Shown: piece after piece, positions 1 to 64,000 of the stretch | Position numbering within the stretch: position 1 is the first letter of the stretch | How the letters are laid out: every line of letters starts with the position of its first letter | Assembly (NCBI RefSeq): GCF_963675635.1 | Contig: NZ_OY776488.1 | Location: forward strand, 599,740-663,739 | From: an uncultured Pseudodesulfovibrio sp. | GTDB lineage: Bacteria; Desulfobacterota; Desulfovibrionia; Desulfovibrionales; Desulfovibrionaceae | DNA length: 64,000 nucleotides | Direction of reading: 5' to 3' | Position numbers and translations under genes: made by a program | Notes under the pieces: model-generated | What the model was told of the DNA's origin: nothing | Databases searched by the model: none | Seen by the model: the letters and a program-made list of their open reading frames with translations, nothing else

Positions 1-795
1 CTGGCTGGCAAGACTCTGCTTCTGATTTTTGAGAAAGCATCCACCCGGACCCGAGTGTCTTTTGAGGTGGGCGTGCGCCAGCTCGGCGGAGATCCGGTAT
101 TTATTACCTCCAAGGATTCCCAGCTGGGTCGCAGTGAACCGCTCAAGGATACCGCACGGGTTCTGTCCCGATATGCGGATGGTCTCATCGTGCGAACATT
201 CGGCCAGGAAAAGTTGGAAACCCTGGTCGAATACGGTGATATCCCGGTGGTCAATGCCCTGACAGATGAGTACCATCCCTGTCAGATCATGGCCGACATG
301 CTGACCATGTATGAGCGCACTCCGAATCTGGAAGAGATCAAGGTCGCTTGGGTTGGTGATGGTAATAATATGGCACATTCCTTCATCAACGGTGCTGTTA
401 CTTTCGGATACACTTTAGCGCTGGCGTGTCCTGAGGGGTACGAGCCTGATAAGGGTATCGTAGAAAATGCAGAAAGGCTGGGGGCAAAGATCATCATGAC
501 CCGTGACCCCGCCGAGGCTGTGCGCGGTGCGCATTACGTCAATACAGACGTTTGGGCATCCATGGGGCAGGAAGAAGAGCAGAAGAAGCGCGAAGTCGCA
601 TTTGCCGGTTTCGAGGTCAATGCGGCCCTGATGGCCGGAGCTGCTGATAATGCCAAGTTCATGCATTGTCTGCCTGTTCATCGGGGCGAAGAAGTTTCGG
701 AAGACGTATTTGAAAGTCCGGCCTCCATTGTCTGGGATCAGGCCGAAAACAGATTGCATATGCAGAAAGCCATTCTTGAATGGATATACAAATAG
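1..795 (+). CDS. argF: Ornithine carbamoyltransferase (5' end outside window)
   Basis: Transfers the carbamoyl group of carbamoyl phosphate to ornithine to give citrulline in arginine synthesis, in the cytoplasm. The frame is open from base 1, so the N-terminus is missing; translation begins [18 protein letters not shown], which contains the STRTR carbamoyl-phosphate motif. Further family motifs are HPCQ ([11 protein letters not shown]) and the ornithine-binding HCLP near the C-terminus ([10 protein letters not shown]). About 264 codons are visible; roughly 40-50 residues are lost. argG and argH follow directly, forming an arginine operon. Certain as a carbamoyltransferase; argF rather than another family member is supported by the neighbours. 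Confidence 0.96.
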
Positions 796-818
796 TCGAG
801 ATAAGTGAGATATATACC

Positions 819-2051
819 ATGAAAAAGATTGATAAAGTAGTTTTGGCCTACTCCGGGGGACTGGACACATCCATCATCCTCAAGTGGATCAAGAACAATT
901 ACGATTGCGAAGTTGTGACCATGACCGCAGACCTTGGTCAGGGCGAAGAAATGGACGGCATTGAAGACAAGGCTCTCGCCACCGGCGCAGTCAAGGCCTA
1001 TGTCGAGGATTTGCGCGAAGAATTTGTGCGTGACTATGTCTTTCCCATGTTCCGTGCAAACGCCTTGTACGAAGGCCGTTACCTGCTTGGTACCGCCATT
1101 GCCAGACCGTTGATCTCCAAGCGTATGGTTGAGATTGCCGAGATGGAAGGCGCTCAGGCTGTGTCTCACGGTGCGACCGGAAAGGGTAACGACCAGGTTC
1201 GTTTCGAGCTGGCTACTATGGCCCTCAACCCTCGGTTGCAGACCATTGCCCCGTGGCGTGAATGGGAACTCAAGTCTCGTACCGATCTCATGAATTTCGC
1301 AAGTGAAAATAATATTTCCATTCCGGTAAGCCGTAAGAAACCGTGGTCCATTGACGCCAACCTGCTGCATACTTCTTTTGAGGGAGGCGAGTTGGAGGAT
1401 CCGTGGAATGCGCCTGGTCCTGACTGCTACCGTAACATCACGCCGCCGGAGCTTTGTCCGGATGAGCCGGAAGAAATTACTATCGACTTTGAAGCCGGTG
1501 ATCCTATTGCCATCAATAATGTCAAATATTCACCGGCGGCCCTGCTTGCCAAGCTTAACGAGTTCGGCGGCAAGCACGGTATCGGTCGTGTGGATATGGT
1601 CGAAAACCGTTTCGTGGGCATGAAATCCCGTGGCGTGTACGAAACCCCGGGCGGCACCATTTTGGCTGCCGCTCATCGTGACCTTGAAGGGTTGTGCATG
1701 GATCGCGAGATGATGCATCTGCGGGATAGCCTCATTCCCAAGTATGCCGAGATGGTGTACTATGGGTACTGGTTCTCGCCTGAGCGTGAAGCGTTGCAGG
1801 CCATGATCGACAAGTCCCAGGAGAAAATCACTGGTACAGTGCGGGTCAAATTGTATAAAGGCAACTGCGTGCCTTTAGGTCGCAAGTCTCCTTTCTCACT
1901 GTATAATCCTGAATTGGCTACTTTTGAGGAAGATTATATTTACGATCAGGCCGATGCCGAAGGATTCATCAAGCTGGTGGGTCTCAGGCTGAAAGGCCGG
2001 ATGCAGCAGTCCAAATGGGGCGGCAAAGACTCCGAAGATTCCTGCGAGTAA
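819..2051 (+). CDS. argG: Argininosuccinate synthase
   Basis: Condenses citrulline and aspartate with ATP to argininosuccinate. The N-terminal PP-loop AYSGGLDTS (about residues 10-18) binds ATP, and [15 protein letters not shown] and the conserved Tyr/Arg stretches of the family follow. I place the start at ATG 819 ([14 protein letters not shown]), giving 410 aa, the usual family length. An in-frame ATG at 780 would add 13 residues inside the end of argF. The gene lies 23 bases after argF and 3 bases before argH, so it is certainly co-transcribed with them. Confidence 0.97.
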
Positions 2052-2054
2052 TCT

Positions 2055-3440
2055 ATGGCAGATAAAAAAATGTGGGGCGGGCGGTTCGCAGAAGGAACCG
2101 CCGCGTCCATGGAAGCGTACTCGGAGTCAGTATCGTTTGATCGACGCCTCTATGCCGAAGATATTCGGGGTTCTCAGGCCCACGCTCGTGTGCTGGCCAA
2201 ACAGGGGTTCCTGACCGAAGGCGAGGCCATGGCCATTTGTGACGGTCTGGATCAGGTGAGAGCTGAAATTGAGTCTGGTAATTTTGAGTGGAAGACCGAG
2301 ATGGAAGATGTGCACATGAACATCGAGTCTCGGCTGACAGATATCATCGGACCGTTGGGCGGCAAGCTGCACACTGCTCGTAGCCGTAACGATCAGGTGG
2401 CACTCGACTTCAGGTTGCATGTCGGTGCTCGCCTTGAGGGCTGGCAACAGGCTTTGGCTGCGCTTGTTGACGTTTTCGTAGCGCGTGCCGAGGAACATAG
2501 AAACACCATGCTTCCCGGTTGTACACATTTTCAGCCCGCTCAGCCCGTGAGTTTGGCGCATCATCTGCTGGCCTATTGCCAGATGTTCAAGCGTGACTAT
2601 GAGCGGGTGACCGACTGTCTCAAGCGTGTGCGGGTTATGCCGCTTGGAGCTGCTGCGCTTGCAGGGACGACCCATCCGGTGAATCCGCAGGCTGTTGCAG
2701 ATGATCTCGGCATACGCGAGATTTTTGCCAACTCCATGGATGCTGTCTCTGATCGTGATTTCGTACTTGAAGCAGTCTTTGCAGGAAGTCTGGTCATGGC
2801 GCATCTTTCCCGGATGTGTGAGGAAATCATTATCTGGGCCAATCCGAATTTCGGGTATGTGAAATTGCCGGACCAGTATTCAACGGGTTCGTCCATCATG
2901 CCCCAGAAAAAGAATCCTGATGCCTGTGAAATCATGCGCGGCAAGACAGGGCGTGTCGTCGGTTCCCTTATGGGGCTGCTCGTGCTTATCAAGGGCTTGC
3001 CCATGACCTACAATCGGGACATGCAAGAGGATAAGGAACCGTTTTTCGACGCAGACAAGACTGTTTCGGCATCGCTTGCCATTATGGCCGATATGTTTAA
3101 ACAGATCGAATTCGTGCCTGAAAAGATGGCGGCCACCGTGAAGAGGGGCTTCCTCAACGCAACAGAACTGGCTGACTATCTGGCCGCCAAGGGTATGCCG
3201 TTCCGCGAGGCGCATCATATCACTGGTGCTGTGGTGGCCCATGCTGAACAGAAAGGCGTTGGCATTGAAGATCTGGAGCTTGCGGAACTTAGGAAATTCT
3301 CCGGGGACATCGGTGAGGATGTCTATGATGTCCTGGATTACGCGGCAGCCATTGAAAGGCGAACGTCCCCAGGTGGGACCGGTCCAGAGTCTGTGGCACA
3401 CCAGATTGATACTTTGAAAGTCTGGCTTGAAACTGTGTGA
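2055..3440 (+). CDS. argH: Argininosuccinate lyase
   Basis: Splits argininosuccinate into arginine and fumarate, the last step of arginine synthesis. The fumarase/aspartase superfamily signature [12 protein letters not shown] lies near residues 276-287. [14 protein letters not shown] and TH(F)QPAQPVS are the other conserved blocks. Length is 461 aa, as usual. The start ATG is 3 bases after the argG stop. It ends the arg gene string; about 140 bases without a gene separate it from ftsH, and I see no strong hairpin terminator there. Confidence 0.97.
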
Positions 3441-3474
3441 TGGGTGAAATAAAGGGATTTCTTCGCAGTATCTC

Positions 3475-3502
3475 TTGATTTTTCATGCAGGAGCATTATT
3501 CT
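3475..3502 (+). promoter_or_regulatory. Possible promoter upstream of ftsH
   Basis: TTGATT (3475-3480), a 16-base spacer and TATTCT (3497-3502) resemble a housekeeping -35/-10 pair and sit about 80 bases before the ftsH start. Both boxes are imperfect, so this is only a candidate. Confidence 0.3.
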
Positions 3503-3582
3503 AGACCCTGCATTGTAGTGACAGCGATAATGAGTCCGTTTTTGTGACGGATTGTATCTGAGACTATACGGAGGAATCTCCT

Positions 3583-5604
3583 TTGAACAACCATATGAAA
3601 AATCTTGTCATTTGGGCTATCATCTTTGTTTTGATGGTTGTCCTTTTCAACCTCTTTAACCAACCGCCTATTCCCAAGGACACGCCGTCATACAGTGAGT
3701 TCTTGTCGATGGTAGACAGCGGCAGCGTCGCTGAAGTCAAAATCCAGGGTTCGAAGATCCTTGGCTTGAAAACATCCGGTGAGAAATTCCAGACCTATGC
3801 TCCGGACGATCCGAAGATGATCGACACGCTCATTTCCAAGGGCGTTGAAGTCAATGCGGAGCCGCCTGAAGAGTCCCCATGGTATTTGACCATGCTTTTG
3901 TCCTGGTTCCCCATGCTGTTGCTTATTGGTGTATGGATTTTCTTCATGCGCCAAATGCAGGGTGGTGGTGGCGGTGGACGCGGTGCAATGAGCTTTGGTC
4001 GATCCAAGGCCCGACTCATCAATGAGGAGACCACAAAGGTCACTTTTGAAGATGTGGCTGGTGTGGACGAAGCCAAGGAAGAGCTTGTAGAAATCGTTGA
4101 TTTTCTGCGTGAGCCCCGCAAATTCACCCGCTTGGGCGGTCGCATTCCAAAGGGTGTGCTTCTTGTCGGTGGACCCGGTACGGGTAAGACCCTACTGGCG
4201 AGAGCTGTTGCCGGTGAAGCCGGTGTCCCGTTCTTTTCCATTTCCGGTTCTGATTTTGTAGAAATGTTTGTTGGCGTTGGTGCAAGCCGTGTGCGTGATC
4301 TTTTTGCCCAAGGCAAGAAGAACGCTCCCTGCCTGATCTTTATTGATGAAATCGACGCCGTTGGCCGTCAGCGTGGCGCCGGTCTCGGCGGCGGGCATGA
4401 TGAGCGTGAACAGACTTTGAACCAGCTTCTCGTGGAGATGGACGGCTTCGAATCGAACGAAGGCGTCATCCTGGTGGCTGCCACCAACCGTCCTGATGTT
4501 CTGGACCCGGCTTTGCTTCGGCCCGGACGTTTTGACCGTCAGGTGGTTGTTCCCAATCCCGATCTTCGTGGTCGCGAACGTATTCTCAAAGTTCACAGCC
4601 GCAAGACGCCATTGTCTCCCGAGGTTAATCTTGAAGTTATTGCCCGTGGAACCCCTGGTTTCTCCGGTGCGGATCTTGAGAACCTTGTCAACGAAGCCGC
4701 TCTCGGTGCTGCCAAGCTTGGTAAGGACCGCGTGGACATGAGTGATTTTGAAGAGGCCAAGGACAAGGTCATGATGGGCGGACGTGAACGTCGTTCCATG
4801 ATTCTTTCCGATGAAGAAAAGCGGACAACCGCATACCACGAAGCGGGTCATGCACTGGTGGCAAAACTGCTGCCCGGTACAGATCCAGTGCATAAGGTTT
4901 CCATTATTCCGCGTGGTCGTGCCCTTGGTGTAACCATGCAGTTGCCCGGTGAAGATCGGCATAACTATTCGAAGGAGTTCCTTCTCAAGAACATGGCCGT
5001 TCTCATGGGTGGCCGTGTGGCTGAAGAACTCGTTCTCAATCAACTGACCACGGGTGCGAGCAATGATATTGAACGCGCCACCAAGACCGCGCACAGCATG
5101 GTCTGCATGTGGGGTATGTCTGAAAAGTTTGGTCCCATAAGCTTTGGCGACAATCAGGAGCAGGTTTTCCTGGGTAAGGAACTTATCCATAATAAGGACT
5201 ACGGCGAGGATACAGCCAAGCTGATTGATTCCGAAGTTCGCCGGTTCGTGGATGAGGCTTATGAAAAAGCGACTGAGTTGCTCAAGGCGAACGGCGAAGC
5301 TCTCGAGGCCATTTCGCAGGCTTTGCTCGAACGCGAAACCATAACCGGCGCAGATATTGATCTGCTCATGGAAGGCAAGGAATTGCCGCCCATGGAGCCC
5401 GCCAATGGTTCCTCCTCAAACGGTTCCTCTTCGACTGGGACTCCTGGTGGGTATACGGCCGATGGTCGTGCTACCGAAGAGTCGGGTCCCGGATACAAGC
5501 CTGTCCGTGAAGAATCTGACGACAAGGGTGAAGATTTCATCCTTGAAGATGAGGATGCAAGCAAAGGTCCTGATGGAGACGGTGGAGAAAATAAGGTTCA
5601 ATAA
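3583..5604 (+). CDS. ftsH: ATP-dependent zinc metalloprotease FtsH
   Basis: Membrane-anchored AAA+ protease that extracts and degrades membrane and regulatory proteins. Two membrane segments (about residues 8-26 and 104-121) flank a short periplasmic domain. A Gly-rich linker follows, then the AAA domain with Walker A GGPGTGKT (196-203), IFIDEIDA (Walker B) and the arginine-finger region, then the zinc site HEAGH (419-423). Length 673 aa, with an acidic Ser/Gly-rich tail of about 60 residues. The start is TTG 3583, because GGAGG at 3570-3574 lies 8 bases upstream; the next ATG (3595) is too far from it. folP follows after 10 bases. Confidence 0.97.
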
Positions 5605-5614
5605 TCGGATTACA

Positions 5615-6460
5615 ATGACGATGATTGATACAACTTGGACATTGAAGGGGGGCAGGGTCTTGGGACCGGCCCCCTTTTTTATTGCCGGTATTGTGAACGT
5701 GACACCGGATTCCTTTTATGACGGCGGTACACATAGTGATGCGCATTCCGGTGTGGTCCACGGTCTGGAATTGGCGCGGCAGGGGGCGGATATTCTGGAC
5801 GTGGGCGGAGAATCCACCCGTCCTTATGCCGCTTCAGTGTCAGAGGCCGAAGAGCTGGAGAGAGTCATTCCGGTTATTCGCGGGTTGGCAGAAGCCGCCC
5901 CTCAGGCCGTGATCTCCATTGACACATACAAGGCCAAGGTTGCAGCCAGCGCATTGGAAGCCGGAGCCGATATTCTCAATGACGTTTCTGCTTTTCGTTT
6001 TGAGCCAAAACTCCTTGATGTCATTGCCGAATATAAACCGGGATATGTCCTCATGCACTCTCTTGGTCGTCCCGAAGATATGCAGGATGAACCTCGATAT
6101 GATGACGTGGTTGGTGAACTGTTGTCTTTTTTCGAAGAACGGCTGACAATGCTGGAGAAGGTCGGATTACCCATGGATCGTGTGACCCTTGATCCCGGCA
6201 TCGGTTTCGGTAAGACGTTGGAGCAAAATCTTTTGATTTTAAGAAATGTCGAGCGAATCATGGGGTTGGGTTTTCCTGTGTTTATGGGACTGTCCAACAA
6301 GTCACTGTGGCAGGGGCTTCTCGGGCTGGCTGTGGGGGAGAGGCAAAATGCGACCCAGGCGGCCACGGCAGTATTGGCGGCAAGGGGTGTGCCCATTCAT
6401 CGTGTGCATGAGGTTGCGCTTGCACAGCAAACATTGACCATTGTTCGTGAATTAGCGTAG
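5615..6460 (+). CDS. folP: Dihydropteroate synthase
   Basis: Joins p-aminobenzoate to hydroxymethyl-dihydropterin pyrophosphate in folate synthesis. Motifs: GIVNVTPDSF near the N-terminus, DVGGESTRP, DILNDVSAFR and DPGIGFGKT; the enzyme is a TIM barrel. The frame is open far upstream inside ftsH, but homology begins only after MTMIDTTW, so I use ATG 5615 (281 aa); ATG 5621 is an alternative. The ribosome-binding site is weak, which suggests translation coupled to ftsH 10 bases upstream. cdaA follows after 8 bases. Confidence 0.95.
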   Translation: MTMIDTTWTLKGGRVLGPAPFFIAGIVNVTPDSFYDGGTHSDAHSGVVHGLELARQGADILDVGGESTRPYAASVSEAEELERVIPVIRGLAEAAPQAVISIDTYKAKVAASALEAGADILNDVSAFRFEPKLLDVIAEYKPGYVLMHSLGRPEDMQDEPRYDDVVGELLSFFEERLTMLEKVGLPMDRVTLDPGIGFGKTLEQNLLILRNVERIMGLGFPVFMGLSNKSLWQGLLGLAVGERQNATQAATAVLAARGVPIHRVHEVALAQQTLTIVRELA

Positions 6461-6468
6461 TCAAAGAT

Positions 6469-7218
6469 ATGTTTGAGCTTTTCGGAATTCAGATCACTTG
6501 GAGGGTCCTGCTCGATATAGGGCTGGTCGCCTTCATTTATTATAATCTCATTGTGCTCGTAAGGGGTACCAGAGCTGCTGCCGTTCTCTATGGAATGGTT
6601 GTCGTGCTGGTGATCTACTACGTGTCCGATCTGTTCAATTTGTATACTCTCAAAACTCTGCTCGGAGAGTTCCTGACATCCATATTTCTCATTGTGGTCA
6701 TTTTGTTCAAGACGGACATTCGCAAGGCTCTCGCAAGCGTTGGTACCAAGCGATTCTGGACAAAATCCCAGGTTCGTGACGATACGTTGGAAAAATTGAT
6801 TCGTGCTGTTATGAGCATGTCCGAAAGCAATACCGGCGCAATTATTGTTATTGAAAAGAATATGCCGCTTGGTGACATCATTGAGCGCGGTATCGAGTTG
6901 GATGCAAAGGTGAATACAGAGCTTCTTGAAACTATTTTTGTGCCTGAAACTCCCTTGCACGACGGAGCCGTTATAGTGCGTCGTGACAGGGTGGTTGCGG
7001 CTGCATGTATTTTGCCTTTGTCCAGCAAGTTGCGGGGGCAGCCCATGTACGGAACACGGCATCGGGCCGCACTCGGTATCAGCGAAGGCTCCGATGCCAT
7101 CACCGTAGTTGTTTCTGAGGAGCGCGGTGAAGTCTCGGTGGCCATGAACGGACGCCTGACGACCAGTCTGGATGAAGTCCGCCTGATGCGTGTGCTCAGG
7201 AATGCACTGGGACGATAA
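6469..7218 (+). CDS. cdaA: Diadenylate cyclase CdaA (c-di-AMP synthase)
   Basis: Makes cyclic di-AMP from two ATP at the inner membrane. About three hydrophobic segments occupy residues 1-75. The DisA_N domain follows, with its active-site motifs DGAVIV (about residue 165) and RHRAALG (about residue 198). Length 249 aa, a little under the usual 270. It is followed by a YbbR-domain protein and glmM, the cdaA-cdaR-glmM order well known from Firmicutes and also found in some delta-proteobacteria. The function is secure from motif plus context; regulation by CdaR is inferred from the family. Confidence 0.93.
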   Translation: MFELFGIQITWRVLLDIGLVAFIYYNLIVLVRGTRAAAVLYGMVVVLVIYYVSDLFNLYTLKTLLGEFLTSIFLIVVILFKTDIRKALASVGTKRFWTKSQVRDDTLEKLIRAVMSMSESNTGAIIVIEKNMPLGDIIERGIELDAKVNTELLETIFVPETPLHDGAVIVRRDRVVAAACILPLSSKLRGQPMYGTRHRAALGISEGSDAITVVVSEERGEVSVAMNGRLTTSLDEVRLMRVLRNALGR

Positions 7219-7219
7219 T

Positions 7220-8122
7220 ATGAGAAATTGGCAGACAGCGATATTAGCTTTGGCTTTGGCCGTTTTTACCTGGTTTCTGGTAACAGGTCGCGAGGTCGTG
7301 GAGTCATGGGTAGATATGCCGGTTGTCATGACCAACCCTCCTGAAGGGCTCATCATTGAAGACGGACTTGTGGACAAAATCCAAGTGCGTCTTCGCGGCC
7401 CCAAAGGGTTGGTTGGTAACCTTGCAACGGAAAATCTACCATATCATGTTGATGTCAGTAATCTGAAGATAGGTATCCAGGTCGTGGACATCGATGCGTC
7501 CAACATTCCTCTGCCAAGCACATATGAAATCATTGAGGTCAAACCGAATCGTTTGAAGCTTACAGTTGATCGCCGGGTTTCAAAGGAAATCGAAGTCGAA
7601 GCAGCTTGGGCCGGAGACCTGAATCCTGATTACACTTTGCAGGAGATTACCGCAGTTCCCACTCGTGTTGTCGTACGCGGACCTGAAACCGTGCTGCGTA
7701 AAATATCCAAGGCTCGCGCAGTCATGAAGGAAGATTTTCCTGAGGATGTTCCAACCTCCTGGGCTGAAGATGTCGGGCTTGAGCTTGCGCCGGAGATAGA
7801 AGCGTCTCCTGGCCAGGTTCGGGTAGAAGCCTTCTTTGCGCCTCAGACTCGTCAAATATGGGTTAAAGTCCCGCTTGAAGTACACGCTCCAGAGGGATAC
7901 AAGGCATCGGTCTCGCAGAAATTCGTACGCCTGTTGATCGAAGGGCCGATCTATCTCTTCCGTGACAATGAATATCGTAAGGATGTTGGAGTCAGTCTTC
8001 TGTTTGCAAGTGAAATGACACCTGGCAAATATGATCTGGACTATGACGTCATTCTTCCTGACGGGTGCCGGTTGGAAAAGAAGAATCCGGAAACCGTAAC
8101 AACTCTTTTGAAAAAGCAATAG
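7220..8122 (+). CDS. YbbR-domain protein, CdaR-like regulator of CdaA
   Basis: One N-terminal membrane anchor (WQTAILALALAVFTWFLV) is followed by an extracytoplasmic part with repeated YbbR-type beta domains. Phrases such as VKIQVRLRGPK-type, PTRVVVRGPE and VRLLIEGP mark about three repeats. In Firmicutes this protein binds CdaA and tunes c-di-AMP output, and the gene sits 1 base after cdaA here. I use ATG 7220 (300 aa); an in-frame start at 7190 would overlap cdaA by 29 bases. The role is inferred from the gene order. Confidence 0.85.
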   Translation: MRNWQTAILALALAVFTWFLVTGREVVESWVDMPVVMTNPPEGLIIEDGLVDKIQVRLRGPKGLVGNLATENLPYHVDVSNLKIGIQVVDIDASNIPLPSTYEIIEVKPNRLKLTVDRRVSKEIEVEAAWAGDLNPDYTLQEITAVPTRVVVRGPETVLRKISKARAVMKEDFPEDVPTSWAEDVGLELAPEIEASPGQVRVEAFFAPQTRQIWVKVPLEVHAPEGYKASVSQKFVRLLIEGPIYLFRDNEYRKDVGVSLLFASEMTPGKYDLDYDVILPDGCRLEKKNPETVTTLLKKQ

Positions 8123-8154
8123 ATCGTCTTAATGACGTTATTTTGGAGTAATCC

Positions 8155-9507
8155 ATGAAGCAGAGGCTTTTCGGTACTGACGGCCTACGCGGGCAGGGAA
8201 ACATATTCCCCATGACACCGGAAATCGCGCTCAGGCTTGGCCTGGCGGCCGGTCAGTATTTTCGCAATGGACATAAACATCATCGCGTGGTTATCGGCAA
8301 GGACACCCGCCTTTCCGGGTATGTTTTCGAGACTGCGCTGACGAGTGGGCTGTGTGCCAACGGTATGGATGTGTTTTTGGTCGGTCCTATGCCGACGCCA
8401 GCCATTTCCTTTTTGACACGGAACATGCGTGCGGACCTCGGTGTCGTTATTTCCGCCTCACACAATCCGTTTATGGACAATGGCATCAAGTTCTTTGATC
8501 ATAACGGTTTCAAACTTCCTGATGAGGTGGAAGACGAGATCAGTGAATTGGTCTTAAATCCTGACACAAAGTGGGATTACCCTGCCGCCGAAGACGTTGG
8601 CCGTGCACATCGTATCACTGATGCACCTGGCCGTTACATTGTGTATTTGAAGAATAGTTTTTCGCAGAGCCTTACTTTGGACGGCCTCAAGATCGTTCTT
8701 GATTGTGCCCATGGTGCGGCCTATGGCGTTGCTCCAAAGGTGCTTGAGGAGCTGGGAGCCGAAGTTGTCAGAATCGGTGTTGAACCCGACGGGTTGAACA
8801 TCAACCAGAAGTGCGGTTCGCTTTACCCGGAAGTGATTTCCAGTGTCGTTATTGAAGAAAAAGCCGACATCGGTATTGCTTTGGATGGTGACGCTGACCG
8901 GCTTATCGTATGTGATGAGAATGGTCGTATTCTGGATGGTGACCAGATTATGGCTCTCTCCGCCTTGGAACTTCTGGAGAAGGGCAAACTCCCCAAGAAC
9001 ATGCTTGTGGCGACGGTCATGAGCAACATGGCTCTTGAGCTGTTCATGAAGGACCATGGAGGGACGTTGCTACGGACAGACGTGGGGGATCGGTACGTGG
9101 TTGAGGCCATGCGCCGCGAAGGGGCTATACTTGGTGGCGAACAATCAGGGCATCTCATTTACATGGACCATTCCACGACCGGAGACGGTCTGCTGGCTGC
9201 GTTGCAGTTGTTGCGCCTCATGCGGGAAAAAGACAGGCCGCTCTCGGAATTGGCCGGTTTGATAGAACCTTTTCCACAGGTTCTCAGGAATGTGCATGTG
9301 AAACGAAAAATTCCGTTTGGTGATGCTCCTGAGGTGCAGAAAGCCGTGGGTAAAGTCGAGGCTGCTCTGAAAGGCAAGGGTCGTGTTTTGTTACGCTATT
9401 CCGGTACAGAGGCTGTGTGTCGTGTCATGGTTGAAGGACCGGACGGAGACAAGGTTGAGCTGTACGCAGCCGACATTGTTGAAGTCTGCGAAAAGCATTT
9501 GAAATAA
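8155..9507 (+). CDS. glmM: Phosphoglucosamine mutase
   Basis: Interconverts glucosamine-6-phosphate and glucosamine-1-phosphate, feeding UDP-GlcNAc for peptidoglycan and LPS. The N-terminus FGTDGLRG is the family signature. The phosphorylated serine is Ser102 in ISASHNP, the metal loop is DGDADR, and the substrate loop GGEQSGH and phosphate loop RYSGTE follow. Length 450 aa, as expected. It closes the cdaA-cdaR-glmM set; GlmM of Firmicutes can bind and inhibit CdaA, which may also apply here. galU follows after 23 bases. Confidence 0.97.
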
Positions 9508-9530
9508 GAGATTTTTTTAAGGGAGGTCCA

Positions 9531-10412
9531 ATGGAAATCAAAAAAGTCATTATCCCTGTCGCTGGTTGGGGTACTCGCTCACTTCCGGCCACTAAGAATG
9601 TCCCTAAAGAAATGCTGCCCATTTTCCGCAAGCCCATTGTGCAATACATCGTGGAGGAAGGCATCGATGCGGGGCTGACCGATGTGGTGTTTATCACCAA
9701 CCAGAACAAGACCATCATTGAAGACCATTTTGACCGGAACTTTTTGCTTGAGCAATTGTTGGAACGGGCTGGGAAGACCAAGCTGCTTGAGGAAGTCAGA
9801 CGTGTCGCCTCTTTGGTCAATGTTATCGGTGTACGGCAAAAAGAACAGCTCGGCCTGGGACATGCTGTCCTTTCGGCCCGTGAAATTTGCAAGAATGAAG
9901 CCTTTGCCGTCATGCTTGGTGATGATCTCATGTTTGGCGTGAACACTGGAATCGGTGAATTGCTCCGTGCGGCCAAGGCCACAGGCAAAGCTGTGGTCGG
10001 TGTTATCGAAGTACCTGAAGAGAAGGTTAGTCGGTACGGTGTCATCAAAGGTGAAGAGTTGGGAAATGGTACGTATCGTGTGACCAGTCTGGTGGAAAAG
10101 CCTCCCAAGGAAGAGGCTCCGTCCAACCTGGCGATTATCGGGCGATATGTGCTGCTACCAGAGATATTTGATATCCTTGAAGGCCAGAAAGCCGGTGTTG
10201 GCGGTGAGATTCAATTGACTGACGCATTGCAGGGATTGGCGGATCAGGACAAGCTTATAGCTGTCAAACTCGGTGGTCAGCGTTTCGATGCTGGTGACTG
10301 GGTGGAATACCTGACCGCAAATATTTATTTTGCTCTTCATGACGAAGAACTGCGGGATGATCTCGTGAAACGGCTGTTGGAACTGCTGCCCTGTGGCGGG
10401 AAAGGTGCATGA
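9531..10412 (+). CDS. galU: UTP--glucose-1-phosphate uridylyltransferase
   Basis: Makes UDP-glucose from UTP and glucose-1-phosphate for envelope polysaccharides. The nucleotide-binding N-terminus AGWGTRSLPATKNVPKEMLP, the KPIVQYIVEE block, the FAVMLGDDL metal motif and VEKP are all present. Length 293 aa is normal. GGGAGG-type ribosome-binding bases (GGGAGG at 9521-9526) precede ATG 9531. The downstream gene overlaps its stop codon by four bases. Confidence 0.96.
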   Translation: MEIKKVIIPVAGWGTRSLPATKNVPKEMLPIFRKPIVQYIVEEGIDAGLTDVVFITNQNKTIIEDHFDRNFLLEQLLERAGKTKLLEEVRRVASLVNVIGVRQKEQLGLGHAVLSAREICKNEAFAVMLGDDLMFGVNTGIGELLRAAKATGKAVVGVIEVPEEKVSRYGVIKGEELGNGTYRVTSLVEKPPKEEAPSNLAIIGRYVLLPEIFDILEGQKAGVGGEIQLTDALQGLADQDKLIAVKLGGQRFDAGDWVEYLTANIYFALHDEELRDDLVKRLLELLPCGGKGA

Positions 10413-11146
10413 TGAAGCCTTGGTGTGTCATAGGAGTGATTCTCCTCGTCGTGTTTGCCGCACTGCCGGCGACTGCGTTTACTCCTGACGATGAGGAGTT
10501 GACTGGGGCTTTGAAGAAACACTTCGGCCCTCTTCGGTCCTGGGAAGCGAAGATGACTTTTCCTGAGCATTCTGGCGTGGAAGTCCATGTGTGGTATTCC
10601 CGTGGGAAATGGCGTCAGGAATGGCAGGCCGGTGATACTGCCGCGGCTGTTGGACTCAATGGAAATATGACTACTGCATGTACTCCTGGGTCGTTTGCGT
10701 TATCGCCGTTGTTCGTCTGGATGCCGCCGAATCCGTTGGAGACCTGGAAGCAGTGGGGCGTGGCTGTGGATGTTCGCAACTATGGTTTTTGTAGCGAGCA
10801 GCCGTGTTTCATGCTGGGAGCGGAACCCGGTGATGATGCGAGTCCGGCGGTCCGGCTCAACAACGAGGATCTGACGCCACTTTTGGTGCGTTATGTGACT
10901 GGTGCAGGGTTGACCTCTGTGGAATTTCTCGATCACAAGACCGTGGCTGGATACAGTGTTCCGCAAAAGATTGTCGTCATTGTGGCCGGAACGTCTCTTG
11001 AAGTCGCTGTCAAATGGATTGCAATCAATGGTGCGGATAGTGAAGACATCTACGTCAAAGAGTCTTTGAGTCCGATTCCGTGTGCGGAACCTCCGGCACC
11101 CTTCGATTTCTTGCGGAATTCCTTCCGTTATCCTTCAAGTCAATAG
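10409..11146 (+). CDS. Secreted protein of unknown function
   Basis: A 245-aa protein with a clear signal peptide (MMKPWCVIGVILLVVFAALPATA, cleavage likely after ATA), so exported to the periplasm. The mature part starts with a helix and RSWEAKMTF followed by beta-rich sequence, loosely like the LolA/outer-membrane lipoprotein carrier fold; this resemblance is weak and only a suggestion. Two Cys pairs (CSEQPC and others) could form disulfides. ATG 10409 overlaps the galU stop; ATG 10412 is an alternative start. It sits between galU and priA, 9 bases before the latter. Confidence 0.75.
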   Translation: MMKPWCVIGVILLVVFAALPATAFTPDDEELTGALKKHFGPLRSWEAKMTFPEHSGVEVHVWYSRGKWRQEWQAGDTAAAVGLNGNMTTACTPGSFALSPLFVWMPPNPLETWKQWGVAVDVRNYGFCSEQPCFMLGAEPGDDASPAVRLNNEDLTPLLVRYVTGAGLTSVEFLDHKTVAGYSVPQKIVVIVAGTSLEVAVKWIAINGADSEDIYVKESLSPIPCAEPPAPFDFLRNSFRYPSSQ

Positions 11147-11155
11147 GCGGCATTC

Positions 11156-13522
11156 ATGGCCGATCTGTGGCAGGTAACGCTCGTCAGTCCGCCCTATGAG
11201 GCGTGGACTTATGAGCGACCTTCCTTTTTTCCTGACCTTTCTGCCGGGCAGCGGGTGATCATTCCTTTTGGCAAATCACATCGTGTGGGGATTGTTGTCG
11301 GTCCTGCTGATCAGGCTCCGGATGGGGTAGAGGTCAAGCCGATGATCTGGCCTTTGGAGCGAACCAAGCTTCTCAGCGATGAGTATGTTGACATGGCTGT
11401 GAATCTTGCGGCGCGCCAAATGGTCAATGTCGGGCGTATTCTTGAGATTGCCTTGCCTCGCGGGTTGCGTACGGCGGCAGTCACTTTTCGGGTGGACAAG
11501 CATATGTCCAACCGTAAATTGCCCGGTTCCATTCGTCCGACTGACCTTGGTCGATTGGATGAGGCGGACACCCTTGCGCTTATGGAATTGTGGCTTGCCG
11601 GAAGGATGCGGGTACGCGTCAATGCCAAGCGTGAAGCAGAAGAGCGATTTGTGTCGCTTGAATCCGATCCTCCATGGGCGGTCAGGCCTAATGCCAAACG
11701 TCAGTTGCGTCTGTTGGAATATCTCTTGGAAAACGGCCCGCAAAGTATGTATTCTTTGCGCTACGCTCTGGGCGATTGGACTGCGGCGGCGGTTGCCAAG
11801 CTGGAGGGAGTGTCCATTGTTCGCACGGGAGAATTGACGGCAGATTCGTTGGCCGAAGTGGACGAAGGCGGTTCCGTAAAACCTTGTGGTGATGAGTGTG
11901 AATACACGCTGACCGACGAACAGCAGGTCGCCATGTGTGCCATGACGTCTACCATGGAGAACGGGGGGGGGCCGCACCTTGTTCACGGAGTCACTGGTAG
12001 CGGCAAGACTGTGCTGTATCTCGAGATGGCTCGTAAATGCCTGGAAAATGGTCGTTCCGTCATGCTCCTGGCTCCTGAAGTAGCACTGGCCTGTCAATTA
12101 TATCGAACAGTGAAAGAACGATTCCCAGCGGCGCAGACGTATTTTTATCATGGCTATCAGAGTCCAAAGAAACGGGAACGGACTTTTAAGGGACTCTCCA
12201 TCGAAGCGGGTCCGGTGATTGTTATCGGTACTCGGTCTTCTCTTTTCCTGCCCGTGCCGAGTCTCGGAATGGTGGTGCTTGATGAGGAACATGACGAGTC
12301 CTACAAGCAGGAGGAACGACTGGCGTACCACGCCAAGGAAGTCGCCTGGTTTCGAGCCGGATTAAGCAAGGCGTTGCTTCTGCTTGGGTCTGCCACTCCA
12401 GACGTGAAGACGTTTCATGCCGCCAAGCAGGGGCTTATTGCCATGTCTGCGTTGAAAGAGCGCGTTGGCGACAGCGTTTTGCCGGGCGTTGAACTGGTCG
12501 ACATCACTGATATAAAGGGGGGCAGCAAATTGTTGGCCCCAGCCACTGAAGAGGCCATCAGTGAAACTGTCAAAGGCGGGGGACAGGTCATTGTCATGCT
12601 CAACAGGCGTGGATATGCACCACTTATGTATTGCCTCGACTGTACGGAGACAGTGCGCTGTCCTGAGTGCGAAGTGGGAATGACGTACCATAAGGGGCGT
12701 CAACGGGTTGTTTGTCACTATTGTGGTCTGACATATTCCTACCCTTTGACTTGTAAGAAGTGTGGGGGATCGAGTTTTGTTCCCATGGGTGAAGGGACTG
12801 AGCGGCTGGAAGAAGTACTACAGGAACAACTCCCCGAAGGAACCAAGGTGTTGCGTCTTGACAGAGACGCTACACGACGTCAGGAACGGATGGAGGAAAT
12901 CCTCGGCGCTTTTGGGCGCAAGGAGGCTCAGGTTCTCGTCGGTACTCAGATGATTTCCAAGGGGCACCACTTCCCGGATGTCACACTCGTCGTGGTTGCT
13001 GACGGAGATCTCGGCCTGAATCTGCCTGATTATCGGTCTACGGAACGGACATTTCAATTGTTGGTCCAGGTGGCCGGACGGGCCGGGCGTGGAGATAATC
13101 CTGGAAAAGTCCTCATCCAGACGCGTAATCCTGGGCATCCTATCTGGACTGAAATCGTGGCTGGGGATTACGCCGGATTCTTTGATCGAGAGATATCCCG
13201 GCGCTCCATGTTCAAATACCCGCCGTTTTCCCGGATGGCCCTTGTCCGTATTAGTTTTCCGGTTCAATATCAGGATGGTCCGGCTTCGGTATCACTGTTC
13301 GCTCAAGTCCTGCATGAGTATGGTCGGAAACTTGGTATTGATGTGCTGGGACCAGCCCCTGCGCCACTTTCCATGCTGCGGGGCCGTAAGCGGTTCAACT
13401 GTTTGCTCAAGTCTGACGACTGGGCCAAGGTGCGGACACTCTACGGGCATATGGCATCGGTAAACCCAGATCAGAAATCCGTTCGTACCAGTCTTGACCT
13501 TGATCCTTTGACGACATTGTAA
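11156..13522 (+). CDS. priA: Primosomal replication protein N' (PriA helicase)
   Basis: Superfamily 2 3'-5' helicase that restarts stalled replication forks. The N-terminal DNA-binding domain is followed by Walker A GVTGSGKT (278-285), LDEEHDESYKQEE (DEEH box), a zinc region with Cys clusters (CLDC, CPEC, CHYC, CKKC) around residues 497-545, and QMISKGHHFPDV plus QVAGRAGRG motifs. Length 788 aa is normal for the family. A run of nine G at 11963-11971 lies just before Walker A and is read in frame as Gly-Gly-Gly. Confidence 0.96.
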   Translation: MADLWQVTLVSPPYEAWTYERPSFFPDLSAGQRVIIPFGKSHRVGIVVGPADQAPDGVEVKPMIWPLERTKLLSDEYVDMAVNLAARQMVNVGRILEIALPRGLRTAAVTFRVDKHMSNRKLPGSIRPTDLGRLDEADTLALMELWLAGRMRVRVNAKREAEERFVSLESDPPWAVRPNAKRQLRLLEYLLENGPQSMYSLRYALGDWTAAAVAKLEGVSIVRTGELTADSLAEVDEGGSVKPCGDECEYTLTDEQQVAMCAMTSTMENGGGPHLVHGVTGSGKTVLYLEMARKCLENGRSVMLLAPEVALACQLYRTVKERFPAAQTYFYHGYQSPKKRERTFKGLSIEAGPVIVIGTRSSLFLPVPSLGMVVLDEEHDESYKQEERLAYHAKEVAWFRAGLSKALLLLGSATPDVKTFHAAKQGLIAMSALKERVGDSVLPGVELVDITDIKGGSKLLAPATEEAISETVKGGGQVIVMLNRRGYAPLMYCLDCTETVRCPECEVGMTYHKGRQRVVCHYCGLTYSYPLTCKKCGGSSFVPMGEGTERLEEVLQEQLPEGTKVLRLDRDATRRQERMEEILGAFGRKEAQVLVGTQMISKGHHFPDVTLVVVADGDLGLNLPDYRSTERTFQLLVQVAGRAGRGDNPGKVLIQTRNPGHPIWTEIVAGDYAGFFDREISRRSMFKYPPFSRMALVRISFPVQYQDGPASVSLFAQVLHEYGRKLGIDVLGPAPAPLSMLRGRKRFNCLLKSDDWAKVRTLYGHMASVNPDQKSVRTSLDLDPLTTL

Positions 13523-13591
13523 GTGGTCGACAAGGATGTGCATTTTCAGATATATTGCCTCATTATATGAGATAACAAGGTAGTCATCCTC

Positions 13592-14125
13592 ATGAAAAGA
13601 ATGAAAATACTGATGATCATGCTCGGCATGGTCGTGCTTTTGGGCGGAACGGCTCTGGCCCAGACATCCAAAGTGGGATTCGTCAATCCTCAGCGGATTA
13701 TCAATGAATCAAAGATCGGTAGAGTTGCCCAAGAGGATCTGGCTCGGCTCGGTAGAGAGAAGGACAGGAGAGTCCGGGAGTCTTTGGCTGTTGTTGAGTC
13801 GCTGCAGGAAGGCCTCAAGGCTGAAACCATGTCCGTGACAGAGCAGCAATCCAAGGAAGAGGAAATGCGACTGGCCGTTCGTGATTATGAGCGTCTCGTA
13901 AAAAACAGCAATATGGAAATCCAGAGTGAAGAGCGGCGGCTTATTCAGTTCGTTATGCGACGTGCTGATTCCCTCCTGAGGGACATTGCTAGAGAAATGG
14001 GGTTTACCATGATTCTGACGGACCCGGAAATAGTTGGTTTTGTAGCTGATTCCATGGATATTACGGATCGTGTCATCCATGAACTCAATTCGATGATGGA
14101 ACAGGGACGGAAGAATGCGAACTAA
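13592..14125 (+). CDS. OmpH/Skp-family periplasmic chaperone
   Basis: A 177-aa protein with an N-terminal signal peptide (MKRMKILMIMLGMVVLLGGTALA) followed by KVGFVNPQRIINES, the typical first beta strand of Skp/OmpH proteins. A long charged coiled coil (about residues 45-120) and a C-terminal segment returning to beta structure follow. Skp-like proteins bind unfolded outer-membrane proteins in the periplasm. The next gene overlaps its end by 11 bases, so the two are translated together. The family is clear; the client proteins are unknown. Confidence 0.85.
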   Translation: MKRMKILMIMLGMVVLLGGTALAQTSKVGFVNPQRIINESKIGRVAQEDLARLGREKDRRVRESLAVVESLQEGLKAETMSVTEQQSKEEEMRLAVRDYERLVKNSNMEIQSEERRLIQFVMRRADSLLRDIAREMGFTMILTDPEIVGFVADSMDITDRVIHELNSMMEQGRKNAN

Positions 14126-15524
14126 AGAGATTATTGCGGCGACCGTTGTCAGCCTACTTTTATTGACAGGGGTACAGGCTTTTGCTTTTGGTGAAATCCG
14201 TTACACGGACAGACCGTTGAACCTGCGTGATGGCCGTTCTCCCAAGGCTAAATGGATTGGTAATCTGTATCCGGGACAGGAAGTCAGAATCGATCATCTT
14301 CAGGACGGCTGGGTCGCAATATATGAGCCGAGCGCAACCAATGGCAGCGAAGCTGCTGCCATAGGCTTTTCCAATGTGAAATATCTCAAAAAGAAGCGTA
14401 CACGCTATGAACCCAGGGAATTGGGCGAGTTGGTATATACGTATCGTGCTTTGAATGTTCGGGTTCAGCCGGATGTCAAAAGCAGAAAAGTAACGACACT
14501 CAAGGCCGGGACCCATGTGCGTATTGATTTTCCGGATGGTGAATGGGCTCGTGTCTTCTCGCAGGATGCGACTATTCGATCTCACTTGAATGGCATCGGA
14601 TACAGTAGTGTCGCCTACTTCAAGCCAGCCACTGCGAAGTCGTTGGCCAAGACAGCAAAAGCGCAAAAGACCCAAACGGCAACGGTTGCCGATACTATAC
14701 CTGTGGTGACTGAGCCCGATGAAGTTACTGATGGTCAGGTGACGGTGAGTGATAATGCTTCCAATAATTCGACTACGGCACCTCTTTCAGCTCCAAAACC
14801 TAAGTTTGTCACTGCAACATCGTTGATTAATATTCACGATGATCGAACAACCGGCTCTCCTTTGGCAAAGACTTTGAAACCAGGGGATACGGTTCAGGTC
14901 GGACTGACACAGCATGGCTGGTATGCAGTATTTGCTCAGAATGAGCTGGTTCTCGTGGAGGATCGGGCTATCGGTTATGCTTTGCAATCTATCGTGGATA
15001 AGGGCACACGGACCGCTTCTGACCAGTCGCGCGAACTCGCTCTGTCTGTTGGGCCTGCGTCGACTGCATCGACAAAGCCAACGTCCAAGGCTTCTCCCGC
15101 CCCTCGGCCGGAGGCGGTGGCAGCGTCGACTCCAAAGTCTTCCGGGAGTGGGCAAACGACAATGACTATTGATCGGAGTGGTTTTACCAAAACAAAAAAG
15201 CCTGACCCAACTCCTGACAAGACGGCCCACGGCTACAAATATCGTGTTCTTGAAAAGTCCGAGACCCGCCAGCTTGGTGAATCGTGGATTACTCTCAAGG
15301 TGTTTTTGTCTACCTCGAAGAAGCCGACACGTGATTCTATTAAGGATTTTGCGACGACCCTGTGGAAGGAAAATCGCCGAGTAACGAAGAATGTGGCTGT
15401 GCTGATATATCTTCCAGGCATGGACGTCGAGGATCTGGCATACGGGGTTATCAAATTCGACGACAAGGAACTGCTTGAAATATGGGTACGGGAAGCGACG
15501 CTGCTCGGCACCCGATTTCTTTAG
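14115..15524 (+). CDS. Secreted protein with three SH3b-like repeats
   Basis: A 469-aa exported protein with a signal peptide ending near VQAFAFG. Three bacterial SH3-like repeats follow, each ending in a Trp-containing phrase and an IG(Y/F) element: about residues 25-95 (DGWVAIYE), 107-175 (GEWARVFS) and 232-298 (HGWYAVFA). A Ser/Thr/Ala/Pro-rich linker (about 300-375) leads to a conserved-looking C-terminal domain (about 376-469) that I cannot assign. SH3b repeats usually bind cell-wall peptides, so a peptidoglycan role is plausible. The start ATG overlaps the Skp-like gene. Confidence 0.75.
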   Translation: MRTKEIIAATVVSLLLLTGVQAFAFGEIRYTDRPLNLRDGRSPKAKWIGNLYPGQEVRIDHLQDGWVAIYEPSATNGSEAAAIGFSNVKYLKKKRTRYEPRELGELVYTYRALNVRVQPDVKSRKVTTLKAGTHVRIDFPDGEWARVFSQDATIRSHLNGIGYSSVAYFKPATAKSLAKTAKAQKTQTATVADTIPVVTEPDEVTDGQVTVSDNASNNSTTAPLSAPKPKFVTATSLINIHDDRTTGSPLAKTLKPGDTVQVGLTQHGWYAVFAQNELVLVEDRAIGYALQSIVDKGTRTASDQSRELALSVGPASTASTKPTSKASPAPRPEAVAASTPKSSGSGQTTMTIDRSGFTKTKKPDPTPDKTAHGYKYRVLEKSETRQLGESWITLKVFLSTSKKPTRDSIKDFATTLWKENRRVTKNVAVLIYLPGMDVEDLAYGVIKFDDKELLEIWVREATLLGTRFL

Positions 15525-15749
15525 AGCATACGCAGGATAGAATGCATCCGATTTTAAGATGGATTGGATGCACCTGCACTGTTGAAGTGCTGTTGACGAA
15601 CAGGCTTTTGGTATTTCGTGTTACGCCAAATGAAAATACAATAAAATCGGGATGCTTTCTACGTTTTTTTTGGGGGTGAGAGAGTGTTTAATGTGTATAT
15701 TAAATGGGCTAGCAGAGTCTTATGTTCTGTCTCGACAGGAGGCTGACTG
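15525..15749. other. Intergenic region with inverted repeat, no gene seen
   Basis: This 225-base AT-rich gap holds an imperfect 10-bp inverted repeat at 15543-15552 / 15563-15572 (TGCATCCGAT with ATTGGATGCA) without an adjacent T run. A T8 tract lies near 15663, and the AGGAGG ribosome-binding site of the next gene at 15737-15742. A promoter for the solute-binding protein is expected here but I cannot define one. Confidence 0.4.
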
Positions 15750-16571
15750 TTGGCTTTTCATTTAAATAAAAAGTTCTTTTTGACAGTCGTAGCAATTCTT
15801 TTTGGCATGGCTCTTCTGTTCACACAAGAATCAAAAGCAGTCGATTGCCCTGAACTAACCGGGTATATAGGACAGCTCCCCCCTTTTAATTACCAGGACA
15901 AAACCGGCGAAATTCATGGAATTGCCGTGGATGCACTCCTTATAATTTCCGAGCGGGCAGGTTGTCCTATCCTGAAGAAAAAACTGGAATTCATTCCATT
16001 TCCTCGTGCTGTGCACGATGTGCAATACACCCCATCAAAGCTGGTTTTTGCGTTAGCTATGACCCCGGAACGAAGAGATAAGTATCAATGGGTCGGCCCC
16101 TTTGATTCTGTTTCTTCCGGTTTGATTGCCAAAAAAAGTCGGAAAATCCGTATAAAAAGCATCAAAGATTTGTCCAAGTACGTCGTCGGCACAATTCGAA
16201 ACAGTGCGCCGGCGGATTTCTTACACAACACTCTTGGCAAAGGGTGTGGTCAAATTGTCTCCCTGCCCACCAATAGACAGCAATTTGAGATGCTTGAGCT
16301 GGAAAGAGTGGACCTTATCACCCAATCTTCTATCGCAGCACCTCGTATACTTGCAGAGCTGGGTATGGATTCTGACGAATATGAAATGGTCTATGTCCTA
16401 CGTAATATCCAGCTTTATTACGCTTTTTCTAAAGATGTTGATCCTGTTCTTATCAAACGTTTCAACGAGGAACTGGTAAATCTTAAAAAGACATCGAAAA
16501 GTGGCAGTAGCGAATATGATTCAATCGTCAAGCGCTACGTTGGTGTCGGTGAGATGTCCATAGTGGAATGA
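15750..16571 (+). CDS. Periplasmic solute-binding protein (SBP_bac_3-like)
   Basis: A 273-aa exported protein of the family-3 extracellular solute-binding fold. The signal peptide spans about residues 1-30 (hydrophobic FFLTVVAILFGMALLF). The mature start, GYIGQLPPFNYQDKTGEIHGIAVDAL, is the usual first lobe of amino-acid-type binding proteins, and RRDKYQWVGPF is a common second block. The start is TTG 15750, supported by AGGAGG at 15737-15742 with a 7-base spacer. No permease or ATPase genes adjoin it, so it may be an orphan or sensor-type binding protein; the ligand is unknown. Confidence 0.82.
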   Translation: MAFHLNKKFFLTVVAILFGMALLFTQESKAVDCPELTGYIGQLPPFNYQDKTGEIHGIAVDALLIISERAGCPILKKKLEFIPFPRAVHDVQYTPSKLVFALAMTPERRDKYQWVGPFDSVSSGLIAKKSRKIRIKSIKDLSKYVVGTIRNSAPADFLHNTLGKGCGQIVSLPTNRQQFEMLELERVDLITQSSIAAPRILAELGMDSDEYEMVYVLRNIQLYYAFSKDVDPVLIKRFNEELVNLKKTSKSGSSEYDSIVKRYVGVGEMSIVE

Positions 16572-16698
16572 AATGAGTTTGATGCAATAGCCTCGTGTGA
16601 GCATTGAGCTCTTGAGTTTTTCATTGATTCTGTTCCCCTTGAATGGAAGAACTTTTATAGCGTGTATACTTATTGTCGTGAGTTGCTTTTCAGCAGCT

Positions 16699-16750
16699 GC
16701 ACAAGAAAAAGCCCTCGTCAGGATGTCCTGGCGAGGGCTTTTTCTTGTGC
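16699..16750. terminator. Very long bidirectional hairpin terminator
   Basis: A 19-bp perfect inverted repeat (16699-16717 with 16732-16750) continues through a T-G wobble into a 5-bp inner stem (CAGGA/TCCTG) with a 2-base loop. The stem itself contains AAAAAG / CTTTTT, so either strand gives a GC core followed by U residues. It lies between the convergent solute-binding gene and the minus-strand zinc-ribbon gene and can stop both. Confidence 0.85.
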
Positions 16751-16758
16751 GAAGAGCG

Positions 16759-17199
16759 TTAAACCATTTCCTGCTCAAGAAAGAGGGGGATGGCTTTTTT
16801 TAATGTTGTTCGGAGAAGGGGCTTTTTCCGGGTTTCTGCTTGAGTGTCTCGTGGAATCAAATAGAGTCCATGGCAGCTCTGGCATTCCCAGTGGTTTTCA
16901 TGCTGGTGCAGGTGTACTAGCAGGCCGTCGCGGTCATAGCACACTTGACAGAATGGTCCTTTTTTCTCTCCTTCATCCGTAAGCCAGTATTTTTGCCCGT
17001 CGAACTGGATTTTTTCAGCCAGATCGAGAACATCGGCTACTTCTGACAGTTGCTCCTTGAGCGCTTCATTCTCTTCGCAGACTGCCAGGAATTCATCCTG
17101 AAGACTCTTGAGAAGCACCGCCGCTTCATCAAGTTTACCCTGTTTGCATAGGTCAAGTGCGCGCTTGAAACCTGTAGCCTGAAACATGGTTGAGAACAT
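16759..17199 (-). CDS. Zinc-ribbon protein of unknown function
   Basis: A 146-aa cytoplasmic protein. Residues 10-60 form a charged helical, probably coiled-coil part (ALDLCKQGKLDEAAVLL onward). Residues 75-115 hold two CxxC knuckles, FCQVCYD and WECQSCHG, typical of a small zinc ribbon of the kind often seen in phage-type and housekeeping unknowns. The start ATG at 17199 has AGGGG nine bases upstream. It is transcribed away from the thi operon and ends at the long hairpin 16699-16750. I do not recognise a function. Confidence 0.75.
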   Translation of the reverse strand: MFSTMFQATGFKRALDLCKQGKLDEAAVLLKSLQDEFLAVCEENEALKEQLSEVADVLDLAEKIQFDGQKYWLTDEGEKKGPFCQVCYDRDGLLVHLHQHENHWECQSCHGLYLIPRDTQAETRKKPLLRTTLKKAIPLFLEQEMV

Positions 17200-17337
17200 G
17201 AGAAATTTCCCCTGTTTTTATTGTCGTTACGGCTGCTATATCGGCTGATGCTTACGAAAACTTTAGGCTTTTTATCGATATAGTAGTTTTTGACGAGAGG
17301 GGGTTTACAGGAGGAGGCAAAAGGCATACCCTTTTTG

Positions 17338-17428
17338 CAGCTAGGGGAGCCCCGTCACTGGGGCTGAGATGGACTGATTTGTCCTACCCTTTGAACCTGA
17401 TGCGGTTAATCCCGCCGTAGGGAAGCTG
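17338..17428 (+). ncRNA. TPP riboswitch (THI element)
   Basis: The full thi-box consensus is readable: GGGGAGCC and GGGGCTGAGA in the 5' half, then ACCCTTTGAACCTGAT, GCGGTTAAT and CGCCGTAGGGAAG. The closing P1 stem can be CAGCT (17338-17342) with AGCTG (17424-17428). It lies just upstream of thiS and is followed by an intrinsic terminator, so thiamin pyrophosphate binding should stop transcription of thiSGHFEC. Confidence 0.96.
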
Positions 17429-17453
17429 GTTGCAACTGATATTCCGTCAGACC

Positions 17454-17485
17454 GCGCTTGCCCCTCTTGGGTGAGCGCTTTTTTT
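17454..17485 (+). terminator. Riboswitch-controlled intrinsic terminator
   Basis: GCGCTTGCCC (17454-17463) pairs with GGGTGAGCGC (17469-17478) as a 10-bp stem with two wobble pairs and a 5-base loop, followed by seven T (17479-17485). It sits 25 bases after the TPP aptamer and 27 bases before the thiS start, the expected place for the expression platform. Confidence 0.85.
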
Positions 17486-17512
17486 ATGGCCGGGAATGCA
17501 AAGGAGATGCTC

Positions 17513-17713
17513 ATGGTTGTCGTTCTCAATGGCAAGGAAGTGAATGTGACGGAGGGGATGACGATCCTCACTCTGCTCGAAAGCAAAGATGTTTCGCCGC
17601 AAGTTGTCGTGGTAGAGCGAAATGGTGACATTGTGCCCGGTGAAAACTTCGGTACCACTTCGCTCAATGATGGGGACCATTTGGAGGTTCTCCGTTTTGT
17701 GGGCGGGGGTTAG
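17513..17713 (+). CDS. thiS: Sulfur carrier protein ThiS
   Basis: Ubiquitin-fold sulfur carrier of 66 aa used to build the thiazole ring of thiamin. It starts MVVVLNGKEV and ends in the required Gly-Gly (FVGGG), where ThiF adenylates it and sulfur is loaded. ATG 17513 is chosen because AAGGAG at 17501-17506 is six bases upstream; the frame continues upstream through the terminator but that part cannot be coding. First gene of the TPP-riboswitch operon; thiG follows after 9 bases. Confidence 0.95.
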   Translation: MVVVLNGKEVNVTEGMTILTLLESKDVSPQVVVVERNGDIVPGENFGTTSLNDGDHLEVLRFVGGG

Positions 17714-17722
17714 GAGAGAATC

Positions 17723-18499
17723 ATGCGTGAAGATATATTTGAAATTGGTGGCGTGAAGCTGAAGAGCAGACTGTTCACCGGAACCGGAAAATATGGTGAT
17801 GACTCGGTTATTCCCGACGTCTGCGAGGAATCGGGTTCGCAGGTCATCACTGTTGCCTTGCGGCGGATTGATCTGGAATCAACAACTGGCAATGTCATGG
17901 ATTTCATTCCGAAACACATGCAGTTGCTGCCAAATACATCCGGTGCCCGCACCGCAGAAGAAGCTGTGCGTATCGCCCGGTTGGCACGTGCCATGGGGTG
18001 TGGAGACTGGATCAAGATCGAAGTCATCTCTGATAACAAGTATCTGTTGCCCGATGGTTATGAAACGGCAAAGGCCACGGAAATTCTTGCCAAGGAAGGC
18101 TTCGTGGTCTTCCCTTATGTTAACGCAGACCTGTATGTAGCCCAGAGCCTGGTGAATGCCGGTGCCGCTGCCGTTATGCCTTTGGGGGCGCCGATTGGCA
18201 CCAATCGTGGGCTGAAGACCCGAGAAATGGTTCGTATTCTGATTGAGGAAATCGACCTTCCCATTATTGTTGATGCAGGTATCGGTCGTCCTTCAGAGGC
18301 GTGTGAAGCCATGGAAATGGGTGCGGATGCCTGCTTAGTTAACACGGCTATTGCCACGGCATCAGATCCTCGCATGATGGCAAAAGCTTTTGGTCGTGCA
18401 GTCAAGGCAGGGCGTGAAGCCTATCTGTCCGGGCCGGGGGCTACGAAATTACATGCTGATGCTTCATCCCCACTGACGGGTTTCCTGGGCGGTGAGTAA
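17723..18499 (+). CDS. thiG: Thiazole synthase
   Basis: Forms the thiazole phosphate ring from deoxyxylulose phosphate, dehydroglycine and ThiS-thiocarboxylate. TIM-barrel protein of 258 aa with FTGTGKY at the N-terminus, IKIEVI containing the Schiff-base lysine, [18 protein letters not shown] and the final phosphate-binding region. The family length is normal. thiH starts inside its last codons, which implies translational coupling. In ThiH-type organisms dehydroglycine comes from tyrosine. Confidence 0.97.
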
Positions 18500-19628
18500 C
18501 GTGAGCTTCTATCCCGTGCTGGCAGAGTATACGACTGCCTCCCTTAAAGAACGGTTTCTGGCTGTTACATCGGATGATGTTTGTCGGTCACTGAAAAAAA
18601 TGACCCCGACAGCAGAAGACTTTCTCAACTTCATGAGTCCTGCCGCCGTGCCCTTCCTTGAAGAAATGGCGCAAAAGGCAAGTCGGTTGACCGCTCAAAA
18701 CTTCGGGCGAGCCATACAGCTGTTCACGCCCTTGTATTTGTCCAATTATTGCTCCAATCACTGTGTTTATTGCGGTTTTAACTGCAAGAACAATATCCCT
18801 CGCGATCAACTGACTTTGGAACAGTTGGAAGTGGAGGCCAAGGCCATTGCTGATACAGGGCTCAAGCATTTGCTTATTCTCACAGGTGAAGCTCCGGCCA
18901 AGGCCGGTGTGGATTACCTTGAAGAATGCATGGGAGTGCTCCGGAACTATTTCCCTTCTGTGTCTATTGAGGTCTTTGCCATGGATCGGGACGAGTATGC
19001 CCGTATGGTTGCTGCCGGGGCTGATGGATTGACCATGTTTCAAGAGACATACAATGAAGAATTGTACTCCACGCTGCATCCCAAAGGTCCGAAAAAAGAC
19101 TACAGATACAGGTTGGATGCCCCGGAGCGGGGCTGTCAGGCCGGAATGCGTGTCGTCACCATTGGCGCGTTGCTTGGTCTGGGAGACTGGCATCTGGATG
19201 CTTTTTTCACAGGGTTGCATGCGGCGTATCTGATGCACAAATATCCCGAGGTGGATATTTCCGTATCTCCGCCGAGGATGCGGCCTCATGCGGGTGAATA
19301 TCAGCCTGCATCGATTGCTGATGACAGGGATCTGGTGCAGTACATGCTCGCTTTGCGACTGTTTCTGCCGCGTCTTGGCATCACCGTTTCAACCCGTGAA
19401 TCCGCTGAATTCCGTGAGAATATCCTGCCGCTTGGCGTGACCAAAATGTCTGCCGGCGTCACTACTGCTGTGGGCGGACATACGCAGGATAACGAGCAGG
19501 TCGGACAGTTTGAAATAGCCGATACCCGGAGTGTGGATGAAATGTGTGAGATGCTGCGCCGGTGTGGGTACCAGCCGATCTTTAAAGACTGGGAACCCAT
19601 TGAGTTGCAGGTAAAGGCTCACGCATGA
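18492..19628 (+). CDS. thiH: 2-iminoacetate synthase (radical SAM)
   Basis: Cleaves tyrosine to p-cresol and dehydroglycine for thiazole synthesis, an oxygen-sensitive route fitting an anaerobe. The radical-SAM cluster motif is CSNHCVYC (CxxxCxxC) at about residues 85-92, followed by [25 protein letters not shown] is a strong ThiH block. Length 378 aa. The start may be GTG 18492, overlapping thiG by 8 bases, or GTG 18501. The next gene overlaps the stop by 4 bases (ATGA). Confidence 0.95.
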
Positions 19629-20254
19629 ATCGGACTGAACAAGGTATAGCCGCCTATCTGGGTGAAGACCGTCTGGCCTTTTTGCAGACGGTCTCCGTGG
19701 GCATAGCCGGGGCAGGAGGGCTTGGGTCCAATTGTGCCGTGCATCTGGTGCGTTCCGGGTTCAAACGGTTTGTGCTGGTTGATTTCGATAAAGTCGAGCC
19801 TTCCAATCTCAACCGTCAAGCGTACATGGCGCAGCAGGTGGGTGAATACAAGGTGGAAGCCCTGGCTGCCAACATGCTTGCCATCAATCCTGATCTTGAC
19901 CTGGAGTCGTGCATCGGCAGGGTGACAGGCGAGGATATGGCGGAACTGTTTGCTGAATGTGATGTGGTGGTCGAAGCCTTTGATGATCCGGAAGCCAAAA
20001 AGGCTTTGGTGGAAACCATGCTCCCCAAAGGTGTTCTTGTCGTGGCAGCTTCAGGGATGGGCGGCACAGGGAACAGTGATGCCATGATTACGCGCAAGGT
20101 GCGCGATAACTTCTACCTCATCGGCGACGGAGTGACTGAGTGTACGGATGAAAATCCGCCTTTGTCTCCGCGAGTGGGGATTGCCGCCGCCAAGCAGGCG
20201 GATGTGGTACTCAGTCACTTCCTGAATCAATACGATGTTGAAGGAGGGAAGTGA
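19625..20254 (+). CDS. thiF: ThiS adenylyltransferase ThiF (HesA/MoeB/ThiF family)
   Basis: Adenylates the C-terminal glycine of ThiS so that it can accept sulfur. GIAGAGGLGSNCAVHLVRSG is the nucleotide-binding glycine loop (about residues 27-46), and DFDKVEPSNLNRQ is the conserved ATP/Mg loop. Length 209 aa makes this the short ThiF form without the zinc-binding Cys pairs seen in MoeB. The ATG overlaps the thiH stop. It lies between thiH and thiE, so a thiamin role is firmer than a molybdopterin one. Confidence 0.93.
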   Translation: MNRTEQGIAAYLGEDRLAFLQTVSVGIAGAGGLGSNCAVHLVRSGFKRFVLVDFDKVEPSNLNRQAYMAQQVGEYKVEALAANMLAINPDLDLESCIGRVTGEDMAELFAECDVVVEAFDDPEAKKALVETMLPKGVLVVAASGMGGTGNSDAMITRKVRDNFYLIGDGVTECTDENPPLSPRVGIAAAKQADVVLSHFLNQYDVEGGK

Positions 20255-20910
20255 TGATGCGGAAAATAACGCGGCATAACATTCTTGATACGGACATATA
20301 TTGCCTGACCGGCGAGAAATTCTCGTTGGGGCGGTCCAATATTGATGTGGTACGGGAGATGCTGGACAGCGGGATCAAGCTGGTCCAGTACCGCGAAAAG
20401 GAAAAGAAGATGGGTGCCAAGTATGAGGAATGTCTTGTTATTCGAGACATGACTCGTCAGGCTGGAGCCGCGTTTATCGTTAATGATGATATCGAACTGG
20501 CCCGATTGGTTGGTGCGGACGGCGTTCATATCGGGCAGGAGGATCTGCCTGTGGAAGCCGTGCGGCGACTGGTGGGAGATGAGATGGCTATTGGACTTTC
20601 CACCCACAGTCCGGCGGAAGCACGTGATGCAGTCAAACGCGGTGCTGATTACATTGGTGTCGGGCCTATTTTCAAGACGTACACCAAGGAAGATGTCGTT
20701 GACCCTGTGGGGTTCGAATATCTTGAATATGTCGTCAATAATGTGGATATCCCGTTCGTAGCTATCGGCGGCATCAAGGAACATAACATCGGCGAAGTGA
20801 TCCGGCGTGGCGCATCCTGCGTGGCATTGGTGACTGAAATTGTCGGTGAAGAAAATATAAATGGAAAAATCAACGCGCTTCGTCATGAGATTGAAGCGGC
20901 GAAGGAGTAA
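20254..20910 (+). CDS. thiE: Thiamin phosphate synthase
   Basis: Joins the pyrimidine pyrophosphate and thiazole phosphate to thiamin phosphate. TIM-barrel motifs: [45 protein letters not shown] and FVAIGGI. AAGGAGG at 20241-20247 points to ATG 20254 (218 aa) or ATG 20257; the frame also has a GTG at 20251. No thiD is present in the window, so the pyrimidine kinase must be encoded elsewhere. Confidence 0.95.
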
Positions 20911-20912
20911 TC

Positions 20913-22220
20913 ATGGCCTCATATACAACTCAGATGGACGCTGCCCGTAAAGGTATCGTCACCCCCCAGATGGAAACCGTGGCTCGTAAGGAAAATATCC
21001 GCATCGAGGACCTCATGGAGCGTATGGCCAGGGGAACTGTTATTATCCCGGCTAACAAGAATCACACCAATCTGGATGCCGAAGCTGTCGGCGAAGGAAT
21101 GCGTATCAAAATCAACGTCAACCTGGGTATTTCAAAGGATTGTAGTGACGTTGACCCGGAACTTGCTAAGGTTCAGGCCGCTTTGGATCTTAAAGCTGAA
21201 GCGATCATGGATCTGTCCTGTTACGGCAAGACCCAGGAATTTCGTCAGAAACTGGTGAAGATGTCTCCCGCAATGGTCGGCACTGTACCCATCTATGACG
21301 CAGTGGGTTTTTATGACAAGAACTTGCAGGACATCACTGTCGATGAGTTTTTTGAGGTTGTGCAGCGACATGTTGAAGACGGCGTTGATTTTTTGACCAT
21401 TCACTGCGGATTGAACAAACATACCGCTGAAAAGGTCAAGAGTGCCAAGCGCTTGACAAATATAGTGTCGCGCGGCGGTTCCTTGCTGTTTACATGGATG
21501 GAGATCAACAATGCCGAGAATCCGTTCTATGAGCATTTTGATCGCCTGCTCGACATTTGCGAAGAGTACGACGTTACCTTGAGCCTCGGTGACGGCTGTC
21601 GACCCGGTTGTCTGCACGACGCCACTGACGCCTGTCAGGTAGAAGAGCTCATCACTCTGGGAGAGCTGACCAAGCGCGCCTGGGAACGTAATGTTCAGGT
21701 CATGATCGAAGGTCCAGGCCACATGGCCATGGGTGAGATTGCCGGCAACATGATGATGGAAAAGAGGCTGTGTCATGGTGCTCCATTTTACGTGCTCGGT
21801 CCTATCGTGACGGATGTTGCTCCCGGGTACGACCATATTACCTCTGCCATTGGCGGTGCCATTGCGGGGATGTCGGGTGCAGACTTCCTGTGTTACGTTA
21901 CACCGGCTGAACATCTGCGTCTGCCCACTCTCGAAGACATGAAAGAGGGTATCATCGCAACCCGTATTGCTGCCCATGCCGCCGATATCGCCAAGGGATA
22001 CCCTGGCGCACGTGATTGGGATGATAAAATGTCAAAGGCTCGCGCCGCTCTTGACTGGGAAGGTATGTTCAATATCGCCATGGATCCGGTGCGTCCTCGT
22101 GAATTCCGTGAATCTTCCAAGCCTGAACATGAGGACTCCTGCTCCATGTGCGGCAAGATGTGCGCGGTACGCAATATGAATCGCGTACTGGAAGGCAAGG
22201 ACATTCAGCTGGACGACTAG
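20913..22220 (+). CDS. thiC: Phosphomethylpyrimidine synthase (radical SAM ThiC)
   Basis: Rearranges aminoimidazole ribotide to hydroxymethylpyrimidine phosphate. Motifs: [34 protein letters not shown] and the C-terminal cluster ligands CSMCGKMC (CxxCxxxxC). Length 435 aa corresponds to the shorter ThiC form lacking the plant/enterobacterial N-terminal extension. Last gene of the TPP-controlled operon, 2 bases after thiE, followed by a strong terminator at 22241-22275. Confidence 0.97.
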
Positions 22221-22240
22221 GACCGGTATATAAAAAAATG

Positions 22241-22275
22241 AAGACCCCGGAGGCGCTGTCCTTCGGGGTCTTTTT
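22241..22275. terminator. Terminator between thiC and the convergent FKBP-methyltransferase gene
   Basis: AAGACCCCGGAG (22241-22252) pairs with CTTCGGGGTCTT (22261-22272) with one wobble pair, loop of 8, followed by T residues to 22275. A run of A at 22232-22238 serves the same role on the opposite strand, so it can end both convergent genes. Confidence 0.88.
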
Positions 22276-22276
22276 G

Positions 22277-23347
22277 TTATTTAGGCTTGTGTCCGTAAAC
22301 GATGTATATCGGGTCGCTAATGCCTTTGGTCTTTTGGAAAAGCGGGTCGTCCTCCTGTCGCCAGTCATTGCGGAAGGAAAGGGTTCCTGCCTCATTGTCG
22401 AGGTTGGTGAATCGCAGGTATTCCAACACCAGTCCCATACGCTCGAATTCATGGAGTTCTGTCCACCCCTGAATGACATTCGACTCATCAAATGTGTTTG
22501 AGAATCCGATGATAATGGGAGCCCCCGCTTCCAAAAAATGGCTGACATACCTGATGATATCCACGGGGCGATGCATGTATTCGACTGAAAAGCTGCATAC
22601 CGCCGCATCGAATTTCCCCTGCGGTCGTTCTGTGCCCATGGAGAAGTCAAGGACGCGCATATTCGGTTTGATAAACCTGGAGTATGCTTTTTCGAGGTTC
22701 TTTTTTGCAGTGGCGTCCACGGCCGGTGGAGCGAACAGGGCTTCTCCAGAATCTTTTCGGTCAAAGAACGCGGAATGGAAGAAATCTGTGGGGTTGTCGT
22801 CATACATGGTCTGCATGCCTGGGCCCCAGTCGCATAGTATTTCGCGCCAGTGGGAAAGAGACCCGTATGTGCCGGTTTCCCGTTCTTCCATATATTGAAT
22901 GGTGGCGGTGATCGCGACAGGAATCTGCGCCAAAGGGTGATTGCGGTCTGCGGTAAAAGTATCCTCCTCCAGTTCGATCAGGCGAAAAGGAGTGAGGGTA
23001 TCCGGATAGACATCAAGTAAACCGTTGATATGCCCCTGTGGGTAGAACCGCCCTTTACGGGGGATAATGGGATTGCCTTGGACGGTTTTAGGCCGCATGC
23101 GTCCTATATCAATAGTCTGGACCAGGCTTTTTCTGTGGCGGGGAATGCACATGCGTGGTTCGTAGGAAAGCGTTACCGACTCTCCGGCTTGTTTCCCTTC
23201 CAATGCTTCACGCATTCCGCGTGGAAACACATCGTTAACGGGATTAAATTTCCGCCCAAGAAACCATTCCTCGTGGAGAATACCATTTGATTCCCAACGG
23301 ACAGTGAATTCCAGAGCGCCTATAACTGTGTCTGTGAATGTGATCAT
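22277..23347 (-). CDS. SlyD-like FKBP domain fused to a methyltransferase-like domain
   Basis: 356 aa. Residues 1-155 match a SlyD-type FKBP prolyl isomerase with inserted flap: DTVIGALEFTVRW at the start, GMREALEGKQAGESV (44-58), and TADRNHPLAQIPVAITATI (132-150), the analogue of the DGNHMLAGQ block. Residues 225-356 look like the C-terminal half of a class I methyltransferase: FDAAVCSFSVEYMHRPVDII, ELHEFERMGLVLEYL and SDPIYIVYG. Only 13 residues separate VLDF (232-235) from FDAAV (246-250), so the usual SAM-binding glycine loop and strands 2-3 are missing. Isomerase function is plausible; methyl transfer is doubtful. Monocistronic on the minus strand. Confidence 0.75.
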   Translation of the reverse strand: MITFTDTVIGALEFTVRWESNGILHEEWFLGRKFNPVNDVFPRGMREALEGKQAGESVTLSYEPRMCIPRHRKSLVQTIDIGRMRPKTVQGNPIIPRKGRFYPQGHINGLLDVYPDTLTPFRLIELEEDTFTADRNHPLAQIPVAITATIQYMEERETGTYGSLSHWREILCDWGPGMQTMYDDNPTDFFHSAFFDRKDSGEALFAPPAVDATAKKNLEKAYSRFIKPNMRVLDFSMGTERPQGKFDAAVCSFSVEYMHRPVDIIRYVSHFLEAGAPIIIGFSNTFDESNVIQGWTELHEFERMGLVLEYLRFTNLDNEAGTLSFRNDWRQEDDPLFQKTKGISDPIYIVYGHKPK

Positions 23348-23768
23348 GATTATGAACGTCCGACAATGGTTGAAGAAATATACATATAATAAGTTTCAAC
23401 AGGGACAAAGGCAAATGCGAAAATATTTTTGATGATTTTATTTGGTTTTATTTTTGCATAAAAATCAAATGATTGTCAGTTTGACGTCGGTGAATACGTC
23501 GGGGGGGTACATGTGAAGCGCTTTTATTTTTCAACATAAGGCTGTTGAAAAGTTTTTTTAACAATCTTAAAATCCGTTAGCCGAGTGCTGTCGTCGATGA
23601 ACCCTTTGCGGTGAGTTTATTCATTGGTCTTGAGTTGTCCACAATATAAATACTTGAGTTATAAGTTTTTATTTATTTGACGAAAAAGATCAATTCCGGT
23701 TATTTTGAGTTAAGCAGTATGGAATGAACGGTTTAAGATTTTTTCTATAAATGCTCTAGGAGGATCTT
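23348..23768. other. AT-rich intergenic region between divergent genes
   Basis: 421 bases without a convincing gene. A G7 tract lies at 23501-23507. TTGACG (23677-23682) with TATTTT at 23701-23706, an 18-base spacer, is a candidate promoter for the downstream acidic protein. AGGAGG at 23758-23763 is its ribosome-binding site. Confidence 0.35.
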
Positions 23769-24395
23769 ATGGCGGACAAGATCGGTTCCACATCAACTCT
23801 CGAAGTTTCTCTGCCTAAAGCAGGAGAGGTTGTCGAGTATCAGGTTTCTTCTGAAGTGCCTGTCAAATTCAACTTCTTTGTTTCCGAAGTCGTTTTTTCC
23901 TGTAACGGTAATGACCTTGTTTTTACCGGCGATAGCGGAGGGGCCGTTGTCATAAAGAATTATCTGACGCTGGCCCAGGAAGATGCCCTCCCTCCGTTTG
24001 AGTTGAAGGGTGGAGAAGAGGTGCCGGGGAATATCTATCTTTTTGCCTTCAATGACACAGGGAATTCCATTGAGACAGCTGCTGGCAGCGATATGGACAA
24101 CTCCATGACAAGTGATGAAGAGGGTGGCACCATTTCACCGAGTGAATGGCTTGAACCGCTCATGGTGCCCGACGGTGCCGACGACTCTTCTTCCCTGCTT
24201 AATATTCTGACTCCAGAGCAGCTTTTTTCCAGTGACAATCTGAGCACTTTTGGTGACGAAGTGTATGCTGTCAGCCTTTTTAGTGCGACTTCACTCCCAG
24301 TAGATCATGGATTGTCCCTGGGTTCTCTCTCGGATGGATATGATTCTGTCATTGATACCATTCAACATATCATTGATTCGCCAGAGTACATTTAA
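23769..24395 (+). CDS. Acidic protein resembling the N-terminal module of large secreted adhesins
   Basis: 208 aa, very acidic and rich in Ser/Asp/Gly, no signal peptide. Residues 1-85 (KAGEVVEYQV, LVFTGDSGGAVVIKNYLTL, FELKGGEEVPGNIYLFAF) read like the leading module of giant RTX/LapA-type type I secreted adhesins of Desulfovibrio, where a PNG-GTVVL-NFF phrase precedes many repeats. Here the protein ends after about 120 further acidic residues, with no repeats or C-terminal secretion signal. AGGAGG five bases before ATG 23769. The similarity is from memory of the family and is weak; function unknown. Confidence 0.6.
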   Translation: MADKIGSTSTLEVSLPKAGEVVEYQVSSEVPVKFNFFVSEVVFSCNGNDLVFTGDSGGAVVIKNYLTLAQEDALPPFELKGGEEVPGNIYLFAFNDTGNSIETAAGSDMDNSMTSDEEGGTISPSEWLEPLMVPDGADDSSSLLNILTPEQLFSSDNLSTFGDEVYAVSLFSATSLPVDHGLSLGSLSDGYDSVIDTIQHIIDSPEYI

Positions 24396-24422
24396 CCCCC
24401 GGTTTCATAGACTGAAATTTCA

Positions 24423-24451
24423 GGTCCAATCTTGCGATTGGACCTTTTTTT
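24423..24451 (+). terminator. Intrinsic terminator
   Basis: GGTCCAATC (24423-24431), loop TTGC, GATTGGACC (24436-24444), then seven T (24445-24451). A textbook Rho-independent terminator 28 bases after the acidic-protein stop codon. Confidence 0.93.
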
Positions 24452-24681
24452 ATTTCTATTATGGATGTAGTTGAATATAGCCTTTCGATTTCGATGTGTT
24501 GATTTTCTTGATGTTACATTAATTTGTAGTGTATTGAGTTTCGTGTTTAATCCTGAAAATTGAAATTTAGGTTGGTTTTACGAAATCAATGTTCCAAGTC
24601 TCAACCATTTTTCATCATTGATCTCTTTATCTATTTGCGGACGTGTATCGGGTAATGTGATTTCAGATTCGGCAGAGGGTT

Positions 24682-25704
24682 ATGGCAATTAAGGAAAATA
24701 TGCTGGGCGTCAAAGAAATTGATTGCTCGGATGGTATAAGTACTGAAGATTACAATCAGATAGATCCAAACATTCTGGATTGTTTTCCTCGTCAGGAATA
24801 TCCTGTGAATCTCTTTCATTGGAAAGAGGATATTCGAGTGCTGTCGCCTTTGTATGTTGTAGGGCGGAGTGTTGACAGGCATTTACGAGTGAAAGTTCGT
24901 GATTTGAGTGAAAAGGGGCTGCTCTTTTTTTCCCGTAATCAAATCGAACAGTACACTGACTGTGTGGCGTGCAACCTTGATACGGCACTGGATGACCCGA
25001 ATCTGACGTGGGAAGAGAAAGCCGGTTTGTTCATTCATGAATTGAATCGGAGGCAGGTTGCACTGTATGCTCATTTGTTGGGAGCCCACCTCGCGGATTT
25101 GCAGCGGGCTGTTGAAGCTCTTTGCGCATATCTGATTCAGAATCCACAACGAATTGCCCAATTGGTCAGGGACGTGCACGCAGATCTTTCTGTTGAGCGA
25201 CGCCGGATTAATGCTTCAATTCTTGCGCTGGCCATATATGTCGAATTGAACAAGGGAGACATCACGCTTGAAACGCTGGAAGTCGTGGCTTTGGGGTTTT
25301 TACTTTACGACATCGGAATGTCGCGGCTTTCGCCCTTGATGCTCAGCAAGCCACAACAGCTTACCACCTCCGAAAGACGTACCATGCGTGAACATCCTAA
25401 TGCTGGAGTGGAACTTCTTGGTAAGTTGAATCTTACCCGGGCGGAGATTGTCGAGCCTGTCATTCAGCACCATGAAAGACTTAACGGTACCGGGTATCCC
25501 AATAAGTTGAAGGGAGAAAATATCGGGCAGTTAGGGCGAATTGCGGCAGTGGCTGATTCCTACTGTGCCATGATTACGGATTGTGCCTATCGTTCGTGTA
25601 TTTCTCCTATCAATGCTGCTGCTGAACTCGTCACAAACGAACGGAAATACGATCAAGTCATTTGCCGTACGCTTGTCAGGTTCTTGCAGACAGTTCAGAA
25701 GTAG
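24682..25704 (+). CDS. HD-GYP-type protein with degenerate HD motif
   Basis: 340 aa. An N-terminal domain (about 1-120) of the kind seen before bacterial HD-GYP proteins precedes an HD-GYP output domain (about 165-335). Retained: REHPNAG (236-242), HHER (263-266), GTGYP (269-273) and ADSY (291-294). The defining HD pair is changed to Tyr-Asp (LLYDIGM, 207-213), and the following Lys of DIGK is Met. HD-GYP enzymes cleave cyclic di-GMP using these metal ligands, so catalysis is doubtful and a binding or sensory role is likely. Single gene between two terminators. Confidence 0.85.
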   Translation: MAIKENMLGVKEIDCSDGISTEDYNQIDPNILDCFPRQEYPVNLFHWKEDIRVLSPLYVVGRSVDRHLRVKVRDLSEKGLLFFSRNQIEQYTDCVACNLDTALDDPNLTWEEKAGLFIHELNRRQVALYAHLLGAHLADLQRAVEALCAYLIQNPQRIAQLVRDVHADLSVERRRINASILALAIYVELNKGDITLETLEVVALGFLLYDIGMSRLSPLMLSKPQQLTTSERRTMREHPNAGVELLGKLNLTRAEIVEPVIQHHERLNGTGYPNKLKGENIGQLGRIAAVADSYCAMITDCAYRSCISPINAAAELVTNERKYDQVICRTLVRFLQTVQK

Positions 25705-25743
25705 GCTGTCGAAGTCTCCTGTTTTTTTGAGCGGTCTACAAAA

Positions 25744-25791
25744 AACGGCAAAAGCCATCATATCCATCTGGATATGATGGCTTTTGCCGTT
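25744..25791. terminator. Long perfect hairpin, probably a bidirectional terminator
   Basis: A 22-bp perfect stem (25744-25765 with 25770-25791) with the four-base loop ATCT; the arms contain AAAAGCC and GGCTTTT. It lies 40 bases after the HD-GYP gene and before the end of the convergent methyltransferase gene, so it can serve both. Confidence 0.8.
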
Positions 25792-25869
25792 GATCTCAGA
25801 GAAAGTCGCGCTCCTCTATAAAGCGAACCGGTTACAGGCGGTTCCTTCAAATATAAAGGTCATTCTGTT

Positions 25870-27231
25870 TTAAAAAGGAACATCACAGTGAACAATGCGC
25901 TTGCAATAATCTATGCCTATCGGGTTCAATTGGAGTGTCTCGACGTTTTCTCGTCGACTTGCCAGCGATGTCTCTTGGACAAAATTGGGCATTGTGTCCA
26001 AGCTCGTGAGACAATGGTTGAGCACATCGCTTCGCGTTTTGCCGCTGCATACGTGGTGTTCCATATTGTCTTCCACATGCCGTGAGTGGAGCATGAGGGC
26101 GTGGGTAATGCAGGGCTGATACTCATTTACTTCATGTTCTTGAAGTCGAAGGCTGCATTGATCGAGCGCTGTGCATGTCTTCTCTGACCGTGGGTGTGCA
26201 AAACTCCATGGGGTTAGACGGCGACTGAGTTGCGGTGGCAACATATGTGTGTTGTACCCATTTTCTTGTGCGCTTTCGGCCCAGGTTTCAGGGTAGATTT
26301 GGAAAATGATTGGCCAGACAAGACTATAGGGGAATTCCCAGAAATCATGTGAATATCCAATTCGACTGTGGTTGAAGAAAATGCCGTCAGGAGAGAGCTT
26401 CCTGAAAATATCGTTGGCACTGTTGCGCTGATTTTTGGCATAAGCCAAGGCATTAATGCTGATCAAAAGGTCTATTGACCCTTCATCGAAGAGCAAAGGG
26501 GACGATATGTCATGCTTGAGGAACTTCAGGTTCGGTGCAGTGAAGGAATTAATAGCTACTTCAAGTGCGGAATCTGACAACTCAAGTCCAAACACTTGGG
26601 CGTCAGGATATTCTTTTGCCAAACCATACGTCGTTTTCCCAAGGCCGCAGCCCAGGTCGACAATGACTTCTGGAGAGCGTTGAAGATGAGGGGCTGTAAA
26701 TTTTGTAACAAGGTGCTCGAAACTGTTCGTGTTCGCCTTGAATTTTTGGTTCCAGTCAGATGGTTGTGTCTCCTTGAATATTTCCTTTTTTTGACTCCAG
26801 TCATTCTCATTATAATTCTTTGTATTGCGAGGGATTGTAACATGGTATTCGCCAACCACAGGAGTTTGAGGGACTGTGTTCGTCAGTGACTGGAAAGGGA
26901 CAGGAGTAATGTCACCTTTCGTGGCGACGAGATGTTGATCCAGTAAATTGACGAATGTATCCTTGTCCCCACCCAGGAATATCCAATCAACATCTTCCAA
27001 ATAATAGAGTGGCTGACGGAATTCTCCACGGAGAAGGGTGGTTATGAATGGATACGCAAAAGGTGTTCTTGTGGTTGTATCCACTCCTTCAAATGACAGG
27101 AGGACGCATTGGAGCGAAGTAAGGTCAACTTCCCTACAAGGTTTGGCTTTTCGGATTGGAAGGTTGGCAGTTTTGATTTTAAGAAGCAGTTCAGCATATT
27201 CTTCGACAGGAATAAAAATTGTTGTAGTCAT
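25870..27231 (-). CDS. Class I SAM-dependent methyltransferase with extra domains
   Basis: 453 aa from ATG 27231; the frame runs further upstream (to 27396), but the residues there look non-coding. Residues 1-130 are an unassigned N-terminal domain, and residues 165-330 are a methyltransferase core with VDLGCGLGKT (191-200), the acidic GLELSD after strand 2 and ISSPLLFDEGSIDLLIS before motif IV. A 120-residue His/Cys-containing tail follows. Base composition and codon use are more AT-rich than in housekeeping neighbours, hinting at transfer. The substrate is unknown. Confidence 0.8.
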   Translation of the reverse strand: MTTTIFIPVEEYAELLLKIKTANLPIRKAKPCREVDLTSLQCVLLSFEGVDTTTRTPFAYPFITTLLRGEFRQPLYYLEDVDWIFLGGDKDTFVNLLDQHLVATKGDITPVPFQSLTNTVPQTPVVGEYHVTIPRNTKNYNENDWSQKKEIFKETQPSDWNQKFKANTNSFEHLVTKFTAPHLQRSPEVIVDLGCGLGKTTYGLAKEYPDAQVFGLELSDSALEVAINSFTAPNLKFLKHDISSPLLFDEGSIDLLISINALAYAKNQRNSANDIFRKLSPDGIFFNHSRIGYSHDFWEFPYSLVWPIIFQIYPETWAESAQENGYNTHMLPPQLSRRLTPWSFAHPRSEKTCTALDQCSLRLQEHEVNEYQPCITHALMLHSRHVEDNMEHHVCSGKTRSDVLNHCLTSLDTMPNFVQETSLASRRENVETLQLNPIGIDYCKRIVHCDVPF

Positions 27232-27653
27232 GGTACACCATAGGAGTAGGAATGAGCGATAAATCAGATCCGGTTCAGAAAGAATCTTTTCCCCTAGTTT
27301 TTTTGGCGTTCCCTTGCGAAAAAAATGCCAAAAAAGAGACTGTATTTTGGGTCTCTCCTGGTGGCATCTCTCATTTGTACGATGATATCTGTTCAAATTA
27401 TGGGCATGGGTAATATAAAACTGTCACACATATTATGATGTAACAGTTTGATTTATAATGTAATATTCGTTTAGTCCAAACTTCGACTTTCGGAGCCTGA
27501 TTCCTGACTAAATTCAATTCATCATATTTATATAGTACGGCATCGCGTTGGGTAAAAATTGCCGTAAGAAAAAAACTGTAAAGTGGTTTTTGATTGGCCT
27601 GTAATATCTCATGGCGAATTAATGACGTTGCCTTTCGCACATGCCACTCCGCT
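27232..27653. other. AT-rich intergenic region, no gene seen
   Basis: Between the two minus-strand genes. The methyltransferase frame stays open to 27396 but its translation there lacks family features. No hairpin terminator or clear promoter was found by eye. Confidence 0.35.
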
Positions 27654-28118
27654 TTAGTTCAGAGTTTTGATTCGACCTTGTATCTTTTCCATGAGTTTGT
27701 TGAGTTCTGGGGAATCGTCTGTGTAGATCTGTCTGCTGTGTTCATACTGCCTGTTGATGACGCCTATTTGCATGGTGAGATTTGCTTCCTTTGTCACCCA
27801 GAGTGCTTCTTTCTGCGCAGGGGACAACAAATTGGTAGTTATATCGTCTTCTCGTAATTGTGCTTTTTGTAATAAGGCAGCATACTTTTCTTTTTGCTTT
27901 CTGTTGAAATCAAGGTCTTCTTCGAGTTGTCGTTTCAGTCGCTTCACCTCACTCAGCTGATGCGTCCAGAAATCTTTACCTTGGATTGCTTCGCGAGTCT
28001 GGTTGGAGATGTCGTTGAGTATCAAGTCTTCTGAAACAACAATCATGTTGGGGTTTGAAAAAGAAAGATACACGATAAATGAGAGAACAAGTATTGCGGG
28101 AATGATTAATATGCGCAT
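27654..28118 (-). CDS. Membrane-anchored coiled-coil protein of unknown function
   Basis: 154 aa. One N-terminal membrane segment (ILIIPAILVLSFIVYLSF) with most of the chain outside the membrane. Residues 55-150 are a charged helical stretch with heptad character (SEVKRLKRQLEEDLDFNRKQ onward), so a coiled coil in the periplasm. I do not recognise a family. It is upstream of the AT-rich methyltransferase on the same strand but 420 bases away. The intervening bases 27232-27653 show only AT-rich sequence and no further gene. Confidence 0.6.
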   Translation of the reverse strand: MRILIIPAILVLSFIVYLSFSNPNMIVVSEDLILNDISNQTREAIQGKDFWTHQLSEVKRLKRQLEEDLDFNRKQKEKYAALLQKAQLREDDITTNLLSPAQKEALWVTKEANLTMQIGVINRQYEHSRQIYTDDSPELNKLMEKIQGRIKTLN

Positions 28119-28388
28119 ATTGGCCGCCAGAGTTGTTTGTTTGATGCCGCAGAAAAGGAAATTGTTTTCGTTTGAATAAGGGGGAAGGGATCTTGCCTCT
28201 ATAGTATTCCTTTGGCTTCAGTCAGTCCATCTGTTTACGATGTTTACTGGTGGCTTGGGATACGCTTTTGCTCAGAATGAAGAGTTGTGAGTTGTTTTAT
28301 GAGATGCATACGCCATCTCAAGGATGTGTGCGTTTTTTTCAAGGAGGCTTGGGAGAAAACTGCCGGGTAGGTATCTAGCGGAAAAGAA
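28119..28388. other. Intergenic region, nothing recognised
   Basis: About 270 bases between the coiled-coil membrane gene and the first initiator tRNA terminator. No gene, repeat or clear promoter seen. Confidence 0.3.
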
Positions 28389-28394
28389 TGAAAA

Positions 28395-28424
28395 AGCGGT
28401 TACATCCATTCAGATGTAACCGCT
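28395..28424 (-). terminator. Terminator of tRNA-fMet copy 1
   Basis: AGCGGTTACATC (28395-28406) pairs with GATGTAACCGCT (28413-28424), loop of 6. Read on the minus strand the stem is followed by a T run (A run at 28391-28394 on plus). It lies 9 bases past the tRNA 3' end. Confidence 0.88.
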
Positions 28425-28433
28425 TGATTTCCT

Positions 28434-28510
<77 letters not shown>

Positions 28511-28525
28511 ACACGTGAGAAAGAC

Positions 28526-28554
28526 GTTCTAGGTGTATCGCAACCTTTTGTCAA
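28526..28554 (-). promoter_or_regulatory. Promoter of tRNA-fMet copy 1
   Basis: On the minus strand: TTGACA (28549-28554), 17-base spacer, TAGAAC (28526-28531). Perfect -35 box and good spacing, about 15 bases before the tRNA 5' end at 28510. Confidence 0.8.
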
Positions 28555-28568
28555 CACTTAAAAGAAAA

Positions 28569-28600
28569 AACGGTTACATCCATTTAGATGTAACCGTTTG
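28569..28600 (-). terminator. Terminator of tRNA-fMet copy 2
   Basis: AAACGGTTACATC (28569-28581) pairs with GATGTAACCGTTT (28588-28600) around a 6-base loop; the A run at 28566-28571 gives the T tail on the minus strand. Near-copy of the terminator at 28395-28424, with compensating stem changes. Confidence 0.88.
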
Positions 28601-28608
28601 ATTTCTTT

Positions 28609-28685
<77 letters not shown>

Positions 28686-28700
28686 CACGTGAGAAAGAGG

Positions 28701-28729
28701 TTCTAGGTTGATGGTGTGTTTTTGTCAAC
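28701..28729 (-). promoter_or_regulatory. Promoter of tRNA-fMet copy 2
   Basis: On the minus strand: TTGACA (28724-28729), 17-base spacer, TAGAAC (28701-28706). Same boxes and spacing as copy 1, although the spacer sequence differs. Confidence 0.8.
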
Positions 28730-28845
28730 ACCTATTTTCTGTTAATTAAATAAAAGGACGAAAACTCGAGAAAAGTCGTTGGCAGGCGGTGAAATGCACA
28801 GCAAAAAGTTTACAAGCGGCTTCGAATTCCGTACATCATCACCCT

Positions 28846-29568
28846 ATGAACAATACAGAAAAATTTTCGGTTGTCCTGCCGGTTTTCAATGAGCAAGACA
28901 ACCTGCAATCCCTCTTTGCAGAGATACGAGCGGCGGCTGACGCCACTGGGCGGCCTTGGGAAGCCATATTTGTCGATGATTGCAGTACCGACAGCAGCCT
29001 TTCCATTATAAGGAAGCTTGCTGACGATTTTGCTGAAGTCCGTTATGTGGCGTTTGCAGAAAATCGTGGGCAGTCCGCCGCTTTCTGTGCAGGGTTTGAT
29101 GCTGTTGAGTCTGATATCGTGGTGACTATGGATGCTGACCTGCAAAACGATCCGGCTGATATTCCCAATATGCTGGCCGCGTTCGGCGACGAGTGCGAGA
29201 TGGTCATCGGCTGGCGCGCCAAACGGAAAGATACCTTTATCAAGCGGATATCCTCAAAGATCGCTAACGCCATCCGTGATGGCATCATGGATGACGGTGT
29301 GCATGATACAGGGTGTTCTCTCAAGGTCATGCGTACCGATTTTCTTCTCAAATTGCCCCGATTTAAGAACATGCATCGATATTTTCCTATCTTAATGAAG
29401 ATGCAGGGAGTCCGTATCAGAGAAGTGAAGGTTAATCATCGGGAACGGGCAGCAGGGGTGTCAAAATATGGGACGCTGGACCGGGCTATGGCGGGTATTT
29501 ATGATTTGATCGGTGTCAAGTGGCTTATCAATCGCCATTTTAATTACACGGTTAAAGAGAAGAAATAA
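28846..29568 (+). CDS. Family 2 glycosyltransferase (DPM1/ArnC-like)
   Basis: 240 aa from ATG 28846 (MNNTEKFSVVLPVFNEQDNL); an upstream in-frame ATG at 28789 would add residues without family character. Nucleotide-sugar motifs: VDDCSTDSS (about residues 40-48), MDADLQNDP (about 92-100) and HDTGCSLKVM. Such enzymes move a sugar to polyprenyl phosphate at the inner membrane. The next genes, a LAB_N protein and a VTT-type membrane protein, overlap or nearly touch it, so the three act as a unit in lipid or envelope modification. Substrate unknown. Confidence 0.88.
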   Translation: MNNTEKFSVVLPVFNEQDNLQSLFAEIRAAADATGRPWEAIFVDDCSTDSSLSIIRKLADDFAEVRYVAFAENRGQSAAFCAGFDAVESDIVVTMDADLQNDPADIPNMLAAFGDECEMVIGWRAKRKDTFIKRISSKIANAIRDGIMDDGVHDTGCSLKVMRTDFLLKLPRFKNMHRYFPILMKMQGVRIREVKVNHRERAAGVSKYGTLDRAMAGIYDLIGVKWLINRHFNYTVKEKK

Positions 29569-29571
29569 TCT

Positions 29572-29838
29572 ATGCAACTGCCTGCCTATTGGTGGCTCCT
29601 GGCCCTTGTTGTCTTTGTGCAAGGGGGCTTTTTCGTTCGAATCAGTGTTTTACGAATGCAGCGGAAAAGAGTACACCCCTTGTCGCTTCCGGCTGCGGGA
29701 ATACTTGGAGCATCCTGTGTGGCGGGTTTGATTTACGGCATAGTGCAACGTGACCCATTGTTCTGTCTCGGCCAGATCTGCTTGCTGATCATTTATTATT
29801 TGCTACAACGACAAGGCAATGACCAAAGAAAACACTAA
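29572..29838 (+). CDS. Small LAB_N-domain membrane protein
   Basis: 88 aa with about three membrane segments. FFVRISVLRMQRKRVHPLSLPAAGILGASC and IYGIVQRDPLFCLGQ match the lipid A biosynthesis N-terminal (LAB_N) domain; the QRDP-FxLGQ phrase is diagnostic. Such stand-alone LAB_N proteins usually sit beside GT2 enzymes, as here (3 bases after the GT2 gene). It overlaps the following gene by 20 bases. Exact biochemical function is not known. Confidence 0.75.
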   Translation: MQLPAYWWLLALVVFVQGGFFVRISVLRMQRKRVHPLSLPAAGILGASCVAGLIYGIVQRDPLFCLGQICLLIIYYLLQRQGNDQRKH

Positions 29839-30535
29839 TTCTACCATGAAAAGCATGAAATCCTTGATAAAGGGATTGGTGATGCTGGCCGGACTCGGGC
29901 TGGCTGTATATCTCTCTCGGGCCATCGGTCTGGGCGATATGCTTTCAAATACACAATGGTTCAACGATCACATTCTTGGTAACGGGCCACTTTCCATCAT
30001 CATTTTTCTTGGTGTTGGCGCGGCCTTTACAGCTGTGGGGCTCCCTCGTCAGCTCATTGGTTTTCTTGGCGGTTTTGCCTTTGGCGCCTTGAGCGGTACA
30101 TTGCTGGCTACGGTTGGATCCGGGTTGGGGTGTGCCATTGCGGCAGTGTATGCACGGATGGGGGGTCGTGATCTGGTTCAGCGAAAACTGGGCCATCGTG
30201 TGGGAAAGGTTAATCAGTTCCTGCAACACGAGCCGTTTAACACCGCACTTGCCATCCGCCTGTTTCCACTGGGCAGCAATCTGATCACCAATCTAGCTGC
30301 AGGTGTCAGCTCAATTCCTCTTATGCCGTTTATTCTTGGCTCCACTCTGGGGTATATTCCACAGAATTTTATTTTTGCGTTGTTTGGGTCTGGTATGAAT
30401 AGAGAGTCCGCTATGGGCGTAGCCCTGTCCGTGGGGATGAGCATTGTACTCTTTGCGGTATCTGGATGGTTGGGAATTCGTGTCTACAGCCGGTACAGGA
30501 GAGACGCCAAACCTCTGGTTGAATCAGAAGATTAA
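29819..30535 (+). CDS. VTT/TVP38-family (DedA-like) membrane protein
   Basis: 238 aa, five or six membrane segments. GLPRQLIGFLGGFAFGALSGTLLATVGSGLGCAIAAVYAR is the characteristic SNARE-assoc/VTT core, with the RLFPLGSNLITNLAAGVSSIP block in the second half. VTT proteins act as lipid scramblases or flippases in other systems. ATG 29819 overlaps the LAB_N gene; ATG 29846 is an alternative start. Its stop overlaps by 4 bases the end of the convergent PAP2 gene. Confidence 0.85.
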   Translation: MTKENTNSTMKSMKSLIKGLVMLAGLGLAVYLSRAIGLGDMLSNTQWFNDHILGNGPLSIIIFLGVGAAFTAVGLPRQLIGFLGGFAFGALSGTLLATVGSGLGCAIAAVYARMGGRDLVQRKLGHRVGKVNQFLQHEPFNTALAIRLFPLGSNLITNLAAGVSSIPLMPFILGSTLGYIPQNFIFALFGSGMNRESAMGVALSVGMSIVLFAVSGWLGIRVYSRYRRDAKPLVESED

Positions 30536-31128
30536 GACGGATCGGGCGGCATGTATCGTCGCTTAAGCTCTTTCCAAAGCAACCAGACAATCCCGGCGAC
30601 AATGACTCCAGTGAGCCATCCAGCCAGGACGTCCGTCGGGTAATGCTTGCCGAGATATACCCGGGAATACCCCACTGCGAGCGGAAGGAATAGTGGCCAT
30701 TTCTTGAGTGAAGGCCACAGAAGCAAGGAGAGCAGGGCGAGACTCATGGTGTTGGCACAATGGGCTGACGGATAGGATGTGCCGCGTTCCTTGGTCTGGA
30801 CAAAATTTGAAGGACGGTTACGCCATTCTCCGTCCTCAACATAATATGTTCCGGCAATGGCGTTGAGGGGGCGGACTCGGTGAACTTCATCTTTGATGAT
30901 TTTTGTAGAGAAGTCTGCCAGTCCCATTCCGGCGAAAAGAATAAGAAAGTATATGATCTGCTTCTTGCCTCCCTTGGATATGGCCCAGGCAAGAGCAATG
31001 CCCAGCAGAGCCAATAATGCAGGCATGGATGAGAGGATGGGCATGATGGTATCGAATAAACCAAGCCGCCAATGCTGGTTTATGAGAAGAAAAAGGTTGA
31101 GATCAACGGGCAGAGTGGAAAAAAACAT
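30532..31128 (-). CDS. PAP2-family membrane phosphatase
   Basis: 198 aa from ATG 31128, which has AGGAG six bases upstream; the frame extends to 31182 without support. About five to six membrane segments. The three phosphatase motifs are complete: KDEVHRVRP, SYPSAH (PSGH variant with Ala) and SRVYLGKHYPTD. Probably dephosphorylates undecaprenyl pyrophosphate or a related lipid phosphate outside the membrane. It is convergent with the VTT gene and divergent from the GT4 gene, with a 99-base gap. Confidence 0.9.
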   Translation of the reverse strand: MFFSTLPVDLNLFLLINQHWRLGLFDTIMPILSSMPALLALLGIALAWAISKGGKKQIIYFLILFAGMGLADFSTKIIKDEVHRVRPLNAIAGTYYVEDGEWRNRPSNFVQTKERGTSYPSAHCANTMSLALLSLLLWPSLKKWPLFLPLAVGYSRVYLGKHYPTDVLAGWLTGVIVAGIVWLLWKELKRRYMPPDPS

Positions 31129-31227
31129 GATGCTCCTGTTGCGTTTTTTTGAATGCATAGCCTGCTTTGCCTCACGGGGCAATCGTGCGGGGATTCACCC
31201 AGTCGAAAATCGGATAAAAATATTTTT

Positions 31228-32361
31228 ATGACAAACACCGTGAATACAGCGCGATTAGCCGTAACCATGCCTAAATTGAGCCGCTATGGCGGGGCAGAAG
31301 CCTTTGCCTGGCGATTGAGCGAGGCCTTGGCACAACGAGGGCATGACGTCGACTTTATCTGTGCACGATGTGACGGAGAGCCGCCGGATGGGGTTACCCC
31401 CGTTGAGTTGGGGCGATTTGGCGTGTTCCGGTTCATCAAGGTGCTTTGGTTTGCCTATGCTTCAGATAAGGCCGTTAAAAAAGGCAACTATGACCTCGTG
31501 TTCGGGATGGGAAAGACAATCCGTCAGGATATTCTGCGCATAGGCGGCGGACCGCAGTCCAAGTTTTGGGAACTTTCACAAAAAGCATGGCCCATGGGTA
31601 TTGCTCGGTCTTTTAAAATGTTGCGTCGAAGATGTTCGCCAGCCAATTGGGCTATTCATTATCTTGACAAGGTTCGTATGCAGCGGACTCCGAGTATTGT
31701 GGCCGTGTCTCACCTTGTGCGGGATTGGATCGTTGAGTCGCATCCACATTTGAATGCGGCAGATATTGACGTTGTTTATAACCGACCTGATCTATCCCGT
31801 TTTTCGCAGGTGGGCGAGCAGGAACGACTTCGGCTTCGGGCTGGTTGCGGAATCAGGGATGATCAGGTGGTCATTGCCACCGCGGCCACTAATTTTGCGC
31901 TCAAGGGTATCCGCTATCTTGTGGACATGCTGGCACGGCTTCCAGAAAGGTTTGTTCTTCATGTGGCGGGAGGAAGAAAACCCGATAAATATATACGTCA
32001 GGCCAAAGCTCTTGGTGTGGAACACCGGGTCCGGTTTTTAGGGCGTGTAGATGACATGCCCGCTTTTTATCGTGCTGCGGATATATTCATTTTGGCGACT
32101 TTTTATGATGCATGTTCCAATGCTGTGCTTGAAGCCATGGCTTGCGGGTGCCGCTCTTTGTCCAGTAGGCTGAATGGTAGTGCCTATTTTCTGCCGGAAA
32201 AATGGATTTTCCCTGATCCGGCTGATGCCCCGGCCATGGCTGAGCTTGTCCTGCAAGTGGCCGGTGAGGATCGGCCAGACCCTCTGGATTGGCCAGAGGA
32301 CGTGGTATCCGGGTTGGAGCCGTTTATTGAAATGATAGAAAAGCGTTTGGTCGGAAAATAA
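31228..32361 (+). CDS. Family 4 glycosyltransferase (WaaG-like)
   Basis: 377 aa from ATG 31228; the open frame starts 75 bases earlier but the first residues there are not family-like. GT-B fold: N-terminal SRYGGAEAFAWRLSEAL (Gly-rich acceptor side) and C-terminal RVRFLGRVDDMPAFYRAADIF followed by NAVLEAMACG, the nucleotide-sugar site. The layout and DIFILATFYDACSNAVLEAMA phrase resemble WaaG, which adds glucose to LPS heptose. Likely lipopolysaccharide core synthesis; donor sugar unproven. Ends at a bidirectional terminator. Confidence 0.87.
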   Translation: MTNTVNTARLAVTMPKLSRYGGAEAFAWRLSEALAQRGHDVDFICARCDGEPPDGVTPVELGRFGVFRFIKVLWFAYASDKAVKKGNYDLVFGMGKTIRQDILRIGGGPQSKFWELSQKAWPMGIARSFKMLRRRCSPANWAIHYLDKVRMQRTPSIVAVSHLVRDWIVESHPHLNAADIDVVYNRPDLSRFSQVGEQERLRLRAGCGIRDDQVVIATAATNFALKGIRYLVDMLARLPERFVLHVAGGRKPDKYIRQAKALGVEHRVRFLGRVDDMPAFYRAADIFILATFYDACSNAVLEAMACGCRSLSSRLNGSAYFLPEKWIFPDPADAPAMAELVLQVAGEDRPDPLDWPEDVVSGLEPFIEMIEKRLVGK

Positions 32362-32386
32362 ATTGAGGCAAAAGCATAAAAAAAGA

Positions 32387-32414
32387 CCGGAGTGTTTGCT
32401 CCGGCCTTTTTTTT
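32387..32414. terminator. Bidirectional terminator between convergent genes
   Basis: CCGGAG (32387-32392) pairs with CTCCGG (32399-32404), followed by T8 (32407-32414); an A run at 32378-32384 serves the minus strand. It separates the GT4 and UDP-xylose synthase genes. Confidence 0.85.
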
Positions 32415-33363
32415 ATAGCGATTTGAGATGATTGTCGAAGTATTCGATGGTCTTTATCAACCCGGACCTGAGGTCTATTTGTGGTTCCCATCCAGTGGCC
32501 TTTTGGGCCAGGCTGATGTCGGGACGCCGTTGCATGGGGTCGTCCATGGGCAGGGGGTTGAATATGATTTTGGATTTTGATCCAGTCATTTCAATGACTG
32601 TTTCGGCTAGCTCAAGAATAGTGAATTCGCCAGGATTGCCCAGGTTCATGGGGCCGGTGAAATCGTCTGGAGTGTCTTTCATAAAGCGAATGATGCCTTC
32701 CACCAGATCGTCTACATAGCAAAAGCTGCGGGTTTGCTGACCATCGCCGTATACGGTGATATGTTCACCGCGGAGTGCCTGGACTACGAAGTTGGAGACA
32801 ACGCGACCATCGTTCATGGTCATTCGGGGACCATATGTATTGAAAATGCGTCCGACCTTGATGCGCAGTCCATGCTGTCGATTGTAATCGAAAAAGAGTG
32901 TCTCGGCACACCGTTTGCCTTCATCATAGCAGGAACGAATGCCATTAGGGTTGACGTTCCCCCAGTAACTCTCAGGCTGTGGATGGATTTTGGGGTCGCC
33001 GTAAACTTCACTGGTCGACGCCTGGAAAATTTTTGCTTTAACTCTTTTTGCCAACCCAAGCATATTGATGGCGCCGTGAACACTCGTTTTGGTGGTCTGC
33101 ACTGGGTCAAATTGGTAATGAATGGGAGATGCCGGGCAGGCAAGATTGTATATTTCATCGACTTCCACATAGAGAGGGAAGGTTACATCGTGCCGGATTA
33201 TTTCAAAATACGGGTTGTCGAGCAGGTGTAGGACATTGGCTTTACTGCCTGTGAAAAAATTGTCTAGACAGAGAACTTCGTGGTCCATTTCTAGCAGGCG
33301 CTCGCAGATGTGCGAGCCAAGAAATCCTGAACCACCAGTGACGAGTACACGTTTTTTTTTCAT
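32413..33363 (-). CDS. UDP-glucuronate decarboxylase (UDP-xylose synthase, UXS-like)
   Basis: 316 aa from ATG 33363 ([18 protein letters not shown]); a TTG at 33378 is a weaker alternative. Extended short-chain dehydrogenase: NAD loop [15 protein letters not shown], and the active-site YxxxK in SCYDEGKR, where the Asp-Glu-Gly spacing is typical of UDP-glucuronate decarboxylases. [12 protein letters not shown] follows. Makes UDP-xylose for surface polysaccharide. Fits the envelope genes around it; dTDP-sugar dehydratase activity is less likely. Confidence 0.88.
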
Positions 33364-33535
33364 GCGCGTTGGGTACAATGACGCGCTTCATTCGTCAATG
33401 GGGGTATGCTGGTAATTGCATATTTATGCCTACTATTTTTGCAAGGAGTAAAAAAATAGTGCAAACAGTTGACGCGACATCAAGCGGCGTGTGAAAAAAC
33501 GTCCCTAAGGTAAAATCTTACGACAGGTAATAATA

Positions 33536-34246
33536 ATGAACGTAAATGTTGTCGAATGTCTGGGTGGTTTACAGAGAGCCAAAGGCCTGATCGTTGTCAT
33601 TGATGTCTTTCGATCAAGTACGGTCGGGTGTTTCGTCGTGAATAGCGGTGTACTGGACTACTTTGCCACTGACAGTTTTGAGTTGGCCCGTGAGATCGCT
33701 GCTGCCCGTAACGGTAAGGTCATCGGGGAACAAGACAACATACCTGTGGCTGATTTCGATTATGGGAATTCTCCAACCTTGATTGAAAACATGGATATTT
33801 CGTCAGAGACCCTGGTGCACTCCACTAATGCAGGAACACGGGGAATTGTGGCTGCATGTGATTTAGGGGATGAGGTTATTGTAGGCTCATTTGTCAATGC
33901 TGATGCCGTCGTGAAGTATATACGCAGTCGGGAACCGGAATTGGTAACCTTGGTGGCCATGGGGACAGGCGGAACCATGCGGGCTCAGGAAGACATGATG
34001 TGTGCCATGTATATTAAGAATGAACTGGAAGGATATCCAAATAGTTTCAAGACGCTGAAATCGTTCCTGGCTGACGTGGACAGTGCGCAAAAGTTTTTTG
34101 ACAATGAGAGAATTGACGCTCCTGAATCGGACTTTGAATTATGTATGGATCTGGACAGGTTCGATTTTGTTCTCAAGGCCGAAGTCCTTCAAGAGGGATG
34201 CGTTCAGTTGCTAAAAACAGATGTTGTCTCCACAGATAAAATATAA
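33536..34246 (+). CDS. ComB-like 2-phosphosulfolactate phosphatase family protein
   Basis: 236 aa. VVIDVFRSSTVGCFVVNSG at the N-terminus, GEQDNIPVADFDYGNSPT, and LVHSTNAGTRGIVAA are the ComB family blocks. ComB removes phosphate from 2-phosphosulfolactate in methanogen coenzyme M synthesis; relatives occur in bacteria with unproven roles, perhaps sulfolactate handling. It is followed by a receiver-PAS-GGDEF gene 8 bases away, so the two may be one transcription unit. No ComA or ComC gene is near. Confidence 0.82.
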   Translation: MNVNVVECLGGLQRAKGLIVVIDVFRSSTVGCFVVNSGVLDYFATDSFELAREIAAARNGKVIGEQDNIPVADFDYGNSPTLIENMDISSETLVHSTNAGTRGIVAACDLGDEVIVGSFVNADAVVKYIRSREPELVTLVAMGTGGTMRAQEDMMCAMYIKNELEGYPNSFKTLKSFLADVDSAQKFFDNERIDAPESDFELCMDLDRFDFVLKAEVLQEGCVQLLKTDVVSTDKI

Positions 34247-34254
34247 GGTTTATT

Positions 34255-35592
34255 ATGAGTGATACTCTGCAAAAAGTCCTTATTGTAGATGATTCTCCGA
34301 CGAATCTGGCCCTGTTGGAGCATATGCTGCGGGATATCGGGTGTGAAGTGGTGAAGGCCGAAAGTGGCATGGAGGCTGTTTCGCTGGTTAAAGCCTATGA
34401 CTTTGCCCTGATTTTGCTTGATATTCAGATGCCAGGTTTGAACGGCTATGAAGCAGCTGCAAAAATTAAGGATTATGAACGCGGAAGACACGTTCCGATC
34501 ATCTTTATCACCGCGATCTTTCAGGATGAGGAAAATGTCCGCCAAGGGTATGAAACCGGGGCCGTTGACTATCTTTTCCGACCTGTTGATGCGCAGATCC
34601 TCACCAGCAAGGTTCAAGCCTTTCTCAAGATGCATGAGCAGAAAGTTCTGCTAGAAAAGACGATCGATCTGCAACGAAAGACAGAGGCTGCTCTACGCCA
34701 GGCAGAGGAGAAATATCGTTTGATTTTTGAACGTGTTGTGGAGGGGATTTTCCAGTGCACACCAGGAGGTGACTATCTGGAAGTCAACCCAGCCCTCGTT
34801 CGTATTCTCGGTTATGAGAATGCCGATGAAATAATTGGCAAACCGGAATTGCATGTAGATATGATGGCCGACCTCAATGAACGGCAAGCGTATGTGGCTG
34901 CATTCGAAAGAGATGGCTCTGTGTCAGGCTTTGAGTATCGGGTTCGCAGGAAAAACGGTGAGATTATCTGGTGCTCGGAAAGTTCCCGTATAGTGTCTTC
35001 AGACGATTGGGATGATTTTATTGAAGGTGTTCTTGAGGATATTACTGCTAAAAAGACGGCCGAACTGGAGTTGCAGCATCTAGCGACTGTGGACAGTCTG
35101 ACAGGCATTGCCAATCGGCACAAATTTTTTGACAGACTTGAGCATGCCCTATCCATCGCCAAGCGATATGGACAATTAGTGGCAGTATTGTTTGTCGATC
35201 TCAATAATTTCAAGCAGGTTAATGACACTTTTGGTCATCAGATGGGCGACGACCTGCTGCGAAAGGTGGCTCAACGGCTTGAACTGAGGATTCGACAGTC
35301 CGATACGCTGGCCCGTCTTGGTGGTGATGAATTTGGTGTTTTGCTTGCGGGAATTGTTGACGAAGAAAGTGCACTTGCTGTGACCCGAAGCCTTTTGAAT
35401 GAAATGAACAAACCGTTTATTTTGCAAGGGCAGGAGATCCAGGTCGGAGCAACTGTCGGCATAAGTTTTTACCCCAATGACGGCAAGGACAGTGTTTCTC
35501 TTATCAGTCGGGCAGACGCTGCAATGTACGGAGCAAAAAGGAAGGGAAAGGAAGACTTTGGCACATTCGCTGAGTCTACCGAGTTGAAGTAG
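34255..35592 (+). CDS. Response regulator with PAS and diguanylate cyclase (GGDEF) domains
   Basis: 445 aa: receiver (about 6-125), PAS (about 150-265, IFERVVEGIFQC) and GGDEF (about 280-440). Receiver acidic pair VDDSPTN and phospho-Asp LLDIQMPG are present, but the conserved Lys near 109 is Arg (LFRPVD). The GGDEF site is intact with an inhibitory site RQSD five residues before it, so cyclic di-GMP synthesis with product feedback is expected. No histidine kinase adjoins it. Confidence 0.93.
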   Translation: MSDTLQKVLIVDDSPTNLALLEHMLRDIGCEVVKAESGMEAVSLVKAYDFALILLDIQMPGLNGYEAAAKIKDYERGRHVPIIFITAIFQDEENVRQGYETGAVDYLFRPVDAQILTSKVQAFLKMHEQKVLLEKTIDLQRKTEAALRQAEEKYRLIFERVVEGIFQCTPGGDYLEVNPALVRILGYENADEIIGKPELHVDMMADLNERQAYVAAFERDGSVSGFEYRVRRKNGEIIWCSESSRIVSSDDWDDFIEGVLEDITAKKTAELELQHLATVDSLTGIANRHKFFDRLEHALSIAKRYGQLVAVLFVDLNNFKQVNDTFGHQMGDDLLRKVAQRLELRIRQSDTLARLGGDEFGVLLAGIVDEESALAVTRSLLNEMNKPFILQGQEIQVGATVGISFYPNDGKDSVSLISRADAAMYGAKRKGKEDFGTFAESTELK

Positions 35593-35625
35593 TTTTTTTA
35601 TCGCAGTTTATTTTTGGTTTGAAGG

Positions 35626-35657
35626 GCGTCTTGCATGAGCAAGGCGCTTTTTTTTTT
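35626..35657 (+). terminator. Intrinsic terminator after the GGDEF gene
   Basis: GCGTCTTGC (35626-35634), loop ATGA, GCAAGGCGC (35639-35647) with one wobble pair, then ten T (35648-35657). It ends the comB-like/GGDEF unit and insulates the nuo operon. Confidence 0.9.
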
Positions 35658-35696
35658 GAGGCGTTCAGCCCTCAAGTAAAGTGTAAGTAGCCCTTA

Positions 35697-35721
35697 ATTC
35701 CACCTTTTTTTGTGGTGGAAT
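35697..35721 (+). other. Hairpin in the nuo leader
   Basis: ATTCCACC (35697-35704) and GGTGGAAT (35714-35721) form an 8-bp perfect stem with a T-rich loop. It lies 160 bases before nuoA, after a strong terminator, so it may belong to the nuo leader or be a second terminator. A TGCACT-TAG-AGTGCA repeat follows nearby. Confidence 0.4.
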
Positions 35722-35877
35722 CAGATACAAGAAAATTATGCACTTAGAGTGCAAGTCTTTCGAGAAAAAAAGAGCAATGTGCTTGACTTAGCCCTTTTTT
35801 CGGGGCATGGAACTCGGTAACCCTTGAAAAATGTATAGTTTTAGGGTTTTCGCAAATTTACTGCCAAAGGATGGGGT

Positions 35878-36255
35878 ATGGTTTTCGACTGGCTGCATTT
35901 TGCAATCGTATTATTTTTGCTCGGTGGACTACTCTTTGCCGTCGGGCCTTTGGTTCTGGCAGTGCTGTTCGCTCCCAAAGCGCGGGGCGGGGACGTTGGT
36001 ATGCCATATGAATGTGGCATGGTCCCTTACGGCAGTTCGTGGGCGAGGTGGGGTGTATCATATTATGTGTATGCTCTGATCTTCCTCGCTTTCGACGTGG
36101 ATGTTCTTTACCTGTTTCCTGTTTCCACGGCGTACGCCGACGCCGAGGGATGGGTTCCGTTCGTGAAGGTATTCATCTTCCTGTTCTTCCTTATTCTTTC
36201 CGTCATCTATTTCTGGGCGAAAGGGGTGTTTACATGGCCGCGCAGGATTCGGTAG
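35878..36255 (+). CDS. nuoA: NADH-quinone oxidoreductase subunit A
   Basis: 125 aa, three membrane segments. Contains the family phrase [32 protein letters not shown]. First gene of a complex I operon without nuoE, nuoF and nuoG. ATG 35878 has AAAGGA at 35866-35871. The nuoB start overlaps its last 22 bases, giving tight translational coupling. Confidence 0.96.
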
Positions 36256-36779
36256 TTCCCAAGGACTTTTTGACGACGGGCAACCATTATATGGAACCGC
36301 CTCTCGTCAATATTCAATTGGCGCAGGACCTTTTCGATGTATGTCGATCCATGTCTTTGTGGCCTATGACATTCGGCCTTGCGTGTTGCGCCATCGAAAT
36401 GATGGCCACCGGCATGGCGCGATTCGATATGGCCCGGTTTGGGGCAGAAGTTTTCAGACCTTCGCCGCGTCAGTCTGATGTCATGATCGTCGCAGGTACC
36501 GTGACCAAGAAGATGGCGCCAGCCGTTGTCAGGCTCTACGAACAGATGCCTGGACCCAAGTGGGTCATTGCAATGGGCAACTGTGCCATTTCAGGTGGCC
36601 CTTTCAAGATCAAGGACAACTATAACGTGATTGAAGGCGTGGATACATTGATCCCCGTTGATGTTTACGTTCCTGGCTGTCCGCCCAGACCGGAAGGTCT
36701 GCTGGAAGGGTTCTTCGAGTTACAGCGTCTGATCACAGGTAAACGCTGGTGGCCCGTTGCCGCCGAGGTGGAGGGTTAA
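36234..36779 (+). CDS. nuoB: NADH-quinone oxidoreductase subunit B
   Basis: 181 aa from ATG 36234 ([18 protein letters not shown]); the longer frame begun at 36012 is only the open frame inside nuoA. Carries the N2 cluster ligands: the adjacent Cys pair in ACCAIEM (the rare tandem cysteines), GNCAISG and [10 protein letters not shown]. Sits at the membrane-arm junction, next to NuoD, and passes electrons to quinone. Confidence 0.97.
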
Positions 36780-36781
36780 TC

Positions 36782-37309
36782 ATGTTGCAAGTCTTGGAAG
36801 GCGTGGCAACCCAATGTGTTGCCAAGCAGGACAAGGGTGCGACCGGAAATGTCTGGTCCATCTTTCTGGCTCCGAACCAAATCATCAATGCGACCCGGAA
36901 ATTGTATGAAGCAGAATATTCGCTCGAAGATGTCCTCGCATTGGATATCGAAGAGGGTTTTTTGGTGATTTATCACTTTAATAGATGGAACATTGAAGAG
37001 CGCGTTACTCTTCGTGTTTTGCTCCCCCGGGACAACGCGGTTGTTCCGTCTATTGCTTCCATTTTCCAAGGTGCCGAGTGGCATGAGCGGGAAACCCGCG
37101 ATTTTCACGGTATAATCTTTAAAGACAACCCGAATCTTGTGCCGCTGCTGATGTCGGCTGAGGACGTGGATGTTCACCCCCTTATCAAGGCCGACAAAGT
37201 TCGAAAGTCCATCAAGGAGCTTTTGACGCTTGGAGAAATCGTGTCTTGTTCCAAGGGTATAGAAGAATTGTTTGCGGAAACGGAGGCCGAGGAGGCCTCC
37301 GATGCGTAG
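36782..37309 (+). CDS. nuoC: NADH-quinone oxidoreductase subunit C
   Basis: 175 aa from ATG 36782 (MLQVLEGVATQC); GGAGG-type bases at the end of nuoB serve as ribosome-binding site. RVLLPRDNAVVPSIASIFQGAEWHERETRDFHGI is the 30-kDa subunit signature. The C-terminal part is longer and more acidic than usual. Separate from NuoD, unlike the fused NuoCD of enterobacteria. Confidence 0.95.
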   Translation: MLQVLEGVATQCVAKQDKGATGNVWSIFLAPNQIINATRKLYEAEYSLEDVLALDIEEGFLVIYHFNRWNIEERVTLRVLLPRDNAVVPSIASIFQGAEWHERETRDFHGIIFKDNPNLVPLLMSAEDVDVHPLIKADKVRKSIKELLTLGEIVSCSKGIEELFAETEAEEASDA

Positions 37310-37350
37310 GCCGGGGCAACCGGTCGGTATATAAACCGGACTGAGAGTGT

Positions 37351-38523
37351 ATGTCGGCTTACCAAAATTTAGAACAAATGAAGGGTGATTTTTACACCCA
37401 GAAGTTCGAGGCCGGGAAGCAGGACGGAACCCTGATCATCAATATGGGTCCGCAGCATCCGTCTACGCACGGCGTGCTGAGGATCGTGATCGAGGTGGAC
37501 GGTGAGTACATCGTCCGTGCCGAACCCGTACTGGGTTACCTGCACCGCATGCATGAGAAAATGGGCGAGACCCAGACTTGGGGTGGATATATCCCCAATA
37601 TGGGCCGCGTCGACTATGGACACGCTATGGCCTGGAATTGGGCCTACGTGGGCGCAGTCGAAAAACTGATGGGCATTGAGGTGCCGGAAAGGGCGGAATA
37701 TCTGCGGGTCATCATGACCGAGTTCAACCGTCTGACCTCCCACTTGTTGTGGTGGGGTGCCTACATCCTCGACCTTGGCGCGTTTACTCCTATTATGTAC
37801 GCATTTGATGATCGTGAAATGATCTTGGACATCCTGCAGAGGCCGTCGGCTTCCAGGTTGACCTATTCCAATTTCCGCGTCGGTGGCGTGCAGATGGATT
37901 TCGACGACAAGTGTATCGAGTTGATGAAGGCGTTCATTCCGCATTTCAGGGAAAGGCTGCCTATGTACCATGATCTCGTCACTGAAAACCTTATCTTGCG
38001 CAGGCGTATTGAAGGCGTCGGTATAATCGATCAGGATATGTGCCGCCGTTATGGCTGTACCGGACCCGTTGTTCGTGGTGCGGGCGTCCCTTATGATTTG
38101 CGCAAAGACGAACCGTACTCTGTGTACGACCGTTTCGATTTCGATATCCCGACGCAGGATTCCGCCTGTTCGGCTGGACGTTATCATGTCCGTGTGGCCG
38201 AGATGGAACAATCCATGCGTATTATCGAGCAGGCACTTGAGCAACTGGACTCTGCTGAGGGCGGCCACATTATTCCGAAGGCCCCCAAACCGTCCATGAA
38301 GCCGCCGGCGGGCGAAGTATACTTCAATGTTGAAGGCGGGCGCGGAAAGATCGGCGTCTACGCTGTTTCCGATGGATCAAAGGTCCCGTACCGCGTCAAG
38401 TTGCGCGCGCCGGGTTTCTCAAACTTGAGCGCATTTGCCGAAGCCGCAACAGGAACGATCCTGGCCGACGCCGTCGCCATTTTGGGCAGCCTGGACCTGA
38501 TTATTCCGGAAATCGACAGGTAG
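37351..38523 (+). CDS. nuoD: NADH-quinone oxidoreductase subunit D
   Basis: 390 aa. MGPQHPSTHGVLRIVIEVDGE and AEPVLGYLHRMHEKMGE match the 49-kDa subunit; the quinone-site His and Tyr region (HPSTHG, Y of LGYLHR) is conserved, and GDIR-type and PAGE blocks follow. It forms the quinone chamber with NuoB and NuoH. 41 bases after nuoC. Confidence 0.97.
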   Translation: MSAYQNLEQMKGDFYTQKFEAGKQDGTLIINMGPQHPSTHGVLRIVIEVDGEYIVRAEPVLGYLHRMHEKMGETQTWGGYIPNMGRVDYGHAMAWNWAYVGAVEKLMGIEVPERAEYLRVIMTEFNRLTSHLLWWGAYILDLGAFTPIMYAFDDREMILDILQRPSASRLTYSNFRVGGVQMDFDDKCIELMKAFIPHFRERLPMYHDLVTENLILRRRIEGVGIIDQDMCRRYGCTGPVVRGAGVPYDLRKDEPYSVYDRFDFDIPTQDSACSAGRYHVRVAEMEQSMRIIEQALEQLDSAEGGHIIPKAPKPSMKPPAGEVYFNVEGGRGKIGVYAVSDGSKVPYRVKLRAPGFSNLSAFAEAATGTILADAVAILGSLDLIIPEIDR

Positions 38524-38532
38524 GGGGATTTA

Positions 38533-39507
38533 ATGAACGCATTCTTACAGAACCTGATACCTCTGGTCATCGCCATGGTTGGGGCCATGGTCTGGCTGGG
38601 TCTCAACGCCCTGGTGCTGGTCTATTGCGAACGGAAGTTCGCAGGCCACATCCAGCGCAGACCCGGTCCTTTTGAAGTCGGCCCTCATGGTGCTCTCCAG
38701 CCGCTTATAGACGGCGTAAAACTCATGGGTAAACAGCTCCTGACTCCGGATAACGCGGATTCGATCCTTTATTGGTTCGCTCCGATCCTGTCCATGATTC
38801 CGGTACTGTTGCTCTTCATGCCCATCCCGTATGGTCCTGTGCTGACCGGTATGGAAGTCAACCTTGGCTTGTTGCTCATTCTGGCTTTCTCCAGCTTTAA
38901 CGGGTTGGCAGTCATTCTGGCCGGTTGGGCATCCAACAATAAATGGGGCGTTCTCGGCGCGGCTCGTGCCGTATCGCAGACCGTGGCATACGAAATCCCG
39001 CTGCTTCTGACCGTTCTGGCCATTTCCTTTATGACCGGAACCCTGAGCTTGACCGAGATCACCTCATTGCAGGCTGGTCACATCGGTCATTGGCTTATAT
39101 GGAAACAGCCGTTGGCATTCGTTATATTCCTCATTGCGATGTTTGGTGAGACCAACCGTGCTCCGTTTGACCTGGCCGAGGCCGAGTCCGAACTGACTGC
39201 CGGGTTCCACACGGAGTATTCCTCCATGGGATTCGGTCTCTTCTTCATGGCTGAGTATGGATACATGGTTGTCATGTGCTCCGTTTGCTCCGTCCTTTTC
39301 CTTGGCGGATTCCATGGGCCTTTCCCCGGCATCGAAGGATGGTGGTGGATGCTCATCAAGACGTATGCTTTGCTGTTCGTCATGATCTGGGCTCGTTGGA
39401 CTTTCCCCCGCGTTCGGTTTGACCAGCTGCTGAACATCAACTGGAAATGGTTGTTGCCGTTGGCTACATTCAACCTGTTGGCCACCGCGCTGATCATCAA
39501 GTTGTAG
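38533..39507 (+). CDS. nuoH: NADH-quinone oxidoreductase subunit H
   Basis: 324 aa, about eight membrane segments. IQRRPGPFEVGPHGALQPLIDGVKL and the quinone-entrance loop GETNRAPFDLAEAESELTAGFHTEYSSM are intact, so the proton-input channel should work. The gene follows nuoD by 9 bases. Confidence 0.97.
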   Translation: MNAFLQNLIPLVIAMVGAMVWLGLNALVLVYCERKFAGHIQRRPGPFEVGPHGALQPLIDGVKLMGKQLLTPDNADSILYWFAPILSMIPVLLLFMPIPYGPVLTGMEVNLGLLLILAFSSFNGLAVILAGWASNNKWGVLGAARAVSQTVAYEIPLLLTVLAISFMTGTLSLTEITSLQAGHIGHWLIWKQPLAFVIFLIAMFGETNRAPFDLAEAESELTAGFHTEYSSMGFGLFFMAEYGYMVVMCSVCSVLFLGGFHGPFPGIEGWWWMLIKTYALLFVMIWARWTFPRVRFDQLLNINWKWLLPLATFNLLATALIIKL

Positions 39508-39517
39508 GGGTGTAGAT

Positions 39518-40105
39518 ATGGGAAAATTCAGAGAAAATATCATACAGCCGATTCTCGACTGCTGGAGTCTGATCGTTGGACTGAAAATCACGGGTAAGTA
39601 TTTTTGCAAACCCCTGATTACTGTTCACTATCCCCGGCAGGTTATCGACGACGAGAATCTGCAAACATACGGTGGGCATGTCGAGTTGATCGGTAAGCCC
39701 AAGGACCCGGCTATGCCCAAATGCATTTCCTGCATGATGTGCGTGACCAACTGCCCGAGCAGGTGCCTGAAAGTTGTCAAACAGAAGGCTCCCAAGCTGA
39801 CTCCAGAGCAGGAAGCAGCCTCAACAGCTGCCGAAAAAGCGGGAGAGAAGGTTGTCAAACCAAAGGCTCCCAAGAATCCGTTGAAATTCACTTATGACTA
39901 TACGCTGTGTTCGCTGTGCGGCACATGTATTGATAACTGTCCGGCCAAGTCGTTGAAGTTCTCTAATAATATGTATTGGGTGGCGACTTCACGGAAAGAG
40001 ATGAACATTGATCTTCTCGCCAGGCTCAAGGAGAAGGCCACGGAATTGTCCGTTCCGGCTCCCAAGACCGAGACCAAGCAGGTCGCGGCAGAGAAGGAGG
40101 CGTAA
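39518..40105 (+). CDS. nuoI: NADH-quinone oxidoreductase subunit I
   Basis: 195 aa, 8Fe-8S ferredoxin-type subunit. Two cluster motifs: CISCMMCVTNCP and CSLCGTCIDNCP. The segment between them is unusually long and rich in Lys, Ala, Glu and Pro (about residues 85-125), where most NuoI have a short linker. In a NuoEFG-less complex this subunit is the probable entry point for electrons from ferredoxin or a cytoplasmic partner. Confidence 0.95.
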   Translation: MGKFRENIIQPILDCWSLIVGLKITGKYFCKPLITVHYPRQVIDDENLQTYGGHVELIGKPKDPAMPKCISCMMCVTNCPSRCLKVVKQKAPKLTPEQEAASTAAEKAGEKVVKPKAPKNPLKFTYDYTLCSLCGTCIDNCPAKSLKFSNNMYWVATSRKEMNIDLLARLKEKATELSVPAPKTETKQVAAEKEA

Positions 40106-40106
40106 T

Positions 40107-40616
40107 ATGGAAGTCATGGCGAAAGTGGCATTTTGCGTTTACACGCTCATCATTTTGGGCGGGTCTGTTGTCGCCGTCACAAGCAGTAGTTTGGTTCGTG
40201 CCCTGATCGGGTTGATTGTCACCCTGATTGGTGTGGCCGGAATGTACCTGCTGTTGGCGACGCCTTTCATGGCCTTCATGCAACTCCTTATCTATGTCGG
40301 TGCTGTCAGTGTCCTGATCTTCTTCGCAGTCATGTTGACTCGAGCGGAGAAGGGCGGTGACGAAAGTGGATATGTTTCAATGAAGACGTATGTCTACGGA
40401 TTGGCGGCGACCATGGCCCCTGCAGCCATTTTGGGCTGGTTGGTTATGACCAGGCCTGTCGATTCCGTGGCTATTCCTGTTGAGGTAACCATTAAGGAAC
40501 TCGGGCAGGGATTGCTCGGCTCCTACTTCCTGCCTTTTGAGTTGATCTCGGTCATCCTCATGGTGGCAATGGCCGGAGCTGTGCTCCTGACATGGGAAAA
40601 AAGGGGGAAGAAATAA
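40107..40616 (+). CDS. nuoJ: NADH-quinone oxidoreductase subunit J
   Basis: 169 aa from ATG 40107, with AAGGAGG at 40094-40100; the earlier open frame overlaps nuoI and is not used. About five membrane segments, with TPFMAFMQLLIYVGAVSVLIFFAVML, the family core containing the pi-bulge region. It ends against nuoK. Confidence 0.95.
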   Translation: MEVMAKVAFCVYTLIILGGSVVAVTSSSLVRALIGLIVTLIGVAGMYLLLATPFMAFMQLLIYVGAVSVLIFFAVMLTRAEKGGDESGYVSMKTYVYGLAATMAPAAILGWLVMTRPVDSVAIPVEVTIKELGQGLLGSYFLPFELISVILMVAMAGAVLLTWEKRGKK

Positions 40617-40925
40617 ATGAGTGCTCTGACCCTTTATCAAATTGTCGCATTGATGCTTCTGTGTGCTGGCCTTTTTGGTCTGACACAGCGCAGGAGTCTC
40701 GTTGGAATGCTGATCTCGGTGGAACTCATGCTCAACGGTGCTGGTCTGTCCATGGTGGCGGCTGCACAGTTGACAGAATTCAGTGCCGTTCTCGGACAAC
40801 TCGGTACCCTGTTTGTCATGGGGCTTGCCGCAGCCGAGGCTACACTTGTCCTTGCAATCCTCGTGGTTGTTGCAAGGCGATTTAAATCCGCCAGAACCAG
40901 TGACATCACTACATTGAAGGAATAG
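40617..40925 (+). CDS. nuoK: NADH-quinone oxidoreductase subunit K
   Basis: 102 aa, three membrane segments. GMLISVELMLNGAGLSMV carries the conserved TM2 Glu, and GLAAAEATLVLAILVVV the TM3 Glu, both needed for proton transfer. Starts directly after the nuoJ stop codon. Confidence 0.96.
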   Translation: MSALTLYQIVALMLLCAGLFGLTQRRSLVGMLISVELMLNGAGLSMVAAAQLTEFSAVLGQLGTLFVMGLAAAEATLVLAILVVVARRFKSARTSDITTLKE

Positions 40926-40927
40926 CT

Positions 40928-42475
40928 ATGATGGAAGGCGTAACTACATATAGTCAAATTCTTCTGCCGGTGGTGATCACTCTCCTTGTGCCGCTTTTTA
41001 TCTACCTTGGAAGAGGGGATGAGAACAGGCGCGAGGCCATGAGCTTCATCGGCGCGTTTTTGACATTCGGATCGGTGCTTTGGATGGCGCCGAAAGTTCT
41101 GGGCGGCGAGGTGTTGTACTATCAGGTCACCACCATTATGCCCGGAATTACAATAGCATTTGCGGCCGATGGTCTGAGCATGGTCTTCGCTCTGATCGCG
41201 CCGTTTCTCTGGTTCTTCGTAACCAGCTACAACATCGGTTATATGCGGGGACTGAACGAGCATGCACAGACCAGATATTACATCTGTTTCGCGGTGGCCA
41301 TTTTTGGTGCCGTCGGTGTAGCTCTGTCTGCCAACGTGTTTACGCTGTATCTCTTCTACGAAGTGATCACCGTATTCACCTACCCGCTTGTTTATCACCA
41401 TGAGGATGAAGATGCCAAGATTGGTGCCCGCAAGTACATTGTTTACTTGATGGGTACATCCAAGCTCTTCCTTCTGCCCGCTATGGTGCTAACGTACGTT
41501 CTGGTCGGCAATCTTGATTTCCACCTGATGGACATCCAGAACGGTATGTTCTCGGCGGATGTCATCGCCGAGCATCCCAGACTGGTGGCTCTCACCTACT
41601 GGCTGTTCATCTTCGGCATCGGCAAGGCAGCTCTCATGCCGTTCCACAACTGGCTCCCGTCCGCAATGGTCGCACCGACTCCGGTTTCGGCCTTGCTGCA
41701 CGCAGTGGCCGTTGTTAAGGCCGGTGTCTTCTGTGTCTGCCGTATCGTGCTCTCGGTTTTCGGGACCAAGACCGCAGCCATGCTGACCATGAGCCAGGTT
41801 TATGTGGGGGCACCCGGCACGTGGCTAGGTGATCTGAGCATCGGATTGGGAACGGCCTATATCGCGGCCTTTACCCTGACGGTTGCTTCATTCATCGCTT
41901 TGACCAAGGACGATATCAAGGCACGACTGGCTTACTCAACGGTAGCCCAGCTCTCCTACGTCGTCGTTGGTGTTACCATGCTGGTGGATTCGGGGGTACA
42001 GGGTGGTGTCATGCACATTGCTCACCATGCCTTCTCCAAGATCACACTCTTTATGGCTGCGGGTGCCATTTATGTCGCCTGCCACCTGAAGAAAATCAGC
42101 CTCATGGATGGTCTGGGACGCAGGATGCCGCTCACCTTCGGTGCTTTCGGTATCGCCTCTCTGTCAATGATCGGTATGCCGCCTGTTTGCGGCTTTGTCT
42201 CCAAATGGTACCTGATCAACGGTACGCTCGATGCACACCAGTGGCCGCTACTTGTCGCACTGCTTCTCAGTACGGCACTCAACGCCGGTTACTTCGTGCC
42301 CATCCTCTACCGTGCTTTCTTCAAGGCCCCCAAGCCGGAGGCCAATATCGGGCAGTACAACGAGCCGTCCATGACCATGGTTGTGCCGTTGATGATCACG
42401 GCATTCATCTCGGTGTTCTTGGGTCTGTATCCGCAGACATTCCTGAACTTCGTCAACGTTCTCGGCAAGTTCTAG
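40928..42475 (+). CDS. Antiporter-like proton-translocating subunit (MrpD/NuoM type)
   Basis: 515 aa, about 14 membrane segments. Closest to the MrpD/HyfB-like group: TM5 Glu in LYLFYEVITVF, TM7 Lys in GIGKAALMPFHNWLPSAM, HAVAVVKAGVF, and a TM12-region Lys. It has no long lateral helix. Stands where nuoL is expected in an operon that also encodes a second, longer antiporter-like subunit, so it is a complex I pump module. Starts at ATG 40928 or 40931. Confidence 0.92.
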   Translation: MMEGVTTYSQILLPVVITLLVPLFIYLGRGDENRREAMSFIGAFLTFGSVLWMAPKVLGGEVLYYQVTTIMPGITIAFAADGLSMVFALIAPFLWFFVTSYNIGYMRGLNEHAQTRYYICFAVAIFGAVGVALSANVFTLYLFYEVITVFTYPLVYHHEDEDAKIGARKYIVYLMGTSKLFLLPAMVLTYVLVGNLDFHLMDIQNGMFSADVIAEHPRLVALTYWLFIFGIGKAALMPFHNWLPSAMVAPTPVSALLHAVAVVKAGVFCVCRIVLSVFGTKTAAMLTMSQVYVGAPGTWLGDLSIGLGTAYIAAFTLTVASFIALTKDDIKARLAYSTVAQLSYVVVGVTMLVDSGVQGGVMHIAHHAFSKITLFMAAGAIYVACHLKKISLMDGLGRRMPLTFGAFGIASLSMIGMPPVCGFVSKWYLINGTLDAHQWPLLVALLLSTALNAGYFVPILYRAFFKAPKPEANIGQYNEPSMTMVVPLMITAFISVFLGLYPQTFLNFVNVLGKF

Positions 42476-42485
42476 GGGGAATGAT

Positions 42486-42746
42486 ATGAGTCAAAAAGGT
42501 TTGGGCGGATTACTCGCCAAATGGAGAGACAATTGGAAAGCGTGGAGAATCATATTCTTTGTAACGCTGGGAGTGCTGTTGGTACTCAACGTTCCATTTG
42601 TCACACATCACCCGCACTTCGGTCTTGATAAGTATCCCGGGTTCTTTGCCGGATTCGGCCTTATCATCGGGCTGGCCATGGTCATCATCATGAAGAAGGT
42701 GATCCAGCCGTTCATCGCCAGGAAGGAGGATTATTATGGAGACTAG
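42486..42746 (+). CDS. Small two-segment membrane protein of the complex I operon
   Basis: 86 aa. Membrane segments about 21-38 (WRIIFFVTLGVLLVLNVPFV) and 51-67 (FFAGFGLIIGLAMVIIM), with a charged N-terminus and a short tail. Lies between the two antiporter-like subunits and overlaps the second by 11 bases. Not a known Nuo subunit I can name; a small accessory subunit of this complex I type is the simplest reading. Confidence 0.85.
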   Translation: MSQKGLGGLLAKWRDNWKAWRIIFFVTLGVLLVLNVPFVTHHPHFGLDKYPGFFAGFGLIIGLAMVIIMKKVIQPFIARKEDYYGD

Positions 42747-44532
42747 CATGTTCATCCATCCCTCCATGGCCTTCCTCGCATTGGCCCTCGTCGTGCCCTT
42801 TGTTCCTAGATCCCTTTGGATGAACAAGGCGTTTCGCGGTGCATTGGCATTACTTGCACCACTTATTGCGCTCTATTCCATCTTTACGGTGGTACCGGGC
42901 TCGTATGGCGCTTTGGAATATCTTGATCAATCCCTGTTGTTGGGGCGTGTGGATAAATTGTCCATCGTCTTCGGTCAGGTCTTCGCAGTTATCGCGTTCA
43001 TCGGCGCCATCTACGGCATGCACGTCGAGGACAGAGGCCATTATGTCTGCGGTTCGCTGTATGTGGCAGGCGGCTTCGGCTGTGTGTTCGCAGGCGACCT
43101 GTTGACGGTCTTCCTGTTCTGGGAACTTATGTCAATCGGTTCCACGTTCCTGATCTGGCAGGCCCGGACAGAAGAGTCCGTCGGAGCTGGTTTCAGGTAC
43201 TTCGTGTACCATACCGTTGGCGGTCTGTTCCTGCTCGGTGGTTTGTTGCTCAAATACAAGGCTACAGGAAGCTTCGCTTTCAATGCAGTTGATCCCGCCG
43301 GGGCTCATCTGTACGACTGGCTGATTCTTCTTGGCTTCTGCGTCAACGCTGCCGTTGTGCCTCTGCACGCATGGCTGCCGGACGCATACCCCCGTGCATC
43401 TGTCGCGGGTGCGGTGTATATGTGCGCTTTCACTACCAAGACGGCAGTCTACGTGCTGGCTCGGGGCTATGCAGGATGGGAAGTCCTCGCTATAGCCGGT
43501 ACCTGCATGGCTGTCTTCGGCGTCCTGTACGCGTGTATCGAAAACAATGCTCGAAGGATTCTGTCCTACCACATTGTATCCCAGGTCGGTTACATGGTGG
43601 CGGGTATCGGCATCGGCACAGCCATGACGCTTAACGGCGCAGTGGCTCATGCGTATGCCCATATCCTTTATAAGGGGCTCCTGTTCATGGGCACCGGCGC
43701 TATACTATATTCGGTCGGTACTGCTAAACTGGATAAACTGGGTGGACTTGCCTACAAGCTCCCCTGGGTCATGGTTCTTTACATGATCGCGGCCCTGTCC
43801 ATCTCCGGCATGCCTCTCTTCAACGGCTTTATTTCGAAAACCATGACTATCGCGGGTGCGGCTGAAGCCCATCGTACGATCCTGGCGCTCGGAATGGAAA
43901 TTGCCGCAGTGGGTACGTTCATCTCCGTCGGTATCAAGCTCCCGTACTTCGCGTTCTGGGGCGGTAAAAGAGAATATGTCGGCGAGGTCAAACCTTTGCC
44001 TGTCAACATGTACGTTGGCATGGCTATCTGCGGTCTGCTCTGCATCGCTCAAGGTGTCTATCCTCACATGCTGTATCAGTATCTGCCTTTCCCGGTGGAA
44101 CATGTATTTGAGCCCTGGCATCTCGATAAGGTCATCAACTCCGGTCTGTTGCTCGGTTTCTCCGGCCTGGCCTTCTATCTGACCCGTGAGATCATTACGC
44201 CGCACGCGAAGCTCAATCTGGACTTCGATATCTTCTATCGTCTCATCGGCACCACACTCATGCGTGCCGTATGCTGGCCGATTTCGAAGGTCGATGACGT
44301 TTGGACCGAGGTTTATAACACCATTGGTCTACGCTCGCTTATCGGTATGGGGAATGGCACTTCTTGGTTTGACAAGAAGGGCATTGACACGGTGGTGGAC
44401 GGCAGCGCCTACACTGTCAGGAACATCGGCAGGGCAGGGGCGAAGGTCCAGACTGCCAACTTGCAGGATTACCTGGCACTGGCAGCCGTTCTCGGCTTGG
44501 GCATTTTCGCCCTGGTTTGGTACTTCGGCTAA
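42736..44532 (+). CDS. NuoL-like antiporter-type subunit with C-terminal lateral helix
   Basis: 598 aa. The body (about 14 membrane segments) is MrpD-like: TM5 Glu in VFLFWELMSIGS, YHIVSQVGYMVAG, and HAYAHILYKGLLFM. The C-terminal 100 residues end in DTVVDGSAYTVRNIG and VQTANLQDYLALAAV, matching the piston/lateral-helix tail of NuoL. The TM7 Lys of NuoL/M/N is Asn here (GFCVNAAVVPLHAWLPDAYP), while a Lys occurs in the next segment (FTTKTAVYV). It is the operon's NuoL counterpart. Confidence 0.9.
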   Translation: METSMFIHPSMAFLALALVVPFVPRSLWMNKAFRGALALLAPLIALYSIFTVVPGSYGALEYLDQSLLLGRVDKLSIVFGQVFAVIAFIGAIYGMHVEDRGHYVCGSLYVAGGFGCVFAGDLLTVFLFWELMSIGSTFLIWQARTEESVGAGFRYFVYHTVGGLFLLGGLLLKYKATGSFAFNAVDPAGAHLYDWLILLGFCVNAAVVPLHAWLPDAYPRASVAGAVYMCAFTTKTAVYVLARGYAGWEVLAIAGTCMAVFGVLYACIENNARRILSYHIVSQVGYMVAGIGIGTAMTLNGAVAHAYAHILYKGLLFMGTGAILYSVGTAKLDKLGGLAYKLPWVMVLYMIAALSISGMPLFNGFISKTMTIAGAAEAHRTILALGMEIAAVGTFISVGIKLPYFAFWGGKREYVGEVKPLPVNMYVGMAICGLLCIAQGVYPHMLYQYLPFPVEHVFEPWHLDKVINSGLLLGFSGLAFYLTREIITPHAKLNLDFDIFYRLIGTTLMRAVCWPISKVDDVWTEVYNTIGLRSLIGMGNGTSWFDKKGIDTVVDGSAYTVRNIGRAGAKVQTANLQDYLALAAVLGLGIFALVWYFG

Positions 44533-44558
44533 GCCGGACAATCTAAGGAGAGCTAGTT

Positions 44559-46091
44559 TTGGACTTCGGATATCCGGTTCTTACGATACTGATTGCATTC
44601 CCGCTGGTCGCGGCATGCGGACTCTTCTTCCTGCGGTCTCCGCAGGTGGTACGCTACTATACTATGGCGGCGTCCATCATAGAGTGTTTGCTGGCCATAC
44701 CACTGACCGGCTTTTCAATGAACGCTGAATTCCAGTTTGTCGAGAAAATCGACTGGGTCCACAAATGGGGACTTCAGTACTATCTCGGCATAGATGGGAT
44801 CAGCATACTCATGGTCCTGTTGACCATTGCGGTCCTGCCGCTGTGCGTCATGTGTTCCTGGACCTACATCGGCAAAAGGGAGAAGGAATTCCACTTCTGT
44901 TTGCTGTTCATGACCTCTGCGGTCCTCGGCGTCTTCTGCGCTTTGGATCTGGTTCTGTTCTATGTGTTCTGGGAAGCCATGCTCATCCCCATGTATCTGC
45001 TTATTGCGGTATGGGGCGGTGATGAACGCAGGTATGCTTCGCTCAAGTTCTTCCTGTATACGCTGGCCGGCTCGACTTTGCTTCTGGCTGCCATCGTTGC
45101 CTTCAGAGTCACGGGTGGGACCTTCTCCATTCCGGAACTCATGGATATGAACTTCAGCTTCCGCTTCCAGTTCTGGGCCTTCCTGGCAATGGCTCTGGCC
45201 TTCGCCATCAAGGTTCCCATGTTCCCGTTCCACACATGGCTGCCTGCAGCGCACGTTCAAGCACCTTCAGCCGGTTCCGTCATACTGGCGGCTGTTTTGC
45301 TGAAGATGGGAACCTATGGTTTCCTGCGCTTCTGCCTGCCGCTTACTCCGGCTGCCAGCGAATACTTCGCTCCTATGATGATCGCGATTTCCATCGTGTC
45401 CATTCTGTACGGCGGAGCCATCGCGCTCGGACAAACAGATATTAAGAAACTTGTTGCCTACTCTTCGGTAGGTCATATGGGATTCGTTACTCTGGGCATC
45501 TTCCTGTTTAATCAGCAGGGTGTGCAGGGTGCGCTTTTCCAAATGTTGAATCACGGCATCGTCACAGGTGCACTCTTTATGATGATAGGTGCCGTTTATG
45601 AACGCAGTCACAGCCGTGACATTAAGGATAACCTTGGACTTGGCAAATATTTGCCTGCCTTCATGTTCTTCTGGGGATTCATGGCGCTGGCGTCATTCGG
45701 TTTCCCCGGAACAAACGGATTTGTCGGTGAAATGCTCGTACTCTCCGGTGCGTTCAGATCGTCTATCATTATCGGTTTCCTGTGCATTCCCGGTGCATTG
45801 CTGGCCGCTGCCTACATGTTCCGTGTGACGCTGAAAATGGCGTGGGGCAAGCCCAGCTCTGCCAAGACTTGGCGCGACCTCAACGCCCGTGAATGGATCA
45901 TGTTGACTATTCCGGCTGTTTTCGTGCTCTGGATCGGGCTGGCTCCTGCACCCTTCTACAAGATCATCAATCCTTCAATTGACAAGTTGCTGGGAGACTT
46001 CGACAAGCGAAAAGTCGTTTCCATCGAAGCCGAGCAACCGTTGCAAACAGCTGCCGCAGACGTGCTGAACGTCCTTGCGGGCAAGAAATAG
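44559..46091 (+). CDS. nuoM: NADH-quinone oxidoreductase subunit M
   Basis: 510 aa, about 14 membrane segments. TM5 Glu (YVFWEAMLIPMYLL) and TM7 Lys (FAIKVPMFPFHTWLPAAH) are kept, and NHGIVTGALFMMIGAVYER is typical for NuoM. The start is TTG 44559, since AAGGAG at 44545-44550 is eight bases upstream and no ATG is placed as well. Proton-pumping subunit. Confidence 0.96.
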   Translation: MDFGYPVLTILIAFPLVAACGLFFLRSPQVVRYYTMAASIIECLLAIPLTGFSMNAEFQFVEKIDWVHKWGLQYYLGIDGISILMVLLTIAVLPLCVMCSWTYIGKREKEFHFCLLFMTSAVLGVFCALDLVLFYVFWEAMLIPMYLLIAVWGGDERRYASLKFFLYTLAGSTLLLAAIVAFRVTGGTFSIPELMDMNFSFRFQFWAFLAMALAFAIKVPMFPFHTWLPAAHVQAPSAGSVILAAVLLKMGTYGFLRFCLPLTPAASEYFAPMMIAISIVSILYGGAIALGQTDIKKLVAYSSVGHMGFVTLGIFLFNQQGVQGALFQMLNHGIVTGALFMMIGAVYERSHSRDIKDNLGLGKYLPAFMFFWGFMALASFGFPGTNGFVGEMLVLSGAFRSSIIIGFLCIPGALLAAAYMFRVTLKMAWGKPSSAKTWRDLNAREWIMLTIPAVFVLWIGLAPAPFYKIINPSIDKLLGDFDKRKVVSIEAEQPLQTAAADVLNVLAGKK

Positions 46092-46104
46092 GGGGGATTG
46101 AGAC

Positions 46105-47553
46105 GTGAACTTCCATCTCACTGCGCTTGTCCCGGAACTGTTCTTCTTCTGTCTTGTATTGGTCCTTATGGTCCAGTCGCTCGGCAACAGGGATTGGAAC
46201 CCTCCGGTTGAAAAATGGCTCCCCTTTGGTGCGGGACTTGCCTTCTTTGTCGCTATTACCGGCTTTGGACTCCATGGAACTATGTTCTGGGATGTGTATA
46301 AAGTCGACCTGATGTCCCAGTTCTTCAAGATCGCTATCGCGTTCGGCTTCTACGTGACGGTGCTCAACGCCTCACGGCAGCCGACTCTTGCGGAAGGGAA
46401 ACGGGCCGACTACTATATGTTGCTCGGCTTCTCCACCCTTGGTCTGATGATGCTCGCTTCCTCTGTGGAGCTGATCACCATCTATCTGGCCCTGGAGCTG
46501 GCCTCGTATTCCATGTATGCAGTCATCCCGCTGCGCGCCAAGTCAAAGGGCGCAGCTGAAGCTGGCATCAAGTACATTCTGTTCGGTGCTGTGGCTACGG
46601 CTCTGGCGCTGTATGGTTTGTCCTACATCATGGCATCTCAGCATACCACGTACATTGCTGAGCTCATGAACAAGTCCTGGTCGTTTGCCGACCAGCCCAT
46701 GGCCGTAGTCGGTCTGACCTTGTTCCTGACTGGCATGTTCTTTAAACTGGCTTTGTTCCCGTTCCACTTCTGGTGTCCGGATGTTTATCAGGGGGCTAGC
46801 AACGAGACTGCCGCATTCGTGGCCACCATGCCCAAGATGGGTGCCATTGTTGTTTTGTGCCGTCTTGCCGTGCTGCTCAAGCCCGGTCTGGAAATCACCA
46901 CGATCATCGCGGTGCTCGGTGCACTCTCCATGACCTTTGGAAACTTGTCCGCACTGGCCCAAACTGATCTCAAGCGTCTGCTCGGATTCTCATCTGTTGC
47001 ACACGCAGGATATATCATGGTCGGTCTGGTCAGTGGCACTCCCGAAGGAGTCGGCGCAGCCGCCTTCTACGGTTTGGCATATCTGGTCATGAACCTGCTT
47101 GTTTTCTGGATCGTCAGCCGTGTTGCCGTTGATGGACGCAATTTGCAGTTGAGTGATTTGAATGGTCTGTATAAGAAAGCGCCTGTGCTGGCTTTTTCGC
47201 TGGCTGCTGGAGCTTTTGCCCTTGTCGGCCTGCCGCCGACCATGGGTTTCATGGGCAAGTTCTTCCTGATCACATCTGCATGGGATCATGGATACAACTG
47301 GCTTGTTATTACCTTGGTGCTCAACTCCGCCATTGCCATCTACTATTATCTCAGCCTGTTCCGTCATGCCTTTACAGAAGAGACGGCTCCGGGTGACGCG
47401 CCTGCGCCAGATAACAGTTGGTTTGCATCTGCAGGAGCGGGCATGCTTGCCGCTGCTGTTCTGATTATTGGTATCATCCCGGCTCCGTTGTTCAACTTTG
47501 CCATTGCAGCAGGTGAAAGCCTGTACGGAATCGTATCCGGTGGTGGACACTAG
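46105..47553 (+). CDS. nuoN: NADH-quinone oxidoreductase subunit N
   Basis: 482 aa, about 14 membrane segments. TM5 Glu (IYLALELASYSMYAV), TM7 Lys (TGMFFKLALFPFHFWCPDVYQGA) and FSSVAHAGYIMVG match NuoN. Start GTG 46105. Last gene of the complex I operon, followed by a strong terminator; nuoE, nuoF and nuoG are absent, so NADH is probably not the direct donor. Confidence 0.96.
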   Translation: MNFHLTALVPELFFFCLVLVLMVQSLGNRDWNPPVEKWLPFGAGLAFFVAITGFGLHGTMFWDVYKVDLMSQFFKIAIAFGFYVTVLNASRQPTLAEGKRADYYMLLGFSTLGLMMLASSVELITIYLALELASYSMYAVIPLRAKSKGAAEAGIKYILFGAVATALALYGLSYIMASQHTTYIAELMNKSWSFADQPMAVVGLTLFLTGMFFKLALFPFHFWCPDVYQGASNETAAFVATMPKMGAIVVLCRLAVLLKPGLEITTIIAVLGALSMTFGNLSALAQTDLKRLLGFSSVAHAGYIMVGLVSGTPEGVGAAAFYGLAYLVMNLLVFWIVSRVAVDGRNLQLSDLNGLYKKAPVLAFSLAAGAFALVGLPPTMGFMGKFFLITSAWDHGYNWLVITLVLNSAIAIYYYLSLFRHAFTEETAPGDAPAPDNSWFASAGAGMLAAAVLIIGIIPAPLFNFAIAAGESLYGIVSGGGH

Positions 47554-47578
47554 CGTTGAACTGAAGCTCTAAAAATGA

Positions 47579-47613
47579 AACCCGGTTCAGCCTGATGCTG
47601 AGCCGGGTTTTTT
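47579..47613 (+). terminator. Terminator of the nuo operon
   Basis: AACCCGGTTCAGC (47579-47591), loop CTGAT, GCTGAGCCGGGTT (47597-47609) with one wobble pair, followed by T residues to 47613. Strong intrinsic terminator. Confidence 0.93.
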
Positions 47614-47972
47614 ATATTTCATTCTCAACCTGCTTCCGGTACATTTTGACCCACTGGGTAGAAACAACCCTTTTGGGTGTTCTCAAGGCAGTTAAAGGGT
47701 TTTAATGTTATCTATGTTACTGACCTCTGGGGTATAACGCCCCGTTTTCCAAGATATACTTGTCGGGATAAAGAAATATAACAGGTTTGTTCAGTAGAGT
47801 TTTATACATTTATCCAGTATGAAATAGGTGGGTTATAGCTAACTCGCTGATTTTGAAGTGTCTGTGCCTCTTATGGCTTTATTTGTGGAACAAATATTGT
47901 AGTATAATACGTTTGGCAGAAACCCCGACCTTTAGCCGTTGAGTCAATCAGAGAAGAAAGTAGAAAGAAGAC
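47614..47972. other. Intergenic region before the DUF1538 module
   Basis: About 360 AT-rich bases without a gene. A -10-like TATAAT at 47903-47908 in AGTATAATACG is the best promoter signal, 65 bases before the first DUF1538 gene; its -35 partner is weak. A small GGGG-CCCC hairpin lies near 47733-47748. Confidence 0.4.
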
Positions 47973-48740
47973 ATGGAAGAAAAACAGACGGCATATCGAA
48001 TTAATATGATTCTTCGAGGTGTGGGGCAAAAACTCTGGACTTCGTTTGCAGATTTGCTGCCGATCATACTGGTCATTGCCTTTTTTCAGATAGTTGTTCT
48101 TAAACAACCTTTGCCGGATATTGGTAATGTCATTTTCGGCGGTCTGCTCGTGGTATTAGGGCTGACGCTTTTCATTCAGGGGCTGGAGATGGGATTGTTT
48201 CCCATCGGTGAAAACATGGCCCATGCTTTGGCCCGAAAGGGAAGCCTCTTTTGGCTGCTGACATTTGCTTTTGCTCTTGGGTTTTCAACCACTGTGGCTG
48301 AGCCTGCCCTGATTGCAGTTTCAGCCGAAGCTGCCAGTATTGCTGCGCAGGGTAATCTTATTGCCCAGAGTGACGCCTCCATGGCACAATATGCTCTCGG
48401 TTTGCGGCTTTCGGTCGCCTTTTCGGTAGGAGTGGCTATTCTCATTGGTGTATTGCGTATTCTTCGGGGATGGCCTGTCCATTACCTCATTATCGGTGGC
48501 TACGTGATTGTCATGCTGATGACCCTGATTGCCCCGGAAGAGATTGTCGGTATCGCCTATGATGCTGGCGGTGTAACCACGTCCACGGTTACAGTCCCGC
48601 TGGTAGCCGCACTTGGAGTCGGGCTTGCCACGATCATCAAGGGGCGGAGTCCTTTAATTGACGGTTTCGGACTGATTGCTTTTGCGTCCTTGCTCCCCAT
48701 GATATTTGTCATGGGATACGGTTTGGTTGTTTTTGGGTAA
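47973..48740 (+). CDS. DUF1538 membrane protein, first half-transporter
   Basis: 255 aa, six or seven membrane segments. Two motifs shared with the next gene: [18 protein letters not shown] (about 111-128) and [20 protein letters not shown] (about 194-213), plus [14 protein letters not shown]. Those Gly/Ser/Thr-rich stretches look like re-entrant or ion-binding segments. DUF1538 proteins often carry two such halves in one chain; here they are split into adjacent paralogous genes 11 bases apart. Substrate unknown. Followed by PII-like and CBS genes. Confidence 0.85.
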
Positions 48741-48751
48741 AAGAGAGAAGC

Positions 48752-49522
48752 ATGACGATCTTGATGACATTTGGTGAAACGTTTCTTGCCACACTTCGGG
48801 ATATTCTTCCGATAGTTGGCCTGATCGTGTGTTTTCAGCTTTTCGTTCTACGGCAACCTATTCCGCATCTTCGCCGACTCGTGATCGGTGGGGTATATGT
48901 TGTACTCGGTTTGACCCTCTTTCTTATCGGACTGGAAAAGGCGCTTTTCCCGGTAGGCAAGATTATGGCTGCGCAACTTTCCAGCCCATCGTTCATTGCG
49001 CCCAGCGGCGATGTGTCCGCCTTGACCAATTGGACATCATACGGATGGGTCTATGTTTTCGCCGCAATGATCGGCTTTTCGACGACCATTGCCGAACCTT
49101 CACTGTTGGCTGTTGCCATCAAGGCGAGCGAAGTTTCTGGTGGTGTTATCAGTCAGTGGGGACTTAGGATCACTGTCGCCGTTGGCGTTGCCTTTGGCAT
49201 CTCGTTGGGTACCTTCAGAATTGTTACGGGGACACCTCTGTACATGTATATTCTGGCGGGGTATGTCATAGTTATTCTGCAAACATTTATTTCGCCGAAA
49301 AAGATCATAGCACTGGCGTATGATTCGGGTGGGGTGACGACTTCTACGGTTACCGTGCCTCTTGTGGCGGCTCTTGGCCTTGGCTTGTCCGAGGCTGTTC
49401 CGGGGAGGAATCCGGCTCTGGACGGATTCGGCCTTATTGCGTTTGCCAGCTTGTTTCCGATAATAACCGTCATGGGCTATGCACAGTATACTGATTGGGC
49501 GGCCCGCCGAAAGGCGAAATAA
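48752..49522 (+). CDS. DUF1538 membrane protein, second half-transporter
   Basis: 256 aa, paralogue of the preceding gene with the same order of motifs: [39 protein letters not shown] and [14 protein letters not shown]. About six or seven membrane segments. The pair probably forms a heterodimeric channel or transporter by analogy with fused two-copy relatives; this is inference. A PII-like regulator follows 16 bases later. Confidence 0.85.
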   Translation: MTILMTFGETFLATLRDILPIVGLIVCFQLFVLRQPIPHLRRLVIGGVYVVLGLTLFLIGLEKALFPVGKIMAAQLSSPSFIAPSGDVSALTNWTSYGWVYVFAAMIGFSTTIAEPSLLAVAIKASEVSGGVISQWGLRITVAVGVAFGISLGTFRIVTGTPLYMYILAGYVIVILQTFISPKKIIALAYDSGGVTTSTVTVPLVAALGLGLSEAVPGRNPALDGFGLIAFASLFPIITVMGYAQYTDWAARRKAK

Positions 49523-49538
49523 CATTCAGGAGAAGCGT

Positions 49539-49886
49539 ATGAGATTCAAACTCATCCTTGCATCGGTCAAGACACACATAACAGATCCCATAGTCGATGC
49601 AGCCAAAGAGGTTGGGGCCACCGGGGCAACCATTATAACAGCACGCGGGACCGGCATGCGTGAAGCACACACTTTTTTCGGTCTGACGCTGGAGGACCAA
49701 ACTGACATTGTGCTTTTCTTATTGGAAGAACACATGGTCAAACCAGTGCTGAAAGCCATCGAAACAGCAGGACAGTTCCACGAGCCGGGAACGGGGATTG
49801 CCTTTGTACTCCCTGTTGAAGATGTTATTGGCATGGAAAGTCAGATTGAGCGTTTCAAGGAAAAGGTCCGCAATACGTATTTCTAA
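49539..49886 (+). CDS. P-II-like signalling protein
   Basis: 115 aa from ATG 49539 (AGGAG at 49528-49532). Ferredoxin-like PII fold: KLILASVKTHITDPIVDAAKEVGATGATIITARGTG (first half) and FHEPGTGIAFVLPVEDVIGM, where PGTGIAF corresponds to the nucleotide-binding B loop and PVEDVI to the C-terminal strand. The T-loop region is shorter than in GlnB and lacks the modified Tyr. Not a close match to c-di-AMP receptor PstA/DarA. Likely gates the adjacent DUF1538 proteins. Confidence 0.85.
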   Translation: MRFKLILASVKTHITDPIVDAAKEVGATGATIITARGTGMREAHTFFGLTLEDQTDIVLFLLEEHMVKPVLKAIETAGQFHEPGTGIAFVLPVEDVIGMESQIERFKEKVRNTYF

Positions 49887-49924
49887 TGTGCCGGGATCGT
49901 TTCCAGGCAAAATATGGAGGAATA

Positions 49925-50320
49925 ATGTCTACACCGATAATAAGGGTACGAGATGTCATGCAGACCGAAGTGCTGAGCATCGACGGCATGGCGTCCGTCA
50001 AGGATGCGGCAGCAATGATGCGTGCCAACAACACTTCTGAACTACTTGTCAACAAGCGCAATGAAGACGACGCATGGGCGATCGTAACTGTCATGGACCT
50101 TGTTAAGGATGTCGTTGTTCCTGGTCGTTCAGGGGATGGTGTCAGCGTGTATGAGGTGATGACAAAGCCGGTTATCACTGTCCCTGCAACAATGGACATT
50201 CGATATGCGGTCCGTTTGATATATCGTACAGGAGTTCATCGTGCTCCGGTAGAGCATATGGGCGAGATTGTTGGAATGATCACTCTCTCGTCGCTTATTC
50301 TTGATAGTGAGATTCTGTAA
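49925..50320 (+). CDS. Twin-CBS-domain protein
   Basis: 131 aa, essentially two CBS domains: VRDVMQTEVLSIDGMASVKDAAAMM (first) and VYEVMTKPVITVPATMDIRYAVRLIYRTGVHRAPV (second). Such pairs bind AMP, ATP, SAM or c-di-AMP and regulate transporters and enzymes. ATG 49925 has GGAGG four bases upstream. Fourth gene of the DUF1538-DUF1538-PII-CBS set; a second sensor for the same transporter is the likely role. Confidence 0.9.
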   Translation: MSTPIIRVRDVMQTEVLSIDGMASVKDAAAMMRANNTSELLVNKRNEDDAWAIVTVMDLVKDVVVPGRSGDGVSVYEVMTKPVITVPATMDIRYAVRLIYRTGVHRAPVEHMGEIVGMITLSSLILDSEIL

Positions 50321-50384
50321 GGATACGTCTGGAAAATTGAACATCCAAACTTCCATAAAATGGATTTTACCAAAGAGGTGAGCC

Positions 50385-50543
50385 ATGTGGGCATATTTTT
50401 CTGCTTTTCAGGCCGTCCTGGATCTGTGGCGTAAATGCCCGGTCTGCGGCAAGGTCCAGAAGGTAAGTCTCAGCAATAAGGGAAAGACTATCACGTGCAG
50501 CAATTGCGATGCACCCATTCCTCCTGTTAAAAACAAGTTGTGA
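50385..50543 (+). CDS. Zinc-ribbon microprotein
   Basis: 52 aa: a short hydrophobic N-terminus (MWAYFSAFQAVLDLWRK) and two knuckles CPVCGK and CSNCDAP spaced 16 residues apart, as in a small zinc ribbon. AGAGG about six bases before ATG 50385. It follows the CBS gene by 64 bases on the same strand and precedes a terminator-like hairpin. No family I recognise. Confidence 0.65.
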   Translation: MWAYFSAFQAVLDLWRKCPVCGKVQKVSLSNKGKTITCSNCDAPIPPVKNKL

Positions 50544-50578
50544 GTGTTCGGATTTTCTATTCATACTCCCGCTTCTTC

Positions 50579-50624
50579 GACTCTTCCGGGCCAATTCATT
50601 TTGTATTGCTTGGAAGAGTCTTTT
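50579..50624 (+). terminator. Probable terminator after the zinc-ribbon microprotein
   Basis: GACTCTTCC (50579-50587) pairs with GGAAGAGTC (50612-50620) followed by TTTT. The 24-base loop is long, so it is a moderate candidate. Confidence 0.55.
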
Positions 50625-50676
50625 CTTGCGCATGAGGCGGAGGAGAGGTATTCATTGAGTGTAAGGATGTGATTCT

Positions 50677-51249
50677 ATGCATGAAACGAGTTTGGGCGGC
50701 ACTCTGCGTGATTATTTAAGTGGTGAAGAGATTGACGAGACTACTTTCGAGGAGTTTCGACAGTTGCTTGTCAAACTGCTTGTGGAAGAGAAAGGATATC
50801 CCAAGGAACGACTCAAGGCCAAAGTCCCTATTCTGTATTGCGTGGACGGCGAAGAGTTTGAGCGGCCTGTGGACTATGTGCTCTACAATGAGCAGGGCAG
50901 GCCGATTTTCATCATCATTTTTTGCGCAGGAAATGTAGGGACATTTGAGCGAGAAACCGTGTGTGCGGCTCGACTTATTGAAGGGGGCCCTGTTCCGTAT
51001 GCTCTGGTTACTGATACCATGGACGCTTCGTTGATGGATGTGAAATCCGGCGAGAGGATCGCCTGGAGCATGGAAGCTGTGCCTGATTACGCTGATTTGG
51101 TGGATATGGTTGCCAAGAAGGATATGAAGCCGCTTACTGACGAGCAACGTGAAATGCAGACCCGTGTGTTCCACACATATAGCGGGTTTATTTACGGAAC
51201 GTGTTGCAGTGAGTCCTGTTCATTATCTCCAAAGCCACCGAAGAAGTAA
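50677..51249 (+). CDS. HsdR N-terminal-like (restriction endonuclease fold) protein, probably catalytically inactive
   Basis: 190 aa. The order LLVEEKGYPKERLKAKVPI, DGEEFERPVDYVLYNEQGRPIFIII and FERETVCAARLI matches stand-alone HSDR_N-type proteins. The PD-(D/E)xK core expects Asp ... Glu-x-Lys after the last strand; here the strand reads IIIFCAG, so the Glu and Lys are replaced. A Cys-rich C-terminus (GTCCSESC) is unusual. No modification or specificity genes are near, so it is not part of a restriction system here. Confidence 0.7.
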   Translation: MHETSLGGTLRDYLSGEEIDETTFEEFRQLLVKLLVEEKGYPKERLKAKVPILYCVDGEEFERPVDYVLYNEQGRPIFIIIFCAGNVGTFERETVCAARLIEGGPVPYALVTDTMDASLMDVKSGERIAWSMEAVPDYADLVDMVAKKDMKPLTDEQREMQTRVFHTYSGFIYGTCCSESCSLSPKPPKK

Positions 51250-51360
51250 CAAATCGTTTTGGAATAACTCTTCATAAAAAAATACAGTCAGTTCGAGTTC
51301 GGCCTGCATTGATCATCCTGACCACTGTCGGGGAAAAATATTCTTGAGGTCGAAACGGAA

Positions 51361-51399
51361 CTGGTCACGCATATGCAGATTGAGGCAATGCGTGACCAG
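51361..51399. repeat. Inverted repeat, 12-13 bp arms
   Basis: CTGGTCACGCAT (51361-51372) and ATGCGTGACCAG (51388-51399) are perfect complements around a 15-base spacer. It lies between convergent genes without a T run; it could be a weak terminator, a protein site or an RNA element. Confidence 0.6.
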
Positions 51400-51446
51400 T
51401 GAATACGTAGTCGATTAGAAAGCTGAAAATTGATTTGGTTCGTTAA

Positions 51447-51665
51447 TTAACAATCCACAAAGACGATACAGCCTTCAGGGCATGAATTCATTATGTCCCG
51501 GACTTCTTCTTCTGTCACCTTTGAGCGGCAGACATAGGGCATGTCCAAAGCTTCGTCCCATTCAAAAACGTCCGGGTTCATTTCGATACACCCCTGGCAC
51601 AGGCGGCAATCGCCCAACTCAATCCCAATTTCGCGGTGCTTAGTGCAAGTGTTTTCGTTTGTCAT
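51447..51665 (-). CDS. Small single-cluster ferredoxin
   Basis: 72 aa. CRLCQGC (CxxCxxC) with a distant C-P in SCPEGCIVF fits the [4Fe-4S] monocluster ferredoxins of Desulfovibrio; NPDVFEWDEA follows the cluster as usual. Acidic overall. It could carry electrons to complex I or fumarate reductase. Extra Cys residues (TCTKH and the C-terminus VDC) may stabilise or hold a second site. Downstream of ychF on the minus strand but separated by a terminator. Confidence 0.85.
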   Translation of the reverse strand: MTNENTCTKHREIGIELGDCRLCQGCIEMNPDVFEWDEALDMPYVCRSKVTEEEVRDIMNSCPEGCIVFVDC

Positions 51666-51701
51666 AAGTTGATAATAATTACTACTTTTTTCTTTGGCAA
51701 T

Positions 51702-51730
51702 AAAAAAACGCTCATTTTGAGCGTTTTTTT
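51702..51730 (-). terminator. Terminator downstream of the YchF-like gene
   Basis: AACGCTCA (51707-51714), loop TTT, TGAGCGTT (51718-51725), flanked by A (51702-51706) and T (51726-51730) runs, so it can stop transcription on either strand. For the minus strand it separates ychF from the ferredoxin gene. Confidence 0.88.
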
Positions 51731-51813
51731 ATTTTTATGCATTTCCCCGAAAGCGGAGTCGCAAAATAGTTCATGTGGTAGCGGTTATATCTCCACAATT
51801 AAACAACCGGTTT

Positions 51814-52827
51814 TTATACATTGAACCTGAATTCAATGATGTCGCCATCCCTAACGATATACTCTTTGCCTTCCAAACGGGCTTTCCCGGCATCTTTGAC
51901 TTTCTTGAAGTCGCCGAATTCAAGAAAGTCCGCATAGCCAATTACTTCGGCCCGAATGAAACCCTTTTCAAAATCGGTATGTATGACTCCGGCCGCCTGA
52001 GGAGCGGTGGAACCGACACGCAGCGGCCACGCACGGCATTCATCTTCACCGGCAGTCAGATATGATATGAGGCCGAGCAGTTGGTATGTCTTGCCGATAA
52101 CCTTGTCCAATGCGGATTCGGTGATGCCGAGGTCTTGCAGGAACATGGCCTTTTCTTCAGGATCGTCTATCTCGGCCAGTTCGCGTTCTAGTTTGGCAGA
52201 TACTGCTATATGCGTCATGCCTGGAGTGTCTTCTGGTAGCTCAACGCCGGCTTCTTCGCCTTCCGGGCAGTTCCAGACATACAGTATTGGACGAGCAGAC
52301 AGAAATTTATAGCCCTTGAGTTCTGGTAAGGTGGAAATCTCTTCGTCGGTTCTTAAGGGGCGTTCGTTTTCAAGCAAGGCCAGTGCACGCTTGAGCGCTT
52401 CCTGTTCCTTGGGATCAACCAGAGCTTTGTTTTTCTTGCCGTCGGCTTCCAATTTTTCAAGCCGTTTTTCGATGACAGCCATGTCTGTGACCATCATGTC
52501 GGCTTCAATGGCCTGCCACTGTTGTTTGGGGTCGTTCATGCCGGAAAAAGCGTCAAGAACACCTATGAGACAGTCGTAGGGGCGTACTTCATTGAGTACG
52601 CGATCGCCGAGTCCGGTCCCTTTGCCTCCGCCTCCGGGGATATCAAGGTATTCAATTTCGCTGTAAGTAATCTTCTTTGGATTGAAGAGTTCGATCAACG
52701 GATCAAGACGGGCATCCGGTACTTTTATCATTGCCCGGTTGCCTGCAGCCGCCGCATCAGGACCTGCCAGAGCTGCGAAAAGATTAGTTTTGCCCGAGCC
52801 GGAAAACCCGAAAATAGCAGTTTTCAT
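51814..52827 (-). CDS. ychF: Divergent YchF/Obg-like GTPase
   Basis: 337 aa, shorter than the usual YchF. G1 loop is GFSGSGKT (7-14) instead of the GxPNVGKS of YchF. IEYLDIPGGGGKGTGLGDRVLNEVRPYDCLIGVL is the G3/switch region, and NCPEGEE occupies the G4 position. The C-terminal TGS-like domain (DFEKGFIRAEVIGYADFLEFG to the end) is the DUF933 domain. Such proteins bind ATP more than GTP and act at ribosomes. Monocistronic on the minus strand; symbol given for the family, as the paralogue may differ from the housekeeping one. Confidence 0.85.
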   Translation of the reverse strand: MKTAIFGFSGSGKTNLFAALAGPDAAAAGNRAMIKVPDARLDPLIELFNPKKITYSEIEYLDIPGGGGKGTGLGDRVLNEVRPYDCLIGVLDAFSGMNDPKQQWQAIEADMMVTDMAVIEKRLEKLEADGKKNKALVDPKEQEALKRALALLENERPLRTDEEISTLPELKGYKFLSARPILYVWNCPEGEEAGVELPEDTPGMTHIAVSAKLERELAEIDDPEEKAMFLQDLGITESALDKVIGKTYQLLGLISYLTAGEDECRAWPLRVGSTAPQAAGVIHTDFEKGFIRAEVIGYADFLEFGDFKKVKDAGKARLEGKEYIVRDGDIIEFRFNV

Positions 52828-52949
52828 ATATATCTCCCTTGATTGACAGCGTTGAGTGGAAGGAGCCTATCAGTAATTGTCGAGATTGCAAAATATGGAA
52901 TGAGTTTGAAAGATTGAAGCCAGCATCGTTTTCCTCTACGGTCCTTATC

Positions 52950-53471
52950 ATGAAATCACAGCAGAACATATTTCTCATTGGGCCTCGTGCGTGCGGAAAG
53001 ACCAGCGTAGGACTGTTGCTCGCAGATCGTCTTGGTGTTGAATTCGTAGATACAGATCATGCGCTTGTGAGGACTATAGGCTCTGAGATCGCGGAATACG
53101 TGGAGCGGAGGGGCTGGGATGCTTTTCGGGATAGGGAGGCCGAGACATTGCTCCGCGAGGCCATGCCGGGAAAGCGGGTCGTCGGGTGTGGAGGTGGTAT
53201 CGTTCTGCGGGAAGAGAACCGTGCAATATTGCAGGGCGGTATTACTGTATACCTCAAGGTTGACCCTGAGGTGTTGGCGCGCAGGTTGATGGCTGACCCT
53301 AATGAGAAACAACGTCCGTCCTTGACGGGGAAAACCCTGGTAGACGAGGTGCGGGAAGTCCTCATTGAGCGTACTCCGTTGTATGAAGGGTGTGCCGATA
53401 TCGTTGTGAGCGGAACGAGTCCTGATGCTGTGGTGGATCAAATCATTCGTGAACTTGAGCGGCTTTCCTGA
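52950..53471 (+). CDS. aroK: Shikimate kinase
   Basis: 173 aa from ATG 52950 (MKSQQNIFLIGPRACGKTSVG); the open frame to 52839 is not family-like. GPRACGKTS (Walker A), VDTDHALVR, ECG-type VVGCGGGIVLREENR, and RPSL lid region. Phosphorylates shikimate in aromatic amino-acid synthesis, and chorismate synthase lies 2 kb further on. The two transport genes between them (trkH, ktrA) are an unusual insertion. Confidence 0.94.
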   Translation: MKSQQNIFLIGPRACGKTSVGLLLADRLGVEFVDTDHALVRTIGSEIAEYVERRGWDAFRDREAETLLREAMPGKRVVGCGGGIVLREENRAILQGGITVYLKVDPEVLARRLMADPNEKQRPSLTGKTLVDEVREVLIERTPLYEGCADIVVSGTSPDAVVDQIIRELERLS

Positions 53472-53514
53472 CTTTTTTGACAGGGAATGCTGACAGGCAT
53501 ATAAAGTATTGCTC

Positions 53515-54879
53515 ATGCGCGCAAAAATATTTTCTCCATATTGGCTGCCTGTCTGGTTCTTTGGCGGAACCATTCTGATCGGTGCATTCATTCTGCATCT
53601 TGATGTGAGTCATCCCGGCGGCCCACTTTCCTTTGTGGACGCACTTTTTACAACCACATCAGCCATGTGTGTCACAGGTTTGGCCGTGGTTGATACCGGG
53701 TCATATTTTTCAACACTCGGGCTGGACGTTCTGCTGGTGCTCATCCAATTGGGCGGCTTGGGTATCATGACCTTCACCACGCTTATCATCCATCTTCTTG
53801 GCAAGCATGTGTCGTTGAACGACCGTATTGCGGTTGGACAGAGCCTGTTGCGTGACCCTTCGTTTAGCCTGCCGAAATTCCTGGCGCGGGTGGTGCTGTG
53901 GACATTCTTTTTCGAAGGGGCTGGAGCATTGGCTCTCTGGCTAATGGACCCGGTGGGTTTTTCACCATATTCGGCTGTTTTTCATTCGATTTCAGCTTTT
54001 TGCAATGCTGGATTTTCCTTGTATCCAGACAGCTTGACTCAGTGGGCAGGTCATGGCGGTGTCAATTCGGTCTTTATGGTGTTGATCACAGCCGGTGGGC
54101 TTGGTTTTTATGTACTCATCGAATGTGCTTCATACTGCAAGCAATTTGTTCATCGCTTAATCCATAAAAAACGGACTATGCCGGTATTGAGCTGGCATTC
54201 GACCATTGTCCTCAAAACGTCATTTTTTCTGGTTGTTGTCGGTGCAGTCGTTATTTTCTTTGCGGAGGGGGCGGCTGGCAATGCTCCTGAAAATTTCTGG
54301 CACCATCTCTGGACCGCGCTTTTTCAGTCTGTCACCTGTCGTACTGCCGGCTTCAATACTGTAGACATCGGTTCCATGACCAATGTTTCATTGGTGTTCA
54401 TGATGTTGCTCATGATCATTGGCGGTTCGCCTGGTTCCTGTGCCGGTGGTATCAAGACGACCACATTCAGGGCTTTGTTCGGATTTGTCTGGGCGCAGTT
54501 CCGGGGACGGCAACAGGTTCAATTGGGCCGTTATGCTCTGTCACAGGGCGCGTTGAACACAGTTGTGTCGTTGACAACTATGACTTTTGTGCTGATTTTC
54601 ATTGGCACCATGATCTTGACAGCCCTCGAGAGTGGAGACAGCACCTATCTCATGGCGCGTGAAGAATTTATTCTCAATATGTTCGAAACCGTGTCTGCAT
54701 TCGGGACAGTCGGGCTTTCCACAGGGTTGACACCCATGCTTGACGATGTGGAGAAAATCACGGTTATCATTCTTATGTTCGTGGGACGACTGGGGCCGGT
54801 CTGGCTGTTGTCGGCTCTTCAGAGCTGGCAGGCCGAGCGGCGTTACAAAGTGCCCACATCCACATTGCCTTTTGGATAG
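53515..54879 (+). CDS. Potassium uptake subunit KtrB/TrkH
   Basis: 454 aa from ATG 53515 (a TTG at 53509 adds two residues). Eight or more membrane segments with four pore-loop motifs: TTSAMCVTGL, SISAFCNAGF, TCRTAGFNT and SAFGTVGLS, the duplicated KcsA-type filter of KtrB/TrkH. SPGSCAGGIKTTTF is the fourth-repeat hinge region. The next gene, 16 bases on, is its RCK subunit. Likely K+ or Na+/K+ uptake. Confidence 0.93.
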   Translation: MRAKIFSPYWLPVWFFGGTILIGAFILHLDVSHPGGPLSFVDALFTTTSAMCVTGLAVVDTGSYFSTLGLDVLLVLIQLGGLGIMTFTTLIIHLLGKHVSLNDRIAVGQSLLRDPSFSLPKFLARVVLWTFFFEGAGALALWLMDPVGFSPYSAVFHSISAFCNAGFSLYPDSLTQWAGHGGVNSVFMVLITAGGLGFYVLIECASYCKQFVHRLIHKKRTMPVLSWHSTIVLKTSFFLVVVGAVVIFFAEGAAGNAPENFWHHLWTALFQSVTCRTAGFNTVDIGSMTNVSLVFMMLLMIIGGSPGSCAGGIKTTTFRALFGFVWAQFRGRQQVQLGRYALSQGALNTVVSLTTMTFVLIFIGTMILTALESGDSTYLMAREEFILNMFETVSAFGTVGLSTGLTPMLDDVEKITVIILMFVGRLGPVWLLSALQSWQAERRYKVPTSTLPFG

Positions 54880-54895
54880 GATGAAGGAGTTACGC

Positions 54896-55555
54896 ATGTC
54901 GAAGAACAAGGAAGTCGGTGTTATCGGGCTTGGCAAATTCGGGCTGTCGCTGGCCAAGGCCTTGACTGATCTTGGGCATGATGTGGTCGGCGTTGATAAT
55001 AATTCAGAGAATGTTCGCAGAGCGCAGGATATACTGGCCCAGGTGTATCAAGCGGACGCTACGGATGAGAAGACGCTCAGTCAGATCGGATTTCAGGACC
55101 TTGAAAAAGTCATCGTATCTACGGGTGATTCCATGGAGGCGAGTATCCTCGTGGTACTTAACCTGCAGTCCATTGGTGTGAAGAACATATGGGTCAAGGC
55201 TTTCAGTCAGGAACATGAACGGGTGCTGTATAAACTCGGTGTGCCATTCGTTGTTTTTCCCGAGGCTTTTGTTGCCTTTCAGTTGGCGCATCGTTTGGCT
55301 GTACCGGGTCTTCATGAATACTTTGGGCTTGGGAACGATGTTGCGACCCGTGAAATCGTGGTGGACGACTGGACCGGCAAGACTTTGCGAGAACTGAATT
55401 TGACTAATACCTATCAAGTGCAGGTCATTGCCTTCCGCCATTCCGGGGAGTCTGAATTTCATTTTGTACCGCAGGCTCAACGGGTTTTGGAAAAAGGGGA
55501 TGTGCTTGTTCTTCTGGGAAAAACCGAGAACATCATTCAAGTCGAAAAATTCTAG
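54896..55555 (+). CDS. Potassium uptake RCK subunit KtrA/TrkA
   Basis: 219 aa from ATG 54896, with GAAGGAG six bases upstream; the frame extends upstream but not plausibly. RCK_N Rossmann domain with GLGKFGLSLAKALTDLGHDVVGVDNN, followed by an RCK_C-type domain (about residues 135-219, FHFVPQAQRVLEKGDVLVLLG). It gates the adjacent membrane subunit on nucleotide binding; RCK_C domains are known c-di-AMP receptors, relevant because cdaA is in this window. Confidence 0.93.
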   Translation: MSKNKEVGVIGLGKFGLSLAKALTDLGHDVVGVDNNSENVRRAQDILAQVYQADATDEKTLSQIGFQDLEKVIVSTGDSMEASILVVLNLQSIGVKNIWVKAFSQEHERVLYKLGVPFVVFPEAFVAFQLAHRLAVPGLHEYFGLGNDVATREIVVDDWTGKTLRELNLTNTYQVQVIAFRHSGESEFHFVPQAQRVLEKGDVLVLLGKTENIIQVEKF

Positions 55556-55564
55556 GGAGTGAAT

Positions 55565-56629
55565 ATGAGCGGTAATACATTTGGCAGCATTTTTCGACTG
55601 ACCACTTTTGGTGAATCCCATGGCCCCGGTCTGGGGGGCGTGGTGGACGGCTGTCCCGCCGGTATCCCTCTGGATGAATCAATGCTCCAGCTTGAACTCG
55701 ACAAGCGCAAGCCGGGACAGGGCGGGCTTGCTTCGACGGCACGCAAGGAAGCGGATAGGGTGAAAATCCTGTCCGGTGTCTTTGAGGGTGAAACAACAGG
55801 CACATCTATCGGTTTTTCCATTCCCAATACGGACCAGCGTTCGCATGATTATTCCACAATCAAGGACGTATTTCGGCCCGGTCATGCAGATTATTCCTTC
55901 AATGCCAAGTACGGCTTCCGTGACTACCGGGGGGGCGGACGTTCGTCAGGACGAGAAACCGTATCCCGCGTTGCCGGTGGCGCCATCGCACAGGAACTGC
56001 TTCGAAGTGAAGGTATCGCTATTTATGCCTACACCGTTGAGCTTGGTGGCATCCCTGTGAACGCGTACGACTATGAAGGAGCGCAGGATCGTCCTTATTT
56101 CAGCCCGGACCCGGATATCATTGCTGCCTGGAATGAAAGGGTCAAGGAAGTGAAGTCTCAGGGGGACACCCTTGGCGGCGTGGTGGAAGTGCGGGCTGTG
56201 TCGGTTCCTGCCGGACTGGGAGAGCCTGTTTTCGACAAGCTGGATGCCAGACTTGCTTATGCGCTTATGTCTGTGGGGGCTGTCAAAGCCGTGGAGATCG
56301 GTTCCGGCATGAATGCGTCCTGTTCTCTCGGCAGCCTAAATAATGACCCCATCGGTCCTGAAGGATTCCTTTCCAACAATGCAGGCGGTATTCTCGGCGG
56401 TATCTCGTCGGGCCAGGACATCGTCGCGCGTGCATTCATCAAGCCTATTCCGTCTATTTCTCAGGAACAGAGCACTGTGACCACTGATGGGAAGGCGACG
56501 TCCATCACCATTGGAGGCAGGCACGATATTGCCGCTATCCCACGCATTAATCCCGTGCTCAAGGCCATGATGGCTCTGACCATTGCGGATATGCTGCTGC
56601 TTGATAGACGGCTGGGTGTACGGGATTAA
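55565..56629 (+). CDS. aroC: Chorismate synthase
   Basis: 354 aa from ATG 55565 (GTG 55559 is in frame but less supported). GSIFRLTTFGESHGPGLGGVVDGCPAG is the N-terminal signature; GGGRSSGRETVSRVAGG and GDTLGGVVEVRA are further blocks. Forms chorismate from EPSP using reduced FMN. Completes the aromatic pathway with aroK upstream. Confidence 0.96.
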   Translation: MSGNTFGSIFRLTTFGESHGPGLGGVVDGCPAGIPLDESMLQLELDKRKPGQGGLASTARKEADRVKILSGVFEGETTGTSIGFSIPNTDQRSHDYSTIKDVFRPGHADYSFNAKYGFRDYRGGGRSSGRETVSRVAGGAIAQELLRSEGIAIYAYTVELGGIPVNAYDYEGAQDRPYFSPDPDIIAAWNERVKEVKSQGDTLGGVVEVRAVSVPAGLGEPVFDKLDARLAYALMSVGAVKAVEIGSGMNASCSLGSLNNDPIGPEGFLSNNAGGILGGISSGQDIVARAFIKPIPSISQEQSTVTTDGKATSITIGGRHDIAAIPRINPVLKAMMALTIADMLLLDRRLGVRD

Positions 56630-56654
56630 AAAAAGTAAACAGTATGGGGCTATA

Positions 56655-57047
56655 ATGAAGATTGCGATATTTGTTGTCGGTGAGCATTTCGCTGGTAAAT
56701 CAAGTACAATTAATGACTTTTTAAAGCCAAGACTGGGCATTCCTAATAAGAATAAATTCATCTTTAAATCAGAATATAAGGGTTTTATCTATTCGCAGTC
56801 CTTTGAAGAATGTAAGGCCAATATTGAGTCCCGGTTGGACAAGATTAAACAATATGACATTTTGATTATTTCTGCGCGACCACGCTGGGAAAAACCGTCT
56901 GACCTGAATGAATTGATTGCTGGAGTGAAGCGAAGAGGGTTTACTTACCAGGAGTTTTTTATCACGAAAGGAATTGAAACCGAAGCCACATATTATGAAC
57001 ATCAGGCTTTGGCTATTTTGGGCTTACTGGATAATCTTTTTGTTTAA
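56655..57047 (+). CDS. Small P-loop protein of unknown function
   Basis: 130 aa from ATG 56655 (the frame begins earlier inside aroC). GEHFAGKSS near the N-terminus (about residues 9-17) is a P-loop; AIFVVGEHFAGKS resembles AAA-less NTPases of the thymidylate-kinase-like kind, but no second motif is clear. Base composition is AT-richer than aroC. Its end overlaps by 4 bases the convergent DUF2238 gene. Confidence 0.6.
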   Translation: MKIAIFVVGEHFAGKSSTINDFLKPRLGIPNKNKFIFKSEYKGFIYSQSFEECKANIESRLDKIKQYDILIISARPRWEKPSDLNELIAGVKRRGFTYQEFFITKGIETEATYYEHQALAILGLLDNLFV

Positions 57048-57679
57048 ATGCTCTGTTTTTTTGTGAGTGCTGTTTCGTTAGCCCGGATTCCTGAAAATCG
57101 GAAGAGGATGAGCGTGGTCACGGCACCGAGTGTGTCCGCGAGCATGTCTGTCTGGGCGTCCCAAATGTCACCCTGTGAACCGAGAAATTCGATCCCTGCG
57201 TCACCGCCGGCCATCACGGCGTACCACCATTCAATGATCTCATATCCTGCGGCCAGTGCCATGATGGCAAACAGGCTGAACAGATAGACCACGACAGGTT
57301 TTGCCAGTCGTTTGCGGGTCAGGAGCTCTGCTATGGGGAAAGCATAGAAACCGATGGAGTAGTGTCCCAGTCGGTCAAAGTGGTTGCGCTCAAAATCGAA
57401 AAAGTCCGTGACAAAATCAAAAGGGACATTTGCAAAAGTATAATGTCCGCCAATGGTGTGCAGGATGAGCCAGCATGCCATGAGTCCGTATGCAAGGTTC
57501 GAGAACCGGAAGACCTTGAAAGTCACGACAAGTAGTAGAAAAATGATGATGATCGGCAGATTCTCAGCCCACCAGACATCGCGCATCACTGGATTAATGG
57601 CGAGGATCGCCCAGAGCAGGGTAAAGACTCCGGCCAATCCGTGCGGGAAATAACGGGAGAAGAAGCCTTTCTCGTTCAT
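57044..57679 (-). CDS. DUF2238 (YjdF-like) membrane protein
   Basis: 211 aa, about six membrane segments. ERNHFDRLGHYSIGFYAFPIAELL, YEIIEWW and DIWDAQTDMLADTLGA are the conserved blocks of the YjdF family. Function is unknown. ybjQ-like gene lies 2 bases upstream on the same strand, so they are co-transcribed. Confidence 0.88.
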   Translation of the reverse strand: MNEKGFFSRYFPHGLAGVFTLLWAILAINPVMRDVWWAENLPIIIIFLLLVVTFKVFRFSNLAYGLMACWLILHTIGGHYTFANVPFDFVTDFFDFERNHFDRLGHYSIGFYAFPIAELLTRKRLAKPVVVYLFSLFAIMALAAGYEIIEWWYAVMAGGDAGIEFLGSQGDIWDAQTDMLADTLGAVTTLILFRFSGIRANETALTKKQSI

Positions 57680-57681
57680 TG

Positions 57682-58020
57682 CTATTTGACTTTCTTCATG
57701 CGCACTGCCGTGCCGTAGCAGGAGTAATACTTGTCGCCTTCAGGGTGGAAGGACACTGTCTCGCGGTAGCCGACAATTGCATCGGCGTTGACATCAACAG
57801 CCTGAGCCATGAGTCCGTAGAAGGCGTTGTCGAATACATAGCTGCGACAGACAATGAGTCCGAAGGCGGACAGGATTTCACGACCTGGTACCGTTTCGGT
57901 GGTCATGATTTTCATTCTCCCCGCCATATACATGTCTTTGGCGAGTCGTGTGCGCTGATCTGTTTTGACATCTTCCTTGACAGCATTTTGCCGTTTTGGT
58001 GAGCCGAAAATGAGTGACAT
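57682..58020 (-). CDS. YbjQ-like (DUF74) heavy-metal-binding-type protein
   Basis: 112 aa. TTETVPGREILSAFGLIVCRSYVF, MAQAVDVNADAIVGYRETVSF and SCYGTAVRM match the YbjQ/UPF0145 family, which forms a pentameric beta barrel. It has an N-terminal extension of about 38 residues. ATG 58020 has GAGAGGA upstream. Function unproven. Confidence 0.85.
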   Translation of the reverse strand: MSLIFGSPKRQNAVKEDVKTDQRTRLAKDMYMAGRMKIMTTETVPGREILSAFGLIVCRSYVFDNAFYGLMAQAVDVNADAIVGYRETVSFHPEGDKYYSCYGTAVRMKKVK

Positions 58021-58263
58021 ATATGTGATCCTCTCGGGTTTGGTGCGTTGTATTGCCTGAAGATATGTAGCCCGGAAAAGGGGATATGGGCAAGTGTTCA
58101 GAGACGGAAAGGCGGGAGTATGCTTCCTGTTTGGGGGATTACACAGCGTATCAATATATGGAGGATTGTTTGAGGTTGAAAACTGCTTTGGAATAAAGGA
58201 GTTGTTTCATGTTTCCAAGAGGCCGGTTCGATGGCGTATCAGGCTTGGAAATGATTACATCAA

Positions 58264-58295
58264 AAAGGGGAGGCCGAATGCTCGACCTCCCCTTT
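58264..58295 (-). terminator. Terminator of the M16 peptidase gene
   Basis: AAAGGGGAGGCCGA (58264-58277) and TCGACCTCCCCTTT (58282-58295) pair (one G-U on the minus strand), followed on the minus strand by T5 (A run 58262-58266). 22 bases beyond the peptidase stop. Confidence 0.87.
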
Positions 58296-58317
58296 GCTTT
58301 TCATTGTTGAGCGTGAG

Positions 58318-61005
58318 TTATGGGGTCACCTTCATGATGTAGGCTTTCTCCTGCGTCATATATTCTTTGACAATCGACTGAATGTCTTCAGGAGTCACAG
58401 CCTTTGTGGATTCGATGAGCTCTTCTTCATAATTCCGGTCAAATCCGCGTGCCATGAGGCTGGCGGCCTGGCGGCTTCGGGAAAGCAGGGATTGGTGTTC
58501 CTGATAGTAATTACCGACAATGATATTTCTGGCTCGTTCCAACTCTTCATTGGGGAGCGGACTGGCAGCAAGGTCGGTGAGTACCGTGTTGAATCCGGCC
58601 ATGGATTGATCGACCTTGTCAGGACTGGTGCCGATATACAGGGCGATGAAGCCGGTATTCTTGCTTTGCCAGAACATGGAAGTGACCGTGTAGGCGAGAC
58701 CCTGCTTGTCGCGCAGGTCGCGGAATAGTAAGCCGGACTGGCCGGACAGGGCCGTCTTGAGCATTTCGAACTCGGCTGATGTCTTCATGTCGGTCTTGCC
58801 GGGGGTTGGGAAGAGCATCAGTATGTGTGACTGCTTGCGGTCCGGCAGGTGCATGGTGGTTTCCCGTTCGGTACCCCATTCAGGCGTGATGAATTCGTAC
58901 GGTTTATCCTGTGCGGTCAGCGTCTTGGCAAGCTTGTTGGCAAAAGCCTCAATTGCAGCTTGGTCATACTGGCCGCAAACAGCCAGAGTGAAAGGTTGCA
59001 TGGACTGTCTGTTCCAGAAGCGAATGATGTCCTCATTGGTGAAGGCTTCCACTTCCTCGGGTGTCCCCTGGTGCAACAGCGCGTAAGGGCCGGTCTTGTA
59101 CAGGAAGGGAAAGAGGTGGCGGAAGGCGAGGCCCATGGGCTGGTCTTCACTGCGTTTGATACCTGCAATCTGGTCCTGTTTGGCCCTGCTGACTTCGGTC
59201 TCGTCAAAAGCGGGTGAGGTCAGGGTGTCGCTGAAGAGCGGTAGGATTTTATCGGTGAATCGGGTGGGGAACTTGGCTTCAACGGCAAAGACGTTCCGGC
59301 CTGCGGTCGAACCGAGGCTGGCCGCGTGATCGGACAGGAAATCCTGAATCTCGGTGGCGGTCATGTGCATGGTGCCACGCGTCAGTCCTGTGGCAGTCAG
59401 TGAAGCCAGTCCCTGCTGTTCGGGTGTCAATTCGCCGTCGCCACCGCTCCAGTACATGCTCATGGCGGTATAAGGCAGGGTCGCGTCGGGCAGGAACACG
59501 AGTTTGCTTCCACCAGGGAGAGCCATTTCTGTGGGGGCGTCTGCCTGTTCTACAGCCGCCTTCCCCTTGAGAGCGTCCTTTACGGGCCACTTCTCATTTG
59601 TGATGACCGTCAGGTTCTCTGCGGATACGCCGTTGCCCTCGGGTACCAGAACGGCCACGGCCAACTGGTCGGGACGGATGAATTCATCATATACGTCTTT
59701 CATTTCGTCGCGTGTGACCTGGCTGAGTGCGAAGAGGTAGTTTTTTTCGGCCTGCTCACCGTTTTCAAAGAACTGAAAATATCCGGTCTTGCTGGCAAGG
59801 CCTGACAGTGTTTCCTTGGTCAGGAAGAGGGAATCTTCAAGGTTCAACTTGGCACGTTCTATTTCTCGATCAGTGAAATTGGCCGGGTCAAATGTGGCCA
59901 TTTCGGTCATAAGCTCGGACCAGAACTGCTCGATTTTTTCAGCATCAAGGGTGGCGTGTATGTAAAGCATGCCGCCACGTTCAAGGGAAAGAGGCGAAAC
60001 AGAAATACTGTCCACCAACTGCTCTTCGTATTTGAACTTCCGATACAGATGTGATGTGTCGTCGCCGCCCATGAGCTGTGAAAGCAGTTCCAGACCGGCA
60101 ATTTTTCCGGACGATCCGTGCGGGATGGGAAATGCGGCGCCAAGGTATACCTTGTTCCACTTGCCACTCATTTTGACGATTTGAGGGCCAGTACCCGTTT
60201 CCGGGATCGCAATGGTTGCGGGCGGGGTGAAGGGGCGGGTGTTTTCAAGGGAGCCGAGAAGCTTTTCTGCTTCGGCCAGAATCTGATTGGGGTCTACCTT
60301 GCCGGTAACGACCAGAAGCATGGATTGCGGCTGGTAATGGCTGGCGATATATTCCTTGATATCTTCCTGCGTGAAGGACTGGACGGTCTCACGATAGCCG
60401 ATGATAGGCCATTCATAGGTCGAGCCTTTCCATATTATGGACTGCAGTGTCTTGAACAGTTTGCTGCCGGGAGTGTCTTCTCCACGCTCCAGTTCTTCGA
60501 GAACGACCTTTTTTTCACTTTCCAGCTCTACCGGGTCAATGATCGGATTAAAGGCCATGTCAGTCACTACATCCATACCCAGCGCCCATTTGTTCTCAGG
60601 CACTTCCACATAGTAGACGGTATAGTCGAAACTCGTGGCCGCATTGAGCATCCCGCCAACTGATTCGATCTCAAGAGCAGTTGCGCCGGGGCCGCGTTTT
60701 TCAGTCCCCTTGAACACCATGTGTTCAAGCTGGTGGCTGATGCCGGCGATTTCAGGAGTTTCATAGGCACTTCCCGCATGAACATAGAGACGAACATTGA
60801 CCAAGGGAAAGCGGTTGTCTTCCTTGATGAGTACGGTCAACCCATTTTTGAGTTTGATGATGTTCGTGTCGTCTTGTGCGGTTGCGGACAAGGCAGTCTT
60901 CTGGACAGGTGTGAGAGTGGTCGTTTGTTTTTTATTCATGTGTGTTGTTTGGCAGCCGGTTGCGATCATGGTCAGACCGGCCAGCAATAATAAAGTTCGG
61001 AACAT
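58318..61005 (-). CDS. M16 (insulinase-family) metallopeptidase lipoprotein
   Basis: 895 aa. Lipoprotein signal peptide with lipobox IATGC (Cys18). Zinc motif HQLEH (His91, His95, Glu94) with the distant Glu in VVLEELERGED. The second half is a degenerate M16 repeat without the HxxEH. This two-repeat form matches bacterial secreted M16 proteases that degrade peptides in the periplasm or outer membrane. A candidate promoter lies at 61078-61105 on the minus strand. Confidence 0.93.
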   Translation of the reverse strand: MFRTLLLLAGLTMIATGCQTTHMNKKQTTTLTPVQKTALSATAQDDTNIIKLKNGLTVLIKEDNRFPLVNVRLYVHAGSAYETPEIAGISHQLEHMVFKGTEKRGPGATALEIESVGGMLNAATSFDYTVYYVEVPENKWALGMDVVTDMAFNPIIDPVELESEKKVVLEELERGEDTPGSKLFKTLQSIIWKGSTYEWPIIGYRETVQSFTQEDIKEYIASHYQPQSMLLVVTGKVDPNQILAEAEKLLGSLENTRPFTPPATIAIPETGTGPQIVKMSGKWNKVYLGAAFPIPHGSSGKIAGLELLSQLMGGDDTSHLYRKFKYEEQLVDSISVSPLSLERGGMLYIHATLDAEKIEQFWSELMTEMATFDPANFTDREIERAKLNLEDSLFLTKETLSGLASKTGYFQFFENGEQAEKNYLFALSQVTRDEMKDVYDEFIRPDQLAVAVLVPEGNGVSAENLTVITNEKWPVKDALKGKAAVEQADAPTEMALPGGSKLVFLPDATLPYTAMSMYWSGGDGELTPEQQGLASLTATGLTRGTMHMTATEIQDFLSDHAASLGSTAGRNVFAVEAKFPTRFTDKILPLFSDTLTSPAFDETEVSRAKQDQIAGIKRSEDQPMGLAFRHLFPFLYKTGPYALLHQGTPEEVEAFTNEDIIRFWNRQSMQPFTLAVCGQYDQAAIEAFANKLAKTLTAQDKPYEFITPEWGTERETTMHLPDRKQSHILMLFPTPGKTDMKTSAEFEMLKTALSGQSGLLFRDLRDKQGLAYTVTSMFWQSKNTGFIALYIGTSPDKVDQSMAGFNTVLTDLAASPLPNEELERARNIIVGNYYQEHQSLLSRSRQAASLMARGFDRNYEEELIESTKAVTPEDIQSIVKEYMTQEKAYIMKVTP

Positions 61006-61077
61006 GGGCAGTCTCCATAAGGTTCATCATGTTCAAGAATCGTATGTTGATTTCAAAAGGTTCAATTCTGTTCAATC

Positions 61078-61105
61078 ATGATAAGTATGAAAAAACAGTT
61101 GGCAA
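61078..61105 (-). promoter_or_regulatory. Candidate promoter of the M16 peptidase gene
   Basis: Minus strand: TTGCCA (61100-61105), 16-base spacer, TATCAT (61078-61083), each box five of six to consensus. About 75 bases before the start codon. Confidence 0.45.
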
Positions 61106-61369
61106 GTGTGGTTCGGGTTGCAGCCATCTCGGCAGAAAAGCACCGTAACCGAGCCAGGCTGAAATGAAAACATTTATCCACAATCGTGAGAGATGCTGTA
61201 TTTTGCACACATCCGTTTGTTGTTGAACTGTCTCGTCCATAAAAAAAAGAAAATCCGAAAAAATGTGAATCGTCGTTCAAGGTGTTGTTTGACCGTGCAA
61301 TCAATACCTTTTTTTCCTTTTTTCACCGCCTTCTCAGAGTGGCTTTCCCCTGAGATAGCTTTGGAGATA

Positions 61370-61399
61370 TTGACAAAAAACCTTTGGCAAGCATAGGTT
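61370..61399 (+). promoter_or_regulatory. Candidate promoter of the frdCAB operon
   Basis: Perfect TTGACA (61370-61375) with ATAGGT (61393-61398, spacing 17) or TAGGTT (spacing 18). About 50 bases upstream of the frdC start. Confidence 0.45.
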
Positions 61400-61451
61400 T
61401 AATGATTGATTGTCGAGGGAACTTCTGTGTTTAACCTAACGGAGGAATTGA

Positions 61452-62102
61452 ATGTCCATCAGTTACGCACCAGCTGGTAAATCCGGCAAGTGGGATGGCG
61501 CATTGGATTGGCTGCAAATGCTGTCCGGCGTAAGTCTTATCTTGTTTATGTGGTGTCATATGCTCCTGGTTTCCAGTGTTGTTATCAGTCCGAACGTCAT
61601 GAATGCTATCGCTCATTTTTTTGAGGCGACAGGTATGGCACAGGTTGGCGGCCCACTTATTTTTCTCGTTTTTCTGACGCACTTCGTGTTGGCCGCCCGG
61701 AAGATCCCGTTCCGTGCTGACGGTCAGAAAACCATCTGGCAGCACGCCCGGATGATGCGTCATGGTGATACCTGGCTGTGGGTAGTTCAGGTTGTTTCCG
61801 CCATGATTATTCTGGTCATGGGTTCAATTCATATGTGGGTGATTCTTACAGATTTGCCTATCACTGCCGCTAAATCCGCTGCCCGTATTCAGAGTGGATT
61901 CTGGGCTGTGTTCTATCTTATCCTCCTGCCCTTGGCAGAATTGCATGTCGGTATAGGGCTGTACCGTATCGGCGTTAAGTGGGGATTCGTGAAGGACAAG
62001 GAGCGTCCAAAATTCAAGCGTAGCGAAAACATGATTACTTTGCTCTTTGTCGGTATCGGACTGGTCACTTTGGTCCGCTTTCTGTTTTTGAGCATTAACT
62101 AG
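61452..62102 (+). CDS. frdC: Fumarate reductase/succinate dehydrogenase cytochrome b subunit
   Basis: 216 aa, about five membrane segments. MLSGVSLILFMWCHMLLVSSV, LTHFVLAARKIPF, MGSIHMWVIL and PLAELHVGIGLYRIGVKWGF carry the conserved histidines of the di-heme Wolinella-type FrdC. It anchors FrdA and FrdB in the membrane and exchanges electrons with menaquinone. The order C-A-B matches Wolinella and Desulfovibrio. GGAGG seven bases before ATG 61452. Confidence 0.94.
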   Translation: MSISYAPAGKSGKWDGALDWLQMLSGVSLILFMWCHMLLVSSVVISPNVMNAIAHFFEATGMAQVGGPLIFLVFLTHFVLAARKIPFRADGQKTIWQHARMMRHGDTWLWVVQVVSAMIILVMGSIHMWVILTDLPITAAKSAARIQSGFWAVFYLILLPLAELHVGIGLYRIGVKWGFVKDKERPKFKRSENMITLLFVGIGLVTLVRFLFLSIN

Positions 62103-62113
62103 GAGAAATTGCC

Positions 62114-63948
62114 ATGCAGACTATCTACACCGATTTTCTTGTTGTCGGCGCAGGTCTGGCGGGCGAGCGCGCTGCCGTTGAGGCGGCTGACGCCGGTTTC
62201 TCCGCCATCTGTTTGAGCCTTGTACCGGCTCGTCGTTCTCATTCTTCCGCCGCACAGGGCGGCATGCAGGCCTCTCTAGGCAACTCCGTCATGGGTGAGG
62301 GAGACTGTCCAGACGTTCATTTTGCAGATACCGTCAAGGGGTCCGACTGGGGTTGTGACCAGGAAGTAGCCCGTTTGTTTGCGGACGCGGCCCCTATTGA
62401 AATGCGTCGTCTGGCCCATTGGGGTGTGCCATGGAACCGTGTTGTTCCTGGTAAGTCCATTTACTACAAGGGCGGCAAGCAGTTTGAAAAAATTGAGGCC
62501 GAGGATAAGGAAGGCCTGATTATGGCACGTTCCTTCGGCGGCACTGCAAATGGCGTACCTGTTATACTTCGGACGGCACAGGCCACGCGGTTATGTGCAC
62601 CATGGACAACCGATGCGCTCAGATGGGCGTTGAGGTCCACGACAAAACAGAAGCCATTGCCCTGATTCAGGATGGCGACACCTGCTACGGCGTCGTAGCC
62701 CGTTGCCTGCGTACGGGAGAGTTGCGGACGTATCTTTCCAAGGCAACCATGATCGCGGCCGGCGGTTTCGGACGCATTTATCCGAATACGACCAATGCAG
62801 TCATTTGTGACGGTGGGGCGCACACCATGTGCGTGGATACCGGGGTGGTTCCCATGGGGAACATGGAAGCTGTCCAGTTCCATCCAACAGGCATCGTACC
62901 GACAGATATTCTCGTCACCGAAGGCTGTCGCGGTGACGGTGGAACGCTCCTTGATGTTAATGAAAAACGCTTCATGCACGAATATGAACCAGAGAAAGCC
63001 GAACTCGCCTCTCGCGACGTGGTCTCCCGTTGGATGACCCATCATATGCGTGAAGGTCACGGTGTCAAATCGCCCTATGGTGAACACCTCTGGCTTGATA
63101 TTCGCCATCTTGGTGAAGAACACATTACCGGAAAACTCCGTGAAGTGTACGAAATATGTACGTCTTTCCTGGGTGTTGATCCGATTTATCAGTTGATTCC
63201 TGTTCGTCCTACTCAGCATTATTCAATGGGTGGTGTCCGTACTAACAAGGATGGCGCAGCCTACGGCCTTAAAGGCTTGTTCGCAGCCGGTGAAGCAGCA
63301 TGTTGGGATATGCACGGTTTCAATCGGCTGGGTGGCAACTCCCTGGCCGAAACAGTTGTTGCTGGTGGTATTATCGGTCGCAAGATCGGCGAATACCTTC
63401 AGGGGTGCGAGACTGAATTCAAGACTTCGCTCATCAACGACACGGTCAAGAAACAACAGTCTCGCATTGATGATCTCATCAAATGTACCAATGGCTCCGA
63501 GAACGTTTACAAGGTTCGGGCAGCCATGCAGGATGCCTTGCATAAGGGTGCCAACATCTTCCGTACTCAGGATGGGTTGGAAACCTGTGTTGCATCTCTT
63601 CAGGAAGCACTGGCACGGGCGCGGAACGTTGGTCTGCGGTCCGACGGCAAAGGTGTCAATCCGGAGCTTGCCGCTGCACTCAAGCTTGAAGGGCAGGTCA
63701 AGATGGCCCTGATGGTTGCTTATGGTGCACTTATGCGTACAGAGTCCCGTGGTTCTCATAACCGCGAAGACTTCACCGCGCGCAACGACCGTGATTGGCT
63801 CAACCGCACACTGGCTTATTGGAAGAACGAGGGCGATACATTGCCGACGCTTGAATATGAAGCTGCGACCGAGATCGTTGAAATCCCTCCGGGAGACCGC
63901 GGCTACGGAAAGTCCGAAATAATCAGCGCTGACGACAAAAAGGAATAA
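62114..63948 (+). pseudogene. frdA: Fumarate reductase/succinate dehydrogenase flavoprotein subunit, interrupted by a one-base frameshift
   Basis: FrdA is split into two overlapping reading frames. The first (62114-62665) gives the FAD domain: GAGLAGERAAVEAA and RRSHSSAAQGG, the histidine for covalent FAD. The second (open to 63948) gives CTMDNRCAQMGVE, QFHPTG, RGDGGTL, PTQHYSMGG and the C-terminal RTESRGSHNRED. After ARSFGGTA the chain should read KWRTCYTSDGTGH, which is encoded one base back (TGG at 62551). One A seems missing from the AAA at 62548-62550. Read through this, about 611 aa of a complete protein result. A sequencing error, a recent mutation or unusual frameshifting are all possible; the first is the simplest. 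Confidence 0.9.
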
Positions 63949-63951
63949 ACC

Positions 63952-64000
63952 ATGTCCAGATTACTGAAATTCAATATATTCCGGTATAATCCCGAGGACG
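63952..64000 (+). CDS. frdB: Fumarate reductase/succinate dehydrogenase iron-sulfur subunit (start only)
   Basis: First 16 codons, MSRLLKFNIFRYNPED, match the FrdB/SdhB N-terminus. AAGGA six to seven bases upstream of ATG 63952, 3 bases after the frdA stop. The rest lies beyond the window. Confidence 0.9.
   Translation, partial: MSRLLKFNIFRYNPED

Follow-up and report, generated by a model that had tools for sequence, protein, structure and literature searches.

Two adjacent DUF1538 genes of Halomonas zhaodongensis, encoding UmpA and UmpB, were cloned by rescue of the antiporter-deficient E. coli strain KNabc (Meng 2017, PMC5484666). According to the sections of that report drawn on here, the two proteins form a heterodimer in the membrane and, in everted vesicles, act as a Na+(Li+,K+)/H+ antiporter that works best at pH 9. 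The pair was active in E. coli without PII or CBS, and neither is thus required for transport. Moreover, the four ORFs reported on the 4.2-kb insert include neither a PII nor a CBS gene, so that what was measured is the antiporter acting by itself, and the terms "P-II" and "CBS" are both absent from the main text. In the excerpts of two further papers, UmpAB is cited as a possible salt adaptation in cable bacteria (PMC12093952), and DUF1538 is listed among pH-adaptation families by a machine-learning study (PMC13255231). A sequence-only reading of the locus described below had taken the substrate and role of DUF1538 to be undefined, which does not hold because the UmpAB pair has been assayed as an antiporter.

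PII proteins are a textbook example of transport under direct metabolic control. In the parts of a review drawn on here (PMC10710835), GlnK and SbtB are described as docking directly on AmtB and SbtA, respectively, and the PII-controlled transporters are those for ammonium, urea or bicarbonate, or unnamed ABC transporters. The same parts state that PII control seems restricted to transporters able to act as trimers. We found no description of a PII partner of DUF1538 in the literature searched.

A DUF1538 pair followed by PII and CBS genes

The window, a stretch of 64,000 nucleotides from an uncultured Pseudodesulfovibrio sp., carries the following features.

47577-47611, + strand: terminator-like hairpin between nuoN and the cassette (15-pair stem, T tail, consensus match); terminator-like sites in the region number 4 against 3.8 expected in shuffles, that is, no excess
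47973-48740, + strand: umpA-like DUF1538 membrane protein, 255 aa, matching Pfam DUF1538 and the UmpA model
48752-49522, + strand: umpB-like DUF1538 membrane protein, 256 aa, matching Pfam DUF1538 and the UmpB model
49539-49886, + strand: PII-like protein, 115 aa, matching Pfam P-II, with a shortened T-loop and without the canonical ligand residues
49925-50320, + strand: two-CBS (Bateman) protein, 131 aa from its likely start, within a longer ORF at 49886-50320
50385-50543, + strand: zinc-ribbon-like protein (CxxC...CxxC), 52 aa, the fifth cassette gene in this lineage

Both the ORFs and the Pfam matches bear out the earlier description of four close + strand genes encoding two DUF1538 proteins, a PII protein and a two-CBS protein. 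The end position given in that description, 50320, excludes the fifth gene, which is small and conserved. The genes for the umpA- and umpB-like proteins are separated by 11 bases and those for the umpB-like and PII-like proteins by 16 bases; the longest possible PII ORF would begin at 49479 and overlap umpB. The CBS ORF taken from 49886 overlaps the PII gene by 1 base, and translation probably starts at 49925, as judged from a GGAGG sequence at 49916-49920 and from the length of 131 aa in most relatives of the order set. An HSDR_N_2 gene at 50677-51249 forms the other flank of the five + strand cassette genes. A TrkH-type potassium transporter is encoded at 53509-54879, about 3 kb downstream of the cassette.

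The source genome is a single 3.52-Mb contig with a completeness of 100%, in which the cassette pair represents the sole DUF1538 matches. It contains five PII matches, one of them directly 3' of an Amt gene. This arrangement, an Amt ammonium transporter gene followed by a PII gene (L304, 5861-7606), provides a built-in comparison for the cassette. In the cassette as in the GlnK-AmtB system, the PII gene directly adjoins a transporter gene; on the other hand, Amt and DUF1538 proteins are of different transporter families, and the review (PMC10710835) describes both GlnK and AmtB as trimers.

Concerning the membrane proteins, the matches to Pfam DUF1538 (PF07556) were clear, with E values of 4.5e-67 and 2.4e-67 and scores of 225.9 and 226.8 bits against a gathering score of 22.6. 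The two are paralogous and share motifs in the same order, as had been noticed from the sequence: they are 53% identical over 226 residues, with an alignment score of 566 compared with a maximum of 90 in 200 shuffles. The first gene was best scored by the UmpA model and the second by the UmpB model, giving one of each subtype. The cassette resembles Halomonas UmpAB in having two adjacent paralogous DUF1538 seven-helix genes, A then B, with full-domain Pfam matches. It differs in that the published Halomonas insert is without PII and that the cassette pair falls below the cut-offs of the NCBI equivalogs for UmpA and UmpB (NF041627 and NF041628; 366.2 against 490 bits and 325.2 against 500 bits, respectively). 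By sequence, the pair is of the same family as UmpA/UmpB and outside the strict equivalog.

Natural fusions place both DUF1538 halves in one chain. We modelled one of them (L274, 495 aa) with an alignment of 49 fused proteins, and obtained a mean pLDDT of 85.8 and a pTM of 0.87. The same helix pattern was observed in both halves, with helices interrupted at the AEP and D-GGVTT motifs or close to them. Taking seven helices per half, a fusion would be expected to put the halves in opposite orientation. Alignment to this model places E110 and D197 of the UmpA-like protein at or near the helix breaks, and E115 and D191 are the corresponding residues of the UmpB-like protein. When both halves were aligned together (60 sequences), the columns of E110/E115 and D197/D191 were E and D throughout; in a second alignment, the conserved E is replaced by D in one protein (L058). 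A Foldseek search with the UmpAB model recognised no similar solved fold; likeness to CaCA-type exchanger structures lay below the helical background, and profile comparison of DUF1538 with calcium exchangers (Na_Ca_ex) and with NhaB gave no link.

The PII-like protein matched Pfam P-II with an E value of 1.9e-11 (44.7 bits; cut-off 25) and is a member of the PII superfamily. We then compared it at Q39, Y51, K90, R101 and R103, which we take to be the canonical T-loop and ligand (ATP/2-oxoglutarate) residues of PII. The corresponding columns hold R, a gap, I, G and E, so that the protein lies outside the canonical GlnB/GlnK group defined by Tyr51 together with the other four. Loss at three of these columns was seen among 119 aligned single PII proteins encoded next to CBS genes: the Tyr51 column was a gap in 119/119, the K90 column I, V, L or M in 119/119, and the R101 column G in 119/119. 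GlnK keeps a long T-loop and its ligand residues. The T-loop is the element by which GlnK docks, and its shortening in the cassette PII counts against a docking role.

The PII domains also occur in tandem and triple chains. In the triple chains, half of the 30 invariant columns fall in the middle domain (RDKLGLLRI ... EKE), and in the tandem chains the motif is better kept in the second domain; this concentration in one domain suggests that one docking face may suffice. A model of a triple chain (380 aa, 10-row alignment) had a mean pLDDT of 76.8 and a pTM of 0.79, with uncertain loops. Its domains matched GlnK structures (2j9d, rmsd 1.9, target TM-score 0.71-0.76, E ~1e-3), and the search rows with lower E values than GlnK were low-TM matches to other proteins.

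The sequence-only reading had proposed a split two-half transporter or channel gated by PII and CBS. Two paralogous halves of one transporter are supported, with natural fusions of the two and a confident model of one such fusion, and so is the linkage to PII and, in some lineages, to CBS. Gating by ATP/ADP in its canonical form, on the other hand, is unsupported because the five residues are absent from the cassette PII. This protein may have a different ligand, or may bind an adenylate in a different way.

The last two genes vary between lineages. The CBS protein matched Pfam CBS in two stretches (E 4.4e-18, 65.8 bits; cut-off 24), as expected of a Bateman module. Its best PDB sequence match was CBS-CP12 (5nmu, E 3.5e-18), from which it differs in being without the CP12 part. 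When 132 CBS proteins were aligned, the Asp of the first motif was kept in 118, and the second CBS motif was variable. The 52-aa zinc-ribbon-like protein scored above the cut-off of no Pfam family. Its gene was matched in 14 of the 249 loci searched, only in two genera of the order set (g1 and g13), and lies after the CBS gene or, where CBS is absent (L037, L040 and L042), directly after the PII gene. It is also found beside decayed umpAB genes (L059 and L060).

PII genes beside DUF1538 in other genomes

Neighbourhoods of DUF1538 loci were fetched and searched with profiles started from the cassette proteins. As the survey sets possibly share a few genomes, their counts are kept separate. In the order set, DUF1538 was present in 62 of 199 genomes, and PII adjoined it in 59 of these (58 of 61 loci, plus locus L197 at a contig end). 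The three misses were two decayed pairs (G151 and G154), whose genomes are missing PII as well, and a contig end (G069). Among named genomes, PII was found beside DUF1538 in 76 of 80 loci, these being the best 80 of 572 confirmed, a choice that makes the set lean to the cassette type; in the other four the contig stops within ~35 bases of the first domain. Further genomes of the same phylum gave 20 of 23, the misses being L185, at the edge of its contig, L194, with a truncated gene, and L195, a very weak match of 18 bits.

The linkage extends to other phyla. In the gammaproteobacterial order of G577, the genome of locus L113 (Gynuella sp.) and presumably a member of Pseudomonadales, the UmpB model matched 71 of 341 genomes. 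PII was present in the fetched stretch of all 50 genomes examined among the 71, mostly the best-scoring and fused ones. In Bacteroidota, the phylum of G583 (locus L110, a Saprospiraceae MAG), 7 of 148 genomes matched and all seven carry PII. Both genomes that exceeded the NCBI UmpB cut-off (G913 and G739) display the order umpA-umpB-PII-CBS. The position of the PII gene is not invariable: it is divergently transcribed in L280 and L282, the sole PII is divergent from the split pairs of G903 and G745, and it lies upstream in G644.

We also searched in the reverse direction. An ump-PII profile of 19 rows, drawn from the same order set in which it was searched, matched 62 of the 199 genomes, 58 of which were among the 62 with DUF1538. 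Co-occurrence is not strict, as L186 (5564-7226) retains a PII gene next to a broken umpA, so that loss of PII is not strictly tied to loss of the antiporter. The near-universal linkage of PII in the loci examined, with CBS in some lineages, is clearly the opposite of the result that would have spoken against the earlier proposal, namely DUF1538 genes standing without these neighbours elsewhere.

A CBS gene lay directly 3' of PII in 11 of 64 order loci, 69 of 80 named loci (again the best 80 of the 572 confirmed) and 5 of 23 phylum loci. In the order of G577, 37 of the 50 genomes had it within the stretch fetched, and 0 of the 7 Bacteroidota did. The CBS partner is lineage-specific.

With U, P and C standing for DUF1538, PII and CBS, and a hyphen for a single chain, the architectures observed were U U P; U U P C; U-U P-P; U U P-P; U-U P C; and U-U P-P-P. 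In the order set, intact UmpAB fusions of ~500 aa were paired with tandem PII in 11 of 11 cases. Among the fused loci in the order of G577, at least 14 encode one single-domain PII protein plus CBS, indicating that the number of PII domains is not fixed by UmpAB fusion.

Related PII genes beside NhaB and a candidate mechanism

Nine related PII matches were situated away from DUF1538 in the order set, and the neighbourhoods of all nine were fetched. Five of them (L298, L299, L300, L301 and L302), all of one genus, directly follow a gene for the sodium/proton antiporter NhaB. The five NhaB proteins matched Pfam with E values of ~1e-165 to 1e-167, and the one compared with NCBIfam (L298) was below the NCBI NhaB cut-offs and far above that of Pfam. 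The linked protein carries a pair of PII domains in all but one of the five loci, and four of the five genomes are without DUF1538. As a control, we took the 30 best-scoring of the other NhaB loci, and a PII lay within ~1.5 kb in 0 of them. Another of the nine loci (L295) contains a CitMHS_2 transporter gene (4082-5512) followed by an ump-type PII gene (5516-5896). In L303 (5058-7916), some 4.5 kb beyond the ump PII gene of G001, a PII-like gene precedes genes for CNNM and CorA; alongside the PII genes of L296 and L297, no transporter was noticed. Sodium/proton antiport is the main thread shared by these PII genes and gives a further hint at function.

Taking these results together, we consider it probable that sodium/proton exchange by UmpAB is switched by docking of the PII-like protein. 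UmpA and UmpB would be the two pseudo-symmetric halves, of seven helices each, of a single cation/proton antiporter, and the cassette pair would presumably exchange Na+ (and Li+, K+) for H+ via the carboxylates at or near the broken helices. The PII-like protein would act as a dedicated cytoplasmic regulator, and a bound small ligand would decide whether it blocks or releases exchange, in the manner of GlnK/AmtB and SbtB/SbtA. The likeness to the latter, made by description and not by the sequence of SbtB, lies in a PII-like protein that docks on one (bicarbonate) transporter in an adenylate-dependent way in the review account (PMC10710835), docking in the cassette being presumed; SbtA is of another transporter family. 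Since the parts of that review drawn on here have PII control seemingly limited to trimer-capable transporters, a trimeric UmpAB is predicted. Where present, the CBS protein may provide a second, probably adenylate-type input, possibly via PII.

A wider reading, which we put forward more tentatively, is that this constitutes a widespread PII-gated Na+/H+ exchange system. A non-canonical PII protein, sensing something other than ATP/2-oxoglutarate, might dock on the two-half antiporter, whose fold is unrecognised, through one conserved face of its T-loop; in one genus, NhaB is paired with a related PII protein. If so, PII proteins dedicated to Na+/H+ antiporters would, across several phyla, couple sodium and pH homeostasis to metabolic signalling. 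Direct post-translational control of this kind is not described in the literature searched. The PII linkage suggests an unexplored way to turn sodium and pH control on or off.

It seems unlikely that UmpAB is mainly a membrane anchor or sensor that captures PII by ion flux, leaving PII and CBS to act on other targets in transcription or metabolism. Membrane sequestration of GlnK by AmtB is the subject of a work cited, by title, in the review (PMC10710835), the CBS protein lacks any membrane portion, and the zinc-ribbon-like gene could be a sign that a nucleic acid is the target. However, no transcription regulator was seen in the cassettes, where the neighbours surveyed were PII, CBS and the zinc ribbon, and the presence of related PII beside NhaB points to antiport as the common factor. 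The pairing with NhaB also speaks against a natural substrate other than Na+/H+, in which case the antiport measured in E. coli would be a side activity and this subfamily would move K+, Ca2+ or an organic ion under PII. Along with the exchanger likeness below background and the null Na_Ca_ex comparison, it makes this alternative improbable too. Co-expression of the genes under a shared demand, for example salt or energy stress, with no physical contact, would accommodate the variable presence of CBS between lineages, the divergent PII genes of L280 and L282 and the PII retained beside the broken umpA of L186, but is very unlikely given the tight linkage in several phyla and the joint absence of PII from the genomes with decayed umpAB (G151 and G154).

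Some loci contain additional copies of these genes. A split and a fused umpAB cassette are adjacent in L273, L274 and L279, each with or near PII and CBS, and a further PII gene lies upstream in L273 and L274. In four loci of one genus (L076, L081, L084 and L085), a second, different PII gene is located immediately upstream of umpA.
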